Below, in pieces: positions 1 to 64,000 of a DNA stretch of 64,000 bases. Each line of letters starts with the position of its first letter. The first letter of the stretch is position 1. The DNA is taken from NCBI RefSeq assembly GCF_000423345.1, contig NZ_AUHU01000005.1:248001-312000 (forward strand), in the 5' to 3' direction. The translations under genes and the position numbers were made by a program. This stretch comes from Marinimicrobium agarilyticum DSM 16975 (GTDB lineage Bacteria; Pseudomonadota; Gammaproteobacteria; Pseudomonadales; Cellvibrionaceae). The notes beneath the pieces were generated by a model. The model was given only the letters and a program-made list of their open reading frames with translations. It was not told the origin of the DNA and ran no database searches.

Positions 1-1106
1 TGTTGAAACTGGTCGAATTTGCTCTGCACCAGAAAGCCGCGTTCGCGGATCTGGTAGCGGTCAAGCTCGTTGACCAGTGCCGACTTTCCCACGCCGGAGT
101 AGCCATGCACCAGGCAGAATCGGGTGCGACCGGCCACGGCCTGCTCGAACAGGTCGAGCAGCTCCTGCAACTCTTGGTGTCGGCCGTAGAGTGCCTGGGG
201 CACCAGAAACCGCTGCAAGTGGTCTTTCTCGCCCAGGGCGAAGGGGAGCGGTGTTTGACCCTGGTGTATCGCCGTCAGGCATCGGCTGAGGTCATGTTGC
301 AGGCCCTCGCTGCTCTGGTAGCGCTCTTCCGGGGATTTGGAGAGCAGCTTCAGGATGATGGCGGAGACGGCTTCGGGGACCTCGGGGACCAGTGCCTCGG
401 GAGCCGAGGGCAGGCGACTGATGTGGTGGTGAACCCACTCCAGGGTGTTATTGGCGGCAAACGGGGGCCGGCCCGTGAGCAGCTCAAACAGCAGCACGCC
501 GAGTGAGTAGTAATCCGAGCGATAGTCCAGGCTGCGGTTCATGCGCCCGGTCTGCTCTGGTGAGATGTAGGCCAGCAGTTCCTCGAACTGGTCCGACAGC
601 TCGGTGGCCTGGCGCTCCTGGCCCAGCTCCGAGGCGATGCCGAAGCCGGTCAATGCCAGCTCCCCCGTGTGGGAGTCAAACAGCACGTTATGGGGGGTTA
701 TCGCCTTGTGGACGATTTCGCGGGCGTGCACCTCGCCCAGGGTGTGCACCAGGCTCCGGGCAATCTCCAGTACCCGGGTGACCGGCAAACGTCCGTTCTC
801 GGCCCGATTCAGCACGGTTGCCAAGGCGCTGTCGTAGTAGTCGGTGATGAGGGCCAGGTTGCCACTGCCGTGTGGAAGTATCTGGTGAATCTGGCGTACA
901 CCCGGTACGCCTTCCAGGCGGGCGGCAATGCTGGCTTCGTGACGAAGTGCGGCCGCCTGTTTGCGGTCCGGGTACTCGGCATCCAGGGTTTCAATGGTCA
1001 CTGTCGCGCCATCGGCATGGCGCCGGGCGCCATAGGCGACCCGGCCTGTATTGCGCCACAGACAGGAACGGATGGTGTAACCGGGTAGTTGAACGGTGCT
1101 TTGCAT
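1..1106 (-). CDS. Kinase-like/AAA multidomain signalling protein, N-terminal part (partial)
   Basis: The ATG is at 1106 and the frame stays open to the left edge, giving about 368 residues. The order is a protein-kinase fold (residues ~10-270) followed by an AAA-type ATPase with a clear Walker A (GYSGVGKS, ~332). This is the start of the large kinase/ATPase family that often ends in GAF and histidine-kinase domains, which would lie outside the window. Oddly, the kinase catalytic residues are gone: the VAIK lysine position reads VTIET (~34), the HRD-type motif reads HKAITPHN (usual HKDINPSN, ~131) and DFG reads TGFG (~150). The fold motif SDYYSLGVLLFELLTGRPPF is intact. The kinase part is therefore probably a pseudokinase acting as a scaffold or sensor, while the ATPase looks functional. 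The input signal is unknown. Confidence 0.85.
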   Translation of the reverse strand, partial: MQSTVQLPGYTIRSCLWRNTGRVAYGARRHADGATVTIETLDAEYPDRKQAAALRHEASIAARLEGVPGVRQIHQILPHGSGNLALITDYYDSALATVLNRAENGRLPVTRVLEIARSLVHTLGEVHAREIVHKAITPHNVLFDSHTGELALTGFGIASELGQERQATELSDQFEELLAYISPEQTGRMNRSLDYRSDYYSLGVLLFELLTGRPPFAANNTLEWVHHHISRLPSAPEALVPEVPEAVSAIILKLLSKSPEERYQSSEGLQHDLSRCLTAIHQGQTPLPFALGEKDHLQRFLVPQALYGRHQELQELLDLFEQAVAGRTRFCLVHGYSGVGKSALVNELDRYQIRERGFLVQSKFDQFQ

Positions 1107-1116
1107 CAGGGAGTCT

Positions 1117-1836
1117 TTAACCAGGGAACAATCGGGTAAAGGTTTCGCTGAAAGCCTCGCGGGCGTTGTCACGAACCGGTTCGCCGTGGCCGCAGAGGAC
1201 GTGTTTGAACGTTAGCGCTTTCAAACGCTGGAAGTCCTCGGCGCCGGGTTCTGCCGCCTGCAGCCACACCGGGCCGACATTGGCCGGGGTGAAAAAACCC
1301 ATGCCCTCCATTCGTTCGCGGCTGGCATCGCAAAAGTGCTCATCGGGGCTCAACCAGTTCTGCAGGGCGTCGCAGGCAATCAAAATACCGCCGTCCCTTT
1401 GCAGATGGAGAACCCCTTCGGGGATTTTGCTGGTCTCGAACTGAAACACTGAGGCGTCGCCAAGGGGGAGCTCGGATGTCTGCAGCGTTTGCGCACCGAG
1501 TTCAGGATCGGTTTCTAGGCCGGGCATCACCCAGTATTGGGCCTGGTAGCGATCGAGGTAAAACGCATCATCGCGCCCGTGCAGGGCCCCCAGACGAACG
1601 ACATCCGTGACCTTGCCCAGGCGTTCGAGTTGGGCGAGGCCCTCATCGCTGAGGCGAATGGAGTTGACGAGGATCAGCCGTTCGCCGTCCCGGATAATGG
1701 TCATGTTCCGGCTGAACTGCCAATCCAGATTCATCAGCACGGTTTCCATCGCACCGCTGACGAAAAATACATCGGAAAAAACCTCCTCGATGGCACCATG
1801 TGCCAGGGCGGGAGGGAAGGGGGTGAGCTGATCCAT
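1117..1836 (-). CDS. MBL-fold metallo-hydrolase-like protein (DUF4336-like)
   Basis: 239 residues with no signal peptide, so probably cytoplasmic. The pattern of beta-strands with NMTIIRDGERLILVNS near residues 45-60, LGALHGRDDAFYLDRY at ~82-97 and a terminal LCGHGEPV resembles metallo-beta-lactamase-fold proteins of the DUF4336 type. The canonical HxHxDH metal site is degenerate (HGRDD), so hydrolase activity is uncertain. It lies between the kinase-like gene and a gamma-glutamylcyclotransferase gene, all on the minus strand with short gaps, which suggests one transcript. No substrate can be named. Confidence 0.6.
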   Translation of the reverse strand: MDQLTPFPPALAHGAIEEVFSDVFFVSGAMETVLMNLDWQFSRNMTIIRDGERLILVNSIRLSDEGLAQLERLGKVTDVVRLGALHGRDDAFYLDRYQAQYWVMPGLETDPELGAQTLQTSELPLGDASVFQFETSKIPEGVLHLQRDGGILIACDALQNWLSPDEHFCDASRERMEGMGFFTPANVGPVWLQAAEPGAEDFQRLKALTFKHVLCGHGEPVRDNAREAFSETFTRLFPG

Positions 1837-1845
1837 GCGGACTCC

Positions 1846-2658
1846 TCAATTTTTATGATAGCTGTAGTGACCCACGTAACGGTATTCTTTGGCGTACTCG
1901 TGGAGATAGGTGTTGAGATATTGCTGTTGAGCCGGGTTCAGGCGATTGTTTCGAATATCGTCCACGGTTTCGTCGCCATTGCTGCTGTCCAGCCGCTTGA
2001 GGTGGAACAGCGTCATGTCCCTGCCACCGAAAAAGCTCTTTAGGTACTCGTGCAAGGGGCGTGCCCCTGACATATCAAACACGGCGCCTGCGAGTGCAGT
2101 ATAGTGAGGATGCTCGAGAAGCGCGTCCCGGTCAAAGGTCGGGTATTGCCCTTCGGGTGGCACGAATGCCGGATAGGACTCGGGCGAGTGGACCGGATGG
2201 TCGGCCAGAGCCTGGATGTAATCCTCATCCAGTTTCGCTTCTCGGGCCCCGGCCAGAACAATGTTCAGGTAGCGACGGCTGGGCAGGCGCTGGTTGTCGA
2301 TGAACTGAGGCATGCCGATATACGTGAGGGCCGGGACGCTCCGGCAGCTTCCTGCGCGATGGTCAGGCGATTCCACTTTCACCTCTATACGGTCATAGCC
2401 GTGGCCGTAGGCCTCGGCGGCATCCAGTTGTTCAAGGGCCTCATCGGCGCACTCGTGCAGTACGCCCAGGACCCTGTCCTCAGGGTTTCCGGTCCGCTCG
2501 ATATTGCCCACTCCTCCCTCATGCCGGAAAAAGTGCTGCACATTGAAGCGCAAGCGCCAGCCGGGTAGCTCGGCCCGGTGCGACGCCAGAGGCTCTACAC
2601 CCTTAGCTCTCAGCGAGAGTCTGCTCATGTTCGAGCCAAAACCGAAGTAGTGAAACAT
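1846..2658 (-). CDS. Gamma-glutamylcyclotransferase family protein
   Basis: 270 residues. The N-terminus MFHYFGFGSNM is the nucleotide-like loop typical of the GGCT/AIG2 fold, and LDAAEAYGHGYDRIEV (~95-110) carries the glutamate expected as the general acid/base. Family members form 5-oxoproline from gamma-glutamyl amines or peptides. The C-terminal ~90 residues go beyond the minimal fold. It sits 10 bp upstream of the MBL-fold gene in the same direction. The exact substrate is unknown. Confidence 0.75.
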   Translation of the reverse strand: MFHYFGFGSNMSRLSLRAKGVEPLASHRAELPGWRLRFNVQHFFRHEGGVGNIERTGNPEDRVLGVLHECADEALEQLDAAEAYGHGYDRIEVKVESPDHRAGSCRSVPALTYIGMPQFIDNQRLPSRRYLNIVLAGAREAKLDEDYIQALADHPVHSPESYPAFVPPEGQYPTFDRDALLEHPHYTALAGAVFDMSGARPLHEYLKSFFGGRDMTLFHLKRLDSSNGDETVDDIRNNRLNPAQQQYLNTYLHEYAKEYRYVGHYSYHKN

Positions 2659-2832
2659 AACGAAAGTAGTGATACGTGACCAAAGTAGCGAAGCATACCG
2701 CAGAAGGCCGGGGCTATCAGCTAAATATCGCAGCTCCCGCGCGTCGCTACTGCCGTCGATAACTCGACCTCAGGCGCTCCATGTTGGCACCAGATTACTC
2801 TTTTGGCCGTCGTATTTCTATAGCCACGCATC

Positions 2833-2854
2833 GGCGGGAGGCGACATTCCCGCC
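2833..2854 (-). terminator. Hairpin downstream of the phosphoesterase gene
   Basis: A 7-bp GGCGGGA/TCCCGCC stem lies 12 bp past the stop of the minus-strand phosphoesterase gene. There is no T-run on that strand, so it may stabilise the 3' end rather than terminate by itself. Confidence 0.3.
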
Positions 2855-2865
2855 GGTGGGGCGGC

Positions 2866-5800
2866 TCATCCGTGTCGGGGGAAGTCCTTATCGTAGGGGA
2901 CGGCGAGTTCCGGTGCGCTCTTGCGAGGCTGAGGCTCGGTCAGCACGGCTTCAAAGGTGGGCACGTCGGTGATCCGGTCCCCAAGGCCCCAGGTCTCCCG
3001 GGGAACGCCGTACCAGTCGAGCAGTGTGGCGGCGAAAGAGGTGGAATCAAAGCTCTGGCCGTTGTCGCCGCGCAGAACGGTCTGGGGTTTGATCCAGGGG
3101 GAGGCGAATACCGCCGGTACCCTCGGGCCCATGATGTCGAACTCAAACCCATCCGCGACGTCGTGGGGCCAGGGTTTGCGGGCATAGGGCGGTGGCATAT
3201 GGTCGAACAGGCCGCCGTTTTTGTCGAAGGTCACCACCAGCAGCGTTTTCGCCCATACCTTCTCATCGCGGCTGAGGGCTTCGTAGATGTCGTTGAGCGC
3301 CCGCTCGGCGGGCACGACAGAGTTGATACCGCTGGCCGAGGAGCCCGGGTGATAGGACGTGCAGCCTTCACCGACCCAGGCCGGTTCCAGGTAGCTGAAG
3401 CGGGGCAGGGCATCCGCTTTTACATCGTCGTAGAACTGCTGCAGCGGGGCGATCCAGGGGGAGTTGGGCAGGGTGCGGTCGGTTTTCGCCGCCAATACCG
3501 CTTTGGCCCAGGCGGCATCCACCTCGGGGATCTGACCCTTGAGGTAAAGCTGGTAGGTGAACACCGCTTTTTCCCACAGGATGCTGTAGTAGATTTTCCA
3601 ATCCCGATGGCCGTGGTTCCAGAGGGTTTTCCAGAGTGACTGTCGGTGGGCGGCGTCCGGCCAGTCCCGGTAGGCGTTGCCTCCCTCCCAGGTGCCCAGG
3701 CGGTTATAGGCGGAGCCGCTGACGGAGAAGCCGCGATTGATATCGGTGCCCCCGGGCACTGAGCCGAACCAGTCATCACTTACGGCGAATGCCTGGGCGA
3801 GGCCATTGAGCACCGTCAGTTGTTGCGGGGTAAAGCTCGAGAGCACTGCGGCGGTGTTCTGGTTCCAGGCGAAGCCGTCCATGGTGGCGGGCTGTTTCTG
3901 TGCGTAGCCCTCGTAGCCATGGAACATCTGCATCAAGATGTCGCTGTTGTCGTGCCAGGGGTCCTGGGCCGGGCCGCCGAGCACAAACTCGTTGCTCAGG
4001 TGGCCTCCCATGTATTGGCTCACAAATGCCGCCTGGCCATCCGGCAGAGGATTGCTCATGGACGGATCGAGGCCACGGAAGCCGTCCGGGTGCGGGCCGA
4101 CCCAGTTCAGGCCATCTTGCTGGCCTCGGGTGTAGAGCCAGCCCAGCACATTGTCGAAGGACCGACTTTCCAGCATGAGATAGACCACATGCTCGATCTT
4201 CTCGCGCATGAAGCCGAGGGTGCCGGGCGTTTTGGCCAGAGGCTGATCGACGGCTTGGCTCGGTGACACGCCCATGAGGGTCGATTGCCGCTCAAAACCC
4301 GCGGGCAGTGGTGCAGTGTTGATTGGTTCGCCCCCCAGAGGGTCGGCGTTGCGCGGGTCAAAGGCCCAAATTCGACAACCCGCTGAGGGCGCCTCGGGCT
4401 TCCAGGTCACGAGGTGTTTCCCGATCACCGCCATGGCATCGCTCTGGTCGATCCCGCTCCAGGTGCCTTCCTGTAGCGTGGGAAGCGCCAGCGGCGGTGT
4501 CGATTGCGGGTCAAAACTCCAGACCCGGAAATGGGCGCCTTTGCGATCCAGTACGACGTTGCCGATGGGGTACAGCTCGCGGTCGGCGGCAATATCCCGA
4601 AAGCCGCCGCTTTCAAAATTCCCGGCGGAAAGACAATCGTATTCGGCGTCCGGGTCGAAATTCCAGAGTTGATAGCTGCGACGTCCGGCCGCGGGGATGA
4701 TGCTGAGCACATAACCCGGCAGGCCGATCAGTTCGATCTGTTCGAAGCTGGCGCCGAAGTTGGGGCGGTAATCGCCGAAGAATTTTTCTTTCTTCCAACG
4801 GCCGTAGGTGACCGTCCTCTCTGCCAGCGGGTTGCCGCTGTCCCGGTCGAATTGGATGACCCGGTAGTGAATCACCGGGTCATCCGCGGTGGGCGCAGTC
4901 CAGTCCACCAGGTAACCGCCGACTTGCATCAGCCGGTGATTGACCGCAAAGCTGGCTTGCGGGTCCATTGGCACCTCGGCAAAGGCCTCGGGTGCCCGGG
5001 CGTTGAAGGCGTAAGACGCGTAGTGGTCGGAGTCGGGCTGCCGGCTGAGAACAAAAGTCTCGGCCGTGGATTGCGCAACCGTGGGCGTGAATTGGTTATT
5101 GTCGAGACTGAACTCCTGATTCTGCTCCTTCATGATCGCCAGGAGAGTGTCGATTTTATCCTTTCGTACGGAGCCCGTTGTCGGGTCCCAACCCCATTTT
5201 TCCCTCAACCCGGCCAGTACGCGGTAGGGATCATGATCGGGGTGCTCGGACATGTGAGCCTGCCAACCGGCCGCGATCAGATCCTGACACATGACGTTGA
5301 TCGGAGGCGGGTAGTCGCCGTTGGGTTTGGTGGCATCGCTTAGCGGCAGGTCGGTGTCATACAGGTATTCGCTGGGGTGGTTGGCGCACAATACCCAGGT
5401 TTGCGCTGAAGGTGCGCCGGTGCCGTCCTCAAGGATCGACAGTGGCACAATATTCAGAACGGCCGGTGTTGTTTCCAGGTTGAAGGCTTGCGCCAACCAC
5501 TCATGAACCGGTTCGCCATAGGCCACGACCGGCTGAGTCAGGGTGCGGTGGGTTTCCTCCAGCGGGCGCAGAAAGTTCTGCAACTGCGCTTTGGCGTAGG
5601 GAATGAAGTCTTCATTGTAGTCACTGAGCGCCTCGCCGGCACCGCCGGGAGCGGCTACCGGAGCCACATCCACAATACGTTCGACGGCCGTGTTGTGAGT
5701 GCCGTTGAAGCCGTTTTGTGCCAACAGACACTCCCAGCGTCGGTTGGTGGGGGAGTAGAGATAATCTTTGTACGTAAAGGTTTCCAGAGGCGGGAAATGC

Positions 5801-6177
5801 AATAGCTGAATGGATTTGACGTTCGCCATTGCCAGGCCGAACGGCAGTAAAAACTCCCAGTCCTTGCGGGCCGAGTAAGGGATGTTATCGTAATAACTGG
5901 CCATCGCCAGTTTGCCCGCCGCGATATATTGCGGGATCAGGGTCTCGTAAGCGGAAACGTCGTCACAGGGGCTGGTGATTTTCAGTCGGTACTCGCCATT
6001 TCCGTTGCGGTACGCCTGTGCCCAGGACCCGAAATAACAATCGCGTTGCAGCGTCTGACTTAATACGAAGGTGATGGCATCTTCTAGGCGGGGGCTGTCT
6101 TTCCCAAACCGAAACAGACCTTCGATATCGTGATAATAACCCAGCGCAATATCGATACTGCTGCATTTTTTATTCAT
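2866..6177 (-). CDS. Very large phosphoesterase/phospholipase C-family protein
   Basis: 1103 residues. The C-terminal ~440 residues belong to the alkaline-phosphatase-like Phosphoesterase family (phospholipase C / AcpA type). The motif VVYLMLESRSFDNVLGWLY at ~660-680 corresponds to the family's MxENRSFD box, here with Ser in place of Asn. GGTDINRGFSVSGSAYN follows at ~800, and the segments HNDSD, TFDKNGGLFDHMPPPY and MGPRVPAVFASPWI are also family-like. The N-terminal ~640 residues are not recognised, and residues ~490-640 contain a repeated W-x-FDP motif (WNFDP, WSFDP, WAFDP) that could form a propeller-like module. No signal peptide is visible at the chosen ATG, although most relatives are exported. 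Hydrolysis of a phosphodiester or phosphomonoester is expected; the substrate is unknown. Confidence 0.75.
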   Translation of the reverse strand: MNKKCSSIDIALGYYHDIEGLFRFGKDSPRLEDAITFVLSQTLQRDCYFGSWAQAYRNGNGEYRLKITSPCDDVSAYETLIPQYIAAGKLAMASYYDNIPYSARKDWEFLLPFGLAMANVKSIQLLHFPPLETFTYKDYLYSPTNRRWECLLAQNGFNGTHNTAVERIVDVAPVAAPGGAGEALSDYNEDFIPYAKAQLQNFLRPLEETHRTLTQPVVAYGEPVHEWLAQAFNLETTPAVLNIVPLSILEDGTGAPSAQTWVLCANHPSEYLYDTDLPLSDATKPNGDYPPPINVMCQDLIAAGWQAHMSEHPDHDPYRVLAGLREKWGWDPTTGSVRKDKIDTLLAIMKEQNQEFSLDNNQFTPTVAQSTAETFVLSRQPDSDHYASYAFNARAPEAFAEVPMDPQASFAVNHRLMQVGGYLVDWTAPTADDPVIHYRVIQFDRDSGNPLAERTVTYGRWKKEKFFGDYRPNFGASFEQIELIGLPGYVLSIIPAAGRRSYQLWNFDPDAEYDCLSAGNFESGGFRDIAADRELYPIGNVVLDRKGAHFRVWSFDPQSTPPLALPTLQEGTWSGIDQSDAMAVIGKHLVTWKPEAPSAGCRIWAFDPRNADPLGGEPINTAPLPAGFERQSTLMGVSPSQAVDQPLAKTPGTLGFMREKIEHVVYLMLESRSFDNVLGWLYTRGQQDGLNWVGPHPDGFRGLDPSMSNPLPDGQAAFVSQYMGGHLSNEFVLGGPAQDPWHDNSDILMQMFHGYEGYAQKQPATMDGFAWNQNTAAVLSSFTPQQLTVLNGLAQAFAVSDDWFGSVPGGTDINRGFSVSGSAYNRLGTWEGGNAYRDWPDAAHRQSLWKTLWNHGHRDWKIYYSILWEKAVFTYQLYLKGQIPEVDAAWAKAVLAAKTDRTLPNSPWIAPLQQFYDDVKADALPRFSYLEPAWVGEGCTSYHPGSSASGINSVVPAERALNDIYEALSRDEKVWAKTLLVVTFDKNGGLFDHMPPPYARKPWPHDVADGFEFDIMGPRVPAVFASPWIKPQTVLRGDNGQSFDSTSFAATLLDWYGVPRETWGLGDRITDVPTFEAVLTEPQPRKSAPELAVPYDKDFPRHG

Positions 6178-6289
6178 TGTCAGGCCTCATCAAAACCGTC
6201 TGTCGTTAATGTCAGGTGGGCAGTATGATGTGGCCCAAGAATAGATGCCAGTGATTCGTTTGTCGGGGTCGACAACCTGTAGGCCCGTT

Positions 6290-6661
6290 TTATCCTCTAC
6301 CGCTCGCGCGCAAGCGTCGAGCCACCCAGGCGTGGTACCAGCGGGATAACAAACCGCGAATGCCGGGTAGTCCGATCAGCTAAGCCAGGGGGCGTAACAG
6401 CCAGGTTCGCCGCATCAACAGAATGTAGGCATCCAGTTCCCGGTGTATTTTTCCCTCGGCATCGCGCACATGCAGTTCGCGCAAAGCGCGTTCGGGGTCT
6501 ATACCCATTTGCTCCAGCTCGGAGTCACGGCCGGTAATGTCGACCCACTGTACGGATTCTCCGGCCTTGCCCGCCATGCGTTCGTAGCGTCGCCGGTCAG
6601 CGCGGCAACGGGGGCAGGCGCCGTCGTAGTAAACGATCAAGTGCTCTGTGGGGGTGCTCAT
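6290..6661 (-). pseudogene. DCC-family (DUF393) thiol oxidoreductase-like gene interrupted by an amber codon
   Basis: Translation from the ATG at 6661 gives YYDGACPRCRADRR near the N-terminus (the DxxCxxC-type DCC motif) and WVDITGRD, typical of the DUF393 family, but stops at TAG (6382-6380) after 93 residues (...LLRPLA). Past this codon the same frame stays open for 29 more codons to TAA at 6292-6290 and reads LIGLPGIRGLLSRWYHAWVA followed by an Arg-rich end. That is the normal C-terminus of the family, where the residue after PLA is usually Trp, so TGG to TAG is the likely change. Either this is a recent nonsense mutation or sequencing error, or the short form is made. It is divergent from the serine hydrolase gene. 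Confidence 0.75.
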
Positions 6662-6770
6662 TTTTCGGAACCTGTCTGTTGCTGAGCTTTAATGGACGCC
6701 CTGGCTAACGTATCTCCCGTATAGAAGGTAACATAGCAACTTGACGCTAATACAGTGACTGGAGCTACTG

Positions 6771-8084
6771 ATGAAAATATTGAATATCGGTTGGGTATGG
6801 GGACTTACGGCCTTGCTGGCAGTGGGCTGTACGAATATAGCCCCGTCCGAGGGCTTTGATTATCCGTCGGACATTGCTCAGGTGGGAGCTGATCCGGTCA
6901 AAGCGCAGGAGATTGACGCTCTGTTGCAATCCTTTGTGGACGAGCAGAAAGCCAACAGTGTGGTGGCGTTTGTGGCCCGCGATGGCAAGGTGCTGTATCT
7001 GGATGCGTTTGGTTGGAGAGACCTTGAAGAGGGCGTACCAGCCAGCGTCGATGACTACTACGCGCTCTTCTCCCAAACCAAGGCTGTGACGACCGTGGCG
7101 TTTATGACACTGGTGGAGAAGGGGCTGGTGGATATCCATGACCCGGTCTCAAAGTACTTCCCCGGTATTCCGGACCAGGTGATTACCGAACTCAATGATG
7201 ACGGCACCTACGAAACCCGCCCCGTTGAAACCCCGATGACCTTCGTCCACCTGATGGCTCACACCTCGGGGCTGGATGCCGGGTTGGCGGCAGACCTTCG
7301 GCGTCAGAAAACTGGTCGGTCCATGGGCTTTATCGGGTTCGGGGGTGAAGAGCCCGATTTTACCCCCATAGGGCAGCACACGGCCGGCGGGGATTATCAC
7401 TCCGAATATCTTGAACAGGAAATGCTGGCTCTGGCGCAATACCCGCTGGGCTTTGAGCCCGGAACGCAGTGGCACTATCACCCGAGTACCAACATGCTGG
7501 GGTATATGATCGAGCGTATTTCGGGTCAGTCGCTGCGCGATTACGTTAAGGAGAACGTGCTGGATCCGTTGGGCATGAAGGACACGGACTGGTTCCACGC
7601 GCCAGAGGCGTATGACCGCTTCGTAAAACCCTATCGCGCCTTGGAGGGTGAACTGGTGCCGGGTACAGAGGTGTACATCAAAGGCGCACTGAACGAACAG
7701 CAGAGTTACGCCGAGGGCGCCATTGGCCTGAACGGGCCGATTGAAGACTATGCCAAGTTCTGTCAGATGCTGCTGAACAAAGGGGAGTTCAACGGCGTGC
7801 GAATTCTGGAACCGGAAACCGTTGAGCTGATGACAACAGTGAACCGCCTGCCCGAGGAAAGCCAACCCTTTGAGTTTGGTTTGGGGTTTGAACTGTTTAA
7901 CGCCGACAAGGAGCCAGTGCCGGCAGTGTCCAGCTCGGCTTATGCCTGGGGCGGGCTATTGGGGACCGCGTACATCATCGATCCGGAGAACAATATGATC
8001 GCGCTGTTTTACCGGAATATGTACGAGCGCGAGGAACTGTACCCGCAGTTTCTGGAAAAAGCGTACGAGTTGATCGAAAAATAA
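6771..8084 (+). CDS. Serine hydrolase / class C beta-lactamase-like lipoprotein
   Basis: 437 residues with a lipoprotein-type signal (…ALLAVGC, Cys ~21), so probably membrane-anchored in the periplasm. The SxxK nucleophile motif appears as SQTK in YYALFSQTKAVTTVAF (~102), and YHPSTNMLGYMIE (~240) matches the Tyr-containing second motif. This is the beta-lactamase-fold family that also contains esterases and D-aminopeptidases; there is nothing to show that it degrades antibiotics. GGAG precedes the ATG at good spacing. The gene is monocistronic, with a hairpin just after the stop. Confidence 0.8.
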   Translation: MKILNIGWVWGLTALLAVGCTNIAPSEGFDYPSDIAQVGADPVKAQEIDALLQSFVDEQKANSVVAFVARDGKVLYLDAFGWRDLEEGVPASVDDYYALFSQTKAVTTVAFMTLVEKGLVDIHDPVSKYFPGIPDQVITELNDDGTYETRPVETPMTFVHLMAHTSGLDAGLAADLRRQKTGRSMGFIGFGGEEPDFTPIGQHTAGGDYHSEYLEQEMLALAQYPLGFEPGTQWHYHPSTNMLGYMIERISGQSLRDYVKENVLDPLGMKDTDWFHAPEAYDRFVKPYRALEGELVPGTEVYIKGALNEQQSYAEGAIGLNGPIEDYAKFCQMLLNKGEFNGVRILEPETVELMTTVNRLPEESQPFEFGLGFELFNADKEPVPAVSSSAYAWGGLLGTAYIIDPENNMIALFYRNMYEREELYPQFLEKAYELIEK

Positions 8085-8097
8085 GAACTTTCAGGAC

Positions 8098-8127
8098 CGT
8101 GGCCAAGGCGACGATCGTTTGGCCACG
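8098..8127 (+). terminator. Hairpin after the serine hydrolase gene
   Basis: A 9-bp inverted repeat, CGTGGCCAA/TTGGCCACG, begins 14 bp after the stop and is followed by a pyrimidine-rich stretch (ATTTCTCTCC). It is probably a weak intrinsic terminator. Confidence 0.45.
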
Positions 8128-8222
8128 ATTTCTCTCCTCTCTGTAATATCACGGTAACAACGATTGTTCATTCTCTATGGGTTGTGATTTGCGCCACTGC
8201 GCTGACACCGAAGGAGGGCAAA

Positions 8223-8513
8223 ATGAGTGTGCTGTTGGTGACATATGATTTCAAGAATAGAGATGACACCTACTTCGAGCTGATGCGGCGGATCAAGGCC
8301 TATAACTGGGCCAGGCTGTCGGATTCCAGCTATGCCATCGATACCGAGCAGAGTCCTTGCGAGGTTTATACCACCATGAAGGATCTGGTGGACGGTGGGG
8401 ATAACCTCTACGTGACTGTGCTGACCCGGCCCTACTATGGCTTTGGCCCGGAGGAGGTCAACCAGTGGCTCTCCGAGCGACTGGCCCTCCCTCATAAGCA
8501 GCGGGCCTGTTAG
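8223..8513 (+). CDS. Small Cas2/SinR-like protein of unknown function
   Basis: 96 residues. The start is set at the ATG preceded by AAGGAGG at ideal spacing; an upstream in-frame start would be longer but lacks such a site. The N-terminus MSVLLVTYDF and the beta-alpha-beta spacing (KAYNWARLSDSSYAI ... DNLYVTVL) resemble the small ferredoxin-fold proteins related to Cas2 and SinR-family proteins. No CRISPR array or other cas gene is nearby, so it is not evidence for an adaptation module. It is convergent with the alpha-2-macroglobulin gene. Confidence 0.7.
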   Translation: MSVLLVTYDFKNRDDTYFELMRRIKAYNWARLSDSSYAIDTEQSPCEVYTTMKDLVDGGDNLYVTVLTRPYYGFGPEEVNQWLSERLALPHKQRAC

Positions 8514-8526
8514 ACCACCCGCTGCT
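8497..8526. terminator. Shared hairpin between convergent genes
   Basis: A 9-bp stem AGCAGCGGG/CCCGCTGCT overlaps the stop of the small Cas2-like gene and ends 16 bp before the 3' end of the alpha-2-macroglobulin gene. It may serve both directions, but T-runs are lacking. Confidence 0.35.
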
Positions 8527-8541
8527 GTCTGGAGCGCTGGC

Positions 8542-11500
8542 TCAAGGCGCTTCCAGAACCCTTACTTTGCCAGTGGCCGAGCGTCCAAAAGTCTCCGGTC
8601 GATACATCTCTTCGGCTTTTGCCGGGGGCACCACGAACTCCCCGGGCGTGGTGGCCAGGGCGGTGTATTCATATTCGTAGACTCCGGCTTCTACCTCGGT
8701 GCTGAACGCTTCGGCACGATCGTCCCGCAACTGTTGATGTTGGTACCAGTGGGGTTGCCAGTAACGCGTCCGCGTCTGCGCCATGAACCGGGTACGGTCC
8801 GGCATCTCAGCGGTGGTTTCGAGCGCCGGGTTCAGCGCTTCGAAACCGGCCGGTAGGCGATCGGTCAGGGCCACATGGTGGCGACGGGCGGGAACGGTCA
8901 TGGTGACGGTGACCCGCACCGCGGCGCCGGCCTTGATTTCCCAAGTGCCGTCTTTGGTCTGGGTGACATCGCTCGGCTCGTTGATGGCTTCGTAGTGCCG
9001 CTCGACCTGGAAGCCGTGACGAGCTGCTTCCAATTGCAGGTCCTCAGGGGCGTATTCCATTCCAACGCGATAGTAGAGACGGCCTTGCCCCTCGTGTTGC
9101 AGTGCCAGTGTGGGGCTGGTGGTTCCGCTTTTCAGTTCTTTCATCGGAACCTGCTGGCTGTGCGTCTGCGTATCGCGGCCCCGGTAGTGTTGTTCTCCCA
9201 GGAACTGATCGCCCAGCCAGGCGCGGGCCGTGAAATCGGGAACCACATTTTCTCTTGCCAGGAAGTACTGCTTGAGCGCCAATAACGCGAATACGTTTTC
9301 CTGAGTGTTGCCCCAGTGACCGTTGCGACGATCGTTGAGCAGGCCCCGGGACAGCTTTTCGATCAGATCGCTCTGCGGCTGGGTCGAGAGCAGGGCGTCG
9401 AGCACGACCGCATCGGTGCGGCGACTGCCGTGCAGAACCCAGTGGCCGCCGGTGTTGTAGTCTTCCACGAACGAAGCCGTGGCAGCGGTTTCCCGAAGCT
9501 GGTTGTTGAGGCGACGGAGAATCTCAGTGCGCATGGGTTGAGCCGGGGAATGGTCCACCGCCGCGCTCAGCAACCAGCCCATCGCTTCGATGCTCAGGCT
9601 TTCCTCTTCCGTCCCCTCAAAGAGTGCCACGGCGGCCTTGCCCGTCGGTTCCCCCGCGAGGGATTGAACATAGAGGCTGTAGGCTTTGATGCTGGTGGCC
9701 GGTTGCGCTTCCATGGTTTTGGGAAGATTGTCGCCCGCTGTGCGGGTGTAGCGTAAGGCTTGTGTCAGCAGTGGCTCGGTCACGTCGTAGCCCGCTTCCC
9801 GGGCGCGAAGCAGGGCGTGGGTGACATGCACGGACAGATAAGCCTGGGAGTCCCCGTTGCGGGTCCAGAAGCCCCAGCCACCGTCCTGATTCTGGAGCTC
9901 TTCGAGGCGGGCGAGAATATCGCCGACGCTTTGGTTGATGGCCTCTTGGTCCGGTAAGCCATCGGCGTTAAACGCTTGCAGTAAATCTTCCAGCGAGGCG
10001 ATGGCCATTAAGCGCGAGGCAATTTGTTCGGAGCAGCCGTAGGGATACTCGAGCAAGTACAGGAAGGCATCGCTCAGGGATTGGAATTGTGTGCTGCTGG
10101 TGGTGAGTTTCAGGCCCCCGAAGTCGGGGTAGACGTTATCGGGTACGGCCACCTGGAGAAACTCATTGCCGCCGGTCAGACTGCCGTACTGCGCAAACGC
10201 CTCGGAGGTGGCTGGCCGTTGAACGGGCAGGGTGATCTCAGCGGCGTCCTGATGTTGCCCCGATTGCACAATCACCTGAACGTTCGCATCGCCCACCTGC
10301 AGGGGTTGCGCCGTAAAGCGTACCTCTTTGCGGTCGTTGGCGGGAATGGTCAGTCGCCGGCCCTGAGCGCCGGTGAGTGTCAGGTTGCTTGCACGGGCGG
10401 CGAGCTCAACCGTCATGGGTCGGTCGGTCGTGTTCTGCACCACCACCGGCAGCTCGGCCTTGTCCCCCAGGTTGAGGAACCGGGGCAGGGAGGGGCGAAC
10501 CATCAGGGGCAGCCCGACTTCGAGGGTCGCCTCTCCCGTGCCGAACTGTTGTTCGGTATGGGCCACACCGATGAGACGATACCGGGTCAGGTTGTCGGGC
10601 AGCTCGAACGAAACGGTCGCTTTGCCTTGCTGGTCCAGTTTGATGGTGGACTCGAAAGTGGCCAGAGGGCTGAAGTTTGAGCGAACAGCAGCGGTGGACT
10701 TGGCTTGCGCCTTAGGCACGGCCGCTTCATATCTCATATCGGTACTTGCTCGCGCGCCACTGACCATCACTTCTTCCGCTAATTCAGGAGAAGGGTTGGG
10801 CGGCAGTGCTAGGGCGTCACTCCTTGAACGGTATTCGCTCACTCCGTCCTCAATGTTTGAGTAAAAAGCCTCGAGCGGCAAGGGAAGCTCGTAGCCGGCA
10901 AGGTCCAGCACCGACTGGTCGACGGCGTAGAACGTCAGTTCCGCGCCGCTGGCGGGTGAGTGCTTGCCATCGGTTACGGTAATGTCGACGGTCGCCGTTT
11001 CCCCGGGTTTTAGCGACGCGTTCTCCGGTTGCACCCTCACCGTCAATTTCCGGCTCTCTGTGCTTATCGGAAGTGACAGCTCCTTAAAAGCGGATTGTGG
11101 AAGTTCTCCGTTATCGGGGGTTCCTCCGATGGCTTCGGCGGTGATGGTTAATGACGGTATCGACGTCTCCTTGATGGGAACCTCGAAGGTATAGAGGCCA
11201 TCATCCAATCGATGATATTGCAGGTCCACCAACCCCTGCCTTTGCACGGTCAGCAATACTTCCGTCGGCGCAAACGGGGTCTGCACCTGGATTCTGGCGG
11301 TCTCGCCCGGGGAATATTCTTCCTGGTCCGGGATCAGTTTGATTGCCGGGCCTTCCTCGGGCGTGGGGAAACCATCGCGGGCATCGCCGGCGACCCAGAG
11401 GGTCATCTGCGTGCGGCTTTCCCGATCCTCTGAATCTCTGACTTTCGCGGTCACCCGGTATTGGCCGCTTTCCTCCGGTACAAACTCACAACCCGAACGC

Positions 11501-14343
11501 TCAGCGTTGGGTTTGCAGGCGGCGGTGTCAACGGCAACCCAATCGCCGTCCTTCCATTCAAGGCGCTCGACACTGACGGCCGGATTTCTCTTTTTGACAG
11601 GCTTGCCTTTGATATTGACGGTGACCCACTCGACGGTCACGGCCTCATCGACTTTGGCGAACAAGGAGGGCGTGCGCAGCCCGACATAAAGCTTGCTGGG
11701 GTGAATGAGCGTCTCTGCGCTTGCGCTCCATTGCTGGCGATTGACGTCGGTGACGTTGGCGGTGGCGCTCAGGCTGTGGGCGTAGAAAAGTTCAGAAAGA
11801 TTGACGTTGGTATTGGGAGCCAGCGTCAGGGTATGTTCGCCGGCGGCATTGGTTTGACCGCTGATGGACTGCTCCCAAACGGTTTCGGCTGGAGTTGGCC
11901 AAAAGCTTCTGGCCCAGATCGGTTGCGAGCGCCCGAAGCGATAAGCCTCCCAGCCGGGTGGAGCGTAGTGCGAGGCTTCCAGGGAAAGTTGCCACTCCAC
12001 CGGGGCATTGGGCAAGGGGCCGCCCGAGTAATAACTCGCACTGGCGGTGGCTCTCAGTGGCTCGTCAGTCACATACTGATCGGTACTGAAGTCGAGACTG
12101 ACCTGGTATTCCGGTCGACGAAACTCTTCGATCATGAAGGGGTGGTACCACTCATAACCCTCAATGGTTTCGTCGCCGCTGAGAAGAGTAAATTCCAACT
12201 CGCCCATTCCCGAGTCGGCATTCGTCGGAATCGGCAGGGTGATATCGACGCTTCCTTCCGGGCTGATGGGTGTTCTATCGCTCTCTAGCTCATTCATTTG
12301 CCCATCGTAGGCTGTCCATTCGATGTGAGTGACATCGGTCGGGTGGCGAATGTCCCCATCAGTTCCACTTGTCCGCTCGCGCAACAGCGCCTTGAAATGG
12401 GCCGTTTCGCCCGGTTGGTATAGATGCCGGTCCGTGAAGACAAAGGTCGGGTAGCGGTAGTAGTTGTTTTCTCGCATTGAATAGCGGCGATAGCCCGCTT
12501 GGGGAAAAAGGGCCTGGTCCGCGTCTTTTATAACCTTCAATGTCTCGGTATTTTCTGAATCGCCGAGCGAAAGCTCCACCAGGCCGTGCTCGTCGGTTTG
12601 TCCTGATTGTGCCTGCAGGCTGACTTCGGCCCCGTTTATCGGGTGGCCATCTAACAAGTCGGTCACCCACGCCGTGAAGCGGTGAGGCTCCGTGTAGCTG
12701 CTGATACTGAGGTTGGTAACCTGCACCCAAGTCCCCATGGCAGCGGGGTTGTACCGTGGAAACTGAGCCGGAGAGGCTTCTGCCTCCGGTGAGTTGACAA
12801 AGACCAGTACGTGTCCAAAGTCGGCGTCATTCAGCCCCTTTTTCAACGACAGGTCGGTCCGCGTGTAGGTGGTCTCCGAGGGCTCAACCGTCACTGTACG
12901 CTCTTCAATCAGATCCCCGGGTTTGGGCAAAGCTTCTCGATCGTTGCTCCGGCGGTACTGCTCACGGTAGTCCTGAAATGCCTGCCAGTCTTCCGGGGTG
13001 ACCCGACGCAGCTCCACATTCAGTGTTTGAATATTGCGACTCATTACCGGCAGAGAGGCGGAGCCGCTGGGTACGGTAATAAATTCATGGCCCGGCAGGG
13101 TGAATCCCGGTGGGTAGTCGCCTACCTGTACGTTTGTGGTCAGATCGTTTTCCAGCACCCGACCGAAACGGTCTTTGGTGCCGGCTTTTAAGCGCAGGGT
13201 GTATTCGGTCTCCGGTTTGAACGAACCATTCAGATAAAAGTGATTACCATGGTGGTTGACGTTCAGGTCTTCCACTTCGGGCGAGACCGTAAACAGCGAG
13301 CTATCCCAGTCATCCGCCAGGCCATGGCTCAGGCTCACGGAAATCCCGCTTTCGGGATTGCAGGATCCGTTGTGGCCACAACTGACGTTATCGAACTGCA
13401 GTGGGCCGGCCGTTTTAAAGCGGTGGCGTTGAGCGTCGGCGCTCAGTCGGTGGCCCGTTTTAGCGGGAACGCCGGCTTTCAGCTCAAGGGAGAAGCTCTG
13501 ATTCCAGGGCAGCGGTTCACTGGGCGTGACGGCCAGCCAATGTTCTTCCTCCAGGGAGTCAGTAAAACGTTTGGCGTCTTTGTGATTTTCCGTGAGGGTG
13601 GCCTCATCCGCTTGGTTCAGCGCATAACGTTGCCCATCTCCCGTCAACACCAACTGGTCCAGCACCGCATTCGGATTGATGGCCTGGTTGAAGACCAGAA
13701 CCAGTACCGGCTTGTTTGATGTCGGAGCGTCGCTTTCGGGATAAAAGCCGGTCACCTGCAGAGGCGCCGTGGCAAATTGCCACTGAACGGGATCGCTGAG
13801 CTTGTCGCCATTGACGGAAGTGATGTCCTGGGCCACCGACACGGTATATTCGGTGGCCATGGGCAGGGCCTCGGCGTCCGGCTCAAACACCAGGCTCTTG
13901 GTGTCCAGCCAGCGCCATTGGCCCTCGACCTGCGGTTTAATGGAGATGGGAAGCGGTTTTTTCCCACTTTCCTCATGGCTACCGACGGCCACCATTGGCT
14001 GGGAGAAGGTGATGCTGATCATCGCCGCGCGGTCGACTTCGCCTTCGGGGGTAAAACGCTCGATTGTCGGAGGTTGTGAGGTGTCCGCCACCGGGGCTTT
14101 TTTCTCGGGGAACGCCGGCTTGGCGGATTGTTCCGGTGAAGGCGGGGGAGCGGTGTCGCTCGGCGTTTGCGCTTCAGCGGTGTCAGGCGTCGCTATCGGT
14201 GGAAGCTGGTTGAGCAAGGCATTGGTTGCCTCTGGCGAGAGCGCCTCGGATGAGTCAGTCTCGGCCTGCTGACAACCGCCGAGCGTGAAGGTCAGTAATA
14301 CTGCTATGGAGGGAATAGTCCATACAGAGGCGATTCGCTTCAT
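8542..14343 (-). CDS. Bacterial alpha-2-macroglobulin (YfhM-like) lipoprotein
   Basis: 1933 residues, a large periplasmic protease trap. The N-terminus has a lipoprotein signal (LTFTLGGC, Cys ~24) followed by a Pro/Thr/Ser-rich linker. The first macroglobulin-type domain follows, with many MG domains to ~1200. The thioester motif CxEQ is present as YGCSEQIASRL at ~1437 inside the alpha/alpha thioester domain, so it can probably bind attacking proteases covalently. The bait region probably lies near residues 1170-1210 (ALALPPNPSPELAEEVMVSG). In many bacteria this gene pairs with pbpC; here the divergent neighbour is a lytic transglycosylase gene, also an envelope function. Confidence 0.92.
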   Translation of the reverse strand: MKRIASVWTIPSIAVLLTFTLGGCQQAETDSSEALSPEATNALLNQLPPIATPDTAEAQTPSDTAPPPSPEQSAKPAFPEKKAPVADTSQPPTIERFTPEGEVDRAAMISITFSQPMVAVGSHEESGKKPLPISIKPQVEGQWRWLDTKSLVFEPDAEALPMATEYTVSVAQDITSVNGDKLSDPVQWQFATAPLQVTGFYPESDAPTSNKPVLVLVFNQAINPNAVLDQLVLTGDGQRYALNQADEATLTENHKDAKRFTDSLEEEHWLAVTPSEPLPWNQSFSLELKAGVPAKTGHRLSADAQRHRFKTAGPLQFDNVSCGHNGSCNPESGISVSLSHGLADDWDSSLFTVSPEVEDLNVNHHGNHFYLNGSFKPETEYTLRLKAGTKDRFGRVLENDLTTNVQVGDYPPGFTLPGHEFITVPSGSASLPVMSRNIQTLNVELRRVTPEDWQAFQDYREQYRRSNDREALPKPGDLIEERTVTVEPSETTYTRTDLSLKKGLNDADFGHVLVFVNSPEAEASPAQFPRYNPAAMGTWVQVTNLSISSYTEPHRFTAWVTDLLDGHPINGAEVSLQAQSGQTDEHGLVELSLGDSENTETLKVIKDADQALFPQAGYRRYSMRENNYYRYPTFVFTDRHLYQPGETAHFKALLRERTSGTDGDIRHPTDVTHIEWTAYDGQMNELESDRTPISPEGSVDITLPIPTNADSGMGELEFTLLSGDETIEGYEWYHPFMIEEFRRPEYQVSLDFSTDQYVTDEPLRATASASYYSGGPLPNAPVEWQLSLEASHYAPPGWEAYRFGRSQPIWARSFWPTPAETVWEQSISGQTNAAGEHTLTLAPNTNVNLSELFYAHSLSATANVTDVNRQQWSASAETLIHPSKLYVGLRTPSLFAKVDEAVTVEWVTVNIKGKPVKKRNPAVSVERLEWKDGDWVAVDTAACKPNAERSGCEFVPEESGQYRVTAKVRDSEDRESRTQMTLWVAGDARDGFPTPEEGPAIKLIPDQEEYSPGETARIQVQTPFAPTEVLLTVQRQGLVDLQYHRLDDGLYTFEVPIKETSIPSLTITAEAIGGTPDNGELPQSAFKELSLPISTESRKLTVRVQPENASLKPGETATVDITVTDGKHSPASGAELTFYAVDQSVLDLAGYELPLPLEAFYSNIEDGVSEYRSRSDALALPPNPSPELAEEVMVSGARASTDMRYEAAVPKAQAKSTAAVRSNFSPLATFESTIKLDQQGKATVSFELPDNLTRYRLIGVAHTEQQFGTGEATLEVGLPLMVRPSLPRFLNLGDKAELPVVVQNTTDRPMTVELAARASNLTLTGAQGRRLTIPANDRKEVRFTAQPLQVGDANVQVIVQSGQHQDAAEITLPVQRPATSEAFAQYGSLTGGNEFLQVAVPDNVYPDFGGLKLTTSSTQFQSLSDAFLYLLEYPYGCSEQIASRLMAIASLEDLLQAFNADGLPDQEAINQSVGDILARLEELQNQDGGWGFWTRNGDSQAYLSVHVTHALLRAREAGYDVTEPLLTQALRYTRTAGDNLPKTMEAQPATSIKAYSLYVQSLAGEPTGKAAVALFEGTEEESLSIEAMGWLLSAAVDHSPAQPMRTEILRRLNNQLRETAATASFVEDYNTGGHWVLHGSRRTDAVVLDALLSTQPQSDLIEKLSRGLLNDRRNGHWGNTQENVFALLALKQYFLARENVVPDFTARAWLGDQFLGEQHYRGRDTQTHSQQVPMKELKSGTTSPTLALQHEGQGRLYYRVGMEYAPEDLQLEAARHGFQVERHYEAINEPSDVTQTKDGTWEIKAGAAVRVTVTMTVPARRHHVALTDRLPAGFEALNPALETTAEMPDRTRFMAQTRTRYWQPHWYQHQQLRDDRAEAFSTEVEAGVYEYEYTALATTPGEFVVPPAKAEEMYRPETFGRSATGKVRVLEAP

Positions 14344-14558
14344 TTCCCGTTCCTTTTTTTTACAGGCGTTTTACAGGCGTTTACAATTTTTACAATCGAT
14401 TTTACGAGCCGTTTTGTGATCAATTCCAGGGTGATCCATTTTTGTGATCGGTCATGATGTTCTTGTGAGTCGTCATGGCGTCATTGGTGTTGTGCTGGTC
14501 TGCAAGGATACACTGTACGTAGACACTTTCGGATTACCACCGGTTCAAAGAGGACATC
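14344..14558. promoter_or_regulatory. Divergent intergenic region with short direct repeats
   Basis: 215 bp between two divergent envelope genes. Near the alpha-2-macroglobulin start lie two copies of TTTTACAGGCG in tandem (11-bp period, 14358-14379) followed by related TTTACAA segments. No clear promoter could be assigned. Confidence 0.35.
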
Positions 14559-16658
14559 ATGCGCTTTTTTCTGCTTTTGTTATCCCTGTCACTGGGGCTG
14601 CTGCTGGGCTGTAGCCCGGACTCGCCGTCATCCGGCCAGTCTGGCGACAAGGTGACATTGCCGGGGGCTTCGTCCAGCTATGTGGAACGGGGCGACATGG
14701 ATGCCCTGAAGAAGCGGGGGCAATTGCGCATACTGGTTCATCAGTACGCGGACAACTACCTGCCCAGGGCCGGTTATCCCCTGGATATCGAGCGGGAGAT
14801 GGCGCAACGATTCGCCCGCGAGCACGGAATGGAGCCGGTTTTGGTCCCGGTCACCCATTACGGTGACCTGCTGACGGCGCTGCTCGAAGGTAAAGGGGAC
14901 GTGGTGGCCGCCAACCTCACGGTTACCGAGTCTCGGGCGAAGCGGGCCGGTTTCACTCTGGGTATTGATCAAACGCGGGAAGTGATCGTCGGTCGCTCGC
15001 AGGGGCCAGCAGTAGCGGGGGTAGCCGACCTTGACGGGCATTCCGTGGGCGTAATGCGCGGTACCAGTTTTTGGGAACTGGCGCAGGCTCGCTTGGCGGA
15101 CCGGGAAGGCATTGAGATTGTGCCGCTGGATTCGACGCTGACCAGTGATGATGTGCTGGACGGACTGATCAAGGGTCAATACGACTTCGCCCTTCAGGAC
15201 AGCAACGTCATGGAGATCGTGCGCACCTATCGGGACGATGTGCAGACGCGTTTTGCCCTGGGTGAGCGGCGCCCTCTGGCCTGGGCTGTGCGCCCGGACA
15301 ACCCGGAACTGCTCGCCGAGCTGAACCGTTTTCTGACCCGTGAGCGGTTGACCCGCTCCGAAATTGACGCGCATACCGACGATTTGCCGGGCATTCTTGA
15401 GCGCAAGGTGTTGCGGGTGATCACCCGCAACAACGCGGCCACTTATTACCTGTACCGCGGCAAGCTGGTGGGTTTTGAATACGAGTTGGCGCAACGGTTC
15501 GCCGACCGTCTCGGTGTGCGCCTGCAAATGGTGGTGCCCGACAGTCACGATGAGATGATCCCGATGTTGCGCGAGGGCAAGGGCGATATGATCGCCGCGT
15601 TTATGACCCGTACCGAGGAACGCGCCCAGGAGGTAGCGTTCTCCCGCGCCTATCACTACGCCACGGAAACCGTGGTGGGGCAGGCCGATGAGACGGCCCT
15701 GGAAAGTGTTGAAGGCCTGGCCGGGCGCACCTTGCATCTGCGCCGCTCCAGCAGCTATTGGGACACCGCCGAGGCACTGCGGGAGCGAGGTATCGATGTG
15801 GACCTGAAGGCGGTGCCGGATGATATGGAAACCGAGCAGATTATTGATCGGGTTGCGACGGGCGAGTTTGATCTGACCATCGCGGACAGCCATATTCTGC
15901 AATCCGAATTGACCTGGCGTGACGACATCACTGGCCTGCTTTCCCTGGGTGAGCCCATCAGTCATTCATGGGCGGTTCGCCAGAACAATCTGCAGTTGCT
16001 CGAGGCTATCGATGACTTTTGGGACAAAGAGTATCGGGGGCTGCATTACAATATTTTTTACCAACGTTACTTTGAAGACGACTCCCGCATTCAGGCCCAT
16101 CGCAAAGGGCGGGTGGATCTGGCCGAGGGGCAATCCTTCTCTGAGTGGGATGATCTGGCCAAAGTCTACGGTGAGCAGTATGACTTCGACTGGCGCCTGA
16201 TTCTGGCGCAGATGTACCAGGAGAGCGAATTCGACCCCGAGGCGGTTTCCTGGGTCGGTGCGGAGGGGTTGATGCAGGTCATGCCCCGCACCGCCAAGGA
16301 GCTTGGCCTCTACCCGCTGGACAACCCCAGAGTCAGCGTTCATGCGGGCGTGAAATACATGGAATGGCTGCGCTACCGGTTTCCGGACCGGTTGCCCGTG
16401 GAGCAGCAGATGTGGTTTTCCCTGGCGGCCTACAATGCCGGCGTGGGCCACGTGCGTGACGCTCGCCGGCTGGCCGACCAGAAAGGCTGGGACCCGGACC
16501 AGTGGTTTGGCCACGTGGAGGAAGCCATGCTGTTGCTCTCGCAACGGAAATATTACCAGCACGCCCGTTTCGGTTTTGTTCGCGGACAGGAGCCGGTGAA
16601 TTATGTTCGCCATATTCGCGATCGTTACCGGGCCTATGTCCGTCTGACCGAGCAGTAA
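14559..16658 (+). CDS. MltF-like lytic transglycosylase with two solute-binding domains
   Basis: 699 residues with a lipoprotein signal (LLLGC). Residues ~45-265 and ~285-500 are each a family-3 solute-binding domain; both contain the GxxDMIAA/GDVVAANLTVTESR-type segment and the SFWELA/SSYWDTA loop. Residues ~535-690 are a Slt-type lysozyme fold with the catalytic Glu in MYQESEFDPEA, followed by GLMQVMPRTA and the AAYNAG motif. E. coli MltF has only one binding domain, so the N-terminal module is duplicated here. It should cleave peptidoglycan glycan strands at the membrane, gated by ligand binding. The ATG follows AGAGGACATC. Confidence 0.88.
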   Translation: MRFFLLLLSLSLGLLLGCSPDSPSSGQSGDKVTLPGASSSYVERGDMDALKKRGQLRILVHQYADNYLPRAGYPLDIEREMAQRFAREHGMEPVLVPVTHYGDLLTALLEGKGDVVAANLTVTESRAKRAGFTLGIDQTREVIVGRSQGPAVAGVADLDGHSVGVMRGTSFWELAQARLADREGIEIVPLDSTLTSDDVLDGLIKGQYDFALQDSNVMEIVRTYRDDVQTRFALGERRPLAWAVRPDNPELLAELNRFLTRERLTRSEIDAHTDDLPGILERKVLRVITRNNAATYYLYRGKLVGFEYELAQRFADRLGVRLQMVVPDSHDEMIPMLREGKGDMIAAFMTRTEERAQEVAFSRAYHYATETVVGQADETALESVEGLAGRTLHLRRSSSYWDTAEALRERGIDVDLKAVPDDMETEQIIDRVATGEFDLTIADSHILQSELTWRDDITGLLSLGEPISHSWAVRQNNLQLLEAIDDFWDKEYRGLHYNIFYQRYFEDDSRIQAHRKGRVDLAEGQSFSEWDDLAKVYGEQYDFDWRLILAQMYQESEFDPEAVSWVGAEGLMQVMPRTAKELGLYPLDNPRVSVHAGVKYMEWLRYRFPDRLPVEQQMWFSLAAYNAGVGHVRDARRLADQKGWDPDQWFGHVEEAMLLLSQRKYYQHARFGFVRGQEPVNYVRHIRDRYRAYVRLTEQ

Positions 16659-16767
16659 GTGTCGCCAAAGCAGATGCCCCTGGCCGGGTGATCGGGTATT
16701 ATTGGTCGCGTTAACCACAAGGCGCGACCAAAAGCGTCGACCCATCACTCGGCAAGGCATCGGTTCT

Positions 16768-17652
16768 ATGACAAGGTTTTGTACACTTTCCCTTACGCTT
16801 TTCTCCCTGACTCTGCTTGGCCCTCTGGCCGCGGCCGCCCAATGGCAACCGCTGCTGGATGCCGAACTCAGCCAATGGCGCACCTATCTCGGGTACCCCA
16901 ATCCGGGCACCCCCGTCGCCAACCTTGAGCGCTCTGATGACGGGGAGTACCTCGAACCGGTTGGCTATGATCGGGACGACTGGAATATTTTCAGTGTCAG
17001 CACCGAAAGCGGAGAACCGGTTCTGCGCATTTCCGGGGAGATATATGGGGGCCTCTTTACCCGAAAGGACTACGGCAATTACCGGCTTCGAATGCAGGTC
17101 AAGTGGGGCGAGCAGAAGTGGCCGCCCCGTGAGGAACTGCCATTGGATACCGGTATTCTCTACCACGGCATGGGCGAGCATGGCGTGGATTACTGGCGAG
17201 CCTGGCCGCGCTCCCAGGAATTCCAGATTGTGCAGCAGGGTGTGGAGGGGTTGACCGGCGACTGGTGGAAAATCGCGGACTCCCAAATTGATATCCGGTG
17301 CGTCTCCGCTGGCGAGGAGCAGCCCCACACATATGATCCCAAGGCGCCTGTGAAAACCTTTGGCGGAGACGAAGGGCCCATTACCTGCCGTGCCAGCCAC
17401 AACAACGAAAAGCCCACTGGCGAGTGGAATACCCTGGAGCTGATCACCTTCGAAGACAAAAGCCTGCACATCGTCAATGGCGAAGTCGTGATGGCGCTGA
17501 GTGGTTCGTCCTATCCCACCGAATCCGGAACCGCGCCGTTGACCCAGGGGCAGGTCGTGCTTCAGAGCGAAGCGGGCGAGGTCTTTTACCGACGTATTGA
17601 ATGGCAGCCCATCGGGGATATCCCCGAGGAGTACCACGCCTACTTTAAGTAG
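16768..17652 (+). CDS. DUF1080 (3-keto-disaccharide hydrolase-like) secreted protein
   Basis: 294 residues from the ATG at 16768, which opens a signal peptide (MTRFCTLSLTLFSLTLLGPL, then AAAAQ). The upstream in-frame extension has no signal. The body is a jelly-roll lectin/hydrolase fold: WQPLLDAELSQW, then GLFTRKDYGNYRLRMQVKWG, DTGILYH, SQEFQIVQQG and WNTLELITFEDKSLHIVNGE are the standard DUF1080 landmarks. Family members include hydrolases of 3-keto-glycosides. It is probably periplasmic, with the substrate unknown. The cobalamin riboswitch begins shortly after its stop. Confidence 0.8.
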   Translation: MTRFCTLSLTLFSLTLLGPLAAAAQWQPLLDAELSQWRTYLGYPNPGTPVANLERSDDGEYLEPVGYDRDDWNIFSVSTESGEPVLRISGEIYGGLFTRKDYGNYRLRMQVKWGEQKWPPREELPLDTGILYHGMGEHGVDYWRAWPRSQEFQIVQQGVEGLTGDWWKIADSQIDIRCVSAGEEQPHTYDPKAPVKTFGGDEGPITCRASHNNEKPTGEWNTLELITFEDKSLHIVNGEVVMALSGSSYPTESGTAPLTQGQVVLQSEAGEVFYRRIEWQPIGDIPEEYHAYFK

Positions 17653-17699
17653 GTAGCCATTCGTTGGCGCGTTGACTTTAACGCGCCGCTCGCCTACAT

Positions 17700-17890
17700 T
17701 GCGCTCCATCGACACACGGTGCCCACTGCCTCCGGAAACCATCCCCGGGGTGCTGAGTGGGTTAAACGGGAAGTCTGGACGATCCAGCGCTGCCCCCGCA
17801 ACGGTGATCAAGCGTCGCTTCTTCGCGATCCTTGTCAGCCCGATACCGGCCGTTTGTCGCCGTCGCCGACCCTTCAGGGGACGGCGTCTT
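17700..17890 (+). ncRNA. Cobalamin (B12) riboswitch
   Basis: The leader of btuB carries the cobalamin aptamer landmarks in order: GGTGCC (17718-17723), TTAAACGGGAA (17762), CGCTGCCCCCGCAACGGTGA (17788-17807) and the B12-box GTCAGCCCGATACCGGCC (17834-17851). A downstream hairpin with arms CGCCG-A-CCC / GGGG-A-CGGCG (17864-17886) precedes the coding start at 18012 and may act in the expression platform. Binding of adenosylcobalamin should repress the operon behind it. Confidence 0.9.
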
Positions 17891-18011
17891 GAGATGGAGC
17901 GGAGGGCTACCATCCGGCAATTGTTCGCGCGCCGTGGGCTGACGCCCCTGCCGAGTCGCTTTGCTATTCCTCCCTCCCCATGTTCGTTTCGAAAAACATA
18001 GGGGAACAATT

Positions 18012-19901
18012 GTGTTCAAACCGTCTTTTCTATCGGCAGCGATTCTCGCTGTCAGCACTGCCGCGCCCGTTATGGCGCAAACCCTCGAAACCACGCCGGT
18101 CTCCGGCAAGGCCCCGGATGAAGTCCTGGTGGTCATTGCCTCTCGTACAGAAACCCCGTTGCGCCAGGTCGGCAGCTCGGTCTCGGTACTGGATGAGCAG
18201 GCACTGAAAACCCTGGGTACGCCGTCCCTGGTCGATGCGTTGCGTACGATGCCGTCAGTATCCGTTGTCAATACCGGTGGCATGGGCAAGGCCAGCTCGA
18301 TCCGTATTCGCGGCGAGGAGGGGCACCGCACCCTGGTCCGGGTCGATGGTGTGGACATCTCTGACCCCACCAGCACTCAGCCCAGTGCACAGATTCAACA
18401 TGTATTGAACAGCAACGTGGCGCGGGTGGAATTGTTGCGCGGCCCTCAGGGAATGATGTACGGCGCCGACGCCGGTGGTGTGTTGAACATTACCACCGAC
18501 CACATCACCCAGGGCTCCAAAGCCGGCGTCAGCCTGGAGGCGGGCCGTTATGACAGCCGCAAAACCGCCGGCTTTATCGGTGGCGGTGGCGAGCGGGGAG
18601 ACTTCTACCTCTCTGCCGCTCAGGTCGACACCGACGGCTTTAACGCGTTTGTCGATACGAGTGTCGCGGAGGCTGGTGGCTTGGATGACGACGGCTACGA
18701 AAACACCACCGTTCACGCCCGAGGCGGCTGGAATATTGACCCGGAGCTGCGTGCTCAGTTGGTGGTTCGGGATACCGACTCCACCTCCCAGTTCGATAAA
18801 TGCTTTGGTGCCGACCCTCAGGACTGTGTGGGTTACTTTGATCAACAAAACCTGCGTGGCAGCATTACTCACCAGAACGCGGCCGGTGAAAACACAATCG
18901 CTTACTCGAAAACCGATGTGGAACGCACCAACTACGCCTCTGGCGAGGTGTCTTACGATACCGAAGGCACCATCGCCAAGTGGGAACTGAACGGCAATGT
19001 GGCATTGAACAAAACGCATGCCCTGGTGTACGGCGCCGAACATCGTCAGGATGAAGTGAACGAGCTGGAGCGGGAGCAACAGGGCGCCTACCTGGAGTAT
19101 CAGGGGGCGTACCACGAGCGCGTTTATCTGACCGCGGGCATTCGCCAGGACGACAACGAAGATTTTGGTGGGCACACCAGCTACCGGGTGAGCGCTGCTT
19201 ACCTGTTTCCCAAAATGAGCCACGGTGTGGTGAAACTCAAGTCCAGCGTTGGGACGGGTTTTCGCGCCCCGAGTCTGTTTGAAATCGACTATAACCGCTC
19301 TTCAGACGGTGCCGAACTTCCCGCTTTGGCCCCAGAGGAAAGTCAGGGGGTGGACGTTGGTATAGAGTATCTGGGCAGTGATGGCACGCATCTCGAGGCG
19401 GTTCTGTTTGATCAGACCATTGATGATGAACTCTATTTTGATCTGGTGAGCTACTCCGGGTATCTGCAAAGCGAGCAGAGCAGCGAATCCCGTGGTCTGG
19501 AATTGATCGGCCAGTGGCCCCTTTCCGATCAGTGGCAGTTGAACGCCAACTACACCTATGTGGATGCCGAAGCCGAGGATGGCAGCCCCCGTTCGCGCCA
19601 GCCCGAGCATCTGGCGAACATTGGTGTACGCTATACCCCCACGCGTGACTGGACCGTCGCCCTCGACTGGCGCACGTCTCGCGATCGTTACGAAGGCGAT
19701 ATCAAAATTGAGGACTATGAGGTACTGAACGCGAACGTTCGCTACCAGGTGGTCGAGGGTATCGTGGTGTACGTGCGCGGCGAAAACATTCTGGATGAAG
19801 ACTACGTGGAGGTGCCAAGTTACGACGGCAACAACAACCTGACCGGTTACTACAATACGTCCGGCGCCGCTGGCTACGCCGGCGTGGAATTCACTTTCTG
19901 A
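18012..19901 (+). CDS. btuB: TonB-dependent vitamin B12 receptor BtuB
   Basis: About 629 residues. GTG at 18012 (after GGGGAAC) is chosen because it begins a clean signal peptide ending at VMAQ; the longer frame from 17961 would bury it. A TonB box (DEVLVVIAS, ~37-45) is followed by the plug domain (SVVNTGGMGKASSIRIRGEEG ... VELLRGPQGMMYGADAGGVLNI) and a 22-strand-type barrel ending in Phe (GVEFTF). It transports cobalamin or cobinamide across the outer membrane. The riboswitch directly upstream supports the substrate call. Confidence 0.9.
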   Translation: MFKPSFLSAAILAVSTAAPVMAQTLETTPVSGKAPDEVLVVIASRTETPLRQVGSSVSVLDEQALKTLGTPSLVDALRTMPSVSVVNTGGMGKASSIRIRGEEGHRTLVRVDGVDISDPTSTQPSAQIQHVLNSNVARVELLRGPQGMMYGADAGGVLNITTDHITQGSKAGVSLEAGRYDSRKTAGFIGGGGERGDFYLSAAQVDTDGFNAFVDTSVAEAGGLDDDGYENTTVHARGGWNIDPELRAQLVVRDTDSTSQFDKCFGADPQDCVGYFDQQNLRGSITHQNAAGENTIAYSKTDVERTNYASGEVSYDTEGTIAKWELNGNVALNKTHALVYGAEHRQDEVNELEREQQGAYLEYQGAYHERVYLTAGIRQDDNEDFGGHTSYRVSAAYLFPKMSHGVVKLKSSVGTGFRAPSLFEIDYNRSSDGAELPALAPEESQGVDVGIEYLGSDGTHLEAVLFDQTIDDELYFDLVSYSGYLQSEQSSESRGLELIGQWPLSDQWQLNANYTYVDAEAEDGSPRSRQPEHLANIGVRYTPTRDWTVALDWRTSRDRYEGDIKIEDYEVLNANVRYQVVEGIVVYVRGENILDEDYVEVPSYDGNNNLTGYYNTSGAAGYAGVEFTF

Positions 19902-19914
19902 AAAGGCCAACACC

Positions 19915-20535
19915 ATGACCGAGAATGAAAAAGAGGATAAAAAAGCACAGCGGCACAAAGCCGCCATGCAAAAGCAGAAAACCAAAGTGGATGCCCGTAT
20001 TGCCGAGGCACAGCAGGAGCGCGGTATCGCGCTGCTGCTGACCGGCAACGGCAAGGGCAAATCCAGCTCCGCCTTCGGCATGGTGATGCGCGCGCTGGGC
20101 TATGGCCACAAAGTGGGCGTGGTCCAGTTCATCAAAGGTGAGCAGCTCTCCGGCGAAGAAATTTATGTGCGGGAACAGTGCCCCCAGGTCACGCTCTACC
20201 AGATGGGCACGGGCTTTACCTGGAACACTCAGGATCGCAGCGGCGACATCGCGGCGGCGGAGCGCACCTGGGCTCAGGCCGAGGCGATGCTGAAGGACCC
20301 GGCCTACCAATTGGTGGTGCTGGATGAGGTGACTTACATGATCGCCTACAAATACCTGGACGAAGAAAAGGTATTGCAGGCGATCAAGGACCGTCCGAGC
20401 GAGCAGAGTGTGGTGGTCACCGGTCGCGGCGGCGGCAGCGCCCTGCAGGAGCTGATGGATACGGTCTCCGAAGTGAAAGACGTCAAGCACGCCTTCCGAG
20501 CGGGTATCAAGGCCCGCCAGGGTGTGGACTACTGA
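19915..20535 (+). CDS. cobO: Cob(I)yrinic acid a,c-diamide adenosyltransferase
   Basis: 206 residues. The P-loop LLLTGNGKGKSSSAFGMVMR (~40-59), VVQFIKG, GTGFTWNTQD, LVVLDEVTYMIAYKYL and VVVTGRG are CobA/CobO/BtuR-family signatures. The enzyme transfers the 5'-deoxyadenosyl group from ATP to cob(I)alamin or cobinamide. The basic, Lys-rich N-terminal arm is usual for the family. It begins 13 bp after btuB and ends 3 bp before cobQ. Confidence 0.93.
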   Translation: MTENEKEDKKAQRHKAAMQKQKTKVDARIAEAQQERGIALLLTGNGKGKSSSAFGMVMRALGYGHKVGVVQFIKGEQLSGEEIYVREQCPQVTLYQMGTGFTWNTQDRSGDIAAAERTWAQAEAMLKDPAYQLVVLDEVTYMIAYKYLDEEKVLQAIKDRPSEQSVVVTGRGGGSALQELMDTVSEVKDVKHAFRAGIKARQGVDY

Positions 20536-20538
20536 GCC

Positions 20539-22008
20539 ATGGCCACCTTGATGGTGCAGGGGACGACCTCAGACGCTGGTAAAAGCACGCTGGTGGCGGG
20601 CCTGTGCCGGCTGTGGGCGCGTGAGGGGGGCTCGGTGGCGCCCTTCAAGCCACAGAACATGGCATTGAACAGTGCGGTAACGGTGGACGGCGGAGAAATC
20701 GGCCGCTCCACGGCCCTGCAGGCGCGGGCGGCCTATCTGGACCCGCATACGGATATGAACCCGATTCTGCTCAAGCCCAACAGCGATACCGGCGCCCAGG
20801 TCATTGTTCAGGGCCATGCCCTGACGGACATGGAAGCCGGGGCCTACCACGGTTACAAGCAGCGGGCATTGGAAGCGGTGTTGCTCTCCCACGGACGCTT
20901 GAGCGAGCATTTCTCGGTTATCGTGGCCGAAGGGGCGGGCAGTCCGGCGGAAATCAATCTGCGCGAGAACGATATTGCCAACATGGGTTTTGCCGAGGCG
21001 GTCGATTGTCCGGTGATTCTGGTGGCCGATATCGATAAAGGCGGCGTCTTTGCACACTTGGTGGGCACCTTGGCGTTGCTGTCCGACTCCGAACGGGCGC
21101 GGGTGGAAGGCTTTGTGATCAACCGCTTTCGGGGCGATCTGGCGTTGTTACAACCGGGGCTTGATTGGTTGGAGCGCAGAACCGGCAAGCCGGTGTTGGG
21201 CGTTCTGCCTTATTTGCGCGATCTCTATCTCGATGCCGAGGATGCCCTTAGCACCAGCCAACAGAAGGCCGATGCCAAGTTGCGCGTGGCAGTGCCGGTG
21301 TTTTCCCGCATCAGCAATCATACCGACTTCGACAGCCTGCGTTTGAACCCGCAGGTCGAGCTGCGCTGGGTGTTGCCCGGCGAGCCGTTACCCCCCTGTG
21401 ACTGGGTGATTCTGCCCGGCAGCAAAAACGTCCGACGGGACCTGGATCTGCTGCGCGACAGCGGCTGGGACGAGGACCTGCAACGGCATTTGCGTTACGG
21501 TGGAAAAGTCATGGGCATCTGCGGCGGCTACCAGATGTTGGGCCAATGTATTGCTGACCCCGACGGCGTAGAAGGCCGGCGCGGTGAAAATCGGGGCCTC
21601 GGTTTATTGCCGTTTTCCACCGTGCTGGAATCGGGCAAAGAACTTCACAATGTCGCTGGACAATTGGCGCTGCCCGGTGGCGGCAGTGCCGATTTTACCG
21701 GCTATGAAATTCACTGCGGTCGCTCGCAGGGCGAGGCGCTTGAGCGACCGTTGCTGACCTTGGACTCCGGTCGGCGTGACGGGGCGATCAGCGACGATGG
21801 CCAGATCATCGGCACCTATGTGCACGGCATTCTGGATCAACCGGCGGTGCAACAAGCGCTGTTTCAGTGGGTCGGCGCCACGGCGGATTCGGTAGTGTCC
21901 ATTGCCGAGCGACGCGAACAGTCCCTTGATCGTCTGGCGGATACCCTGGCCGAGCACCTCAAACCCGACTGGTTGCAACGCTGGCGCCTGGTGGCGGACG
22001 TAGGGTGA
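20539..22008 (+). CDS. cobQ: Cobyric acid synthase
   Basis: 489 residues, normal length. The N-terminal dethiobiotin-synthetase-like domain is [20 protein letters not shown], with [19 protein letters not shown] and [16 protein letters not shown]. The C-terminal class I glutamine amidotransferase has its nucleophile in [10 protein letters not shown] (~325) and the final His in YVHGILD. It amidates the peripheral carboxylates of adenosylcobyrinic acid a,c-diamide. Presence of this enzyme without ring-forming genes is notable. Confidence 0.93.
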
Positions 22009-22027
22009 GAGTGAGGGTGAGAGTGAA

Positions 22028-23071
22028 ATGGTGATCCCGGCACAACAACGCGCGCATCGACGCCGCCAAGGCACCGTGGGCCTGAGTGTTGCACTCGTGA
22101 TCAGCTTTGTCCTCGCGCTGTTGCTCGGGTCGGTCTCGCTGTCACCGTTGATGGTGGGGCGAGCCCTGTTTGGCGGCGATACGCCGGAGCATCTCGCCCT
22201 GATCGTGCAATCCCTGCGTTTGCCGCGCGCGCTTCTGGCGGCAAGCGTCGGGGCGATTCTGGCCATTTGTGGGGCGATTCTGCAGGGGCTGTTTCGCAAC
22301 CCGCTCGCCGACCCCTCGTTGATTGGCGTCACCGCCGGCGCCTCGGTCGGGGCGAGCGTCATGATTGTGCTGGGCGCAAGCCTGGGGAGCATGTTAGGCG
22401 GCATTGCCGGCGTATCCCTGGTGGCGTCTGGCGCGTTTGTCGGCGGCCTGGGGACCGTCTGGTTGGTGTACCGGGTGGCCACGGGTATTAACGGCACCTC
22501 TGTGGCCACCATGCTGCTGATGGGCATTGCGGTCTCGGCGCTCTCGGCCAGCGCCACCGGCCTGCTGGAATACTTTGCGGACAATGAAATGCTGCGACGC
22601 ATGAGCCTCTGGCGCATGGGTGGGCTGGATGGGGCCAACTTTACCCGCGCCGGGGTATCGTCTCTGGTGTTGCTGCTGATTCTGGTGGCGGTGCCCGCCT
22701 TTGGGCGGGCGCTGAACACCTTGCTGCTGGGAGAATCCCAGGCGCGCCATTTGGGTGTTGATGTGGAACGACTCAAAACGCGCTTGATCATTCTGGTCGC
22801 GGCGGGCGTCGGGCTGGCGGTGGCCGTCTCCGGCAGCATTGCCTTTGTCGGGCTGGTGGTGCCGCATATGGTGCGCCTCTGGGTCGGGCCGGACCATCGA
22901 GTGCTGCTGCCTCTGTCCGCGCTGGGCGGCGCCGTGCTGTTGCTGTTGGCGGACGCCGTGGCGCGAACCGCCATGGCCCCGGCCGAGCTTCCCGTGGGAC
23001 TGGTGACTGCGCTGCTGGGTGCGCCATTTTTTATCTCGCTGCTTCGCCGCCGTCGGTTGGAGGGCTTTTAA
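22028..23071 (+). CDS. btuC: FecCD-family ABC permease, probable B12/corrinoid importer
   Basis: 347 residues with about ten hydrophobic spans. Landmarks of the BtuC/FhuB/HmuU family are LRLPRALLAASVGAILAICG, NPLADPSLIGVTAGA, LGVDVERLKTRL, AVSGSIAFVGLVVPHMVR and PAELPVGLVTALLGAPFF. It is followed immediately by its ATPase, and the binding protein gene lies at the far end of the operon. Sequence flavour is as close to heme and iron permeases as to E. coli BtuC, but position behind the B12 riboswitch argues for corrinoids. Confidence 0.8.
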   Translation: MVIPAQQRAHRRRQGTVGLSVALVISFVLALLLGSVSLSPLMVGRALFGGDTPEHLALIVQSLRLPRALLAASVGAILAICGAILQGLFRNPLADPSLIGVTAGASVGASVMIVLGASLGSMLGGIAGVSLVASGAFVGGLGTVWLVYRVATGINGTSVATMLLMGIAVSALSASATGLLEYFADNEMLRRMSLWRMGGLDGANFTRAGVSSLVLLLILVAVPAFGRALNTLLLGESQARHLGVDVERLKTRLIILVAAGVGLAVAVSGSIAFVGLVVPHMVRLWVGPDHRVLLPLSALGGAVLLLLADAVARTAMAPAELPVGLVTALLGAPFFISLLRRRRLEGF

Positions 23072-23072
23072 A

Positions 23073-23852
23073 ATGCCCCTGTTGCAGATTGACCACCTCA
23101 GCCTTCAGATCGAACAGCGTGAGCTGGTGCGAGATGTCTCCCTGGCGGTGGAACCGGGGGAGATTCTCTCGATCATCGGCCCCAATGGCGCCGGCAAAAC
23201 CACCTTGCTGCGCTCAATCAGCGCCGACCTGGAGCCCGCTGCCGGGCAACTGCAGTTCAACGGGAGGCCCCTGTCGGACTGGCGCGCCGCCGAGCGGGCA
23301 CTGGCCATGGCGGTCCTGACCCAGGCCAACCCCCTGTCCTTTCCGTTTACCGTGGGCGAGGTGGTGGCGCTGGGGCGCACGCCCCACAGCACCGGCTTGG
23401 CGGTGGACCGGGAGGTGTGCCGCGCCGCCATGAAAGCACTGGATGTGAACCTTTTGGAGAGTCGGCTCTACCCATCACTGTCGGGCGGTGAAAAACAGCG
23501 GGTGCAACTGGCCCGGGTGATGGCCCAGATCTGGCGACCGGACACCGGCGCGGATCGGCTATTGTTACTGGATGAGCCGGTTACCTCTCTGGACCTGGGC
23601 CATCAGCGACAGTTGATGCAGGCCATCCGACAGTTTGCCGACAGTGGCGTCGGGGTGGTGATGGTGGTCCATGACATCAGCCTGGCGGCGGCCTACAGTG
23701 ACCATTTGCTGGCGCTCAACAACGGCCAGCGGGTGGCCTACGGCACCCCGGAAGAGGTCGTGACCTCAGCGCTGATGAGTGAGCTGTTCAATACCGAAGT
23801 GGATGTTATTCCGCACCCGCAATCCGGCAAGCCGGTGGTGCTGGCGCGCTAG
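23073..23852 (+). CDS. btuD: ABC transporter ATP-binding protein, probable B12 importer
   Basis: 259 residues from the ATG directly after the permease stop; a longer frame from 23019 would overlap the permease. It has a Walker A (IIGPNGAGKTTLL), Q-loop (VLTQANPLSFPFTVGEVV), signature LSGGEKQRVQLAR, Walker B (RLLLLDEPVTSLD) and switch His (VVHDISL). The sequence resembles HmuV-type ATPases of heme uptake; the BtuD role is inferred from the operon. Confidence 0.8.
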   Translation: MPLLQIDHLSLQIEQRELVRDVSLAVEPGEILSIIGPNGAGKTTLLRSISADLEPAAGQLQFNGRPLSDWRAAERALAMAVLTQANPLSFPFTVGEVVALGRTPHSTGLAVDREVCRAAMKALDVNLLESRLYPSLSGGEKQRVQLARVMAQIWRPDTGADRLLLLDEPVTSLDLGHQRQLMQAIRQFADSGVGVVMVVHDISLAAAYSDHLLALNNGQRVAYGTPEEVVTSALMSELFNTEVDVIPHPQSGKPVVLAR

Positions 23853-23878
23853 CAACGCAAACGTTTTAGGAGATGCTT

Positions 23879-24415
23879 ATGCGGCAACTGATTCTCGGTG
23901 GCGCCCGCAGCGGCAAAAGCCGGTTGGCGGAAGCGCGGGCCATGGAGTGGAGTGAACGCACGGGCGCAGACCTGTTGTATGTGGCGACCGCCAATGCCGA
24001 CGACGATGAAATGGCTAGGCGGATTCAGGTGCACCAGAGCCGGCGGGAAACGCGCTGGCAGTTGCGGGAGGAACCCCTCGACCTGGCCGGCGTGCTGCAC
24101 GACAACAAGGATCGGGACGCCTGCGTGCTGGTGGACTGCCTGACACTGTGGCTCAGCAACTGCCTGCATATGAACTGCTGGGCCTATGAGCGCGACCGTT
24201 TTCTCGATGCGCTGGAATCGATCGAAGGCTCACCCTTGTCGCTCATTCTGGTGAGCAATGAGGTGGGCTCCGGCATTGTCCCGATGGGGGAGCTGTCCCG
24301 GCAGTTTGTCGATGCCAGTGGCTGGCTGCATCAGGCGTTGACGCCGTTTTGCGAGACGGTAACGTTAGTGGTCGCGGGCCTGCCTCTGGCTCTGAAAAGT
24401 GAATCCGATCAGTAA
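23879..24415 (+). CDS. cobU: Adenosylcobinamide kinase / adenosylcobinamide-phosphate guanylyltransferase
   Basis: 178 residues from the second of two close ATGs (23873 and 23879); the second has TAGGAG at proper spacing. The P-loop is LILGGARSGKSRLAEARA, followed by YVATANADDDEMARRIQVHQ and RRETRW with the guanylylated-His region, then VLVDCLTLWLSN and LILVSNEVGSGIVP. It phosphorylates adenosylcobinamide and attaches GMP, activating it for ribazole transfer by CobS. Confidence 0.93.
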   Translation: MRQLILGGARSGKSRLAEARAMEWSERTGADLLYVATANADDDEMARRIQVHQSRRETRWQLREEPLDLAGVLHDNKDRDACVLVDCLTLWLSNCLHMNCWAYERDRFLDALESIEGSPLSLILVSNEVGSGIVPMGELSRQFVDASGWLHQALTPFCETVTLVVAGLPLALKSESDQ

Positions 24416-24437
24416 TCCGGTCCGAACAAGAAAGGAA

Positions 24438-25481
24438 ATGCGTGTGAGCACAAGCAACTGGCTACAGGAAACAGTGGTGCCTGTGAGTGAGGCGGCCCAA
24501 GGGGCCGCCCGGGAGCGTCAACAGAATCTGACCAAACCCCCGGGTTCGCTCGGCCATCTGGAATGGTTGGCAGAGCGCTTTGCCGGCTGGCAAGACACGG
24601 AGAAGCCCTCCGTGGAGCAGGTTCAGGTGTGCGTCTTCGCGGCTGACCACGGTGTGGCCGCCCGGGGTGTATCTGCCTATCCGCAGGCGGTAACGGCTCA
24701 AATGATCGCCAATTTCTGCGCGGGTGGTGCGGCCGTCAGCGTCTTGGCACAGACCTGCGGGGCCGACTTGAGTGTGGTGAACCTCGGCTGTGTGGTAGAG
24801 CCGCCAGCGCACGAGCGTTTGCGCGACCGGACTCAGGGGCCGGGCACGGCGGACTTTACCGAGGGGCCGGCCATGACCGAGGCTCAGTTGCGCGGCGCTC
24901 TGGCCGCTGGGCGCGAGGCCGTGAGCCGGAGCGATCTGTTTATCGGCGGGGAGATGGGCATCGGCAACACCACCGCCGCCTCCGCGCTTCAGGCGGCGCT
25001 GCTGGACGTTCCCGCCGCCGAGGTGGTGGGGCCGGGAACCGGTGTGGATGCGACCACTCTCGCCAGAAAATGTGAAGTGATTGAGCGGGGGCTGAAGCGC
25101 CATGCCGCCGCGCAGCCGAGCCCAGTGGAATGGTTGCGCTGTCTCGGTGGCTTTGAAATTGCCGCCCTGACCGGCGCCTATATCGCCGCCGCCCAGCAGG
25201 GTATTCCCTCTCTGGTGGATGGCTACATCAGCACCGTGGCGGCGCTCCTGGCCGTGCGCGTGAACGCGGGCGTGCGGGACTGGCTGCTGTTCGCCCACGA
25301 GTCCGCCGAGCCCGGTCACTGCCGAATGCTCAGCGCCCTGGATGCCCGGCCACTGGTGTCGCTGGATTTGCGTCTGGGTGAGGGCAGTGGTTCGGCGTTG
25401 GTCGTCCCGCTGATCCGCAATGCCCTGGCGCTGCACGCCCGCATGGCGACCTTTACGGAAGCGGGGGTGAGCAATGCCTGA
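24438..25481 (+). CDS. cobT: Nicotinate-nucleotide-dimethylbenzimidazole phosphoribosyltransferase
   Basis: 347 residues from ATG 24438; GTG 24444 is an alternative with better spacing to AAGGA. Diagnostic segments are LTKPPGSLGHLEWLAERFAG, FAADHGVAARGVSAYPQAVT, GEMGIGNTTAASAL (~170) and VSLDLRLGEGSG with the catalytic-Glu region near the end. It makes alpha-ribazole phosphate from DMB and nicotinate mononucleotide, the lower-ligand precursor. Confidence 0.93.
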   Translation: MRVSTSNWLQETVVPVSEAAQGAARERQQNLTKPPGSLGHLEWLAERFAGWQDTEKPSVEQVQVCVFAADHGVAARGVSAYPQAVTAQMIANFCAGGAAVSVLAQTCGADLSVVNLGCVVEPPAHERLRDRTQGPGTADFTEGPAMTEAQLRGALAAGREAVSRSDLFIGGEMGIGNTTAASALQAALLDVPAAEVVGPGTGVDATTLARKCEVIERGLKRHAAAQPSPVEWLRCLGGFEIAALTGAYIAAAQQGIPSLVDGYISTVAALLAVRVNAGVRDWLLFAHESAEPGHCRMLSALDARPLVSLDLRLGEGSGSALVVPLIRNALALHARMATFTEAGVSNA

Positions 25482-26058
25482 GACTCGCCTGGACTTGTTG
25501 CGCCACGGCCAGTGTGAGGGCGGCGAAATCTTTCGCGGCTCCCATGATGTGGCCCTGACCCAAGAGGGCTGGGCCACTATGCAGGCCCGCGTCGACATCC
25601 CGACACCCTGGGATGCCGTGGTCACCTCACCGCTGCAACGTTGCCGCGCCTTCGCGGAGGCGGCCGCCGAGCGCCTGGCGTTGCCGCTGATCATCGAGTC
25701 CGATCTTCGCGAAATGCACTTTGGTGAGTGGGAAGGGCGGCCGTACCAGGAGATCTGGGACAATGACCCCATCCTGGCCCTCTGGGGGGAGGACCCGGAA
25801 GAGCACACGCCTCCTGACGGCGAGCCGCTCGCCGATTTTGCCCGGCGGGTGAATGCCGCGCTGGATCGGCTGGCGAAAAGCCAAAGCGGGCGACGATTAT
25901 TGGTGGTGACCCACGGCGGGGTGATTCGTCTGCTGCTGACCCGTGCCAAGGGCCTGCCGCGCAACACCCTGCGGGACCAGCCCGTGCCCTATGCCCATTT
26001 TGTGCCATTGAACTGGTGCGATGGTCAGCTCAGAGAGGTGCCCGGTGAAGCCGGTTGA
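25474..26058 (+). CDS. cobC: Alpha-ribazole phosphatase-like histidine phosphatase
   Basis: 194 residues. The histidine phosphatase motif is LDLLRHGQCEGG, with the phosphohistidine at ~10; REMHFGEWEGRPYQEIW and VVTHGGVIRLLL supply the second arginine/glutamate/histidine set. It probably dephosphorylates alpha-ribazole-5'-phosphate or cobalamin phosphate. It overlaps cobT by 8 bp and cobS by 14 bp, which supports translational coupling. Confidence 0.85.
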   Translation: MPETRLDLLRHGQCEGGEIFRGSHDVALTQEGWATMQARVDIPTPWDAVVTSPLQRCRAFAEAAAERLALPLIIESDLREMHFGEWEGRPYQEIWDNDPILALWGEDPEEHTPPDGEPLADFARRVNAALDRLAKSQSGRRLLVVTHGGVIRLLLTRAKGLPRNTLRDQPVPYAHFVPLNWCDGQLREVPGEAG

Positions 26059-26842
26059 GCACGGTCGGGCCCTGATGACGGCGCTGGCACTGCTGACCCG
26101 CTGGCCCTGGCCGCTGCCGTTTCAGTGGAGCGAGGCGGCCCAGCGCCTGTCCCCGGCGTATTACCCATTGGTGGGCGCCGCGCTGGGGTTGGCGCTCTGG
26201 GGTGTCCACTGGCTGTGCGGCGACTTGCCCCCGGGGCTGACGGCCTTTGTCATTTTGCTGTTCTGGGTCGCCCTGACCGGTGCCCTGCACCTGGATGGGT
26301 TGGCAGACGCGGTGGATGGCTACTTCGCCGGACACCGTTGCTCCGATCCTCTGGAACAAAAAGAGCGCGTATTGACCGTCATGCGCGATCCGGCCTGCGG
26401 CCCCATGGCGGTGGTGATTCTGATTCTCGTGCTGCTGGCCAAGTGGCTGGCGCTGGAGGCGTTGATGGGCTCCGCCCTGGTGGCGTCGCCGCTTTACTGG
26501 TGCATGCTTCTCGCCCTGCCCAGGGCGTCCCTGCTGCCGGTATTGATCGCGACGCCCTACGCCCGCTCCGAGGGCCTGGCGGCGGGCCTGAGCCTGGAGT
26601 CTACGCCACTGGCGGTCTGGGTGGCCCTGGGGCTGTCTCTGGTGGTGGCACTCTGGGTTGGCCCGGCCTGGCCCATGGCCATCAGCCTCGGTTGGCTGGT
26701 GCTGCTGGTGTGGTTCTGGCGCCGGCTCTGGGTTCAGCAGGTGGACGGCTATACCGGCGACACCCTCGGTGGCCAGGTGGAGCTGGCCGAAACCCTGCTG
26801 CTCTGGTTTTGGGCCATGACCGTGGTAACGGGGCACCTATGA
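26045..26842 (+). CDS. cobS: Adenosylcobinamide-GDP ribazoletransferase (cobalamin synthase)
   Basis: 265 residues from GTG 26045, preceded by GAGAGG at about 7 bp; the longer frame lacks a good site. It is a membrane protein with 6-7 spans. The DGLADAVDGYFAGHR segment (~85-100) and RDPACGPMAVV are the metal and substrate motifs of CobS, and YTGDTLGGQVELAE lies near the C-terminus. It joins adenosylcobinamide-GDP to alpha-ribazole(-P) in the final assembly step. Confidence 0.92.
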   Translation: MKPVEHGRALMTALALLTRWPWPLPFQWSEAAQRLSPAYYPLVGAALGLALWGVHWLCGDLPPGLTAFVILLFWVALTGALHLDGLADAVDGYFAGHRCSDPLEQKERVLTVMRDPACGPMAVVILILVLLAKWLALEALMGSALVASPLYWCMLLALPRASLLPVLIATPYARSEGLAAGLSLESTPLAVWVALGLSLVVALWVGPAWPMAISLGWLVLLVWFWRRLWVQQVDGYTGDTLGGQVELAETLLLWFWAMTVVTGHL

Positions 26843-27807
26843 GCTGGATGACACTGTTGGCCCTGTGGCTCGGCTGCCTGCTGGATTACCGACTGGGCGA
26901 GCCCCGGCGTTGGCACCCCCTGGTGGGTTTTGGCCGGTTCGCGAATTCGCTTGAAAAAATCCTGAACCACGCGGGCAAAGCCGCAAGGGGCCCGGGCGTA
27001 CTGGCCTGGATGCTAGCCGTGCTGCCACTGGTGGCCTTGGCGTTCTGGCTCAGAATGCGACTGGTGCCACTGGGCGCCCCGGGGATTTGGCTCTATACCG
27101 GGTTGGGCGCGCTCGGGCTCTATTGGGCTCTGGGCTGGCGCAGCCTGGTGGCTCACCTGCAGGTCATTCGGTTGGCTTTTGCCCAGGGAGAGCTCGACGC
27201 TGCCCGCGTGGCGGTCGGGCAGGTGGTCAGTCGGGACTGCACCGACGCAAGCTGGTCGGATTTGCGCCGGGCGGCCCTGGAGTCGGCTCTGGAAAATAGC
27301 AGCGATGCCATTGTGGCGCCGCTGTTCTGGTTTGCGGCGCTGGGCTTGCCCGGCGTCATCCTCTATCGGCTCAGCAATACCCTGGATGCCATGTGGGGCT
27401 ATCGCAATGAACGGTTCCTGCGCTTCGGTTGGGCGGCGGCGCGAGTGGATGACGGGCTCAATTGGCTTCCGGCTCGGCTGACGGCCCTGGCGTTTGTGGT
27501 AACGGCGCCGGGGTTCCGTGCGGCCCGTCTGGCAGCGCGAGCCTGGTTCGTTCAGGCCCGTCGGTGCGAGAGCCCCAACGCCGGCCCGGTGATGTGCGCC
27601 GGCGCGGGCGCCCTGGGGGTCGCCTTGGGAGGTCCAGCCTGGTACCACGGACAGATCAAGAACAAACCCGCGTTTGGCGGTACGCGCGAACCGGAAGCGC
27701 GGGACCTGCCTCGGGCACTGGCATTGATTCATCGCGCGATCGCTCTGGTGTTGATCTTGCTGTCGGCGGCTCTGTTGGGCGTGGCCTTGTGGCCCTGGAC
27801 CGCATGA
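26839..27807 (+). CDS. cbiB: Adenosylcobinamide-phosphate synthase
   Basis: 322 residues. The ATG overlaps the cobS stop (ATGA). CbiB/CobD landmarks are LDYRLGEPRRWHPLVGFGRF, VSRDCTDASWSDLRRAALES with ALENSSDAIVAPLFW, RLSNTLDAMWGYRNERF and the multi-span hydrophobic profile. It attaches (R)-1-amino-2-propanol O-phosphate to adenosylcobyric acid. Naming differs between systems: this is CobD in Pseudomonas-type nomenclature. Confidence 0.92.
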   Translation: MSWMTLLALWLGCLLDYRLGEPRRWHPLVGFGRFANSLEKILNHAGKAARGPGVLAWMLAVLPLVALAFWLRMRLVPLGAPGIWLYTGLGALGLYWALGWRSLVAHLQVIRLAFAQGELDAARVAVGQVVSRDCTDASWSDLRRAALESALENSSDAIVAPLFWFAALGLPGVILYRLSNTLDAMWGYRNERFLRFGWAAARVDDGLNWLPARLTALAFVVTAPGFRAARLAARAWFVQARRCESPNAGPVMCAGAGALGVALGGPAWYHGQIKNKPAFGGTREPEARDLPRALALIHRAIALVLILLSAALLGVALWPWTA

Positions 27808-28898
27808 GCCATCGAACGATTGGCGGCGAACCGCACGGGGGCGATCTACAACGGGCCCGCGCCCTCTTTGGTGAGGGTGGCTGGGGTGAGGGTGGCTGGG
27901 GCGACGGTGACTGGCAGGATCTGTCCACCGGCATCAGCCCCTGGCCCTGGCCGGTGCCACCGGTGCCAGCGTCGATCTGGCAGCGCTTGCCGGAGGGGGG
28001 AGGGCCCTTGTCCAAGATCGCCGCCCACTACTACGGCGTTGATGAGGAATCCGTTTTGCCGCTACCGGGCAGTCAGTTTGGTATCGCCCGGTTGCCTCAT
28101 CACCTATCCTCCGGACGGGTGGCATTGCCCGCCTTGGGATACGCGGAGCATGAGCGGGCCTGGCGCGGGGCCGGCCATGAGTTGATGAAATATGACTGCT
28201 GGGATGGGTTGGAATCGCTGATCGAAACCGGGTCCGTAAATCATCTGGTGTTGATCAACCCGAACAACCCCACGGCGGAGCGGCTACCGCTGGACACATT
28301 ACGAGGCTGGCTGCGCCAACTGCCGGACGACAGTGTCGTACTGGTGGACGAAGCGTTTGCGGACCTCACACCCCAGTGCAGCGTGGTTCCGTTGCTGAAA
28401 GAATTTCCATCGCTCTGGGTGCTGCGCTCGGTGGGTAAATTCTTCGGCTTGGCGGGGGTACGGTTGGGATTTCTGCTCGGCCAGTCGGATCACTGGCTGA
28501 GACGGGCGCTTGCGTCCGAACTCGAGCCCTGGGGCGTCTCCCACCTCGCCCAGTGGGTCGGTGCCCAGGCGCTGTCCGATGAACACTGGCAACGGGAGCA
28601 GCGTGAGCGGTTGGCGCACGCCTCACGCCAGTTGGAGGCGCTCTGGCGACGCCATCTTGACACTCAGTGCCCGCAAGTCACTGTGGCGAACGGCGGTCTG
28701 TTTGTCACCTTGCGCGGGCCAGCGGCGGTGCTGCGGGAGTTGCATACACAACTGGCGGCTCGGCACCTGTGGTTGCGCCTCGGGGAGGACCCACATCGCA
28801 GTGCCGCTTGGTTGCGTTGTGGCTTGCCGGCGGACGGGGGACGGCGTTTGGCCCAGGCACTGGACGTGATTACGATCAATATTGAGGAGAATGCGTGA
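27804..28898 (+). CDS. cobD: Threonine-phosphate decarboxylase (PLP enzyme)
   Basis: 364 residues; the ATG overlaps the cbiB stop. It is a fold-type I PLP enzyme like L-threonine-O-3-phosphate decarboxylase: DLSTGISPWPWPVPPVPAS near 40-58, LVLINPNNPTAERLP, VVLVDEAFADL and the Schiff-base lysine in LRSVGKFFGLAGVRLGFLLG. It supplies aminopropanol phosphate to CbiB. The N-terminus contains an unusual GEGGWGEGGWGDGDW stretch encoded by a 15-bp tandem repeat. The gene is called cobC in Pseudomonas nomenclature. Confidence 0.88.
   Translation: MSHRTIGGEPHGGDLQRARALFGEGGWGEGGWGDGDWQDLSTGISPWPWPVPPVPASIWQRLPEGGGPLSKIAAHYYGVDEESVLPLPGSQFGIARLPHHLSSGRVALPALGYAEHERAWRGAGHELMKYDCWDGLESLIETGSVNHLVLINPNNPTAERLPLDTLRGWLRQLPDDSVVLVDEAFADLTPQCSVVPLLKEFPSLWVLRSVGKFFGLAGVRLGFLLGQSDHWLRRALASELEPWGVSHLAQWVGAQALSDEHWQREQRERLAHASRQLEALWRRHLDTQCPQVTVANGGLFVTLRGPAAVLRELHTQLAARHLWLRLGEDPHRSAAWLRCGLPADGGRRLAQALDVITINIEENA
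27871..27915 (+). repeat. 15-bp in-frame tandem repeat inside the decarboxylase gene
   Basis: Two perfect copies of GTGAGGGTGGCTGGG (27871-27885, 27886-27900) and one degenerate copy (27901-27915). Copy-number change would add or remove five residues (EGGWG) without a frameshift. Confidence 0.85.
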
Positions 28899-29815
28899 AA
28901 TTCATGACGGGAAAGGGGTGGCAAAAAAGGGCGCCCGGAATGGTGGGGGCGATTGCCCTCTTGTGCCTGGCAACAGTGGTGCAGGCCGAGGTTCGGGTGA
29001 CCGATTTTCAGGGACGAACGGTTACGCTGGAGAAGCCCGCCGAGCGAATCATTGCGTTGGCACCCCATATTGTGGAGAACGCCTACAGTGCCGGCGCGGG
29101 AGACAAGCTGGTGGCGGCGGTCAATTACAGTGATTTCCCCCCCGAGGCCAAGGATTTGCCTCAGCTGGGGGGCTACAAGGCGGTCAGCGTTGAGGCGATC
29201 GTCGCCCTGAAGCCGGACCTGGTCTTGGTGTGGCGCTCGGGCAATGGGGACACGCTGCTTCGCCAGTTGGAGCGGCTGGGCTTGACCGTTTACGTCGATG
29301 AGCCGCGAACGCTGGAAGATGTCGCCCGGGCGGTTCGGGACATCGGTGTTCTGGCAGGCTCGGAACCTGAAGCCACGGAGAATGCCCGGGCCTTCACCCG
29401 GCGGCTGGAAGGGTTGCGCGCCGAGTACAGCGGGCAGTCGCCGGTGACGGTGCTGTATCAGGTATGGAACCAACCGCTGCAGACGCTCAACGGAGAGCAT
29501 CTGGTGAGCGATGTCATCCGTTTGTGCGGTGGGCGCAATGCGTACGCCGACGCCGAGCCCATCGCGCCCAAGATCAATATGGAAACGGTGCTGGAACGGG
29601 ACCCCCATGCCATTGTGGCCAGTGGCATGGGGGACAATCGCCCCGAGTGGCTGGACGAGTGGAAAGAGTGGCCCGGGCTGACCGCCGTCAAACAGGACAA
29701 TCTGTTTTTCGTGCCGCCGGATCTGATCCAGCGGCACACCTTCCGGATACTCGACGGCGCCGAGTTATTGTGCCGGCACTTGAGCACCGCCCGGAGACGA
29801 CTTAGCGCTCCGTAA
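28895..29815 (+). CDS. btuF: Periplasmic cobalamin-binding protein BtuF
   Basis: 306 residues from GTG 28895, which overlaps the previous stop and has GAGGAGA just upstream. A long n-region and hydrophobic core (GAIALLCLATVVQA) form the signal peptide. The TroA-type binding fold shows RIIALAPHIVENAYSAGAGDKLVAAVNYSDFP (the B12-contact loop) and LKPDLVLVW. It delivers corrinoid to the BtuCD-like permease encoded six genes upstream. Its 3' end overlaps the convergent transglutaminase gene by 14 bp. Confidence 0.88.
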   Translation: MKFMTGKGWQKRAPGMVGAIALLCLATVVQAEVRVTDFQGRTVTLEKPAERIIALAPHIVENAYSAGAGDKLVAAVNYSDFPPEAKDLPQLGGYKAVSVEAIVALKPDLVLVWRSGNGDTLLRQLERLGLTVYVDEPRTLEDVARAVRDIGVLAGSEPEATENARAFTRRLEGLRAEYSGQSPVTVLYQVWNQPLQTLNGEHLVSDVIRLCGGRNAYADAEPIAPKINMETVLERDPHAIVASGMGDNRPEWLDEWKEWPGLTAVKQDNLFFVPPDLIQRHTFRILDGAELLCRHLSTARRRLSAP

Positions 29816-32800
29816 GCGTGCTCGACTCCTTGAGGTTGACCGGGTGGCGCAGTGCATCCAGCGCTTGGGCCGTGAACCGTTGGTAGTCGGCGTAGCGGGT
29901 GGCCCCGAACCGCCCGGCGTTGATCTCGAAGCGGAACTGCCGGGTCGCGCTTTGCTCATCCGCCTTCCAGTCCGATTCGAAAGCGCCGAACTCGGAGCGT
30001 CGCTCCCGCCGACTCTGTTTGCTCAACCGGATTGCCTCCTGATGCGGTGCCCGGTAGGAAACTTCGGTTTCGAACACCAGGGGGTAACTGACTTCGAAGT
30101 CGGTCTGCCGGTCGTTCACCCAATGGCTGCTGAGGTAGTAGTGCTCCCAGTAGGCCGGGTCCAGCACAAGGTTCTGGTCGTTCCAGAAGCCCATGGGGCT
30201 GACCCGATAGCGAAGGTTCAGTACCAGGTCCTTATCGGTGGCGAAGAGGTGGTCGACGCTCAATGACTCCACCGCGACCGGTTCGCCTCCCTCTCCCAGA
30301 AAACGCTGTACCCAGTTGAGGCGTTCGCGCGGCTCGATGTTTTTGAGGTGACTGCGCAGAGTGGAGGCGAAGTAGGCCCCCATCCGCACTTTTTCGGTCA
30401 CTTGCAGGTCGCCGTTGGGTTGGACCTCCAGGTTCCGCCGGATACGGACCCGACTGCGATCGAGTTCCGGGACCGCTACCAGTTCCGGCTTGTCACCCAA
30501 GGTCAGGGTCCAGGAGCCACCCAGGCCGTCGGGGGAGACCGCGAGTAAATCAATGTCTTTGTTGGTGGCGTCGATAAAGGTTCCCCCGCGCCACTCGGGC
30601 AGGTAGACCACCATATGGTCGAACTGGTCGATGCTGGGCATATCCGGGTCCACGGGGCCGGACAGGTTCGCCAGGGCCAGCTCGGCGGGAATGCCGGCTT
30701 CGCGCAACAGCCGCCACAACAGGACTGAATGATCCTTACAGTCCCCGAAGCGGTCCTGCAGGATTTTCGAGGGCGGGTTGGGGGTGTAGCCGCGCACGCC
30801 GAACTCCAGTGCTTTGTAGGTCAGCGTTTGCTGCACATAGCGGGCGAGGGCGGCGATGCGGGCTTCGGTGTCCTTCGGGTTCAGTTCGCCGGTCAGTTGC
30901 TTCACCAATGATGGCAGCTCCGGGCTCTCGGCGAGAATCAGGTCGTTGACCCGCTGGCGGTAATCGTCGCCGGCGCTTCGCCACTGATTCTCGCTCACCA
31001 GCACGACACTCGCCATGTACTCTTCGTCATTGACCTGCATGGGTTCCCAGAGAGCAGGGGTAGGGTTTTCCACGGTCCAGAGCAGGCTGTTTTTCCGTTT
31101 TTTGGGTTTGGGGGCGTTGGTCTGGTTGTAGAGCAGGTCCTCAAGCTTGCCTTCGATGTACAGGGCCGCCAGGCCGATGGGTCGCTCACCGGACAGGTAC
31201 AGGCGCTCGAACGAAAACTCGTCGGCGACGGAGCGTTGCTCCAGGGTGTAGACGAATTCGATACGGTAGTTGGGTGCCAGCCCCGCCACTGGAGCGCGTA
31301 CCACTTTGCCGAACGTGGCCTGATCGTAATCGGCGGCATCGCCGATGTAGAGGCTGCTGCGATCCAGCTCCGAGACTTTGCGACCCTCGGTATCAAAGAC
31401 TTCGAGCCGGTTGATGTACAGCTTTTCGGATAGCGGATTGAACCGGGCGTAAAGCGTGCTGTGGCGCTGAACCCCGGCCTGGTCATGCACTTTGATATGG
31501 CGCACGTGGGTGGTCTTGAGAGGCTTGTCCGGGTCGTAGTGATAGGCGGTCACGGTGAGCGGGTAGTGGGAGTCGTACTCTTCGATGCCGGTTACCTCGT
31601 CGGGCGCTTCAAGCTCGGGCCAGGCCACCGCTTCGATGGGCTGGTTGATTGACGCCGAGTCGCCCTTTCCCAGTTGCGCATTGGTGTAACGCAGGTATTC
31701 GGTGACATTGGCGTCTCCGGGCTGAAGGACCAGCGCCTGCTCAAAGGACGCCTTGGCGTCGTTGTAGCGCTCCAATTGGTATTGGGCGTCGCCGCGGTAG
31801 TTGTAGACCAGCGCTGAGCCGCGGCCCTGGTCAATGAGTTTGTCACTGAAGGCCACCACGCGCTCGTACTCGCGCATGGCGCCCAGCACTTCCATGCGGG
31901 TGATGTCCAGATTGGCGGAGCGAATGCCCCGGTTTTCGGCCTCGTCGAGCGTTTTGAGTGCCTCCTGGTAGGCTTCTCGCGCCACGGCCAATTCGGCCAA
32001 AGCCTGCACGGCTGTTACCCCCGGCTCTTTCGGGCTGTACTTGAGGGCCACGGTATTGGCCCGGTCCAGTCGCCCCAGTTCGACCAGACTCTGGGTGTAG
32101 GCATAGAGGTCGTCCTCGGAGAGTTCCCCCAATTCAAACCCCTGGCGGTAGTGTCGGGTCGCCTCTTCGTAGTTGCCGAGGTGGTATTCGAACCAGCCCA
32201 GCCAGCCTTTCACCATGGCCTCTTCCTGTTCCGCAATGGCGGGGCGTTTCATCAACTGCAGTCCGGCGCCGTATTGGCTTAACTGGTTGTAAGTGGAGGC
32301 GGCGTTGTTGATATAGACGGTGTCCGTCGGGTCGAGGGTGGCCGCGAGGCGGAAGCCCTCCACCGCGGCCAGGTAGTTCTCCACACCGTGGAAGTAGAGC
32401 CCGGCGGCGTTGTAGAACCAGGCCCGGGCCAGTTCAGTGGCGCTGTTGTGCGGGGTGGTGAAGTGGAGCCGGTCCACGAGCTCATCGGCCATGGTGTCCA
32501 GAGCGGCGTCGTCCAGGGTGGTCCAGACCGTGAGCATCAGCGCGCAGTCGCCTCGCTCAATCACGTGGTAGCGGAAGCGGAAGGGCAGTTGGCCCTCTCG
32601 CGGGCGCACGGACTCCCAGACGCGGGCGGTTTCGCCGTCGATCAAGAGAGTCCCCTCGGCGCGAGCCCCCGGGGTGGGATACTGGTGCCCCATGCTTCTC
32701 AGCAACGCGAAGTTGACCGCTTCGGGGCCCGGTTGCCAGTCCTCGAAACAGGCGCTCACCGCCACAAATGCGCCCTGCCAGCGCTCCGCACCCACATCGG

Positions 32801-33035
32801 GGTGGGAGACGTGCTCATCGATGTTGTCCCAGTGGCGCCATTCGGTGCCCTCCAGTTCCAGCCGGTAGCCATAGTCAGAACGGAAAGTGGTCATCAACGG
32901 AGGTTCGGCATCCGTGGGCGTCGCGGCGCTCTCGGGGCGGTTCTTGGCGGCTTCGGTCAGCGCGGGCATACCCAGGCAGGCCAGTATGAGAAGCAGGGCG
33001 CTGAGGGGGGCGGGAAAGCGGAAATTCTGACGCAT
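29802..33035 (-). CDS. DUF3857/transglutaminase-domain protein with TPR repeats
   Basis: 1077 residues with a signal peptide (ALLLILACLGMPALTEA). Residues ~200-460 hold TPR-type helical repeats (NAAGLYFHGVENYLAAVEGF, LVYNYRGDAQYQLERYNDAK). A DUF3857 domain (YHYDPDKPLKTTHVRHIKVH) follows at ~500-680. A transglutaminase-like domain at ~730-850 has a full Cys-His-Asp triad (RFGDCKDHSVLLWRLL, FDHMVVYLPEW, FIDATNKDID). It is periplasmic or outer-membrane-associated. Substrate and pathway are unknown. Confidence 0.85.
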   Translation of the reverse strand: MRQNFRFPAPLSALLLILACLGMPALTEAAKNRPESAATPTDAEPPLMTTFRSDYGYRLELEGTEWRHWDNIDEHVSHPDVGAERWQGAFVAVSACFEDWQPGPEAVNFALLRSMGHQYPTPGARAEGTLLIDGETARVWESVRPREGQLPFRFRYHVIERGDCALMLTVWTTLDDAALDTMADELVDRLHFTTPHNSATELARAWFYNAAGLYFHGVENYLAAVEGFRLAATLDPTDTVYINNAASTYNQLSQYGAGLQLMKRPAIAEQEEAMVKGWLGWFEYHLGNYEEATRHYRQGFELGELSEDDLYAYTQSLVELGRLDRANTVALKYSPKEPGVTAVQALAELAVAREAYQEALKTLDEAENRGIRSANLDITRMEVLGAMREYERVVAFSDKLIDQGRGSALVYNYRGDAQYQLERYNDAKASFEQALVLQPGDANVTEYLRYTNAQLGKGDSASINQPIEAVAWPELEAPDEVTGIEEYDSHYPLTVTAYHYDPDKPLKTTHVRHIKVHDQAGVQRHSTLYARFNPLSEKLYINRLEVFDTEGRKVSELDRSSLYIGDAADYDQATFGKVVRAPVAGLAPNYRIEFVYTLEQRSVADEFSFERLYLSGERPIGLAALYIEGKLEDLLYNQTNAPKPKKRKNSLLWTVENPTPALWEPMQVNDEEYMASVVLVSENQWRSAGDDYRQRVNDLILAESPELPSLVKQLTGELNPKDTEARIAALARYVQQTLTYKALEFGVRGYTPNPPSKILQDRFGDCKDHSVLLWRLLREAGIPAELALANLSGPVDPDMPSIDQFDHMVVYLPEWRGGTFIDATNKDIDLLAVSPDGLGGSWTLTLGDKPELVAVPELDRSRVRIRRNLEVQPNGDLQVTEKVRMGAYFASTLRSHLKNIEPRERLNWVQRFLGEGGEPVAVESLSVDHLFATDKDLVLNLRYRVSPMGFWNDQNLVLDPAYWEHYYLSSHWVNDRQTDFEVSYPLVFETEVSYRAPHQEAIRLSKQSRRERRSEFGAFESDWKADEQSATRQFRFEINAGRFGATRYADYQRFTAQALDALRHPVNLKESSTLTER

Positions 33036-33174
33036 GCAGGGGTCCTTTTGGGGTCGCCTTGACGGCTTGTTATCTCAGGAGCGTCCCGGCGGTTGATCTT
33101 TTGGGTAATACTAGCGGGATTGGGCTCTGGGGGCAATTCATGTGCCCACGTCGGAGTGGCGGGCAATTTGGGTG

Positions 33175-33202
33175 GTGACAGGCGGCGGGAAAATGCTAGT
33201 AT
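33175..33202 (+). promoter_or_regulatory. Candidate sigma70 promoter for the SapC-like gene
   Basis: GTGACA (33175-33180), a 16-bp spacer, then TAGTAT (33197-33202). It lies 73 bp upstream of the GTG start, in a 239-bp intergenic stretch that has no other feature I can see. Confidence 0.4.
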
Positions 33203-33274
33203 CTGGCCCTGCTTTCTTACCGGCGCCCGGTGCGGCGCTTGAGAATAACAAACGAGGACAACCGAGGTAGTAAC

Positions 33275-34027
33275 GTGTCGAAACAACTTCTGATCTACAA
33301 CAACATTCAGCCGGTCTCCAGCGAAACGCACCGCGATTGGGCCATCCAGATCGAGAATCACGCCTTTGCGGCCGAAGTGAACTCGGTTCCGCTGCTGGCC
33401 ACCGAAATCGCCTCCGTCGCCCGTGAATTGCCGGTGATTTTCGCCAAAACCCAGGACGATGGTGGCTTTGTGCCCCTGGGCGTACTGGGCCTGAAGAAAG
33501 GCCAGAACCTGTTCCTGGACGACAAGCAGCGCCTGACCCTGCGCTACATTCCGGGCTTCTTGCGCCGCTATCCGTTCGCCTTCGCCAACGATGGCAAGAG
33601 CGAGAACTTCACCCTGTGCATCGACGATCAGTTCGAAGGCTGGAGCAAAGATGGCAGCAAGGGTAAGCGCCTGTTCACCGAGTCCGGCGAGCAGACCGAA
33701 GAGCTCAAAGGCGTGATGGACTTCCTCAAGGATTACCAGTACCGCGCCGAGCTGACGAATGCGTTCTGCAAGAAGCTGTCCGAGCTGGAACTGCTGGAGC
33801 CCATGGAAGCCAACATCAAGCTCAAAGACAATCAGGAAGGCGGTGGTTTCAACCTGACCGGTTTCTACGTGGTCAACCGCGAGAAGCTCAAGGCGTTGAA
33901 AGACGAAGAAGTTCTGGATCTGTTCAAGAAAGACGGTCTGGAAATCATCTTCAGCCACCTGCAGTCCATGCAGAACCTGAACGGTCTGGTGAACAAGTAC
34001 TCAGAGCAGTCCAAAACGGCCGCCTGA
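33275..34027 (+). CDS. SapC family protein
   Basis: 250 residues from GTG 33275 (MSKQLLIYNNIQPVSSETH). The body, with FAAEVNSVPLLATEIASVAR, LPVIFAKTQDDGGFVPLGVLGL, YIPGFLRRYPFAFAND and FTLCIDDQFEGWSKDG, matches the SapC family (S-layer-associated in Campylobacter, but widespread in marine proteobacteria with no proven role). It has no signal peptide. A strong terminator follows, so it is probably monocistronic. Confidence 0.85.
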   Translation: MSKQLLIYNNIQPVSSETHRDWAIQIENHAFAAEVNSVPLLATEIASVARELPVIFAKTQDDGGFVPLGVLGLKKGQNLFLDDKQRLTLRYIPGFLRRYPFAFANDGKSENFTLCIDDQFEGWSKDGSKGKRLFTESGEQTEELKGVMDFLKDYQYRAELTNAFCKKLSELELLEPMEANIKLKDNQEGGGFNLTGFYVVNREKLKALKDEEVLDLFKKDGLEIIFSHLQSMQNLNGLVNKYSEQSKTAA

Positions 34028-34048
34028 TACCGTTACAAGTCCGCTCAT

Positions 34049-34084
34049 AAAAAACCCGCGTCCTTTTTGGGCGCGGGTTTTTTT
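34049..34084 (+). terminator. Rho-independent terminator after the SapC-like gene
   Basis: An A-run, CCCGCG stem, T-rich loop, CGCGGG stem and seven T residues, starting 22 bp after the stop. The A-run allows bidirectional use with the convergent universal stress gene. Confidence 0.88.
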
Positions 34085-34115
34085 GTGAACGCCAATTTTC
34101 CGTGACCGCGCTTTG

Positions 34116-34562
34116 TCATCCGCCTTCTTTGGTTTCGTGAATGCGAACGGTCAGCACGTCGCAACTGGCGCCGTGGAGGATGTCGGTGGCGGTGGTGCCC
34201 AGAAGGCGCTTCAGGCCTTTTTCTCCGTGGCTGCCGGCCACGATCACATCCGCCCCGAGCTTCTCGGCCAGGTAGTGAATCTCCGTGGGTGGGTCGCCGA
34301 ACAGGATGTGGATGTGATCCGGTGGCACTGCCAGGTCATGGGTGTATTCGTGGACTTTGGGGTACAGCTCCTGCCGAACCTGCAGTTCACCGTGCCGGTG
34401 GTTTTTACCCGTGCTGCTGCCCAGTGCGGTGACCGGGTGTTCGGCGACGTAAACCAGGTGCAGGTGGTGCTCGTTGTCGGTCAGCCTGCGGGCGGCCTCG
34501 ATGACAACGGAGGAATCCGGCGACAAATCCAGCGCCACCAGGATGGTTGTGTATCCGGGCAT
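34116..34562 (-). CDS. Universal stress protein (UspA family)
   Basis: 148 residues, single-domain length. TTILVALDLSPDSSVVIEAA opens the Usp fold, and GSHGEKGLKRLLGTTATDIL (~113-132) is the ATP-binding Gx2Gx9G(S/T) region. Cytoplasmic. It is convergent with the SapC-like gene and divergent from the epimerase gene. Confidence 0.9.
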   Translation of the reverse strand: MPGYTTILVALDLSPDSSVVIEAARRLTDNEHHLHLVYVAEHPVTALGSSTGKNHRHGELQVRQELYPKVHEYTHDLAVPPDHIHILFGDPPTEIHYLAEKLGADVIVAGSHGEKGLKRLLGTTATDILHGASCDVLTVRIHETKEGG

Positions 34563-34637
34563 AGACGTCTCCCCTATAAGTGTTACTGTTATTGTAGTCT
34601 ACCGGGGACGGTGATCTGAAGTGAGTTGGCGTCAGTA

Positions 34638-34649
34638 CCCCCCCCCCCC
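34638..34649. repeat. 12-base C homopolymer
   Basis: Twelve consecutive C residues lie between the universal stress gene start and the epimerase gene start, 46 bp upstream of the latter. Tracts like this are prone to slippage; here it would alter promoter or leader spacing. Confidence 0.9.
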
Positions 34650-34695
34650 TGAAGGCTCAGCCTCAATCCATTGACCAAGGTTGGAGACGGTCTCT

Positions 34696-35619
34696 ATGAG
34701 TACAGACAATCACCCTCGCGAGATTCTGCTGACCGGTGGCACCGGTTTTATCGGCGTGCCTTTGTGCCACGCCTTACAGAAACGGGGTGATCGGCTCACG
34801 ATACTGACGCGCGATACCCTTCGCGCCGCCAAGACACTCGGCACCGGGGTCAACCTGGTGAGCGAATTGAAGCAGTTGCCCGACAAACCCATCGATACTG
34901 TTATTAATCTCGCCGGTGAGCCGCTGGCGGCCGGTCGGTGGAACGAGCGGCGCAAAGAGGAATTTCGACGCAGCCGTATCGGTACCACCGAGGCGTTGTT
35001 TGAGCACTTTCAGTCCCGCGGGCAGTTTCCCGAGCGGATGGTAAGCGGTAGCGCCATCGGGTTCTACGGCGATGGGGGAGATGCTCCCCTGACTGAAAGC
35101 AACGATGCTGGTAGCGGCTTTGCGGCGCAGTTGTGTCTGGATTGGGAGGCGGTCGCCGAGCGGTTTTCCGACCATGGGACCCGGGTCTGCCGGTTGCGCA
35201 CCGGGATCGTGTTGGGCGAGGGTGGGGGTGCCCTGCAATCCATGTTGCTGCCATTCAAGCTGGGGCTTGGCGGTCGACTGGGGTCAGGTCGGCAGTGGAT
35301 GTCCTGGATTCACCGGGACGACATTGTCGCGTTGATTCTTCATTGCCTGGATTCGGAATCGCTGTCCGGACCGGTAAACGGCACAGCCCCCAACCCGGTG
35401 ACCAATCGGCAGTTTACCCGCACCCTCGCCAAGGTATTGCACCGTCCGGCCATTTTTCCGATGCCGGCCTTTGTGTTGCGAACGCTGATGGCGGATATGG
35501 CGGACGAGCTGCTTTTGGCCAGCCAGCGGGTGCTGCCCGAGGTGGCCATCGAAACGGACTTTCGGCATCGCTTCCCGGATCTGGAAGTGGCGTTGGAGAA
35601 TATTCTGAAGAAACGCTGA
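34696..35619 (+). CDS. TIGR01777 family NAD(P)-binding epimerase-like protein (YfcH-like)
   Basis: 307 residues from ATG 34696 (GGAGACGG upstream). The Rossmann motif is LLTGGTGFIGVPLCHAL; NLAGEPLAAGRWNERRKEEFRRSR is characteristic of this SDR39U1/YfcH subgroup, and GSAIGFYGDGGD (~115) corresponds to the catalytic Tyr region. MSWIHRDDIV and NGTAPNPVTNRQF complete the pattern. The physiological substrate is unknown. Confidence 0.88.
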   Translation: MSTDNHPREILLTGGTGFIGVPLCHALQKRGDRLTILTRDTLRAAKTLGTGVNLVSELKQLPDKPIDTVINLAGEPLAAGRWNERRKEEFRRSRIGTTEALFEHFQSRGQFPERMVSGSAIGFYGDGGDAPLTESNDAGSGFAAQLCLDWEAVAERFSDHGTRVCRLRTGIVLGEGGGALQSMLLPFKLGLGGRLGSGRQWMSWIHRDDIVALILHCLDSESLSGPVNGTAPNPVTNRQFTRTLAKVLHRPAIFPMPAFVLRTLMADMADELLLASQRVLPEVAIETDFRHRFPDLEVALENILKKR

Positions 35620-35648
35620 GAACTGTTAAAAATATTTTCACCCAGAGT

Positions 35649-35676
35649 CTTGAAAAGCGGTTGGTTGCCCCTATTT
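35649..35676 (+). promoter_or_regulatory. Sigma32-type heat-shock promoter of the Hsp20 gene
   Basis: CTTGAAA (35649-35655), a 12-bp spacer, then CCCCTATTT (35668-35676), very close to the sigma32 consensus. It implies a start near 35683 and a ~140-nt leader. Confidence 0.8.
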
Positions 35677-35794
35677 TTTACTTGAGCCCGCTCGATAGAG
35701 GGGCTCGGTCACCGGCCAGTAGGCGGCATGCGTCGCCAACGTTCGGTGGCAATCAACTGAATTGACTTGATCATTGTGATAAGTCACTACCCCA

Positions 35795-35817
35795 ATATTG
35801 CTCTGAAGTGAGGATAT
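35795..35817 (+). promoter_or_regulatory. ROSE-like RNA thermometer masking the Hsp20 ribosome-binding site
   Basis: ATATTGCTC (35795-35803) can pair with GAGGATAT (35810-35817): four A/T pairs, a U-G wobble, a bulged G, then C-G, U-A, C-G over a 6-nt loop. The TTGCT opposite the Shine-Dalgarno (GAGGA, 7 bp before the ATG) is the hallmark of ROSE elements on small heat-shock genes. Confidence 0.7.
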
Positions 35818-35821
35818 TACT

Positions 35822-36301
35822 ATGCGTAGCTTTGATTTTTCTCCCCTGTATCGTTCGGCCATCGGTTTCGATCGCATGGCAAGCCTGCTCGATAACCTGA
35901 GCCGTGCCGAGCAGAACCAGCCGAGTTACCCACCGTACAACATCGAGTTGACGGGTGAGGACCAATACCGGATTACCATGGCAGTGGCCGGTTTCGATCG
36001 CTCGGAACTGAACATTGAAGTCAATCAGAACAACCTGACCATTTCCGCCAACAAGGAACCCGAGAACGAAGAGCGCACCTACCTGCATCAGGGCATTGCC
36101 GCCCGGAATTTCGAGCGCCGTTTCCAACTGGCGGACCATGTGGAAGTCAAATCGGCGACCTTTGAAAACGGCCTGCTGCACATCGAACTGAAGCGGGAAA
36201 TTCCGGATGCGATGAAACCCCGGACCATTCAGATTGAGGACAGTCAGGGCGATGTCAAAAGCGTTGCCCATGACCGCAAAAGCGAAACCAAGGCGGCTTA
36301 A
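35822..36301 (+). CDS. ibpA: Small heat-shock protein (Hsp20/IbpA family)
   Basis: 159 residues. RSFDFSPLYRSAIGFDRMASLLDN is the IbpA-type N-terminus. The alpha-crystallin domain spans ~35-125 (PPYNIELTGEDQYRITMAVA, ERTYLHQGIAARNFERRFQL), and IPDAMKPRTIQI gives the C-terminal I-x-I motif. It is an ATP-independent holdase for aggregating proteins. Control is heat-responsive at two levels: the sigma32-type promoter and the thermometer upstream. Confidence 0.92.
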   Translation: MRSFDFSPLYRSAIGFDRMASLLDNLSRAEQNQPSYPPYNIELTGEDQYRITMAVAGFDRSELNIEVNQNNLTISANKEPENEERTYLHQGIAARNFERRFQLADHVEVKSATFENGLLHIELKREIPDAMKPRTIQIEDSQGDVKSVAHDRKSETKAA

Positions 36302-36335
36302 CCTGGTGCGCTAAAAACGCACGATGAAGACGCTG

Positions 36336-36364
36336 AAAAGCCGGGGGAAATCCCCGGCTTTTTT
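36336..36364 (+). terminator. Rho-independent terminator after the Hsp20 gene
   Basis: GCCGGGG / CCCCGGC stem with a short loop and a six-T tail, about 35 bp past the stop. The A-run on the left side could serve the convergent regulator gene too. Confidence 0.88.
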
Positions 36365-36386
36365 ATGGTGGTTATTTTTTGGGGTG

Positions 36387-37397
36387 TCATTCGGCACTAA
36401 ACAATTTTGCCCGCACCGTGGCACGGTACTCCCGGGGCGTGGTGGACAGTTGTTTTTTGAACAGCGTCGTAAAGTAACCCGTATCCTGATAGCCCACCTT
36501 GTCCGCGATTTCTCCAATCGTGAGGTTGCTGGTTTTTAGCAGGTCCCGGGCGTTGTTGATACGGATTTCCTGCAAATATTCCAACGGCGTCTGGCCGGTG
36601 GCGGCCTTGAAGCGACGATTCAGGGTTCGGGAGCTGAAGCCGAAACGTTGGGCTACCTGCGCGAGCGAAATGGCCCGGGGGTAGTTGTCCTGGAGCCAGA
36701 GCTGAATCTGCACAATGTCTTCATCCGGGTGACGGCTGTGGGCGTCCTCGAAATAGCCGCTGTTTTCATAAGAGCGACGAATTTCGTGGGAGAAGTGCCG
36801 CTCCACATGACTGGCAATGGCCTTGCTGTAGAGGCGTTGAATAAAGTGCACGGTCAGGTCGGCCAGGGAGTTGACGCTGGCGGCGCAGTAGAGGTTGCCG
36901 GCCTGGGTGATGAAGTACTGGCGCTTGAGTTGTACGTCCGGATAATCCCTCTGGAACTGGTCGAAGTAATGCCAATGAGTGGTGGCGGCTTTGCCCGAAA
37001 GTAGGCCAGCTTCGGCGAGAAAACAGCAGCCGGTTCCGACGGCGCTGATCAGCGCGCCGTTCTGGTATTGCTCCCGAAGCCAGTCGAGTACTTCCGGTTG
37101 ACGCCGGATCACCGGCCGGGGGTTGCGCCAGAAGCCGGGAACGTAAACCAGATCCGGTGAGGGCGAATCGGCCAGAGCGTAATCCGGGGTCCATTGCAGG
37201 CCGGAACGGGTGGTGGCGGGCTCCCCCCGGGCGGAGACGGTGCTCAGGCGCAGCCGGGTGCGATTCAGGCCCCGGTCCCGCAGGCTGGCGCTTTCCGCCG
37301 TGAGCAGCATTTCCATCGGCAGGGTGGCGCTGGTGGCGAGCATATTGTCGCTCAGTAGAAAGGCGATCCGGATGGGACCGCCGGGATCTTGCGGCAT
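36387..37397 (-). CDS. GlxA-type AraC family transcriptional regulator
   Basis: 336 residues. The N-terminal ~190 residues are a DJ-1/PfpI-like domain (IRIAFLLSDNMLATSATLPMEML, LVYVPGFWRNPRP, AVGTGCCFLAEAGLL), the C-terminal ~100 an AraC HTH (SLAQVAQRFGFSSRTLNRRF, IGEIADKVGYQDTGYFTTLF, TPREYR). It binds DNA with a ligand or signal unknown. It is divergent from fabY and may regulate it or itself; a palindrome lies just upstream of its start. Confidence 0.88.
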   Translation of the reverse strand: MPQDPGGPIRIAFLLSDNMLATSATLPMEMLLTAESASLRDRGLNRTRLRLSTVSARGEPATTRSGLQWTPDYALADSPSPDLVYVPGFWRNPRPVIRRQPEVLDWLREQYQNGALISAVGTGCCFLAEAGLLSGKAATTHWHYFDQFQRDYPDVQLKRQYFITQAGNLYCAASVNSLADLTVHFIQRLYSKAIASHVERHFSHEIRRSYENSGYFEDAHSRHPDEDIVQIQLWLQDNYPRAISLAQVAQRFGFSSRTLNRRFKAATGQTPLEYLQEIRINNARDLLKTSNLTIGEIADKVGYQDTGYFTTLFKKQLSTTPREYRATVRAKLFSAE

Positions 37398-37415
37398 ATC
37401 GAACTCCTATTGGGC

Positions 37416-37429
37416 ATTTTGGCCAAAAT
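37416..37429. promoter_or_regulatory. Perfect 14-bp palindrome in the regulator/fabY intergenic region
   Basis: ATTTTGGCCAAAAT lies 19 bp upstream of the regulator start and 125 bp upstream of fabY. It is a candidate operator, but AraC-type sites are usually direct repeats, so the binding protein is not obvious. Confidence 0.4.
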
Positions 37430-37553
37430 ACCATAAGTTTTGTCCAGAACAACCATGACAATCCCGCCACAGACCAATACACTCTCCCACTATTCGTGCT
37501 CGGTCCGTCTGCCTCCTGCTGGCGGCTGCTGTTGAATTGTTGGGGAGTTCTCT

Positions 37554-39458
37554 ATGTCATCACTGCCGGTCATCGTGGGTTTCGGCGGCTTCAATGCCGC
37601 TGGCCGAAGCTCGGGTCATCATGCCTATCGTCGGATGATTCTGGAGAGCTTACCCACACCGGAACGGCAGGAAACGCTGGCCGGCCTGGCGGTGCTGATG
37701 GGGTTCGTCAGTTTTGAGGACGGTGCCTATCGGGACGCTGATGACCGGGCCTACGACCTTGCGGAAATTGAGAGCCAGTTCGGCCCGGCCATTATTGAGG
37801 GTAGCCTGATTCGCCGCATTGATCCCGACCTGTTCGACGTGGACGCCGCCCACTGGCAAAAGAACGCCGAAATTTCCAACGGCGGTGAACCGCTCAGTTT
37901 TGAATTGCACGAGCGTGACCTGCCGGACCCGCTGCCGTCGGACTGGGTGATTGAGGAGATGGGGGAGCGCAGGGTCCGGGTGACACTGCCTGGCTCGGTT
38001 CAGGTGAAATGGGACAGCTTTCGCGAGCTGCCGGTCAAATCCGCCGGCCAACTTCCCAAGGGGTTCAACCCTGGCGCCCTGTACAACTCCCGCTTCCACC
38101 CCCGCGCCCTGCAAATGACCGTGATCGGCGCCTCCGATGCGGTACAGTCCATCGGGATTCCCTGGCCCGATATCGCCAAAGCGGTGCGTCCGGATCAGGT
38201 CAGTGTATACGCCAGTAATGTCATGAGTCAGCTGGACGAGGCTGGTATGGGAGGCCTGTTGCAGGCCAGACTCCGAGGTGGCCGGGTCAGCACCAAGCAG
38301 TGCCCCCTGGGCCTGAACAGTATGCCCGCCGACTTCGTCAACGCCTACATCATTGGCAGCGTCGGCCAGACCGGGGCGATCGCCGGGGCCTGTGCCTCCT
38401 TCCTTTACAACCTGCGCGCGGCGGTGGAAGACATCACCGCCGGGCGCTGCCGGGTGGCGGTGGTGGGCAACGCCGAGGCGCCCATCACCCCCGAAGTCGT
38501 CGACGGCTACGCCACCATGGGCGCCTTGGCGCCCGAGGACAAGCTCAAGAAAATTGATGGCGCCGACCACACCGACCCACGGCGTTCCAGCCGTCCGTTT
38601 GGCGAAAATTGTGGTTTTACCATCGCTGAGGCGAGCCAGTATGTGGTGCTGATGGACGATGCCCTGGCGGTAGAGCTGGGCGCCGATATTCACGGCGCGG
38701 TCAACGACGTGTTTATCAATGCCGACGGTTTCAAAAAATCGATCTCGGCGCCGGGCCCGGGCAACTACATCACCATGGCCAAAGCGGTGGCCTCGGCGCG
38801 CGCCATTCTGGGTGAGGAGGCGGTCCGTGAGCGTTCTTTCGTCCAGGCTCACGGCTCCAGTACTCCGCAGAACCGGGTGACCGAGTCGGAAATTTTCCAT
38901 CGGGTAGCCGAGGTGTTCGGCATCAGCGAATGGCCGGTAACGGCCGTCAAAGCCTATGTGGGGCACTCGCTCTCCGCGGCCAGTGGAGAGCAGCTGATCA
39001 ACAGCCTGGGCGTGTTCAAATACGGTTTTGTGCCGGGCATCAAGACCATCGACCGGGTGGCCGACGATGTCTTTGCCGAGCGCCTTCGCCTTCCGCTCAA
39101 GGACCTGGACCGCCGCGAAAAACCGCTGGATGTGGCTTTTCTGAACTCCAAAGGCTTTGGCGGCAATAACGCCACGGCCAGCGTGTTGGCGCCGCGCGTG
39201 GTCGAGACCATGTTGCAGCGCCGTTACGGCGATGAGGCGTTCAAGGCCTATGCCAAGCGTCGGGAGCAGACCCGCGCCAACGCCGCCGAATACGACCAGA
39301 ACGCCACCAGGGGGCAGTTCAACACCCTCTATCACTTTGGCGAGGGCATGATCGACGAGCAGCAGATTGAGTTTGACGGCCACTCACTTCGACTGCCCGG
39401 AATGGCTCAGGCGGTGGACCTGAATCTGCCCAACCGCTACGGTGATATGACCGAATAG
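37554..39458 (+). CDS. fabY: Beta-ketoacyl-ACP synthase FabY
   Basis: 634 residues, the length of Pseudomonas FabY rather than FabB/F. Thiolase-fold catalytic residues are Cys in AIAGACASFLYNLRAAVEDI (~283), His in FVQAHGSSTPQNRVTES (~432) and His in AVKAYVGHSLSAASGEQL (~465). The long N-terminal ~160 residues are typical of this subfamily. FabY condenses acetyl-CoA with malonyl-ACP to start fatty-acid synthesis, replacing FabH. Here it lies upstream of the rpsP operon where many relatives have ffh. Confidence 0.88.
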   Translation: MSSLPVIVGFGGFNAAGRSSGHHAYRRMILESLPTPERQETLAGLAVLMGFVSFEDGAYRDADDRAYDLAEIESQFGPAIIEGSLIRRIDPDLFDVDAAHWQKNAEISNGGEPLSFELHERDLPDPLPSDWVIEEMGERRVRVTLPGSVQVKWDSFRELPVKSAGQLPKGFNPGALYNSRFHPRALQMTVIGASDAVQSIGIPWPDIAKAVRPDQVSVYASNVMSQLDEAGMGGLLQARLRGGRVSTKQCPLGLNSMPADFVNAYIIGSVGQTGAIAGACASFLYNLRAAVEDITAGRCRVAVVGNAEAPITPEVVDGYATMGALAPEDKLKKIDGADHTDPRRSSRPFGENCGFTIAEASQYVVLMDDALAVELGADIHGAVNDVFINADGFKKSISAPGPGNYITMAKAVASARAILGEEAVRERSFVQAHGSSTPQNRVTESEIFHRVAEVFGISEWPVTAVKAYVGHSLSAASGEQLINSLGVFKYGFVPGIKTIDRVADDVFAERLRLPLKDLDRREKPLDVAFLNSKGFGGNNATASVLAPRVVETMLQRRYGDEAFKAYAKRREQTRANAAEYDQNATRGQFNTLYHFGEGMIDEQQIEFDGHSLRLPGMAQAVDLNLPNRYGDMTE

Positions 39459-39632
39459 CGCCGCTCCCCGGCGGGCCGCGTCCGGCGTGGTCCGCCAATT
39501 GCTTACACACCCTATACAAAGGCAGATCTTTCCCTTAAAATACCGCGCCTTTCGCACCCGCTGTGCGATTGCGTCTTTTCACCGGGTGTCGGTCAGTGCC
39601 GGACCCAATTGGAAATTACAGGAAAATCCTCA

Positions 39633-39887
39633 ATGGTAACTATTCGTCTGTCACGTGGCGGCTCCAAAAAACGTCCGTTTTATCACCTGAACGTAACCGA
39701 CAGCCGCAGCGCACGTAACGGTCATTACATCGAGCGTGTTGGCTTCTTCAACCCGATTGCCCGGGGTCAGGAAGAGCGTCTGCGCATCGACAATGAGCGC
39801 ATCGAATACTGGGTAAGCCAGGGTGCTCAGATGAGCGATCGCGTTGCCGGCCTGCTGAAAGAGCAGAAGAAGCAAGCGGCGGCCTAA
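39633..39887 (+). CDS. rpsP: 30S ribosomal protein S16
   Basis: 84 residues: [36 protein letters not shown] and the Lys/Ala-rich tail are diagnostic. It is the first gene of the standard rpsP-rimM-trmD-rplS operon. Confidence 0.97.
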
Positions 39888-39906
39888 GCCGAGCCCTTTG
39901 CAGCAT

Positions 39907-40461
39907 ATGGCCGAGTCCGAGCCCCGCAATAAAGGGTCGAACCTGATTGATGTCGGGCGGATAACGGCCGTATTCGGAATTCAGGGGTGGGTGAAAATTC
40001 ACTCCTTCACCGAACCGGCGTCGAATTTGTTCGACTACGGTCCCTGGTGGCTGAAAACAGCCCGCGGGGTGAAAACGGTGGAAATTGACGCGAGTCGTCC
40101 GCACGGCAAAGGGTTTGTCGCCCATATCAAGGGCGTCGACGACCGCGATCTGGCGGCCCATTACACGGGCATCACCATCGCGGTCGAAAAGCAGCAGTTG
40201 CCCGACCTGGAAGGGGACGACGTTTACTGGTTTCAGTTGCAGGGCCTGAGGGTCATCAGTCACTGGGACGGTAAGGCGTTGGATCTGGGGCGCGTGACGC
40301 GCCTGATGGAAACCGGGGCGAACGATGTTCTGGTGGTGCTGGGCGATGCCGACAGTATTGACCAGAATGAGCGCCTGATTCCCTATGTGCCGGAGCACTT
40401 TGTCCGGACGGTCGATCTCGAGGCAGGGCGCATCGAGGTGGAATGGGACCCGGAGTTCTAG
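39907..40461 (+). CDS. rimM: Ribosome maturation factor RimM
   Basis: 184 residues from ATG 39907; an in-frame TTG at 39898 is less likely. The N-terminal barrel is [20 protein letters not shown], and the PRC-type C-terminal barrel contains [29 protein letters not shown] and [20 protein letters not shown]. It binds S19 and acts in 30S head maturation. Standard operon position. Confidence 0.96.
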
Positions 40462-40501
40462 TGGGATCCAACCCCATGGCACCGAAAGGTTCGGGGGCTC
40501 G

Positions 40502-41308
40502 ATGAGCGACAGCCCGATCAAGTTGGCGGTCGTCAGCCTGTTTCCCGAAATGCTGGAAGCGGTGACTGCTTACGGTGTTACCGGCCGCGCGGTGAAGCAG
40601 GGGCTGATTGAGGTGCAGTGCTGGAATCCCCGGGATTTCGCCAAGGACAAGCACCGTACGGTAGACGACCGACCCTACGGGGGCGGGCCCGGCATGGTGA
40701 TGATGGTGGAGCCGCTGCGTGACGCCATTGAAACCGCAAAGGGTTGGGTGGGTGCACAGGCTCCCGTTATTTATCTGTCGCCCCAGGGGCAACCCCTGAA
40801 CCAGAAGGGCGTAGAGACACTGGCGGAGATGGGCCCCATGGTACTGGTGGCCGGCCGGTATGAAGGACTTGATGAGCGGTTGTTGGACACCGTGATTGAC
40901 CAGGAGTGGTCCATTGGTGATTACGTATTGAGCGGCGGCGAGTTGCCGGCGATGGTGTTGATCGACGCGATCACACGATTGATTCCGGGTGCTCTCGGGC
41001 ACGCTCAGTCAGCGGAGCAGGATTCCTTCGCCGAAGGGTTGCTGGACTGCCCGCACTACACCCGCCCGGAAGTGTTCGAGGGTCGGGAGGTTCCGGAGGT
41101 GTTGAAGTCCGGTGACCACGAAAGAATTCGGCGCTGGCGCCTGAAACAGGCGCTGGGGCGGACCTGGCAGAAACGGCCAGATTTACTGCAAGCAATAGAC
41201 TTGAACGAGGAACAGCAATCGCTGTTGACGGACTTTCGTCGGGACCTTGAATCGAAACACTCTAGCTGTGAAGCTACAGAGTCTCATCAGGAGAAAAGGC
41301 ATGACTAA
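40502..41308 (+). CDS. trmD: tRNA (guanine-37-N1)-methyltransferase TrmD
   Basis: 268 residues. The SPOUT knot has [14 protein letters not shown] (~60), [14 protein letters not shown] (~115) and [20 protein letters not shown] (~135), followed by the [21 protein letters not shown] linker and a helical C-domain. It methylates G37 to prevent frameshifting. It overlaps rplS by 8 bp. Confidence 0.97.
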
Positions 41309-41654
41309 CAAGATCATTCAGGAGCTCGAAGCCGAGCAAATGAAAAAAGACGTACCCGACTTCGCCCCGGGCGATACCGTTGTGGTACAGGTTAAGGTCA
41401 CCGAAGGCAACCGCGAGCGTCTGCAGGCCTTCGAGGGTGTGGTAATCGGTAAGCGCAACCGCGGCGTGAACTCGGCGTTCACCGTTCGTAAGGTTTCCCA
41501 CGGTGTGGGCGTTGAGCGTACTTTCCAGACTCACAGTCGCCAGGTTGACAGCATTCAGGTCAAGCGTAAGGGTGATGTGCGTCAGGCCAAGCTGTACTAC
41601 TTGCGCGACCTCACTGGTAAGGCGGCTCGTATTAAGGAAAAGCTGTCCTCCTAA
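41301..41654 (+). CDS. rplS: 50S ribosomal protein L19
   Basis: 117 residues: [40 protein letters not shown] and [19 protein letters not shown] are L19 signatures. CAGGAGA precedes the ATG. Last gene of the operon, followed by a clear terminator. Confidence 0.97.
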
Positions 41655-41675
41655 GGGACACGCGAGTTCGTTGCG

Positions 41676-41707
41676 AAAAACCGGAGCCTTTGTGCTCCGG
41701 TTTTTTT
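41676..41707 (+). terminator. Rho-independent terminator after rplS
   Basis: AAAAACCGGAGC / GCTCCGGTTTTTTT stem with a TTTGT-containing loop, 22 bp past the rplS stop. Confidence 0.92.
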
Positions 41708-41756
41708 ATGTCTGTTTTAAAGTGGTGTTTTTTTTCAGAAGGGGCTTCGTAGTTGA

Positions 41757-41867
41757 GTGCTCCGGGTGGGTATACCACCGTGAGACACGCCGTAAATACA
41801 TCCCTGTAGGCTCGAATCGCGGGTCCCCCGCTCCACGGTCTCGCAGTGGTATACCCTCCCTCCGCAG
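41757..41867 (+). repeat. Palindromic element A (111 bp)
   Basis: Arms 41757-41786 and 41838-41867 pair at 23 of 30 positions, inner ends GAGAC/GTCTC, each with GGTATACC. The 51-nt core starts ACGCCGTAAATACATCC and contains two hairpins: TACA-TCCC-TGTA (41797-41808) and GCGGG-TCC-CCCGC (41819-41831). On the minus strand the first reads CTACAGGGATGT. First of three elements in the rplS-xerD gap. Confidence 0.85.
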
Positions 41868-41915
41868 CAGTAGCGTAACCTCTGTGGAGATGGCGCCCTA
41901 AAAATACTCTCACGT

Positions 41916-42011
41916 AGGGTTGGTAAGGCGGTAGCCGCCACCTACCATTCCCCCGCAATCGGTTCTCCTTCACCTTTTTCCGTAGGTGGCGGCTACCGCC
42001 TTACCTACGCT
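41916..42011. repeat. Palindromic element M (96 bp, different interior)
   Basis: Arms of 30 bp (28 matches; the inner 24 perfect, GGTAAGGCGGTAGCCGCC followed by ACCTAC) enclose 36 nt that lack the core found in the other copies. The minus strand interior carries GGTGAAGGAGAACC, where GGA could sit in a loop. It has the same arm length as its neighbours, so I list it as a divergent member. Confidence 0.7.
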
Positions 42012-42054
42012 ACGCAAGAATGGAGTTACGAGGGAGTGTGACGATTGGCACTGA

Positions 42055-42213
42055 GGCGATGTGTGAGGTATACCCCTTCGAGACTCTCTGACGCCTACAT
42101 GGATGTAGGTGCTAGTGCGACGCAGGAGCCAAAGCCGCGGTATGGATGCCGATGAGAAGCCTACACGGATGTATTCACGGCGGGTCTCGGAGGGGTATAC
42201 CTCACACACCGCC
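42055..42213 (-). repeat. Palindromic element B (159 bp, three hairpins)
   Basis: Arms 42055-42084 and 42184-42213 match at 28 of 30 and include GGTATACC and GAGAC/GTCTC. The core, on the minus strand, begins CCGCCGTGAATACATCC. Plus-strand hairpins are CCTACA-TGGA-TGTAGG (42094-42109), GGTA-TGGA-TGCC (42139-42150) and TACA-CGGA-TGTA (42162-42173), one more than other copies because of a ~48-nt longer core. TTGGCACTGAGG (42045-42056) flanks the left arm. Confidence 0.85.
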
Positions 42214-42279
42214 GGACGAGATACAGCCCCGAAATAGATCTGTGCTATCCTCGTGCTCATTAAAGAGCGACAGCCCCTG

Positions 42280-43188
42280 ATGCCCGTGACCTTACCCGCC
42301 CAAGAAATCCAGACCCTCGAACAATACCTCGACGCCATCTGGATGGAAAAAGGCCTGAGTGAAAACACCCTCAGCTCCTACCGGCGCGACCTCGAAACCT
42401 TTGCGCTGTGGCTGCACGAGAAAGCCGGGAAAAGCCTGCTCTCGGCCGACGCCATCTCCGTCTACGACTACCTGGCCCATCGTCACAAAAGCCATTCGAG
42501 TCGCTCCACCGCCCGGTTTCTCTCCTGCGCTCGTGGCTTCTACCAATACCAGGTCAGGGAAGGGCGCCTCAAAGAAAACCCCCTGGCCCTGGTCGACAAC
42601 CCCAAGCTGCCCAAACCCCTGCCCAAATCCCTCACCGAAAGCGATGTCGAACGCCTGCTGGCCGCGCCGGACCTGGAAGACCCCGTGGGCTTTCGGGATC
42701 GAACCATGCTTGAGGTGCTCTACGCCTGCGGGCTTCGGGTCAGTGAGCTGGTGGGGTTGACCGTTAGCCAGATCAACCTGCGCCAGGGCGTGGTCAGAGT
42801 CACCGGCAAAGGCAGTAAGGAGCGGCTGGTGCCCCTGGGAGAGGAAGCCGTGGACTGGGTGAGCCGTTATCTGCGCGAAGCGAGACCTGTGCTCTTGCAT
42901 AATGCGCCCATTGAAGTACTCTTCCCCAGTACGCGCGCCCGGGAGATGACGCGCCAGACGTTTTGGCACAGAATCAAACATTGGGCGCAGGTGGCGGGCA
43001 TCGAAAAGCCGCTGTCTCCACACACTTTACGACACGCTTTCGCGACCCACCTATTGAACCATGGGGCCGATTTGCGGGTCGTACAGTTGTTGCTGGGGCA
43101 TAGTGACTTGTCCACCACCCAGATTTACACCCACGTGGCCCGGGCACGTATGCAGGAGCAGCACGCGTTGCACCATCCCCGTGGCTAG
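42280..43188 (+). CDS. xerD: Tyrosine recombinase XerD
   Basis: 302 residues from ATG 42280. The N-terminal SAM-like domain has LDAIWMEKGLSENTLSSYRR. The catalytic domain has Arg in ACGLRVSELVGL, Lys in TGKGSKER, His-xx-Arg in SPHTLRHAFATHLLNHG, His in LLGHSDLSTTQIYTH and the Tyr in IYTHVA. It resolves chromosome dimers at dif with XerC. Position before dsbC is as in pseudomonads, so this is the housekeeping enzyme, not an integrase. Confidence 0.93.
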   Translation: MPVTLPAQEIQTLEQYLDAIWMEKGLSENTLSSYRRDLETFALWLHEKAGKSLLSADAISVYDYLAHRHKSHSSRSTARFLSCARGFYQYQVREGRLKENPLALVDNPKLPKPLPKSLTESDVERLLAAPDLEDPVGFRDRTMLEVLYACGLRVSELVGLTVSQINLRQGVVRVTGKGSKERLVPLGEEAVDWVSRYLREARPVLLHNAPIEVLFPSTRAREMTRQTFWHRIKHWAQVAGIEKPLSPHTLRHAFATHLLNHGADLRVVQLLLGHSDLSTTQIYTHVARARMQEQHALHHPRG

Positions 43189-43251
43189 CTGGGTGAGCCC
43201 GAGGCCATTGGCATACAATATCGAATAAACCAGAACGACAGGATTGATCCC

Positions 43252-44010
43252 ATGTTGAAACAACTTGCAATCGGCATTTGCGCGCTTCTCGGCGCCGCGA
43301 CGGTCAGTGCCCAGGAAATGAGCACCGAAGATAATATCATCAAGGCGCTTTCGGAGGCCCGCCCCGACTTTGAATTTACCGATGTGCGCCCATCGCCCAT
43401 CGAAGGGCTGTACCAGGCACGCGTGGTGGGTGGTCCGGTGCTGTACGTCACACCGGAGGCGGATCTGATGATCGCCGGAGAGATTTTCTCCATCGAGCAG
43501 GGTGGCTTCGCCCGCTATGAAGACCCCGCCATGGTGGAGCAGCGCAAGCAGCTTGCCGCTTCCCTGGATGAGAAAGACAGCATTGCCTTCGCCCCCGAGG
43601 GTGAGACCAAGGCTGTCGTGTATGTCTTCACCGACGTCGATTGCGGCTTCTGCCGCCGTCTGCACAGTCAGATGACGGAATACCAGGACGGGGGCACCAC
43701 CAAGCCCGGCTATAATGACCTGGGTATCGAAATTCGCTACCTGGCATATCCGCGCGCTGGCGTGGGCAGCCCTTCCGCCCAGAAGCTCGAAACCGCCTGG
43801 TGCTCCAAGGACCAGCAGAAAGCGCTGGATCGCCTGAAAAACCTCCAACCCGTGGACACCAAGTCCTGTGAGAACAACCCGGTGGCGGAGCACTACCGCC
43901 TGGGTGGTGAGTTTGGCGTCAACGGTACCCCCGCGCTGGTTCTGCCGGGCGGCAAGATGCAGGCTGGCTACGTTCCGCCGGAGCAGCTGGCCCAGATCCT
44001 CGGAATTTGA
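43252..44010 (+). CDS. dsbC: Thiol:disulfide interchange protein DsbC
   Basis: 252 residues. Signal peptide ending TVSAQ, an N-terminal dimerisation domain (~22-85), then a thioredoxin fold with active site CGFC in VFTDVDCGFCRRLH (~132) and cis-Pro loop GVNGTPALVLPGG. A second pair (Cys in ETAWCSKD and KSCENN) is typical of DsbC. It isomerises wrong disulfides in the periplasm. Confidence 0.93.
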   Translation: MLKQLAIGICALLGAATVSAQEMSTEDNIIKALSEARPDFEFTDVRPSPIEGLYQARVVGGPVLYVTPEADLMIAGEIFSIEQGGFARYEDPAMVEQRKQLAASLDEKDSIAFAPEGETKAVVYVFTDVDCGFCRRLHSQMTEYQDGGTTKPGYNDLGIEIRYLAYPRAGVGSPSAQKLETAWCSKDQQKALDRLKNLQPVDTKSCENNPVAEHYRLGGEFGVNGTPALVLPGGKMQAGYVPPEQLAQILGI

Positions 44011-44113
44011 TCCGGGGCGTCTATGACGCCAATTGACACCTCGCAAGCGGCCCAGTAAGGTTGCTTCCCCGCGCCTCGCTCCGGGGCGCGCGATCCAGTA
44101 GAATAGCCATTTT

Positions 44114-44142
44114 CGCCCGCCAGTGCCCCGCACTGGCGGGCG
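44114..44142. other. Strong 12-bp hairpin in the hom leader region
   Basis: CGCCCGCCAGTG / CACTGGCGGGCG with a 5-nt loop, 60 bp before the hom start, with no T-run after it. It could be part of the dsbC 3' end or a leader structure of hom. Confidence 0.5.
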
Positions 44143-44201
44143 TCACGTTACTAGCAGGGCCCATTTCCAGCAGGGCTCATTCAAGGTAAGGGGAGAGAAG
44201 C

Positions 44202-45509
44202 TTGAAACCGGTCAAAATAGGCATCTGTGGCCTGGGCACCGTGGGTAGTGGCACGGTCAACGTCCTCCAGCGCAATACGAAAGTGATCAACGCCCGTGCC
44301 GGTTGCGATATCGTGATCGGGCAGGTGGCCACTCGGCGCGACGACGTCAACTGCGATATCGACGGCCTCAAAGTCACCCGCGATATCTTCGACGTCGCCA
44401 CCAACCCGGACATCGACATTCTCGTCGAGCTGATTGGCGGTATCGACACGGCCCGCGAGCTGATCCTCAAGGCCATTGAAAACGGCAAACACGTGGTCAC
44501 GGCCAACAAGGCCCTGATTGCGGAGCACGGTAACGAAATTTTCGAAGCGGCGAACAAGAAGGGCGTCACCGTGGCCTTCGAAGCCGCCGTGGCCGGTGGT
44601 ATCCCCATCATCAAAGCCATCCGTGAAGGTCTGGCGGCCAACAAAATCGAGTGGCTGGCCGGCATCATCAACGGCACCGGCAACTTTATCCTGACTGAAA
44701 TGCGCGATAAGGGTCGCGGCTTCTCGGAAGTGCTGGAAGAAGCTCAGGAGCTGGGTTACGCCGAAGCCGACCCGACTTTCGACGTGGAAGGTATCGATGC
44801 CGCGCATAAACTGGTGATCCTTGCCTCCATTGCGTTCGGTATCCCTCTGCAGTTCGATAAAGTCTTTACCGAGGGTATCAGCCGCATCGCTCCTCAGGAC
44901 GTGCAGTACGCGCAGGAACTGGGCTACCGCATCAAGCATCTGGGTATCGCCCAGCGCGGTGCCAAAGGCATCGAGCTACGCGTGCATCCGACGCTGATTC
45001 CGCAGAAACGCCTGATCGCCAACGTCGACGGTGTCATGAACGCGGTCCTGGTCAAAGGTGATGCGGTCGGTCCGACCTTGTACTACGGCGCGGGCGCTGG
45101 TGCCGAACCCACAGCCTCCGCCGTGCTGGCGGACATCGTGGATGTCGCCCGTACCCTGACCGCCAACCCGGAACACCGCGTACCCTATCTGGGCTTCCAG
45201 CAGGAAAAGCTGCGGAGCGAACTGGAAATCGTCCCGATTGAAGAAATCGAGACGGCCTACTACCTGCGTATGTCTGCTTTGGACAAGCCGGGCGTATTGT
45301 CCCAGGTGGCCCAGATCCTGAGCGATTCGGGAATCAGTATCGAAGCGTTGATTCAGAAAGAAGCGGCGGATGAAGAGGAAATCGTTCCGCTGATTCTGCT
45401 GACCAACCGCGCGGTGGAAAAACAGTTGGTGGAGGCGATCATCAAGATCGAGTCCCTGAGTTCCATCACTGGTCCGATTACCCGGATTCGGGTCGAGCCG
45501 TTGAAGTAG
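44202..45509 (+). CDS. hom: Homoserine dehydrogenase
   Basis: 435 residues from TTG 44202, with GGGGAGA at good spacing. The NAD(P) loop is GICGLGTVGSGTVNVLQ, then VTANKALIAEHGNEIFEAA, AGIINGTGNFILTEM and EAQELGYAEADPTFDVEG with catalytic Lys/Asp surroundings. A C-terminal ACT domain (YYLRMSALDKPGVLSQVAQI, ~350-430) suggests threonine feedback. It reduces aspartate semialdehyde to homoserine. Confidence 0.96.
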   Translation: MKPVKIGICGLGTVGSGTVNVLQRNTKVINARAGCDIVIGQVATRRDDVNCDIDGLKVTRDIFDVATNPDIDILVELIGGIDTARELILKAIENGKHVVTANKALIAEHGNEIFEAANKKGVTVAFEAAVAGGIPIIKAIREGLAANKIEWLAGIINGTGNFILTEMRDKGRGFSEVLEEAQELGYAEADPTFDVEGIDAAHKLVILASIAFGIPLQFDKVFTEGISRIAPQDVQYAQELGYRIKHLGIAQRGAKGIELRVHPTLIPQKRLIANVDGVMNAVLVKGDAVGPTLYYGAGAGAEPTASAVLADIVDVARTLTANPEHRVPYLGFQQEKLRSELEIVPIEEIETAYYLRMSALDKPGVLSQVAQILSDSGISIEALIQKEAADEEEIVPLILLTNRAVEKQLVEAIIKIESLSSITGPITRIRVEPLK

Positions 45510-45519
45510 GAATAATGTC

Positions 45520-46917
45520 GTGAAATACATTAGTACGCGGGGCCAGGCCCCGGCTCTCAACTTTGAAGAAGTGGTACTGACTGGCCTGGCGCCGGACGGT
45601 GGTTTGTACGTACCGGAAACCCTGCCCGAATTCAGTCAGGAAGAAATCGCCTCCTGGGCAGGTCTGAGCTACGAAGAGCTGGCCTTCAAAATCATGGCCC
45701 CGTTTGTCTCGGGCGCCGTGTCCGATGAAGAGCTCAAACAGATCATCACCGAAGCCTACAGCACCTTTCGTCACGACGCGATTGCACCGCTGGTGCAGAC
45801 CGGTCACAACGAGTGGATTCTGGAACTGTTCCAGGGGCCGACGCTCGCCTTCAAGGATTTCGCGCTGCAGTTTCTGGGGCACCTGCTCGACCACCTGCTG
45901 AAAAAGCGCAACCAGAAAGTCGTCGTCATGGGCGCCACCTCCGGGGATACCGGTTCCGCCGCCATCGAAGGCTGTCGCCGTTGCGACAATATCGATATTT
46001 ATATTCTGCATCCCTACCAGCGCGTGTCCGAAGTCCAGCGCCGGCAGATGACCACGGTGCTGGAAGATAATGTCCATAACATCGCTTTGAAGGGAAATTT
46101 CGACGATTGCCAGAACATGGTGAAAACCAGCTTTGGTGACCAGTCGTTCCTGCCCGAAGACCGGCAGTTGGTGGCGGTGAATTCGATCAACTGGGCGCGC
46201 ATCATGGCCCAGATCGTTTACTACTTCTACGCCGGTTTGGCCCTGGGCGCTCCGGGACGGCCGGTCTCGTTTTCCGTGCCCACCGGTAATTTCGGGGATA
46301 TTTTTGCGGGCTATCTGGCCAAGCGTATGGGGCTGCCCATCGACCAGCTGGTGATTGCCACCAACAGCAATGACATCCTGCACCGCTGCCTGAGTGACAA
46401 CGATCACAGTAAACAGTCGTTGCAGCACACGCTCTCACCCAGTATGGACATCATGGTCTCCAGCAATTTCGAGCGCATGCTGTTCGATCTGTATGACCGT
46501 GACGGTGACAAGATTCGCGGCTTGATGGAAGACTTCAAGTCCGGTGCCATGCATCTGGACGAGTCGGCGCTGAGCAAAGCCAAAGAATTGTTCAGCAGCC
46601 ACAAAGTCGACGACGAGACGATGTTGGATGTCATTCGAGATGTGTTTGCTCACACCGAGTACCTGCTCGACCCGCACACCGCGATCGGTCTGAAAGCCGC
46701 GCGCGAAACGCGCCGTCGGCAGGACATCCCCATGGTCTGCCTCGCCACCGCCCATCCGGCCAAGTTCCCCGAAGCGGTACGCAAGGCCGGACAGGAAAGC
46801 GACCCGGCATTGCCGACGCACATGGCGGACCTGTTTCAGCGTGAAGAACGCTACGATGTGTTGGACAATGACATCGGTACGGTGCAGTCCTTTATCGCGA
46901 AAAATCTGAAAGCCTGA
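45520..46917 (+). CDS. thrC: Threonine synthase
   Basis: 465 residues from GTG 45520 (KYISTRGQAPALNFEEVVLT). The PLP lysine is in GPTLAFKDFALQFLG (~105), and VVMGATSGDTGSAAIEGCRR and SVPTGNFGDIFAGYLAKRMG bind cofactor and substrate phosphate. It converts O-phosphohomoserine to threonine. It lies 10 bp after hom; recJ starts on its stop codon. Confidence 0.96.
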   Translation: MKYISTRGQAPALNFEEVVLTGLAPDGGLYVPETLPEFSQEEIASWAGLSYEELAFKIMAPFVSGAVSDEELKQIITEAYSTFRHDAIAPLVQTGHNEWILELFQGPTLAFKDFALQFLGHLLDHLLKKRNQKVVVMGATSGDTGSAAIEGCRRCDNIDIYILHPYQRVSEVQRRQMTTVLEDNVHNIALKGNFDDCQNMVKTSFGDQSFLPEDRQLVAVNSINWARIMAQIVYYFYAGLALGAPGRPVSFSVPTGNFGDIFAGYLAKRMGLPIDQLVIATNSNDILHRCLSDNDHSKQSLQHTLSPSMDIMVSSNFERMLFDLYDRDGDKIRGLMEDFKSGAMHLDESALSKAKELFSSHKVDDETMLDVIRDVFAHTEYLLDPHTAIGLKAARETRRRQDIPMVCLATAHPAKFPEAVRKAGQESDPALPTHMADLFQREERYDVLDNDIGTVQSFIAKNLKA

Positions 46918-48659
46918 TGCACAAAACCATCCTCCGCCGCACGCCGCCCGAACACACTCCGGAGACGCCGCTGGCGGGGGATTTGCCCCCGCTGTTGGAT
47001 CGCCTTTATCGCCTTCGGGGCGTGTCCCGTTCCGAGGAGTTGCAACACAAGCTTCAGCTTCTGCATAAACCCACGTTCAAAGGGCTTGATGAGGCAGTCG
47101 CCCTCTTGGCGGATGCTGTGGAAGCGCAAGCCAATGTGTTGATCGTGGGCGACTTTGATGCCGACGGTGCCACCAGTTCGGCGCTGGCGGTGTTGGCGTT
47201 GCAGGCCATGGGCCTGTCCTCCGTGGACTTTCTCGTTCCCAACCGTTTTGAATATGGTTACGGCCTGACCCCGGAAATTGTCGAGGTCGCGGCGGCCATG
47301 GCGCCGGATGTGATTGTGACGGTGGACAACGGGATATCCAGTGTCGAAGGCGTGAAGGCGGCGCAGGAGCTGGGCATTGCGGTGGTGGTCACCGACCATC
47401 ACTTGCCGGGCAGCGAACTGCCTCCGGCGGAAGCCATCGTCAACCCCAATCAGCCCGGTTGCACCTTCCCCAGCAAAAACCTCGCGGGCGTGGGCGTGAT
47501 TTTTTACGTCATGAACGCGCTCCGAACCGAGCTGCGCCAACGCAACTGGTTCCGGGAAGGCCGGGTCGAGCCCAATATGGCCAGCTACCTCGATCTGGTG
47601 GCGCTGGGCACAGTGGCCGATGTGGTGCCTCTGGATCACAACAATCGGATCCTGGTGTCTCAGGGGCTGCAGCGTATTCGCGCCGGGGTGGCGCGTCCCG
47701 GCATCATCGCTTTGTTGGACGTGGCCGGTCGGCAAATGCACCGGCTGGTGGCGAGCGACCTGGGGTTTGCCATTGGCCCGCGCCTGAATGCGGCGGGCCG
47801 CCTGGATGATATTTCCCTGGGCATTCAGTGCCTGATGTGCGATAGCGACTCCCTGGCCCGGGAAATGGCGCTGGCGCTCGATGAGCTCAACCGCGATCGC
47901 AAGGCGATTGAGAGCGGCATGCAGAAAGAGGCCCTGACGATGCTGGGCCGGCTGCAATTGCGGGAAGAGGAAGAAGAACTCCCTTGGGGCCTTTGCCTGT
48001 ATGACGGCAATTGGCACCAGGGGGTGATCGGTATCCTCGCCTCGCGCATCAAAGATCGTCTGCACCGGCCGGTCATCGTCTTTGCCGACTCTGGCGAAGG
48101 CGAAATCAAAGGGTCGGCGCGCTCTATCCCCGGGCTGCATATTCGCGACGCGCTGGACGCGGTGGCAGCGCGTCACCCTCACTTGCTGAACAAATTCGGT
48201 GGCCATGCCATGGCGGCCGGAATGACCCTGGCCCGGGAAAATTTCGACGATTTCCAGAAGGCGTTTGATCAGGAGGTCCGGCGCCAGCTGCAGCCTGAAG
48301 ACCTTCAGCCGGTATTGATCAGCGACGGCCATCTTAGCCCGCAAGACGTCAACCTTGAGCTCGCCGCGCTGCTGCGCCAGGCGGGCCCCTGGGGCCAGCA
48401 TTTCCCCGAGCCATTGTTCGATGGTGAATTTGGCCTGGTTCAGCAGCGGTTGGTGGGTGAAAAGCACCTGAAGATGACATTGGCACTGGACGCTCAGGGC
48501 CAACACCTGGTGGATGCCATCGCCTTCAATATCGACCCGGAGCTCTGGCCCAACGACAGCGCACAGCGCGCCCGATTGGCCTACCGGCTCGACGTCAATG
48601 AGTTTCGAGGGCGGCAATCGGTCCAATTGATCGTCGAATATCTAGAGGCGATTACCTAG
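46917..48659 (+). CDS. recJ: Single-strand DNA exonuclease RecJ
   Basis: 580 residues, usual length. DHH-family motifs: VLIVGDFDADGATSSALAV (I), VDNGISSVEGV (II), VVVTDHHLPG (III), LVALGTVADVVPLDHNNR (IV), then the DHHA1 region with NKFGGHAMAAGMTL. A 5'-3' ssDNA nuclease in recombination and mismatch repair. The ATG overlaps the thrC stop. Confidence 0.96.
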   Translation: MHKTILRRTPPEHTPETPLAGDLPPLLDRLYRLRGVSRSEELQHKLQLLHKPTFKGLDEAVALLADAVEAQANVLIVGDFDADGATSSALAVLALQAMGLSSVDFLVPNRFEYGYGLTPEIVEVAAAMAPDVIVTVDNGISSVEGVKAAQELGIAVVVTDHHLPGSELPPAEAIVNPNQPGCTFPSKNLAGVGVIFYVMNALRTELRQRNWFREGRVEPNMASYLDLVALGTVADVVPLDHNNRILVSQGLQRIRAGVARPGIIALLDVAGRQMHRLVASDLGFAIGPRLNAAGRLDDISLGIQCLMCDSDSLAREMALALDELNRDRKAIESGMQKEALTMLGRLQLREEEEELPWGLCLYDGNWHQGVIGILASRIKDRLHRPVIVFADSGEGEIKGSARSIPGLHIRDALDAVAARHPHLLNKFGGHAMAAGMTLARENFDDFQKAFDQEVRRQLQPEDLQPVLISDGHLSPQDVNLELAALLRQAGPWGQHFPEPLFDGEFGLVQQRLVGEKHLKMTLALDAQGQHLVDAIAFNIDPELWPNDSAQRARLAYRLDVNEFRGRQSVQLIVEYLEAIT

Positions 48660-48662
48660 CAG

Positions 48663-48696
48663 AAAAAGGGTTGGCATAAGTGCTAACCCTTTTTTT
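48663..48696 (+). terminator. Rho-independent terminator after recJ
   Basis: AGGGTTGGCA / TGCTAACCCT stem (one mismatch) with TAAG loop and T-run, directly after the recJ stop. Confidence 0.9.
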
Positions 48697-48771
48697 CAAC
48701 CTTCCGGGGCGAGCCCACAGTAGGCCAAGCTCGCCCTTTCTCGTATGTGTTCAAAATTCTGTGGTTACGCT

Positions 48772-48799
48772 GCATCCAAAGTGGGACTTCAACCGTTAG
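48772..48799 (+). promoter_or_regulatory. Candidate ECF promoter of the sigma gene
   Basis: GCATCC (48772-48777), 16-nt spacer, CGTTAG (48794-48799). The wider match ATCCAAA-N12-CCGTTNG recurs with identical spacing before the DUF4331 gene, which points to autoregulation by the encoded sigma factor. Confidence 0.65.
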
Positions 48800-48845
48800 G
48801 TGTATAGTTGTCCCATCAATCCAATAACGAAAGAGATCAAATATT

Positions 48846-49391
48846 ATGGATGAGCCTTCCAACCCTTATTTGCCCCTGCTGAGCCGAACCGCACAGGGCG
48901 ATGAAGGCGCGTTTGCGCAGCTCTACAGAGCGACCTCCGGCAAGCTCTATGCCGTCAGCCTGCAAATGCTCCATCGTCAGGACTGGGCGGAAGACGTCGT
49001 TCAGGAGGCGTTTGTGCGCATTTGGCACAATGCCGGGGAATACCAGTCCGAAAAGGGCACGGTCCTTTCCTGGATGATCAGTATTGCTCGCTATCGTGCT
49101 CTGGACATGTTGCGCGCCGCGAAAAGCCGGCGGGAGACCAGCGAGGAGGAGGGCCCCACTCAAGAGGACCCTCACTCCCCGGAGGTGGCGCTCTATCAAA
49201 AGCGCGAAAGGGCGGACATTGACGATTGTATGGACCTCCTGGAGGGCTCTCAGCGCCATGCCATTCATTTGGCGTACTTCCTGGGATTGACGCACTTTGA
49301 GGTGTGTAATCGGTTGGCCTCGCCCCTGGGGTCGGTGAAGAGCTGGATTCGCCGAGGCCTGGAACGTTTGAAAAGGTGCCTTGAACCATGA
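48846..49391 (+). CDS. ECF-type RNA polymerase sigma factor
   Basis: 181 residues. Region 2 is FAQLYRATSGKLYAVSLQML with DWAEDVVQEAFVRIWHNAGE and TVLSWMISIARYRALDMLR (~20-98); region 4 is HAIHLAYFLGLTHFEVCNRL with GSVKSWIRRGLERLK (~135-178). The type resembles SigK-like group members paired with RskA-type anti-sigma factors, and the next gene, overlapping by 4 bp, encodes one. Likely targets are its own promoter and the DUF4331 operon. Confidence 0.92.
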   Translation: MDEPSNPYLPLLSRTAQGDEGAFAQLYRATSGKLYAVSLQMLHRQDWAEDVVQEAFVRIWHNAGEYQSEKGTVLSWMISIARYRALDMLRAAKSRRETSEEEGPTQEDPHSPEVALYQKRERADIDDCMDLLEGSQRHAIHLAYFLGLTHFEVCNRLASPLGSVKSWIRRGLERLKRCLEP

Positions 49392-50119
49392 ATTATCTGA
49401 CACAAGAGCGTCGCAATGCGCTGGCAGCCGAATACGCGCTCGGGACCCTTCAGGGGCCGGCGAGGGTACGTTTTCAACAACTGATGATGGAACACAGAGC
49501 ACTACGCAAAACCGTCTGGCACTGGGAGCGCGGACTCAACGGTTTGGGGGAAGCTCTGCCGGAACAGTCGCTTCGCCCCGAAGTGTGGGAGCGTATCAAG
49601 TCCCGCTTGGGGATGGAGGGCCGGAACGATGGTTCAGGCAACACTTCTGATAATATCGTGCCGATATCCAGCGGGGCGTCGCGACAACCAAGCCGTTCCT
49701 GGCAGTGGCTTGCGGGCCTTTCCACGGCGGCGGCGATTATTCTCGCCGTACTGTTGGTCTGGCAACCCGGCGGCATTACAGAACCCGAAAGTGCGCAACA
49801 GTTGGCCGTGGTCCAAAATGAAGAGGCGGAGCCGCTGTGGTTTATTGAGGTGGTCGAATCGGCGATTCGAGTTCGAGCGACAAGCCAGTTGGATCCGCGC
49901 GCCAATCGCGATTACGAGCTTTGGTTGGTGGCTGCCGACGGCCGCGACCCGGTGTCTCTGGGGCTGTTGCCCAAGCGGGGGACCGGTGAGCTCCCTCGCA
50001 GTGATCTGTTAGATCAGGTTGAGGTGGCCGCGTTGGCCGTTAGTCTGGAACCGTTGGGTGGCTCCCCCACGGGGCAACCGACAACGGTGCTCTATACGGC
50101 GAAACCTGTGACGCTGTAG
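49388..50119 (+). CDS. RskA-type membrane anti-sigma factor
   Basis: 243 residues. Cytoplasmic N-terminal ~110 residues with RRNALAAEYALGTLQGPARV (the anti-sigma core of this family), one transmembrane span (WLAGLSTAAAIILAVLLVW, ~115-133) and a periplasmic RskA C-domain (IRVRATSQLDPRANRDYELW, GLLPKRGTG). It should hold the sigma factor inactive until proteolysis or a periplasmic signal. ATG overlaps the sigma gene. Confidence 0.88.
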   Translation: MNYLTQERRNALAAEYALGTLQGPARVRFQQLMMEHRALRKTVWHWERGLNGLGEALPEQSLRPEVWERIKSRLGMEGRNDGSGNTSDNIVPISSGASRQPSRSWQWLAGLSTAAAIILAVLLVWQPGGITEPESAQQLAVVQNEEAEPLWFIEVVESAIRVRATSQLDPRANRDYELWLVAADGRDPVSLGLLPKRGTGELPRSDLLDQVEVAALAVSLEPLGGSPTGQPTTVLYTAKPVTL

Positions 50120-50136
50120 TCGTTACGTTGTTGATC

Positions 50137-50162
50137 AAAGCCCGCCTCGGCGGGCTTTTTTT
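50137..50162 (+). terminator. Rho-independent terminator after the anti-sigma gene
   Basis: GCCCGC-CTCG-GCGGGC stem-loop with a seven-T tail, 18 bp after the stop; it separates the sigma pair from the DUF4331 operon. Confidence 0.9.
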
Positions 50163-50246
50163 ATGGCTTTAAAAATCCCTTATTTCAAAACGGGATAGAA
50201 AGTCGCGATCGGCGTGCAAAGAATTATCAAAAAAACACATTTTTTT

Positions 50247-50274
50247 GAATCCAAAAGCTCATTCGAGCCGTTTG
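50247..50274 (+). promoter_or_regulatory. Candidate ECF promoter of the DUF4331 operon
   Basis: GAATCC (50247-50252), 16-nt spacer, CGTTTG (50269-50274), 70 bp before the DUF4331 start. It matches the element before the sigma gene in both boxes and in spacing. Confidence 0.65.
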
Positions 50275-50343
50275 CTTCAGTGAATATGAGCCTTTTTCGG
50301 CTTGTGTGCTTATTCATACCACCAAAACAGGAAGCGAACGGTT

Positions 50344-51933
50344 ATGAAGATCAACACTCTATCCATTGTTATCGGCACGCTATGCACTGGCATGGTAGCC
50401 GCTAATGCGCTGGCCTCCAGCCATCGGGAAGCGCCGAACATTACCCGCATGCCCGCCGTCGACTCTACGGACTTTTACGCCTTCAACAGCTATGAAGAAG
50501 GGCGCGGTGATTACGTAACATTGATCGCCAACTACCTACCCTTGCAAGATGCCTACGGCGGTCCCAACTACTTTGCGCTGGACCCGTCTGCTGTATACAG
50601 CATCCATATCGACAACGATGGCGATGCCGTAGAAGACATCACCTACCAATTTCGTTTCAATCAGTCTCTGCCTGGAGAAACCGGTGTTGCGCTGACGATT
50701 GGCCCGGAAGGCAATACCCGCGAGGTGGCTATACCTCTGAAAAACGTGGGCGGAATTTCCGCTGCTGACCAAGCGAATGCCAATTTCATAGAAACCTATG
50801 AGCTGACCGTTGTGGAGGGTGACCGACGCACCGGTACGGCAATGAATGTTCAGAATGCGCAGATGGGCGGCACGACCTTTGAAAAGCCGCTGGACTTCAT
50901 CGGCACCAAGACCTTCAGCTCCCGCGAGGGCTATGCCGAGTACGCCAATAGCTTCATTCATGAAGTGGCGTTGCCCAACTGTGAAACGAATGGTCGAGTG
51001 TTTGTGGGCCAGCGTAAAGATCCCTTTGCCGTCAACCTGGGCAATACCTTCGATCTGGTGAACTATGTGCCCATTGAAGGCGACAGCGCTCGTGGTGCGG
51101 GCGATGGAGAAGGCTTCCCGGGTGGTATTACGCAGAACATGAATAATGACGATCTGCGTCATAAAAACGTGACTGCTTTGTCTCTGGAAATCCCGAAAAG
51201 CTGTGTGACTGGCGATGGCAATGGCACCATCGGCGCCTGGACCACCGCGAGTCTACCGCAAGCTCGTATTCTCAATCCGGATGCCAGTTTCAACAACACC
51301 GAAGTGAATGGTGGTGCGCTGACTCAGGTGTCCCGTCTCGGGAACCCGTTGGTCAATGAGTTGGTGATCGGCCTGAAAGACAAAGACCGCTTCTCCAGCG
51401 CTGAGCCCAAAGACGACATTCAGTTCGCGGATTACGTGACTCATCCGAGTCTGCCCGAGCTGCTGAATATCCTCTTCAAGGATGCCGTCAATCAGACTCT
51501 GGGCACCAATATGGACACCCTCGCGCCCACCAACTTCCCGCGCAATGACCTGTTGACTGCGTTCCTGACCGGCTTTGAAGGTGTCAACCAACTGGCCGCA
51601 GTGACCCCCTCGGAAATGCTGCGTCTGAACACCGGTATTGCGGCGAAACCGGCGGCCGAGCAGTCTGCCTTCGGTGTGGCCGGTGATGACCTGGCCGGGT
51701 TTCCGAACGGGCGCCGTCCCGGTGACGACGTGGTCGACATCGCGCTGCGCGTTGTGATGGGACGTCTGTGCTACCCGATTCCGGTCAATGGAGAAGCAAC
51801 GGATCTGGGTCTGTGTCAGCCGGAAGACGCCAATGTGGGCGAGGTGGCCTTTACCGACGGCGCCCCGGTGGATGCCGGAATGATGAACGTGGCCTTCCCC
51901 TACCTGGCTGAGCCGGTCCCCGGTTCTGAATAA
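50344..51933 (+). CDS. DUF4331 family secreted protein
   Basis: 529 residues from ATG 50344; the upstream frame extension has no signal. Signal peptide ends near ANALAS; SSHREAPNITRMPAVDSTDFY is the DUF4331 start, with HIDNDGDAVEDITYQFRF (~85), a NTFDLVNYVP segment and a conserved end. No biochemical function is known to me for this family. First gene of a four-gene set with a cadherin-like lipoprotein, a TPR protein and a HupE/UreJ-like membrane protein. Confidence 0.88.
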   Translation: MKINTLSIVIGTLCTGMVAANALASSHREAPNITRMPAVDSTDFYAFNSYEEGRGDYVTLIANYLPLQDAYGGPNYFALDPSAVYSIHIDNDGDAVEDITYQFRFNQSLPGETGVALTIGPEGNTREVAIPLKNVGGISAADQANANFIETYELTVVEGDRRTGTAMNVQNAQMGGTTFEKPLDFIGTKTFSSREGYAEYANSFIHEVALPNCETNGRVFVGQRKDPFAVNLGNTFDLVNYVPIEGDSARGAGDGEGFPGGITQNMNNDDLRHKNVTALSLEIPKSCVTGDGNGTIGAWTTASLPQARILNPDASFNNTEVNGGALTQVSRLGNPLVNELVIGLKDKDRFSSAEPKDDIQFADYVTHPSLPELLNILFKDAVNQTLGTNMDTLAPTNFPRNDLLTAFLTGFEGVNQLAAVTPSEMLRLNTGIAAKPAAEQSAFGVAGDDLAGFPNGRRPGDDVVDIALRVVMGRLCYPIPVNGEATDLGLCQPEDANVGEVAFTDGAPVDAGMMNVAFPYLAEPVPGSE

Positions 51934-51943
51934 GGAGAGCATC

Positions 51944-52450
51944 ATGAAATCGATGAATCTTTTGATAACGGCAACGTGTGGGTTGCTGGTGATTGGTTGC
52001 GGAAGCGATGACAACTATCCGGACATAAAAGATCCGGGTGGTAATGCGGCTCCCACGGCCAGTGACGCCAGCTTTACCACTCAGACAGACACCGAGCTGA
52101 CGGGCGAGTTGATGGCAATGGACGACGATGGCGATGATTTGACCTTCGCCCTGGTCGATCAGGCAACCAACGGTACCGTGACAGTGGAAGATGGCGGTAT
52201 GTTCTTCTATCAGCCCAATGCCACGGTGACAGGGAGTGACAGCTTTACCTTTGAAGTGTCTGACGGAGAAGCCACGTCCAGTGTCGCCGTGGTCGATATT
52301 ACGGTCGAGGCGTTGGAAGTGTCGTTCAGCACCTACAGTCGGCAGGCATTCGAACAGCAGCCGACGGATGAGCCGTTGCCGGTCAATGGTCGGGCGTTTG
52401 AGCAGGATGTGACGCAGCCGGATGCTTACGACGACCTGCTGATGCAGTAA
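51944..52450 (+). CDS. Cadherin/Ig-like repeat lipoprotein
   Basis: 168 residues. Lipoprotein signal with Cys in LLVIGCGSDD (~19). Residues ~35-110 form one cadherin-like/VCBS-type module: NAAPTASDASFTTQTDTELT, AMDDDGDDLTFALVDQATNG and DSFTFEVSDGEATSSVAVVD. The tail (~120-168) is acidic and unrecognised. It lies 10 bp after the DUF4331 gene and may be its surface partner. Confidence 0.78.
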   Translation: MKSMNLLITATCGLLVIGCGSDDNYPDIKDPGGNAAPTASDASFTTQTDTELTGELMAMDDDGDDLTFALVDQATNGTVTVEDGGMFFYQPNATVTGSDSFTFEVSDGEATSSVAVVDITVEALEVSFSTYSRQAFEQQPTDEPLPVNGRAFEQDVTQPDAYDDLLMQ

Positions 52451-52516
52451 AGATGCGCGCGCGGTAGGCCAGGGAGGCCTATCGCGCTTTTCGGTTCTGG
52501 TGAATGGGTAATGTGA

Positions 52517-53596
52517 ATGAAAGTCAGCATTATAGTGAGTGTATTGGTCACACTGAGCTGTTCCGTCAATGCGAGCCCTGAAACTCCTCAGTCGCGAGAC
52601 GATGTGGTGGCCCGTTGGGAGCCTCGCCAAGATCAAACAATGAGCGTGCTCCAAAGCCGGTGGGCGGAGCAGCCCGGGGCAATGCTGGAGCAGGTTCAGA
52701 GAATGCTCGACCGGGCATCGCGTCCCGGCTATGCCCACTTGTATGGACAGGCAGAGAAGCAGTTATCCGTCCCGGTACATAATGACAGTGAGCGCATGCT
52801 CGTATGGTTGCTCTGGGCGGAGGTTGAGCAACATCAACACAATTTTGATTCGGCTCTGTCGGCATTGGGTCGGGTGTTTGAGAGCGACTCCACCCATGTG
52901 GAGGCCAGACTGATGGCGGCCCGTATTCGTTTGATACAGGGTGAGTACGAACAGGCGCGTCAGCATTGCCTGGCTCTGATCGGGAACACCGATCTGTTGA
53001 CGGCCAGTATCTGCGCGTTGGAGGTGGCCAGCTACCGGGGCTCGCTCAAGAGCAGCTATCAACAGCTCACGGCGCTGGTGGCGCGCCAAGGGGTTCCCGA
53101 AGACGCGCGCGGCGCCTGGGTGGTTCAGATGCTGGCGGATATGGCCCTTCGCCTGGAGCAAGCTGAAGAGGCGGCGCACTGGCTGGATCAGCGCTTTTCC
53201 AATGCCAATGTCAGCTACTTGCTACAGTGGGCCGATGCGCAACTCGCACTGGCTCAATTCGAGGTCGTCATGCGGCGGTTGGAACCTATTGTGGACGCAG
53301 CACCGGCTGTGGATGACAGTTTGGCACTGCGGCTGGCGCTAGCGGAAAAGGCGCTGGAGGGGCGTAAGTGGCAGGATTACATTGCCTCCAGAATGACGTT
53401 GCGGGTGCAGCGTGAAGATACCGAACACGCCGCGGATTTGGCCCGATACTATCTTCATTTGGAGCCAAACCCCGAAAAAGCGTTGCACTGGGCGGAGGTT
53501 AACTGGGAGTCCGCGCGCGAGCATGCAGATCGCCAATTGTTATTGCAAGCACGAAATGGGGTAAAGAAACCATCCCCGGACGGGGAGAGTGAATGA
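52517..53596 (+). CDS. TPR-repeat secreted protein
   Basis: 359 residues with a signal peptide ending near SVNAS. The rest is helical repeat, with TPR-like units (NFDSALSALGRVFESDSTHVEARLMAARIRL..., EYEQARQHCLALIG). It has no catalytic motif. It probably works as an adaptor in the envelope with its operon neighbours; the last four bases overlap the next gene. Confidence 0.72.
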   Translation: MKVSIIVSVLVTLSCSVNASPETPQSRDDVVARWEPRQDQTMSVLQSRWAEQPGAMLEQVQRMLDRASRPGYAHLYGQAEKQLSVPVHNDSERMLVWLLWAEVEQHQHNFDSALSALGRVFESDSTHVEARLMAARIRLIQGEYEQARQHCLALIGNTDLLTASICALEVASYRGSLKSSYQQLTALVARQGVPEDARGAWVVQMLADMALRLEQAEEAAHWLDQRFSNANVSYLLQWADAQLALAQFEVVMRRLEPIVDAAPAVDDSLALRLALAEKALEGRKWQDYIASRMTLRVQREDTEHAADLARYYLHLEPNPEKALHWAEVNWESAREHADRQLLLQARNGVKKPSPDGESE

Positions 53597-54708
53597 TGCG
53601 CTACCTCTGTTTGCTTGTTCTTGTCAGTTTGGCCAGCACCGCGCAAGCGCATCAACTCAGTACCGCATATCTGGATGCGACGGTGGATTCCACCGGTCAG
53701 GTTGAGTTGCAGTGGCAAGCGCGCTTTTACGATTGGGAGCGAGCGGTGGGGCTCGACCAGGATCGTAATGGTGAACTCCAGTGGGGAGAAGTGCTCAATG
53801 GTGCCGAGCGCTTGGAGCAATACGCCCAACAGAACCTGATAGTGGCGCGAGGCGACCACAAGTGCCAACTGGCGTTTAGCGGTCCCTGGAAAACGGAACA
53901 ACACTTTCGTGAGGGTTACCTGGTTTTACCGATGCGGGCGCAGTGCCCACTGGCCGGTGAGCTCACGCTTCGCTACCATGCCTTTTTTGAACAGCAACGG
54001 GATCACAAACTGATCGTGACGGTTGATCATGAGGGCGCTGAAAGGCCAGGCTCAGCCCACACCCGGCTGATACATGAAGACCAACCGTTGATCGCCGTGT
54101 CCGACGCCGGTGGCAGTTTACTAAAAACGGTCGTGGAGTTTGTGAAAGAAGGCGTCATTCACATATGGATTGGCCTCGATCATATTCTTTTTTTGCTGTC
54201 GTTATTGTTGACCTGCGTTCTGGTTCGTCGCCGTGGAGCGTGGCAATCCGAAAGCAATACACGACGTGTGGTCTCTAACACATTCTGGGTGGTAACGGCT
54301 TTTACCCTGGCGCACTCGGTGACTTTGACTGCCACGGCGCTGGGATGGGTAACCCCGAGTAGTCAATGGGTTGAAGTTGTGATCGCGGTCTCTGTCGCGC
54401 TTGCCGCGTTGAATAACCTTTATCCGATCATTCGGCGGCTCTCTTGGATGACTTTCGTGTTCGGACTGATTCACGGTTTCGGGTTTGCCGGTGTGCTCGG
54501 TGAGCTTGGCGTGCCGGCGGATCAGGCTGTGCCTTCAGTTCTGGCCTTCAACCTCGGCGTGGAAATCGGGCAACTGTCCATTGTGTTGTTGATTCTGCCT
54601 CTGCTGATGGCCGCACGAAACTATCGGTGGTATTCCAAAGTGGTAATGCCGGCACTGTCTTTGATAGTTGCGCTAGTGGCCATCCTGTGGGTGATTGAGC
54701 GAGTGTAA
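53593..54708 (+). CDS. HupE/UreJ-type membrane protein
   Basis: 371 residues. Signal peptide ending AQAHQ, a periplasmic ~170-residue domain, then about six membrane spans with His-rich family motifs: GVIHIWIGLDHILFLLSLLL, FTLAHSVTLTATAL, GLIHGFGFAGVLGEL and LAFNLGVEIGQL. HupE/UreJ relatives are linked to nickel or cobalt handling, and this long form with an N-terminal periplasmic domain is widespread without proven substrate. No hydrogenase or urease genes are near. Confidence 0.85.
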   Translation: MMRYLCLLVLVSLASTAQAHQLSTAYLDATVDSTGQVELQWQARFYDWERAVGLDQDRNGELQWGEVLNGAERLEQYAQQNLIVARGDHKCQLAFSGPWKTEQHFREGYLVLPMRAQCPLAGELTLRYHAFFEQQRDHKLIVTVDHEGAERPGSAHTRLIHEDQPLIAVSDAGGSLLKTVVEFVKEGVIHIWIGLDHILFLLSLLLTCVLVRRRGAWQSESNTRRVVSNTFWVVTAFTLAHSVTLTATALGWVTPSSQWVEVVIAVSVALAALNNLYPIIRRLSWMTFVFGLIHGFGFAGVLGELGVPADQAVPSVLAFNLGVEIGQLSIVLLILPLLMAARNYRWYSKVVMPALSLIVALVAILWVIERV

Positions 54709-54713
54709 ACCCC

Positions 54714-55346
54714 TTAAGGCGATGGCCTGAGCAATGGTTTTAGCACGGGCCAGACGTTATCCAGAATGAGCGGTTGCGCGTCCGCGTTGGGGTGAATGCC
54801 GTCTCGCTGCATCAGGCTCTGTCTGGTGGCGATGCCCTCCAGCATAAAGGGAACCAAGGGCAGAGCCTTTTCCTCGGCCAAGGCGGGATAGACGGCGGTG
54901 AACTGGTCCGTATAGCGGCGTCCATAATTCGGTGGAATCTGTATTCCGAGTACCAGCACTTTGGCACCTGCCTCCCGACTGAGAGCGACGGCGTCCTCAA
55001 GGTTGCTGCGCATCTCATCAACGGGGTAACCGCGCAGGCCGTCGTTGCCGCCCAGCTCCAGAATCACCCACTCCGGCTGGTGCGCCTCCAGTAGTCGGGG
55101 CAGGCGCTTCAGTCCGCCCTCGGTGGTTTCCCCGCTGACACTGGCATTGACCACCTGGTGAGGAAAACCCTCGCGCTCCAGGCGACGCTCCAGCAGCTCG
55201 ACCCAACCGTCTTCAACATCGATGCCGTAGCCGGCGCTGAGGCTGTCTCCCAATACCAGGATTTTCGGCGCTGTCTGGGCCGACGCGAAAGCGCTGGCGC
55301 TCAAAAGAAGCCACAGACAAAACCATCCCAAAAGCCGTTGCCGCAT
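54714..55346 (-). CDS. tesA: Periplasmic acyl-CoA thioesterase I / arylesterase TesA
   Basis: 210 residues. Signal peptide ending ASAQ, then an SGNH hydrolase: nucleophile in ILVLGDSLSAGYGI (~37), Gly in VVNASVSGETTEGG, Asn in ILELGGNDGLRG and the Asp/His pair in MQRDGIHPNADAQP. It is divergent from the YbbA-type ATPase gene, the same arrangement as tesA-ybbA in E. coli. Confidence 0.92.
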   Translation of the reverse strand: MRQRLLGWFCLWLLLSASAFASAQTAPKILVLGDSLSAGYGIDVEDGWVELLERRLEREGFPHQVVNASVSGETTEGGLKRLPRLLEAHQPEWVILELGGNDGLRGYPVDEMRSNLEDAVALSREAGAKVLVLGIQIPPNYGRRYTDQFTAVYPALAEEKALPLVPFMLEGIATRQSLMQRDGIHPNADAQPLILDNVWPVLKPLLRPSP

Positions 55347-55512
55347 AATCAGTTACCTTTTCAGTCAGCGTTCAATGATAAAGTGCCGCTGATCGCGCGG
55401 ACAGGGTATACCGTAAAGAATTGTGAACCGTTTTGACAGCCTCGGCCGTTGAAGGTGCAATAGCAGGCTTGATTCCTATTACTTGACTCGTATGAGTGGG
55501 CCGGAGATCCCG

Positions 55513-56208
55513 ATGGATGCAAAATTGTTGGTAGAAGCGAGCGATGTTGGCAAGGTGGTTCCCACAGCAGAGGGCGATCTGACCATCCTGCAGCGCATTT
55601 CTCTGGCGGTGGCGGCGGGGGAGAGCCTGGCGATTACCGGCCCGTCCGGCTCGGGAAAATCCACCTTGCTGGGGATCCTGGCCGGATTGGACCTGCCCAG
55701 CTCTGGTGAGGTACGCCTCTGTGGGCAGACCTTGACGCGCCTGGACGAAGAGGGGCGGGCAAAGGTCAGGGCCGCCTCGGTCGGTTTTGTCTTTCAGTCC
55801 TTTCAATTGCTGCCGGGGCTTTCCGCCCTGGAAAACGTGATGTTGCCCCTGGAGCTTCACGGCAACCGCAACGCCCGCGCCGCCGCCAAGGAGTACCTCA
55901 CCCGGGTCGGTCTGGCTGAACGCCTCAATCATTACCCTCAGCAGCTCTCCGGGGGCGAGCAGCAGCGAGTGGCCATCGCCCGCGCTTTTGCCAGCCAGCC
56001 AGAGGTGTTGTTTGCCGACGAACCTACCGGCAACCTCGATATCCACACCGGCGCCACCATTATTGATCTGCTCTTTGACCTCAATCGGGAGCAGGGTACC
56101 ACGCTTATCCTGATTACCCACGAAGAGCGTCTGGCCCAGCGCTGCGGCCGGCGCATCCATCTGGTGGCGGGTGCCCTGGAAGACCAGCCGATGCCGGAAG
56201 AGGTCTGA
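55513..56208 (+). CDS. ybbA: ABC transporter ATP-binding protein, YbbA-like
   Basis: 231 residues from ATG 55513, which has GGAG 6 bp upstream; earlier TTG/ATG codons are possible. Walker A is GPSGSGKSTLLG, Q-loop VFQSFQLLPGLSALENVMLP, signature LSGGEQQRVAIAR, Walker B VLFADEPTGNLD. This is the MacB/LolD class that drives mechanotransmission rather than import. Its permease gene starts 3 bp after the stop. Confidence 0.9.
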   Translation: MDAKLLVEASDVGKVVPTAEGDLTILQRISLAVAAGESLAITGPSGSGKSTLLGILAGLDLPSSGEVRLCGQTLTRLDEEGRAKVRAASVGFVFQSFQLLPGLSALENVMLPLELHGNRNARAAAKEYLTRVGLAERLNHYPQQLSGGEQQRVAIARAFASQPEVLFADEPTGNLDIHTGATIIDLLFDLNREQGTTLILITHEERLAQRCGRRIHLVAGALEDQPMPEEV

Positions 56209-56211
56209 TTC

Positions 56212-58677
56212 ATGCTCTCAGCACGATTATTGTGGCGCAACTGGCGCAGTGGAGAAGTGCGGCTTCTGAGTGTCGCGTTGGTGATGGCGGTCATGGTGGT
56301 GAGTGCCATCGCCATCTTCACCGACCGACTCGATGCCACTCTGGTGCAGCAGAGCAACAACCTGCTGGGCGCCGATCGGGTGGTTCGGGGCTCCGACCCT
56401 CATGACCCGGCCTGGGAGCAAGAGGCCGCTGATCAGGACTTGCGACAGAGCCGCCTGGTCGAGTTCTCCTCCATGGTCTACAAGGGTGATGCCATGCACC
56501 TGGCATCCATCAAGGCGGTCGATGAGGGGTATCCGCTTCGGGGCGTGGTGGAAACGACAGACAGGCCCTGGACGGCGGAGCCCCCTCAGGTCGCTCAGGG
56601 CATTCCCGCACCCGGGGAGGCCTGGGTCGATGCCCGGTTGTTGCCGCTGCTTGATATCGAGCTGGGGGATACCTTCGGTGTCGGCGATTATCAGTTGACC
56701 GCTTCCCGCGTGATGGTGCGCCAGCCTGACGGTGCCAGCTCCATTTTTATGACCGGTGGCCGTGTTCTGATGAACCTCTCCGACCTGGAGAAAACCGGTG
56801 TGGTGCAGCCGGGCAGCCGGGTAAGTTATCAATGGTTGCTGGCGGCAGACCGTCCCGCGCAGCTTGACGATTTTATGGCCTGGCTCGAGCCCAAGATGAG
56901 CGAGCACTACCGGGTCGTGGACATTGAATCCTCTCAGCGCCGGCTGGCTCAGACACTCGATCGAGGCAAACAGTTTCTGTTGCTGGCCGCCGTGGTGGGC
57001 GTGCTGCTCTCCGGTGTTGCGATAGGGCTGGCGGCGCGGCAGTTTGCCGACCGCCATGTGGATCAGGTCGCCCTGATGAAAAGTCTGGGCGCCGGTGCCG
57101 GGCGCATTCGCCGGTTATATTTCGGGCAGTTGATCATTCTCTCCGCCGTGGCGTCGGTTATCGGAATTGTGCTGGGGGAGGGCTTTCAGCGACTGGTGGC
57201 TTACGGTTTGTCTTCTTTTTTCGATTTGACTCTGGCGCCGCCCGGGTGGCTGGCCTATGTGCTGAGTCTGTTCAGCGGCCTGGTGTGCCTGATGTTTTTC
57301 GCGCTACCGGCGCTGTGGTTTCTGCCGGGCGTACCGCCTCTGAAAATTCTGCGGCGAGAGTTGACGGTCGATCGCGTGCAGGTCTGGACCCAGGTGGTAC
57401 TGGCGCTATCGGCCGTAACCTTGCTGGTGGTGCTGTTCAGCCGGGACTGGGAGCTGGCCCTCAGCGTCGTGGCGGCGCTTCTGGTCGTCGTGGTACTGAC
57501 TGCGGTACTCGGCCTGGCATTACTGCTGTTGAGCCGTCGACTGACCACCGGTGCGAGCAGTGTCTGGCGGTTGGCGGTGGCCAACCTGCAGCGCCGCCGT
57601 GGCCACAGCCTGGTGCAGATGGTGATTTTCTCGATCGCCATCATGTTGCTGATTACCCTGACGGTCGTGCGGACCTCGTTGGTGGAAGACTGGCGTCTGC
57701 AACTGCCGGAAGAAGCGCCCAACCACTTTCTGGTAAACGTCGCACCGGATGAGGTGGAAGACGTGCAGACCTTGCTCGATAGCAATCAGGTGGATCGACA
57801 GCCCCTGTATCCGATGGTGCGCGGTCGTCTGACCCACATTAACGATGAAGAGAAAAGCCGGGACCGGCTCAACCGGGAGGCCAACCTGACCTGGAGTGAG
57901 GCGCTGGGCGAGGATAACGAGATCGTCGCCGGCCAGTGGTGGGACCAGTGGCAGGGCAATGAGTTGCCCGGTGTATCCGTGGAGGCGGAATTGGCAGGCG
58001 AATTGGGCATCGAGCTTGGTGACCGTCTGCGGTTCTCGATCGGCGGTTTGACCGAGGAGGCCGTGGTGGCGAGCCTGCGTTCGCTGGACTGGCAATCGAT
58101 GAACCCCAACTTCTTTTTTATCTTTGAGCCCGGAACGCTGGAGGATTACGCCGCCACTTACATTACCAGTGCCTATATTCCGGCGGAGCAGAAATCCCTG
58201 GTGAACGAGCTGATGCGCGAGCACCCGACCATTTTATTGATTGAGCTGGACCGGGTGTTTGACCAGATCCGCAGCGTCGTCACCCAGGTGACCAAGGGGA
58301 TTCAGTTGGTCCTGGTGTTGACGGTCATCGGTGGGGCGCTGGTGCTTCTGGCGGCAGTCACCACCAGCCTGGACTCCCGTAAACAGGAAGCCGGTCTGTT
58401 GCGCGCTCTGGGCAGCCCCCGCCGATTGGTGGTGGGGAGTGTCTGGGCAGAGTTCTCCATCTTGGGTGGCTTGTCAGGGGTCATTGCCGTTATCGGTTCC
58501 GAAGCACTGCTGCTCAGCCTTCAACACTTTGTGCTCGAAATACCGATTCGCCCGCATTATCTGTTTTGGGTGTTGGGGCCCGTGCTCGGGGCGATTTTTG
58601 TCGGACTGCTCGGGGCTATTAGTTGCCGAAGTGCCGTCACCACGCCGCCGGCCGTGGTCTTGCGCGAAGCCACATAG
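56212..58677 (+). CDS. ybbP: FtsX-family ABC permease, YbbP-like
   Basis: 821 residues with two FtsX-type permease units: a first span near 20-40, three spans at ~255-400, three at ~410-500 region and three at the C-terminus (~700-810), with large periplasmic loops between. RDWELALSVVAALLVVVVLT and LVLTVIGGALVLLAAVTTSL are spans. It partners YbbA; relatives may act on lipids or lipoproteins. Confidence 0.88.
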   Translation: MLSARLLWRNWRSGEVRLLSVALVMAVMVVSAIAIFTDRLDATLVQQSNNLLGADRVVRGSDPHDPAWEQEAADQDLRQSRLVEFSSMVYKGDAMHLASIKAVDEGYPLRGVVETTDRPWTAEPPQVAQGIPAPGEAWVDARLLPLLDIELGDTFGVGDYQLTASRVMVRQPDGASSIFMTGGRVLMNLSDLEKTGVVQPGSRVSYQWLLAADRPAQLDDFMAWLEPKMSEHYRVVDIESSQRRLAQTLDRGKQFLLLAAVVGVLLSGVAIGLAARQFADRHVDQVALMKSLGAGAGRIRRLYFGQLIILSAVASVIGIVLGEGFQRLVAYGLSSFFDLTLAPPGWLAYVLSLFSGLVCLMFFALPALWFLPGVPPLKILRRELTVDRVQVWTQVVLALSAVTLLVVLFSRDWELALSVVAALLVVVVLTAVLGLALLLLSRRLTTGASSVWRLAVANLQRRRGHSLVQMVIFSIAIMLLITLTVVRTSLVEDWRLQLPEEAPNHFLVNVAPDEVEDVQTLLDSNQVDRQPLYPMVRGRLTHINDEEKSRDRLNREANLTWSEALGEDNEIVAGQWWDQWQGNELPGVSVEAELAGELGIELGDRLRFSIGGLTEEAVVASLRSLDWQSMNPNFFFIFEPGTLEDYAATYITSAYIPAEQKSLVNELMREHPTILLIELDRVFDQIRSVVTQVTKGIQLVLVLTVIGGALVLLAAVTTSLDSRKQEAGLLRALGSPRRLVVGSVWAEFSILGGLSGVIAVIGSEALLLSLQHFVLEIPIRPHYLFWVLGPVLGAIFVGLLGAISCRSAVTTPPAVVLREAT

Positions 58678-58733
58678 AACCGAGCCTCTGTGCTCAGCTG
58701 GTCTATCAGACTATAATATAGTGATTGATCGTG

Positions 58734-58759
58734 CGGAGAGCCCAGGCTCTCCGTTTTTT
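58734..58759 (+). terminator. Rho-independent terminator upstream of the MATE gene
   Basis: CGGAGAGCC / GGCTCTCCG 9-bp stem with two-base loop and six T. It ends only 6 bp before the MATE ATG, so the MATE ribosome-binding region sits right at the terminator tail; an attenuator role is possible. Confidence 0.85.
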
Positions 58760-58764
58760 ATGGG

Positions 58765-60171
58765 ATGGAGAAGCGTTTGAGTAATCAGCCAAAAAGCCGG
58801 GTGCTGGATAAGGGCCTCTGGGGGATGAGTGCCCCCATGCTGATAGACCAGGCGGTCACCTTCACCATCCCCTTGACCGATATGTTTTTCCTCAGCCGCA
58901 TATCCGACAGTGCGGCGGCGGCCGTGGGCGCGGTGTCGCCGTTGGTGTTTGCTGGCAACACGCTGCTGATGGTGACCGCTTTTGCCGGTTCCAGCATCGC
59001 CAGCCAGCGCATTGGCGCCAACAGATACGATACCGCCAACGCCACCATCATGGCCTACGTGCTGCTGATCATCGGCCTGGCGGTGTTGACGGCACTGGCG
59101 ATCAATACCGGCGGTGCTTTTGTCGCCGGTTGGATGCCTCTGTCCGACGCTATCGAAACCCATGCGGTGACCTACCTGGGAATCATCGGGTGGATGGTCG
59201 CCATCTGGGGCCTGCGGGCCTCTTACCAGACCATTCTGAACGTCTATGGTGACCCCAAGTGGAACACTGTCAGCAACTTCATCTTCTTCGGTGCGAACAT
59301 TCTGGGAAACAGCATCGTGGTGTTCGGCCTGTTCGGGATCGAACCCATGGGCGTCGACGGCGTGGCCATGGCCAGCGTCGCCGCCATCGCCTGCAGCTTC
59401 CTGTTTACGGCGACCATCGTGCACTGGAAACTCAAGTTGCGGCTGCCGCTGAAGCAGGGCATCCGCGAATTCCGATCGCTGATCAAGCCCGTGCTTCGTA
59501 TCGCCGCCCCGGCCAGCCTTGAGCCGGTTTCCTTCAACATGTACATGATCGTGCTCAACTGGATTGTGGCTGGAGTCGGGGACCTGGCGCTGAAGGTCAA
59601 AGTCTACGCGTTCAACACCTTCCTGTTCTGCCTGATGATCTCGGTGGCGCTGAGCATGGCCACGGAAGTGATCATCGCTCAGCGGGTCGGCCGCAACGAG
59701 TTTGATGAGGCCGACCGGCAAATGCGCCGAAGCGTCAAGATCGCTATCTGGGGCACCGGGTTGCTGGCACTGTTCTGGGTGATGTTTAACCAGCCGGTGT
59801 TGGGTATCTATACGGACGACCCGGCGATTCTGGCCTTTGGTTTCTGGGTCTTTGTGTTGGCATTCCTCTCGGAGCCGGCCCGTACGGTGAATATCGTGAT
59901 GGGCGGCGCGTTGCGCTCCACCGGTGATGCGGCTTTTATTTCTTACACGACGATTGGGGTTATCTGGCTGTTCTCGGTTCCCCTGGCTTACATTCTGACG
60001 ATTACGCTGGGGTGGGGAATCTATGGTGTAATGGTAGCGGCGATTGTGGATGAGTCGGTAAGAGCGGCCATCAAGTGGTGGCGCTGGCGTCAGGGCCACT
60101 GGAAGGAGTACGGTGTAGCGGCGCGGGAGGCCCGGGAGGTAAAAAGGCGCGCGATGAAGCAAACGTCCTAG
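58765..60171 (+). CDS. MATE family efflux transporter
   Basis: 468 residues with about 12 spans. LWGMSAPMLIDQAVTFTIPL, TDMFFLSRISDSAAAAVGAV and the second-half ISVALSMATEVIIAQRVGRN are MATE landmarks. TTG 58777 is an alternative start. It exports drugs or metabolites by sodium or proton antiport; the substrate cannot be deduced. Confidence 0.9.
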   Translation: MEKRLSNQPKSRVLDKGLWGMSAPMLIDQAVTFTIPLTDMFFLSRISDSAAAAVGAVSPLVFAGNTLLMVTAFAGSSIASQRIGANRYDTANATIMAYVLLIIGLAVLTALAINTGGAFVAGWMPLSDAIETHAVTYLGIIGWMVAIWGLRASYQTILNVYGDPKWNTVSNFIFFGANILGNSIVVFGLFGIEPMGVDGVAMASVAAIACSFLFTATIVHWKLKLRLPLKQGIREFRSLIKPVLRIAAPASLEPVSFNMYMIVLNWIVAGVGDLALKVKVYAFNTFLFCLMISVALSMATEVIIAQRVGRNEFDEADRQMRRSVKIAIWGTGLLALFWVMFNQPVLGIYTDDPAILAFGFWVFVLAFLSEPARTVNIVMGGALRSTGDAAFISYTTIGVIWLFSVPLAYILTITLGWGIYGVMVAAIVDESVRAAIKWWRWRQGHWKEYGVAAREAREVKRRAMKQTS

Positions 60172-60234
60172 CGCCTTTATTGTCTATACTGACAGAAGCA
60201 AAGTGGAATGAAGAATTTTAAGTGTTGGCACTGA

Positions 60235-60345
60235 GGGGCTCTGCACGGTGTAGCCTTCCGGGACCGTGGAGCGGGGGACCCGCGATTCGAGCCCCCAGGG
60301 ACGGGTTTACGGCGTGTCCCGGAAGGCTACACCGTGCAGAGCCCC
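60235..60345 (-). repeat. Palindromic element C (111 bp, perfect 30-bp arms)
   Basis: Arms 60235-60264 and 60316-60345 are perfect inverted repeats beginning GGGGCTCTGCACGG, unrelated in sequence to arms of A, B or D. The core (minus strand) starts ACGCCGTAAACCCGTCCC. Hairpins, plus strand: GCGGG-GGA-CCCGC (60271-60283) and CCCA-GGGA-CGGG (60294-60305). The second has compensating changes relative to TACA/TGTA in A and D. TTGGCACTGAGG (60225-60236) flanks it as in B. Confidence 0.88.
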
Positions 60346-60412
60346 GGACCTCACTAATGCTCCAAACGCTACGTCAAGACACTAGCGATTTAACCAAACC
60401 AAAGAGGTGACT

Positions 60413-60670
60413 ATGCCCCAGGAAAAAGTACGGAATCTGATTACCCAGATGCATGAGATGTATGGGAGTGAAGAGCCCAGTGAGCCGCAGAAGCGCCTCA
60501 TGGAGCAGCTGGAGCTGCATACTCACCCCAAGGGGACCAAAGATCAGTATGGAGAGCCAGTGCCGCTGGATACGCTGGAGATGCTGGTGGAGGAGATGGC
60601 CGCCGAGCATCCCCGTACGGCTGGGGTGATGAGAGAGATTCTGGAAACACTGAAGAATATCGGGGTGTAG
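60413..60670 (+). CDS. DUF4404 family small protein
   Basis: 85 residues, acidic and helical: EKVRNLITQMHEMYGSEEPS, KRLMEQLELHTHPKG and MLVEEMAAEHPRTAGVMREI. It fits the DUF4404 family of short helical gammaproteobacterial proteins with no known role. ATG 60413 follows AGAGGTG. A terminator follows. Confidence 0.75.
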   Translation: MPQEKVRNLITQMHEMYGSEEPSEPQKRLMEQLELHTHPKGTKDQYGEPVPLDTLEMLVEEMAAEHPRTAGVMREILETLKNIGV

Positions 60671-60694
60671 CTAGCCCGGTTGAAAGCGGATTGG

Positions 60695-60722
60695 AAAAGG
60701 CCCGCTACGGCGGGCCTTTTTT
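60695..60722 (+). terminator. Rho-independent terminator after the DUF4404 gene
   Basis: GGCCCGC-TACG-GCGGGCC stem-loop with six T, 25 bp past the stop; the A-run on the other side allows use by the convergent small gene. Confidence 0.9.
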
Positions 60723-60753
60723 ATTGTATAGGTGTTTGTGGCGGTTAGGCGGG

Positions 60754-60984
60754 CTAGCCGACCCAGGCGAAAGCGACGCCCGCCCGCTCTATGTAGAGGT
60801 ATTCGACCTTCTCTGTCGCCGGGTGACAGGCGTGGCGGAAGTGGTGATGGTTCTGAGTAGACCCCATGTATTCCCAGGCCTGACCGGAAAATTCACAGAT
60901 CGGGTCGCCGCTGTTCAAGCGCTCGTCGGCGAGTTGATCCCACATGGTTTCCCACTCGGGATCGGTCATGCTGAGGTATTCCAT
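60754..60984 (-). CDS. Small His-rich hypothetical protein
   Basis: 76 residues from ATG 60984, chosen for GGAG at 9 bp upstream; an ATG at 61002 is possible. MEYLSMTDPEWETMWDQLAD is followed by HHHFRHACHPATEK (~49-62), a cluster of five His and one Cys that could bind a metal. I do not recognise the family. Confidence 0.6.
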   Translation of the reverse strand: MEYLSMTDPEWETMWDQLADERLNSGDPICEFSGQAWEYMGSTQNHHHFRHACHPATEKVEYLYIERAGVAFAWVG

Positions 60985-61002
60985 GGCTGACACTCCGGTC
61001 AT

Positions 61003-61231
61003 TTCGTTAATGACACTTTAATATCCTCACCTTTAATGTCAAATGTTATTTGTAAGTATTTGATATACCTATCAAAAAACAGACTTTGTTGTGCGGTCTA
61101 TCACACTAATACCGGGGGCAGATTTTGCCGCTTTTGGTTAAGTGTTGGTCTTTATGCCAGAACAACGTTATAGTGATTGGAATGTTTGGGTGTGTGTTTT
61201 GAGGTGCTGAGCACGGGAGGCTAGAAAGCGT
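61003..61231. other. AT-rich intergenic stretch before cueR
   Basis: 229 bp between divergent genes, clearly more AT-rich than the surroundings, especially 61010-61110. It holds two CTTTAAT copies near 61013-61038. No MerR-type dyad (ACCTTCC/GGAAGGT) is visible, so I assign no promoter. Confidence 0.4.
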
Positions 61232-61636
61232 ATGAACATTGGAGAGGCGGCTGAGCGTAGTGGTCTGAACAGTAAGACGATTCGTTATTATGAGAGTCTC
61301 GGTCTGGTGGAGCCGGATCGGGCGGAGAATGGTTATCGGGATTACAGTGAGCGGGATGTGGTTCAGCTTCGGTTCCTTCAGCATTGCCGGGCAGTGGGTT
61401 TTAATCTGGATGAGTGTCGGGAGTTGTTGGCGCTTTATCGGGATCCGAACCGTCGCAGTGCGGAGGTGAAGGCGTTGGTGTTGTCGCATGTGGCGCAGGT
61501 AGAGGCTCAGTTGGAGCAGCTTGAGACGATGCGTAGCACGTTGCTTTCCATGGCGGAGCAGTGCCCCGGGGATGATCACGCCGATTGCGCGATTATCGAT
61601 AATCTGGCTCAGCCGATGCCTTTTAAGTTGGTCTAG
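61232..61636 (+). CDS. cueR: Cu(I)-responsive MerR-family regulator CueR
   Basis: 134 residues. N-terminal MerR HTH: MNIGEAAERSGLNSKTIRYY and GLVEPDRAENGYRDYSERDV. Long dimerisation helix (~80-110), then the metal loop CPGDDHADC with two Cys spaced as in CueR (C-x7-C). It senses cytoplasmic Cu(I)/Ag(I)/Au(I). No copper exporter or oxidase gene lies in the window, so its targets are elsewhere. Confidence 0.9.
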   Translation: MNIGEAAERSGLNSKTIRYYESLGLVEPDRAENGYRDYSERDVVQLRFLQHCRAVGFNLDECRELLALYRDPNRRSAEVKALVLSHVAQVEAQLEQLETMRSTLLSMAEQCPGDDHADCAIIDNLAQPMPFKLV

Positions 61637-61658
61637 GGGTTTCGGGGTTTCGGTGGAG

Positions 61659-61770
61659 GGTCAGTGGTGGGGTATACCGGTTGGAGACCCGCCGTGAATA
61701 CATCCCTGTAGGCTTCTCATCGGCATCCATGCCTCAGAGAGTCTCCAACCGGTATACCCCACCACTGACC
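61659..61770 (+). repeat. Palindromic element D (112 bp, perfect 30-bp arms)
   Basis: Arms 61659-61688 and 61741-61770 are perfect inverted repeats, containing GGTATACC and ending GAGAC/GTCTC as in A and B. Core CCGCCGTGAATACATCC, with hairpins TACA-TCCC-TGTA (61699-61710) and GGCA-TCCA-TGCC (61722-61733). The minus strand reads CTACAGGGATGT and GGCATGGATGCC, GGA motifs 24 nt apart. It starts 23 bp after the cueR stop. Confidence 0.9.
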
Positions 61771-61837
61771 GGCACGTGTAGAGGTGCCTGCAAGCTTTAC
61801 TAAAACACTTGGCGAAGGTGGTAGTCGAAACCACTGA

Positions 61838-61950
61838 GGCCGTAGGCGGGAGAACCTTCATACAAGACCGTTAATCGCGGGACACGTATTATCGAGCTAC
61901 AGGGGTGTGCTTGCAGCGTGTCTTGTATGAAGGTTCTCCCGCCTACGGCC
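61838..61950 (-). repeat. Palindromic element E (113 bp, perfect 31-bp arms)
   Basis: Arms 61838-61868 and 61920-61950 are perfect inverted repeats starting GGCCGTAGGCGGG. The 51-nt core is the most diverged: minus strand ACGCTGCAAGCACACCCC. Plus-strand hairpins: ACA-GGGG-TGT (61899-61908) and CGCG-GGA-CACG (61876-61886). CACTGAGG (61832-61839) flanks the left arm as in B and C. Confidence 0.8.
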
Positions 61951-61973
61951 GGTCTCGATGCCACTAAAAACTT

Positions 61974-62348
61974 CTAACGAATCTGATAAACCCAGAATTT
62001 ATTGAGTACGAAGGAGAATACCGGGACGGAAACCACCACGATGGAAAGCGTCACTCGAGAAGAAAGGGTTGTCCCACTTTCCAGTGCCCATAGCAGTGCC
62101 TCGCTGAATAGAAATGTCGATACTGATGCGACCACGAAGCGTTGCAGGGTCGCGCGGGTCAGCGTTACCCGGAAGGTCAATAGGCCGTGGCCGAAGTAGG
62201 AGACCGCCATCGCCGTTACGTAACCCATCAGGTTTGAGATATACACACTGATGCCCGCCACCTCGTGGGCCGACAGGGCGATCAGGTAATGGGTCAGCGT
62301 GGCGGCAGCGCCCACCACGCCGAAACAGAAGAGCTGTCTAAGAAGCAT
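61974..62348 (-). CDS. GtrA-family membrane protein
   Basis: 124 residues from ATG 62348 (GAGGA upstream). Four spans, with LFCFGVVGAAATLTHYLIAL, ISNLMGYVTAMAVSYFGHGL and FVLNKFWVYQ as GtrA signatures. It probably moves an undecaprenyl-phosphate-linked sugar across the inner membrane, with the adjacent GtrB-like enzyme, whose gene it overlaps by 11 bp. Confidence 0.85.
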   Translation of the reverse strand: MLLRQLFCFGVVGAAATLTHYLIALSAHEVAGISVYISNLMGYVTAMAVSYFGHGLLTFRVTLTRATLQRFVVASVSTFLFSEALLWALESGTTLSSRVTLSIVVVSVPVFSFVLNKFWVYQIR

Positions 62349-63291
62349 CCGATTCCTCAAAGCCCCACTTGGACGCTACCAGATAGATCGGGCGGTTTTT
62401 CACTTCTTTGTAGATCCGGCCCACATACTCTCCGAGCAAGCCCAGGAAAAACAACTGAATGCCGCCGAGGAACAGGATCACCACCATCGTCGAGGCGTAA
62501 CCCGGAACGTCCACGCCCGTGGTCAAGGTTTTGATCACCACGATCACCGCATAAATGAAAGCGAAGAACGAGACCGTAATCCCCAGGTAGGTGCCGATTC
62601 GGATCGGGAAAGTGCTGAACGACGTGATGCCGCTCAAGGCGAAGTTCCACAGCTTCCAGTAGTTGAACTTGGTCTCCCCCTGGGCCCGTTCCTGACGGTC
62701 GAATTCGATTACCGTGTGGCGGAAGCCCGGCCAGCAGAACAGGCCTTTCATAAAGCGGTCTTTTTCCGGCAGCTGTTTGATCGCCTCCACGGCCCGACGA
62801 TCCATCAGGCGGAAGTCGCCCACGTTTTCCGGGATGTGGATTTCGCTCATCTTGTTAAACAGCCGGTAGAACCAATGGGCGGTTTTGCGCTTCATCAGGC
62901 TGTCTGTGTCGCGAGAGGCGCGCTTGGCATAGACGACTTCGTACTCGCCGGTGCGCCACTTCTCCACCATCTCACCGATCAGCTCCGGCGGGTCCTGCAG
63001 GTCGGCGTCGATGGGCAACACCGCGTCGCCCCGGGCGTGGTCCAGGGCCGCGGTCATGGCCGCTTCCTTGCCGAAATTGCGGGTGAGGGAAATGACCCGG
63101 ATTCGCGGGTTGCGTTCGGCGTGCCGCCTCAGGCGCTCGAGGGTGTCATCGGCAGAACCGTCGTTGACACAGATGATTTCATAGTCAATCGGCACCGCCT
63201 GCATGCAGTGCTCCAGAGTGTCGAAGAAGTGGTCGACCCCGTCGGATTCGTTGTACATCGGTGTCAGGATCGATAACAACTGAGTGTGCAT
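62338..63291 (-). CDS. GtrB-like polyprenyl-phosphate glycosyltransferase
   Basis: 317 residues. GT2 domain: LSILTPMYNESDGVDHFFDT, ICVNDGSADDT, VISLTRNFGKEAAMTAALDH, DADLQDPPELI (the DxD-type site ~95) and VGDFRLMDRRAV. Two C-terminal spans (~230-300) as in DPMS/GtrB. It should form a polyprenyl-phosphate hexose used for envelope glycan decoration together with the GtrA-like protein. Confidence 0.9.
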   Translation of the reverse strand: MHTQLLSILTPMYNESDGVDHFFDTLEHCMQAVPIDYEIICVNDGSADDTLERLRRHAERNPRIRVISLTRNFGKEAAMTAALDHARGDAVLPIDADLQDPPELIGEMVEKWRTGEYEVVYAKRASRDTDSLMKRKTAHWFYRLFNKMSEIHIPENVGDFRLMDRRAVEAIKQLPEKDRFMKGLFCWPGFRHTVIEFDRQERAQGETKFNYWKLWNFALSGITSFSTFPIRIGTYLGITVSFFAFIYAVIVVIKTLTTGVDVPGYASTMVVILFLGGIQLFFLGLLGEYVGRIYKEVKNRPIYLVASKWGFEESDAS

Positions 63292-63340
63292 ACCATTGCT
63301 CCGGGTTGGGCGTTATTCGTTATTGGTGTCTCTGTCCGTG

Positions 63341-63371
63341 GCGGCTTTTTTATCCCTGAGGGAAAAGCCGC
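63341..63371. other. Hairpin in the gtrB/prfB intergenic region
   Basis: Outer arms GCGGCTTT / AAAGCCGC with an inner TCCC-TGA-GGGA stem, within a 290-bp divergent region that otherwise shows no clear element. Confidence 0.4.
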
Positions 63372-63581
63372 CCGCATTTTCCACCGTTTGGTGCCGATTT
63401 TACAGGGCCAGTTTGCCAGTTTGTGCAGTAGATCGCCATTTCCGGCTTCGTCGCAAGCCGCGTCGGCGCTGGCGGGAACGCCGGTATCTGCGTTAGAATG
63501 CGCGCCCTTGACCGAATTCATTTCATCGCCGGGACGGGCCCGGAACGGGCGCCGGACCTGGCGGAGCATTAGTGAGACTTT

Positions 63582-64000
63582 ATGGAAATCAATCCGCTGC
63601 TGAATCAATTGAAAGACCTGGCTGAGCGCACCGATGTGCTTAGGGGGTATCTTTGACTACGCTCAGAAGAAAGAGCGTTTAACCGAAGTCGAACTGGAAC
63701 TGGGCGAGCCCCAGGTCTGGGAAGATCCGGAGCGAGCACAGGCCCTGGGGAAAGAGCGCTCCTCTCTGGAGCTGGTGGTCAGTACCATCGAAGACCTGGA
63801 CGTCGGTGTCAGTGACTGCCGCGAGCTGCTCGATATGGCGGCCGAGGAGGAGGACGACGATGCGGCCGGGGATGTCGCACGCGAAATCGACCGACTCGAC
63901 GAGCAGCTCCAGGTGCTGGAATTCCGCCGCATGTTCTCTGGCGAAATGGATGAAAACAACGCCTACCTGGATATCCAGTCGGGCTCCGGCGGTACCGAAG
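63582..64000 (+). CDS. prfB: Peptide chain release factor 2, 5' part with programmed +1 frameshift
   Basis: The first 24 codons (MEINPLLNQLKDLAERTDVL, then RGYL) end at an in-frame TGA (63654-63656). The site is the canonical RF2 autoregulatory sequence: AGGGGG (63642-63647), TAT, CTT TGA C. After a +1 shift the frame reads DYAQKKERLTEVELELGEPQ and continues to the window edge at the SGSGGTE region. Low RF2 lets the ribosome slip and make more RF2. The gene is cut by the right border. Confidence 0.96.

Follow-up and report, generated by a model that had tools for sequence, protein, structure and literature searches.

Two matching promoters probably place a DUF4331-HupE operon under a SigK-like sigma factor in Marinimicrobium agarilyticum

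In the 64,000-nucleotide stretch of the Marinimicrobium agarilyticum DSM 16975 genome analysed here (the window), a sigma/anti-sigma pair probably switches on both itself and a DUF4331-HupE operon through two matching promoters, as judged by sequence comparison, and many related bacteria share this arrangement. On balance, we favour a SigK/RskA-type switch with a very small regulon that would serve an operon for periplasmic copper or nickel capture. The DUF4331 family has no known function, and our literature search under "DUF4331", "DUF 4331" or "PF14224" found no paper; it can now be given a likely regulator and a partner permease as well as a proposed chemical role. The results also suggest an output for a branch of the SigK/RskA pairs in Proteobacteria. 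The gene calls of an earlier note on this DNA (sigma factor, RskA_C anti-sigma factor, DUF4331, Ig-like lipoprotein, TPR protein and HupE_UreJ_2) agreed with profile search, and the locus is laid out as follows.

48772..48799, + strand: putative ECF promoter for the sigma/anti-sigma pair, GCATCC-N16-CGTTAG, start expected at about 48806 (genome-wide rarity; conservation)
48846..49391, + strand: SigK-like ECF sigma factor, 181 aa (profile matches; best solved relative 4nqw SigK, E 7.5e-32)
49388..50119, + strand: RskA-type anti-sigma factor (PF10099, E 4e-20; NF052375, 95.6 bits)
50137..50158, + strand: terminator-like hairpin at the anti-sigma/DUF4331 junction (hairpin prediction; junction comparison)
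50247..50274, + strand: putative ECF promoter for the DUF4331 operon, GAATCC-N16-CGTTTG, start expected at about 50281 (rarity; conservation)
50344..51933, + strand: DUF4331 secreted protein (PF14224, E 5.5e-148; predicted mature N-terminus Ser-Ser-His)
51944..52450, + strand: small lipoprotein with an Ig/cadherin-like domain (PF17963, E 3.4e-18; lipobox VIGC by eye)
52459..52487, + strand: terminator-like hairpin separating the second and third genes of the operon (hairpin prediction)
52517..53596, + strand: TPR-like protein (PF12895, E 1e-8; apparent signal peptide by eye)
53593..54708, + strand: HupE/UreJ-2 permease whose outer N-terminal domain starts with His1 (PF13795, E 9.3e-48)

The cut-offs were passed by the DUF4331 protein (PF14224, 494 bits against 27), the HupE protein (PF13795, 162.3 against 24.5) and the anti-sigma factor (PF10099, RskA_C, 72.9 against 29.4), the last of which scored slightly below the cut-off of 100 with NF052375. 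Its layout comprises a cytoplasmic N-domain, one membrane helix (about residues 108-127, by eye) and the RskA_C outer domain. The hairpin between the anti-sigma and DUF4331 genes fits a separate promoter for DUF4331, and a hairpin with a T run was found at 39 of the 51 such junctions compared. All genes of what had been described as a four-gene envelope operon are present, a description refined by the hairpin lying inside it, which is possibly an attenuator. Searching 47500-56500 against RNA families at the gathering threshold returned none, and there are no tRNA genes within the window.

Both promoter elements were recovered exactly as first described, with GCATCC at 48772-48777 and CGTTAG at 48794-48799 before the sigma gene (ATG at 48846), GAATCC at 50247-50252 and CGTTTG at 50269-50274 before the DUF4331 gene (ATG at 50344), and the wider match ATCCAAA-N12-CCGTTNG at the two of them. 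Two boxes at a fixed spacing are the general form of ECF promoters. ATCCAA-N13-CCGTT has four exact matches in the 4.5-Mb genome, two of which are the window's elements. GMATCCAA-N14-CGTW has three (reversed control, 0), namely both window elements and one inside a long ORF of the same strand (open frame of 814 codons, 799 when counted from the first start codon). The genome scan proposed earlier for further targets was thus run, and the strict pattern gave no further target in the window genome, so that the predicted regulon there is very small, with two promoters found. Within the window, the loose motif (up to two mismatches) occurred 17 times against 16.0 expected, which is the chance rate, so the argument depends on exact matches and conservation; a looser third match, near 60641 on the minus strand, is not followed by a gene. 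Strict matches in the genomes of three relatives (G002, G006 and G034) numbered 3, 5 and 9, against 0, 2 and 3 in the reversed control, and several of them fell inside reading frames.

Conservation was assessed in a main set of 86 loci, 80 of which were the closest to the window among at least 568 candidates encoding a relative and are not a random sample; two loci (L022 and L010) belong to the same genome. From these, 85 DUF4331 upstream regions were obtained (one locus, L096, was without a picked start), together with 67 sigma upstream regions from the 74 loci with a sigma match above 100 bits. The motif, its spacing, its targets and its link to the sigma gene all emerge from this comparison. 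ATC[CT]-N16-CGT[AT] preceded DUF4331 in 70 of 85 regions (shuffle mean 1.05; reverse complement 5) and the sigma gene in 49 of 67 (shuffle mean 0.77; reverse complement 1). The distance between ATCC and CGT was 16 nt in 61/85 DUF4331 regions, no other distance between 5 and 30 being seen more than 6 times, and in 37/67 sigma regions, with other spacings at most 3. Upstream of the other locus genes the motif was found once in 260 regions (TPR 1/69, HupE 0/57, Ig-like 0/66, rskA 0/68), which rules out that these genes are under motif copies of their own. A wider motif scan of the loci gave 177 matches, among them sigma sites in four loci (L035, L036, L037 and L051) where the start of the sigma gene had been missed or poorly placed.

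The motif also followed the sigma gene from locus to locus. Where a local pair was present (sigma above 190 bits and rskA above 140 bits in the locus), the DUF4331 motif occurred in 60 of 64 loci, and three of the four misses had a 17-nt spacer; in the ten main-set loci with a distant sigma only (above 100 bits, under the pair thresholds), it was present in six and absent in four. Four loci had the motif but no local sigma, and in three of them (L050, L052 and L075) a sigma gene was found elsewhere in the genome, at 219-228 bits and with its own motif, while in the fourth (L078) the best genome-wide match, 138 bits, is doubtful. Seven loci had neither motif nor local sigma; two on short contigs (L079 and L094) were left out and five were searched genome-wide, four of which (L055, L062, L072 and L074) had no sigma above 100 bits and the fifth (L086) one of 127 bits. 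The genomes of this search are of unstated completeness and one of them is a MAG, so a missing sigma gene may be a gap. These results support, near the window, the claim that one sigma factor drives the DUF4331-HupE operon as well as its own pair, the same two-box, 16-nt element standing before both genes in most main-set loci, rarely before other locus genes, and before the unlinked sigma in three of four loci.

The sigma factor has regions 2 and 4, its best NCBIfam model is the curated SigK model NF007228, and its best PDB match is 4nqw. Its score of 153.5 bits lies under the NF007228 cut-off of 226, and we therefore call it SigK-like, not SigK proper. As in the SigK/RskA systems of Mycobacterium tuberculosis and Yersinia enterocolitica (ECF18/ECF19), an ECF sigma gene is followed by the gene of an RskA_C membrane anti-sigma factor, the predicted regulon in the window genome is small, the closest solved structure is SigK, and both regulatory cysteines are present, Cys128 and Cys178 aligning with SigK Cys133/Cys183. 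This cysteine pair was found in 64/64 sigma homologues above 190 bits and in 64/74 of all sigma matches. The published SigK -35 element, CCATCC, is close to GCATCC; the -10 element of SigK is CGAAT, whereas that of the window type is CGTT/CGTA, although two distant loci resemble, by eye, GCATCC-N16-GTGAAT or GCATCC-N16-CGAATA. The target also differs, being the DUF4331-HupE operon and not of the mpt70/mpt83 type. CnrH (Ni/Co) and CorE (Cu) are metal-responsive ECF systems, and the system proposed here would resemble them in placing metal-related envelope genes under an ECF sigma factor, but it belongs to another sigma subfamily with another sensor, having an RskA_C anti-sigma factor; CnrH matched the window sigma weakly (9.4e-6). 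The SigK regulon comprises eleven genes in M. tuberculosis and mpt83 in Y. enterocolitica, and the signal starting the SigK cascade is described as still unknown (PMC7509140).

In SigK/RskA-type systems the anti-sigma factor both inhibits and activates its sigma factor, with proteolytic control. We propose that the membrane anti-sigma factor would hold the sigma factor until an envelope signal frees it, and that the freed sigma factor would direct RNA polymerase to two G[CA]ATC[CT]A-N15-CGT[TA] promoters. Direct recognition of its own promoter by the window sigma would give positive autoregulation of the pair, and that of the second would express the operon DUF4331 - Ig-like lipoprotein - TPR - HupE. 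The operon would most likely encode a system that captures transition metal (Cu and/or Ni) in the periplasm, made of a secreted DUF4331 protein with a predicted ATCUN site and a HupE permease with an outer domain like that of the Cu-binding Ang-1. The function of the operon had been left open in the earlier note; N-termini and a fold match from a structural model now point to Cu/Ni capture.

The mature DUF4331 protein appears to begin with Ser-Ser-His, an ATCUN Cu/Ni motif. Under a small-residue rule, SSH followed the signal-cleavage pattern in 85/85 proteins, a count in which the His was partly selected for, since starts were picked by an H-x-EAP-type anchor containing it; the DUF4331 protein of L096, outside the 85, also has LA followed by SSHREA at the predicted cleavage site. 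Among 495 other proteins whose start looks like a signal peptide, 12 had His at +3. In HupE, the sequence suggests cleavage after AQA, leaving His1 (HQLS), and an N-terminal His was found by regex in 51/57 homologues; the HupE alignment was chosen by an N-terminal-His regex, and its invariant H1 is no independent evidence.

The model of the HupE outer domain superimposed on Ang-1 (9gce) with Z 12.7 and rmsd 3.0 over 131 aligned residues, residue 1 on residue 1, at 14% identity, and the next fold matches were Zn-binding ZrgA (Z 10.7) and PA4063 (10.1). Foldseek placed ZrgA first (6.9e-7) and 9gce eighth (3.2e-6). No sequence-profile match of this domain to 9gce was found, and against the PDB the sequence profiles of this domain and of DUF4331 gave only chance-level or EF-hand-loop matches. 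The DUF4331 model (pLDDT 77.6, pTM 0.82) had no Foldseek match below 0.001, and its fold matches, Ig-like sandwiches only with Z below 6, were uninformative. The Ang-1 paper (PMC12537917, PDB 9GCE) reports that Ang-1 binds Cu/Ni and that DUF4198 binds Ni, and describes a PF13795 membrane domain and an outer beta-sandwich with His1 after the signal peptide, of a fold like that predicted here. Unlike Ang-1, the window's HupE is encoded within a DUF4331 operon preceded by a predicted ECF promoter. The main text of that paper has "hupe" 34 times but never "duf4331", and its section 8 names no sigma regulation (PMC12537917).

Whether such an operon would import or sequester the metal is a matter of inference. 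Metal detoxification or storage, induced by excess, is a sub-case of the capture reading that we regard as possible, though on the unlikely side. ATCUN sites hold Cu(II) tightly, which would suit it. A HupE/UreJ-like gene was reported as the most up-regulated in nickel-adapted Sphingobium (PMC5557971). Uptake is favoured by the description of HupE/UreJ-2 domains as known nickel permeases (PMC12537917), and by a TonB receptor relative in 18/86 loci, three of which carry a motif site at the start of the receptor gene or close to it. This receptor gave only weak PDB matches, to YncD/PqqU and BtuB, which allowed no ligand call, and it is absent from the window genome. Motif sites stood before both a TonB receptor and a DUF4198 gene in L035, before a DUF4198 gene in L089, and near TonB receptors in L040 and L044. 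Of the 177 matches of the wider scan, 17 were outside known promoters and long frames; apart from the sites named in this text, these stood before unrelated frames or had no assigned gene. Secreted Ni-binding DUF4198 proteins and TonB receptors are found in iron/nickel neighbourhoods (PMC12537917, PMC7190382). The four loci L035, L040, L044 and L089 as a group have both beside the motif, whereas the window's operon has neither.

The regulon might also be as described and its output an envelope redox or peroxide response in place of metal handling, which we judge unlikely. The SigK-type cysteine pair, present in all 64 homologues above 190 bits, is reported to be redox-sensitive in SigK (PMC7509140). 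Moreover, the motif precedes a periplasmic glutathione peroxidase in one genome (L098; G034), a site compatible with either a redox or a metal role, and glutathione peroxidase genes lie within 6/86 loci. However, the peroxidase is not a general target, none of these six genes having a G[AC]ATC[CT]-type site; the operon genes recur with N-terminal His, ATCUN-like termini and the Ang-1 fold; and profile search of the window genes found no thiol enzyme in the operon. The two ideas may be combined into a broader but speculative picture, which we put forward tentatively: DUF4331 would be a secreted Cu(II)/Ni(II)-binding ATCUN family handing metal to an anglerase-type HupE, the proteobacterial SigK/RskA branch would be its dedicated switch, and redox input through the cysteine pair would couple capture to redox state.

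More distant relatives bear on whether the linked sigma factor is the one that reads the motif. The class-wide sample held 20 regions from 24 match rows (the window's own row, a fragment and two rows from another place in G151 were dropped), of which L168 appears to be the same record as L082, with the same site; the phylum-wide sample held 10 regions from 13 matches, three having been seen already. The DUF4331 site was kept in 11/20 class-wide regions (spacer 16 or 17; strict motif absent from 9/20) and in 9/10 phylum-wide, where base counts at positions fixed by the search pattern are no independent evidence. The sigma gene's own site was found in 3/10 (2/10 on recheck) and 2/8, respectively. 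Of nine distant loci without strict motif that were searched genome-wide, six belong to genomes with a SigK-like sigma factor (169-193 bits). The association of motif and sigma factor is thus not clean at class depth, and outside the main set autoregulation is weakly supported by the sequences; at this distance the DUF4331 site persists, and most sigma genes have no recognisable site.

These distant genomes, and the fact that direct recognition is argued from sequence comparison, would agree with another sigma factor or activator reading a real motif while the linked sigma is a passenger. We nevertheless consider this very unlikely, because the motif precedes the sigma gene itself in 49/67 main-set regions, and also in the three genomes where it is unlinked, because motif and sigma gene were both missing in four of the five motif-less genomes searched, and because the two-box, fixed-spacing form is that of an ECF promoter. 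That the two matching boxes are a coincidence, as the chance rate of loose matches in the window might suggest, is too improbable to retain, considering the spacing peak (61/85 against at most 6) and the further class- and phylum-wide genomes, and a chance origin of the motif in the main set is ruled out by the shuffle controls (about 1).

Gene identities were assigned with Pfam and NCBIfam profiles, and the locus was annotated as follows.

48772-48799, + strand: predicted ECF promoter of the sigma gene, GCATCC-N16-CGTTAG
48846-49391, + strand: ECF sigma factor; closest NCBIfam model SigK, with a score under that model's cut-off
After the sigma gene, + strand: anti-sigma factor with an RskA_C domain
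50247-50274, + strand: predicted ECF promoter of the DUF4331 gene, GAATCC-N16-CGTTTG
50344-51933, + strand: DUF4331 protein
After DUF4331, + strand: small Ig-like lipoprotein
52459-52487: strong intra-operon hairpin with T run, at the Ig-like/TPR junction
After the Ig-like gene, + strand: TPR-like protein
53593-54708, + strand: HupE_UreJ_2 protein

The earlier note had proposed that one sigma factor drives both its own gene pair and the operon headed by DUF4331 from matched promoters. Both elements lie exactly where it placed them, and the wider match ATCCAAA-N12-CCGTTNG is exact in both. The genome scan that it suggested (4.5 Mb, 29 contigs) recovered both sites: ATCCAA-N13-CCGTT had four exact matches, these two among them, and GMATCCAA-N14-CGTW matched three times, its reversed control not at all; the third of these matches falls inside a long same-strand open frame. 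Loose matching restricted to the window showed no excess in frequency.

The conservation of the motif was then investigated in 86 loci (the window, L009-L013 and L018-L097), collected from 58 searched genomes including its own, six of which had a nearly full-length DUF4331, and from the 80 loci closest to the window among the matches listed in a genome scan. Where present, the sigma/anti-sigma pair was upstream, divergent or downstream of DUF4331. A 16-nt separation of ATCC and CGT was found in 61 of 85 regions upstream of DUF4331 and in 37 of 67 upstream of the sigma gene; no other spacing between 5 and 30 occurred in more than 6 and 3 of them, respectively. The pattern ATC[CT]-N16-CGT[AT] preceded 70/85 DUF4331 genes and 49/67 sigma genes; it occurred in only 5 and 1 of the respective reverse complements, and 100 dinucleotide shuffles gave means of 1.05 and 0.77 (maxima 6 and 4). 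Upstream of the other locus genes it was nearly absent (TPR 1/69, HupE 0/57, Ig-like 0/66, rskA 0/68). Outside the pattern-fixed positions, A at position 7 (101/115 sites) and T at position 18 (81/115) were conserved.

In the main set the motif was associated with the pair, counted as a sigma match above 190 bits with rskA above 140 bits. Among the 64 pair-bearing loci, DUF4331 was preceded by the motif in 60; three of the exceptions (L054, L057, L095) had a 17-nt spacer and one (L013) had no motif. Ten loci with only a distant or unpaired sigma match (>100 bits) were divided, six with the motif and four without. Four loci had the motif but no local sigma gene: the genomes of L050, L052 and L075 carried an unlinked one (226, 219 and 228 bits), each behind its own motif, and that of L078 had a best match of 138 bits. 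Seven loci had neither, and the genome-wide sigma search covered five of these, excluding L079 and L094. No sigma match above 100 bits was found in the genomes of L055, L062, L072 and L074 (best 95.2, none, 79.7 and none at E 1e-20), while that of L086 had one of 126.8 bits. The former are three Kangiella and one Alteromonas, possibly representing two separate losses, although incomplete assemblies could also account for such absences. These comparisons support the proposal of a single sigma factor behind both units, and we consider the regulatory link at the window locus highly probable, although the sigma-site counts in the sparser samples below weigh slightly against it.

In sparser samples this co-occurrence blurs. 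The motif preceded DUF4331 in 11 of 20 class-wide loci (spacer 16 nt in 9, 17 nt in 2) and in 9 of 10 phylum-wide loci, whereas the sigma gene's own site was found in 3/10 (2/10 on recheck) and 2/8, which argues that the DUF4331 target site is kept more widely than the autoregulatory one. Some of these sigma genes lie after HupE, e.g., in L196, and may need no site of their own. Thirteen genomes were searched for such a sigma gene: all four in which the motif lacks a sigma gene nearby had a match elsewhere (176-209 bits), but so did 6/9 without the strict motif (169-193 bits). By eye, L166 and L169, both class-wide loci that lack the strict motif, read GCATCC-N16 followed by GTGAAT or CGAATA, which we take to resemble the mycobacterial SigK -10 element. 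Support for the complete two-promoter circuit thus covers the window and its closer relatives.

Among solved structures, the sigma factor is matched best by M. tuberculosis SigK (4nqw, E 7.5e-32), whose pair C133/C183 aligns with Cys128/Cys178. Both cysteines occur in 64/64 homologues above 190 bits and in 64/74 of all matches above 100 bits. PMC7509140 reports that the oxidised pair stabilises the SigK-RskA complex. In four Alphaproteobacterial loci (L083, L088, L089, L093) the regulators are arranged differently, with a more distant ECF sigma gene and an RskA-like gene on opposite strands and a DUF4331 without a preceding motif.

Behind the anti-sigma gene, 39 of the 51 loci where DUF4331 comes next on the strand have a hairpin with a T run (comparison junctions: DUF4331/Ig-like 3/61, TPR/HupE 1/49), suggesting that DUF4331 is probably a separate transcription unit with its own promoter. 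Such a hairpin also stands at the Ig-like/TPR junction in 19/61 loci, the window included, and may partly attenuate the genes beyond it. Several of its loops read AGGGAGG, AGGGATGG or ATGGATGG by eye, possibly a CsrA-type GGA loop.

As for function, the predicted signal-cleavage site of DUF4331 has a small residue (84 Ala, 1 Ser) with Ser-Ser-His directly behind it in 85/85 main-set loci. The starts had been selected by an anchor that includes this His; what counts as evidence is therefore not that the His is present but that it stands two residues past the cleavage pattern. The 86th locus (L096) reads likewise. Ser-Ser-His recurred in 10/10 phylum-wide loci, and Xaa-Xaa-His in 19/20 class-wide loci (one Ala-Asn-His, others Ser-Ser-His; 17 from the first match, L174 and L176 on recheck, no match for L181); a distant homologue, L014, has Ala-Asp-His. 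His at +3 was found in 12/495 other same-locus proteins with a signal-like start. A free N-terminus reading Xaa-Xaa-His constitutes the ATCUN Cu/Ni motif.

In HupE, the outer domain opens with a His that stands immediately after the signal-peptide-like stretch (51/57 proteins by regex). The outer-domain model (pLDDT 91.7) was matched best by VIA-align to the Cu-bound Ang-1 domain (9gce; Z 12.7, 131 residues, beginning residue 1 on residue 1), followed by Zn-binding ZrgA (10.7), PA4063 (10.1) and further rows from 7.1; Foldseek placed ZrgA first (6.9e-7) and 9gce eighth (3.2e-6). For the Ang-1 outer domain, PMC12537917 gives Kd values of 73.6 nM for Cu and 220 nM for Ni, and metal capture is proposed there for this HupE/UreJ-2 permease. 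The HupE outer domain also contains an EF-hand-like loop, LDQDRNGELQWGE, with weak profile matches to calcium-binding proteins.

Metal handling is the probable function of the operon, and on balance we favour the regulatory link and metal handling holding together. The sigma factor would be held by the anti-sigma factor until an envelope signal, possibly with redox input via the cysteine pair, freed it to transcribe the sigma/anti-sigma pair and the DUF4331 operon, whose products would bind Cu/Ni in the periplasm and either store it or transport it through HupE. This type of switch is already known from SigK/RskA. Among the literature matches listed, which covered few subscription papers, none names DUF4331 or PF14224, and the two that combine ECF, anti-sigma and HupE concern, by titles and abstracts, cobalt/B12 and agricultural signalling. 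In this searchable literature, no description of the target operon was found.

Further motif copies occur in relatives. In L035 and L040 they precede a TonB receptor, and in L044 one lies near the start of such a gene; TonB-receptor relatives are present in 18/86 loci, with none at E 1e-20 in the window genome. L035 and L089 each have one before a DUF4198 gene; DUF4198 is reported as a Ni-binding protein in PMC12537917. The DUF4331 gene of L089 has no motif, and the site in this locus may be a chance match. A copy in genome G034 (L098, G034:C1:466548-466573, minus strand) precedes a periplasmic glutathione peroxidase, whose open frame begins 45 nt after the site start, and another (L133:6497), after an unlinked sigma/anti-sigma pair, heads a large NHL-repeat lipoprotein frame. 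In a Catenovulum genome, on the contig that carries its unlinked sigma gene (L134), a Spondin_N-type secreted protein (7020-7730) has a similar-looking neighbour (L134:6293-7012).
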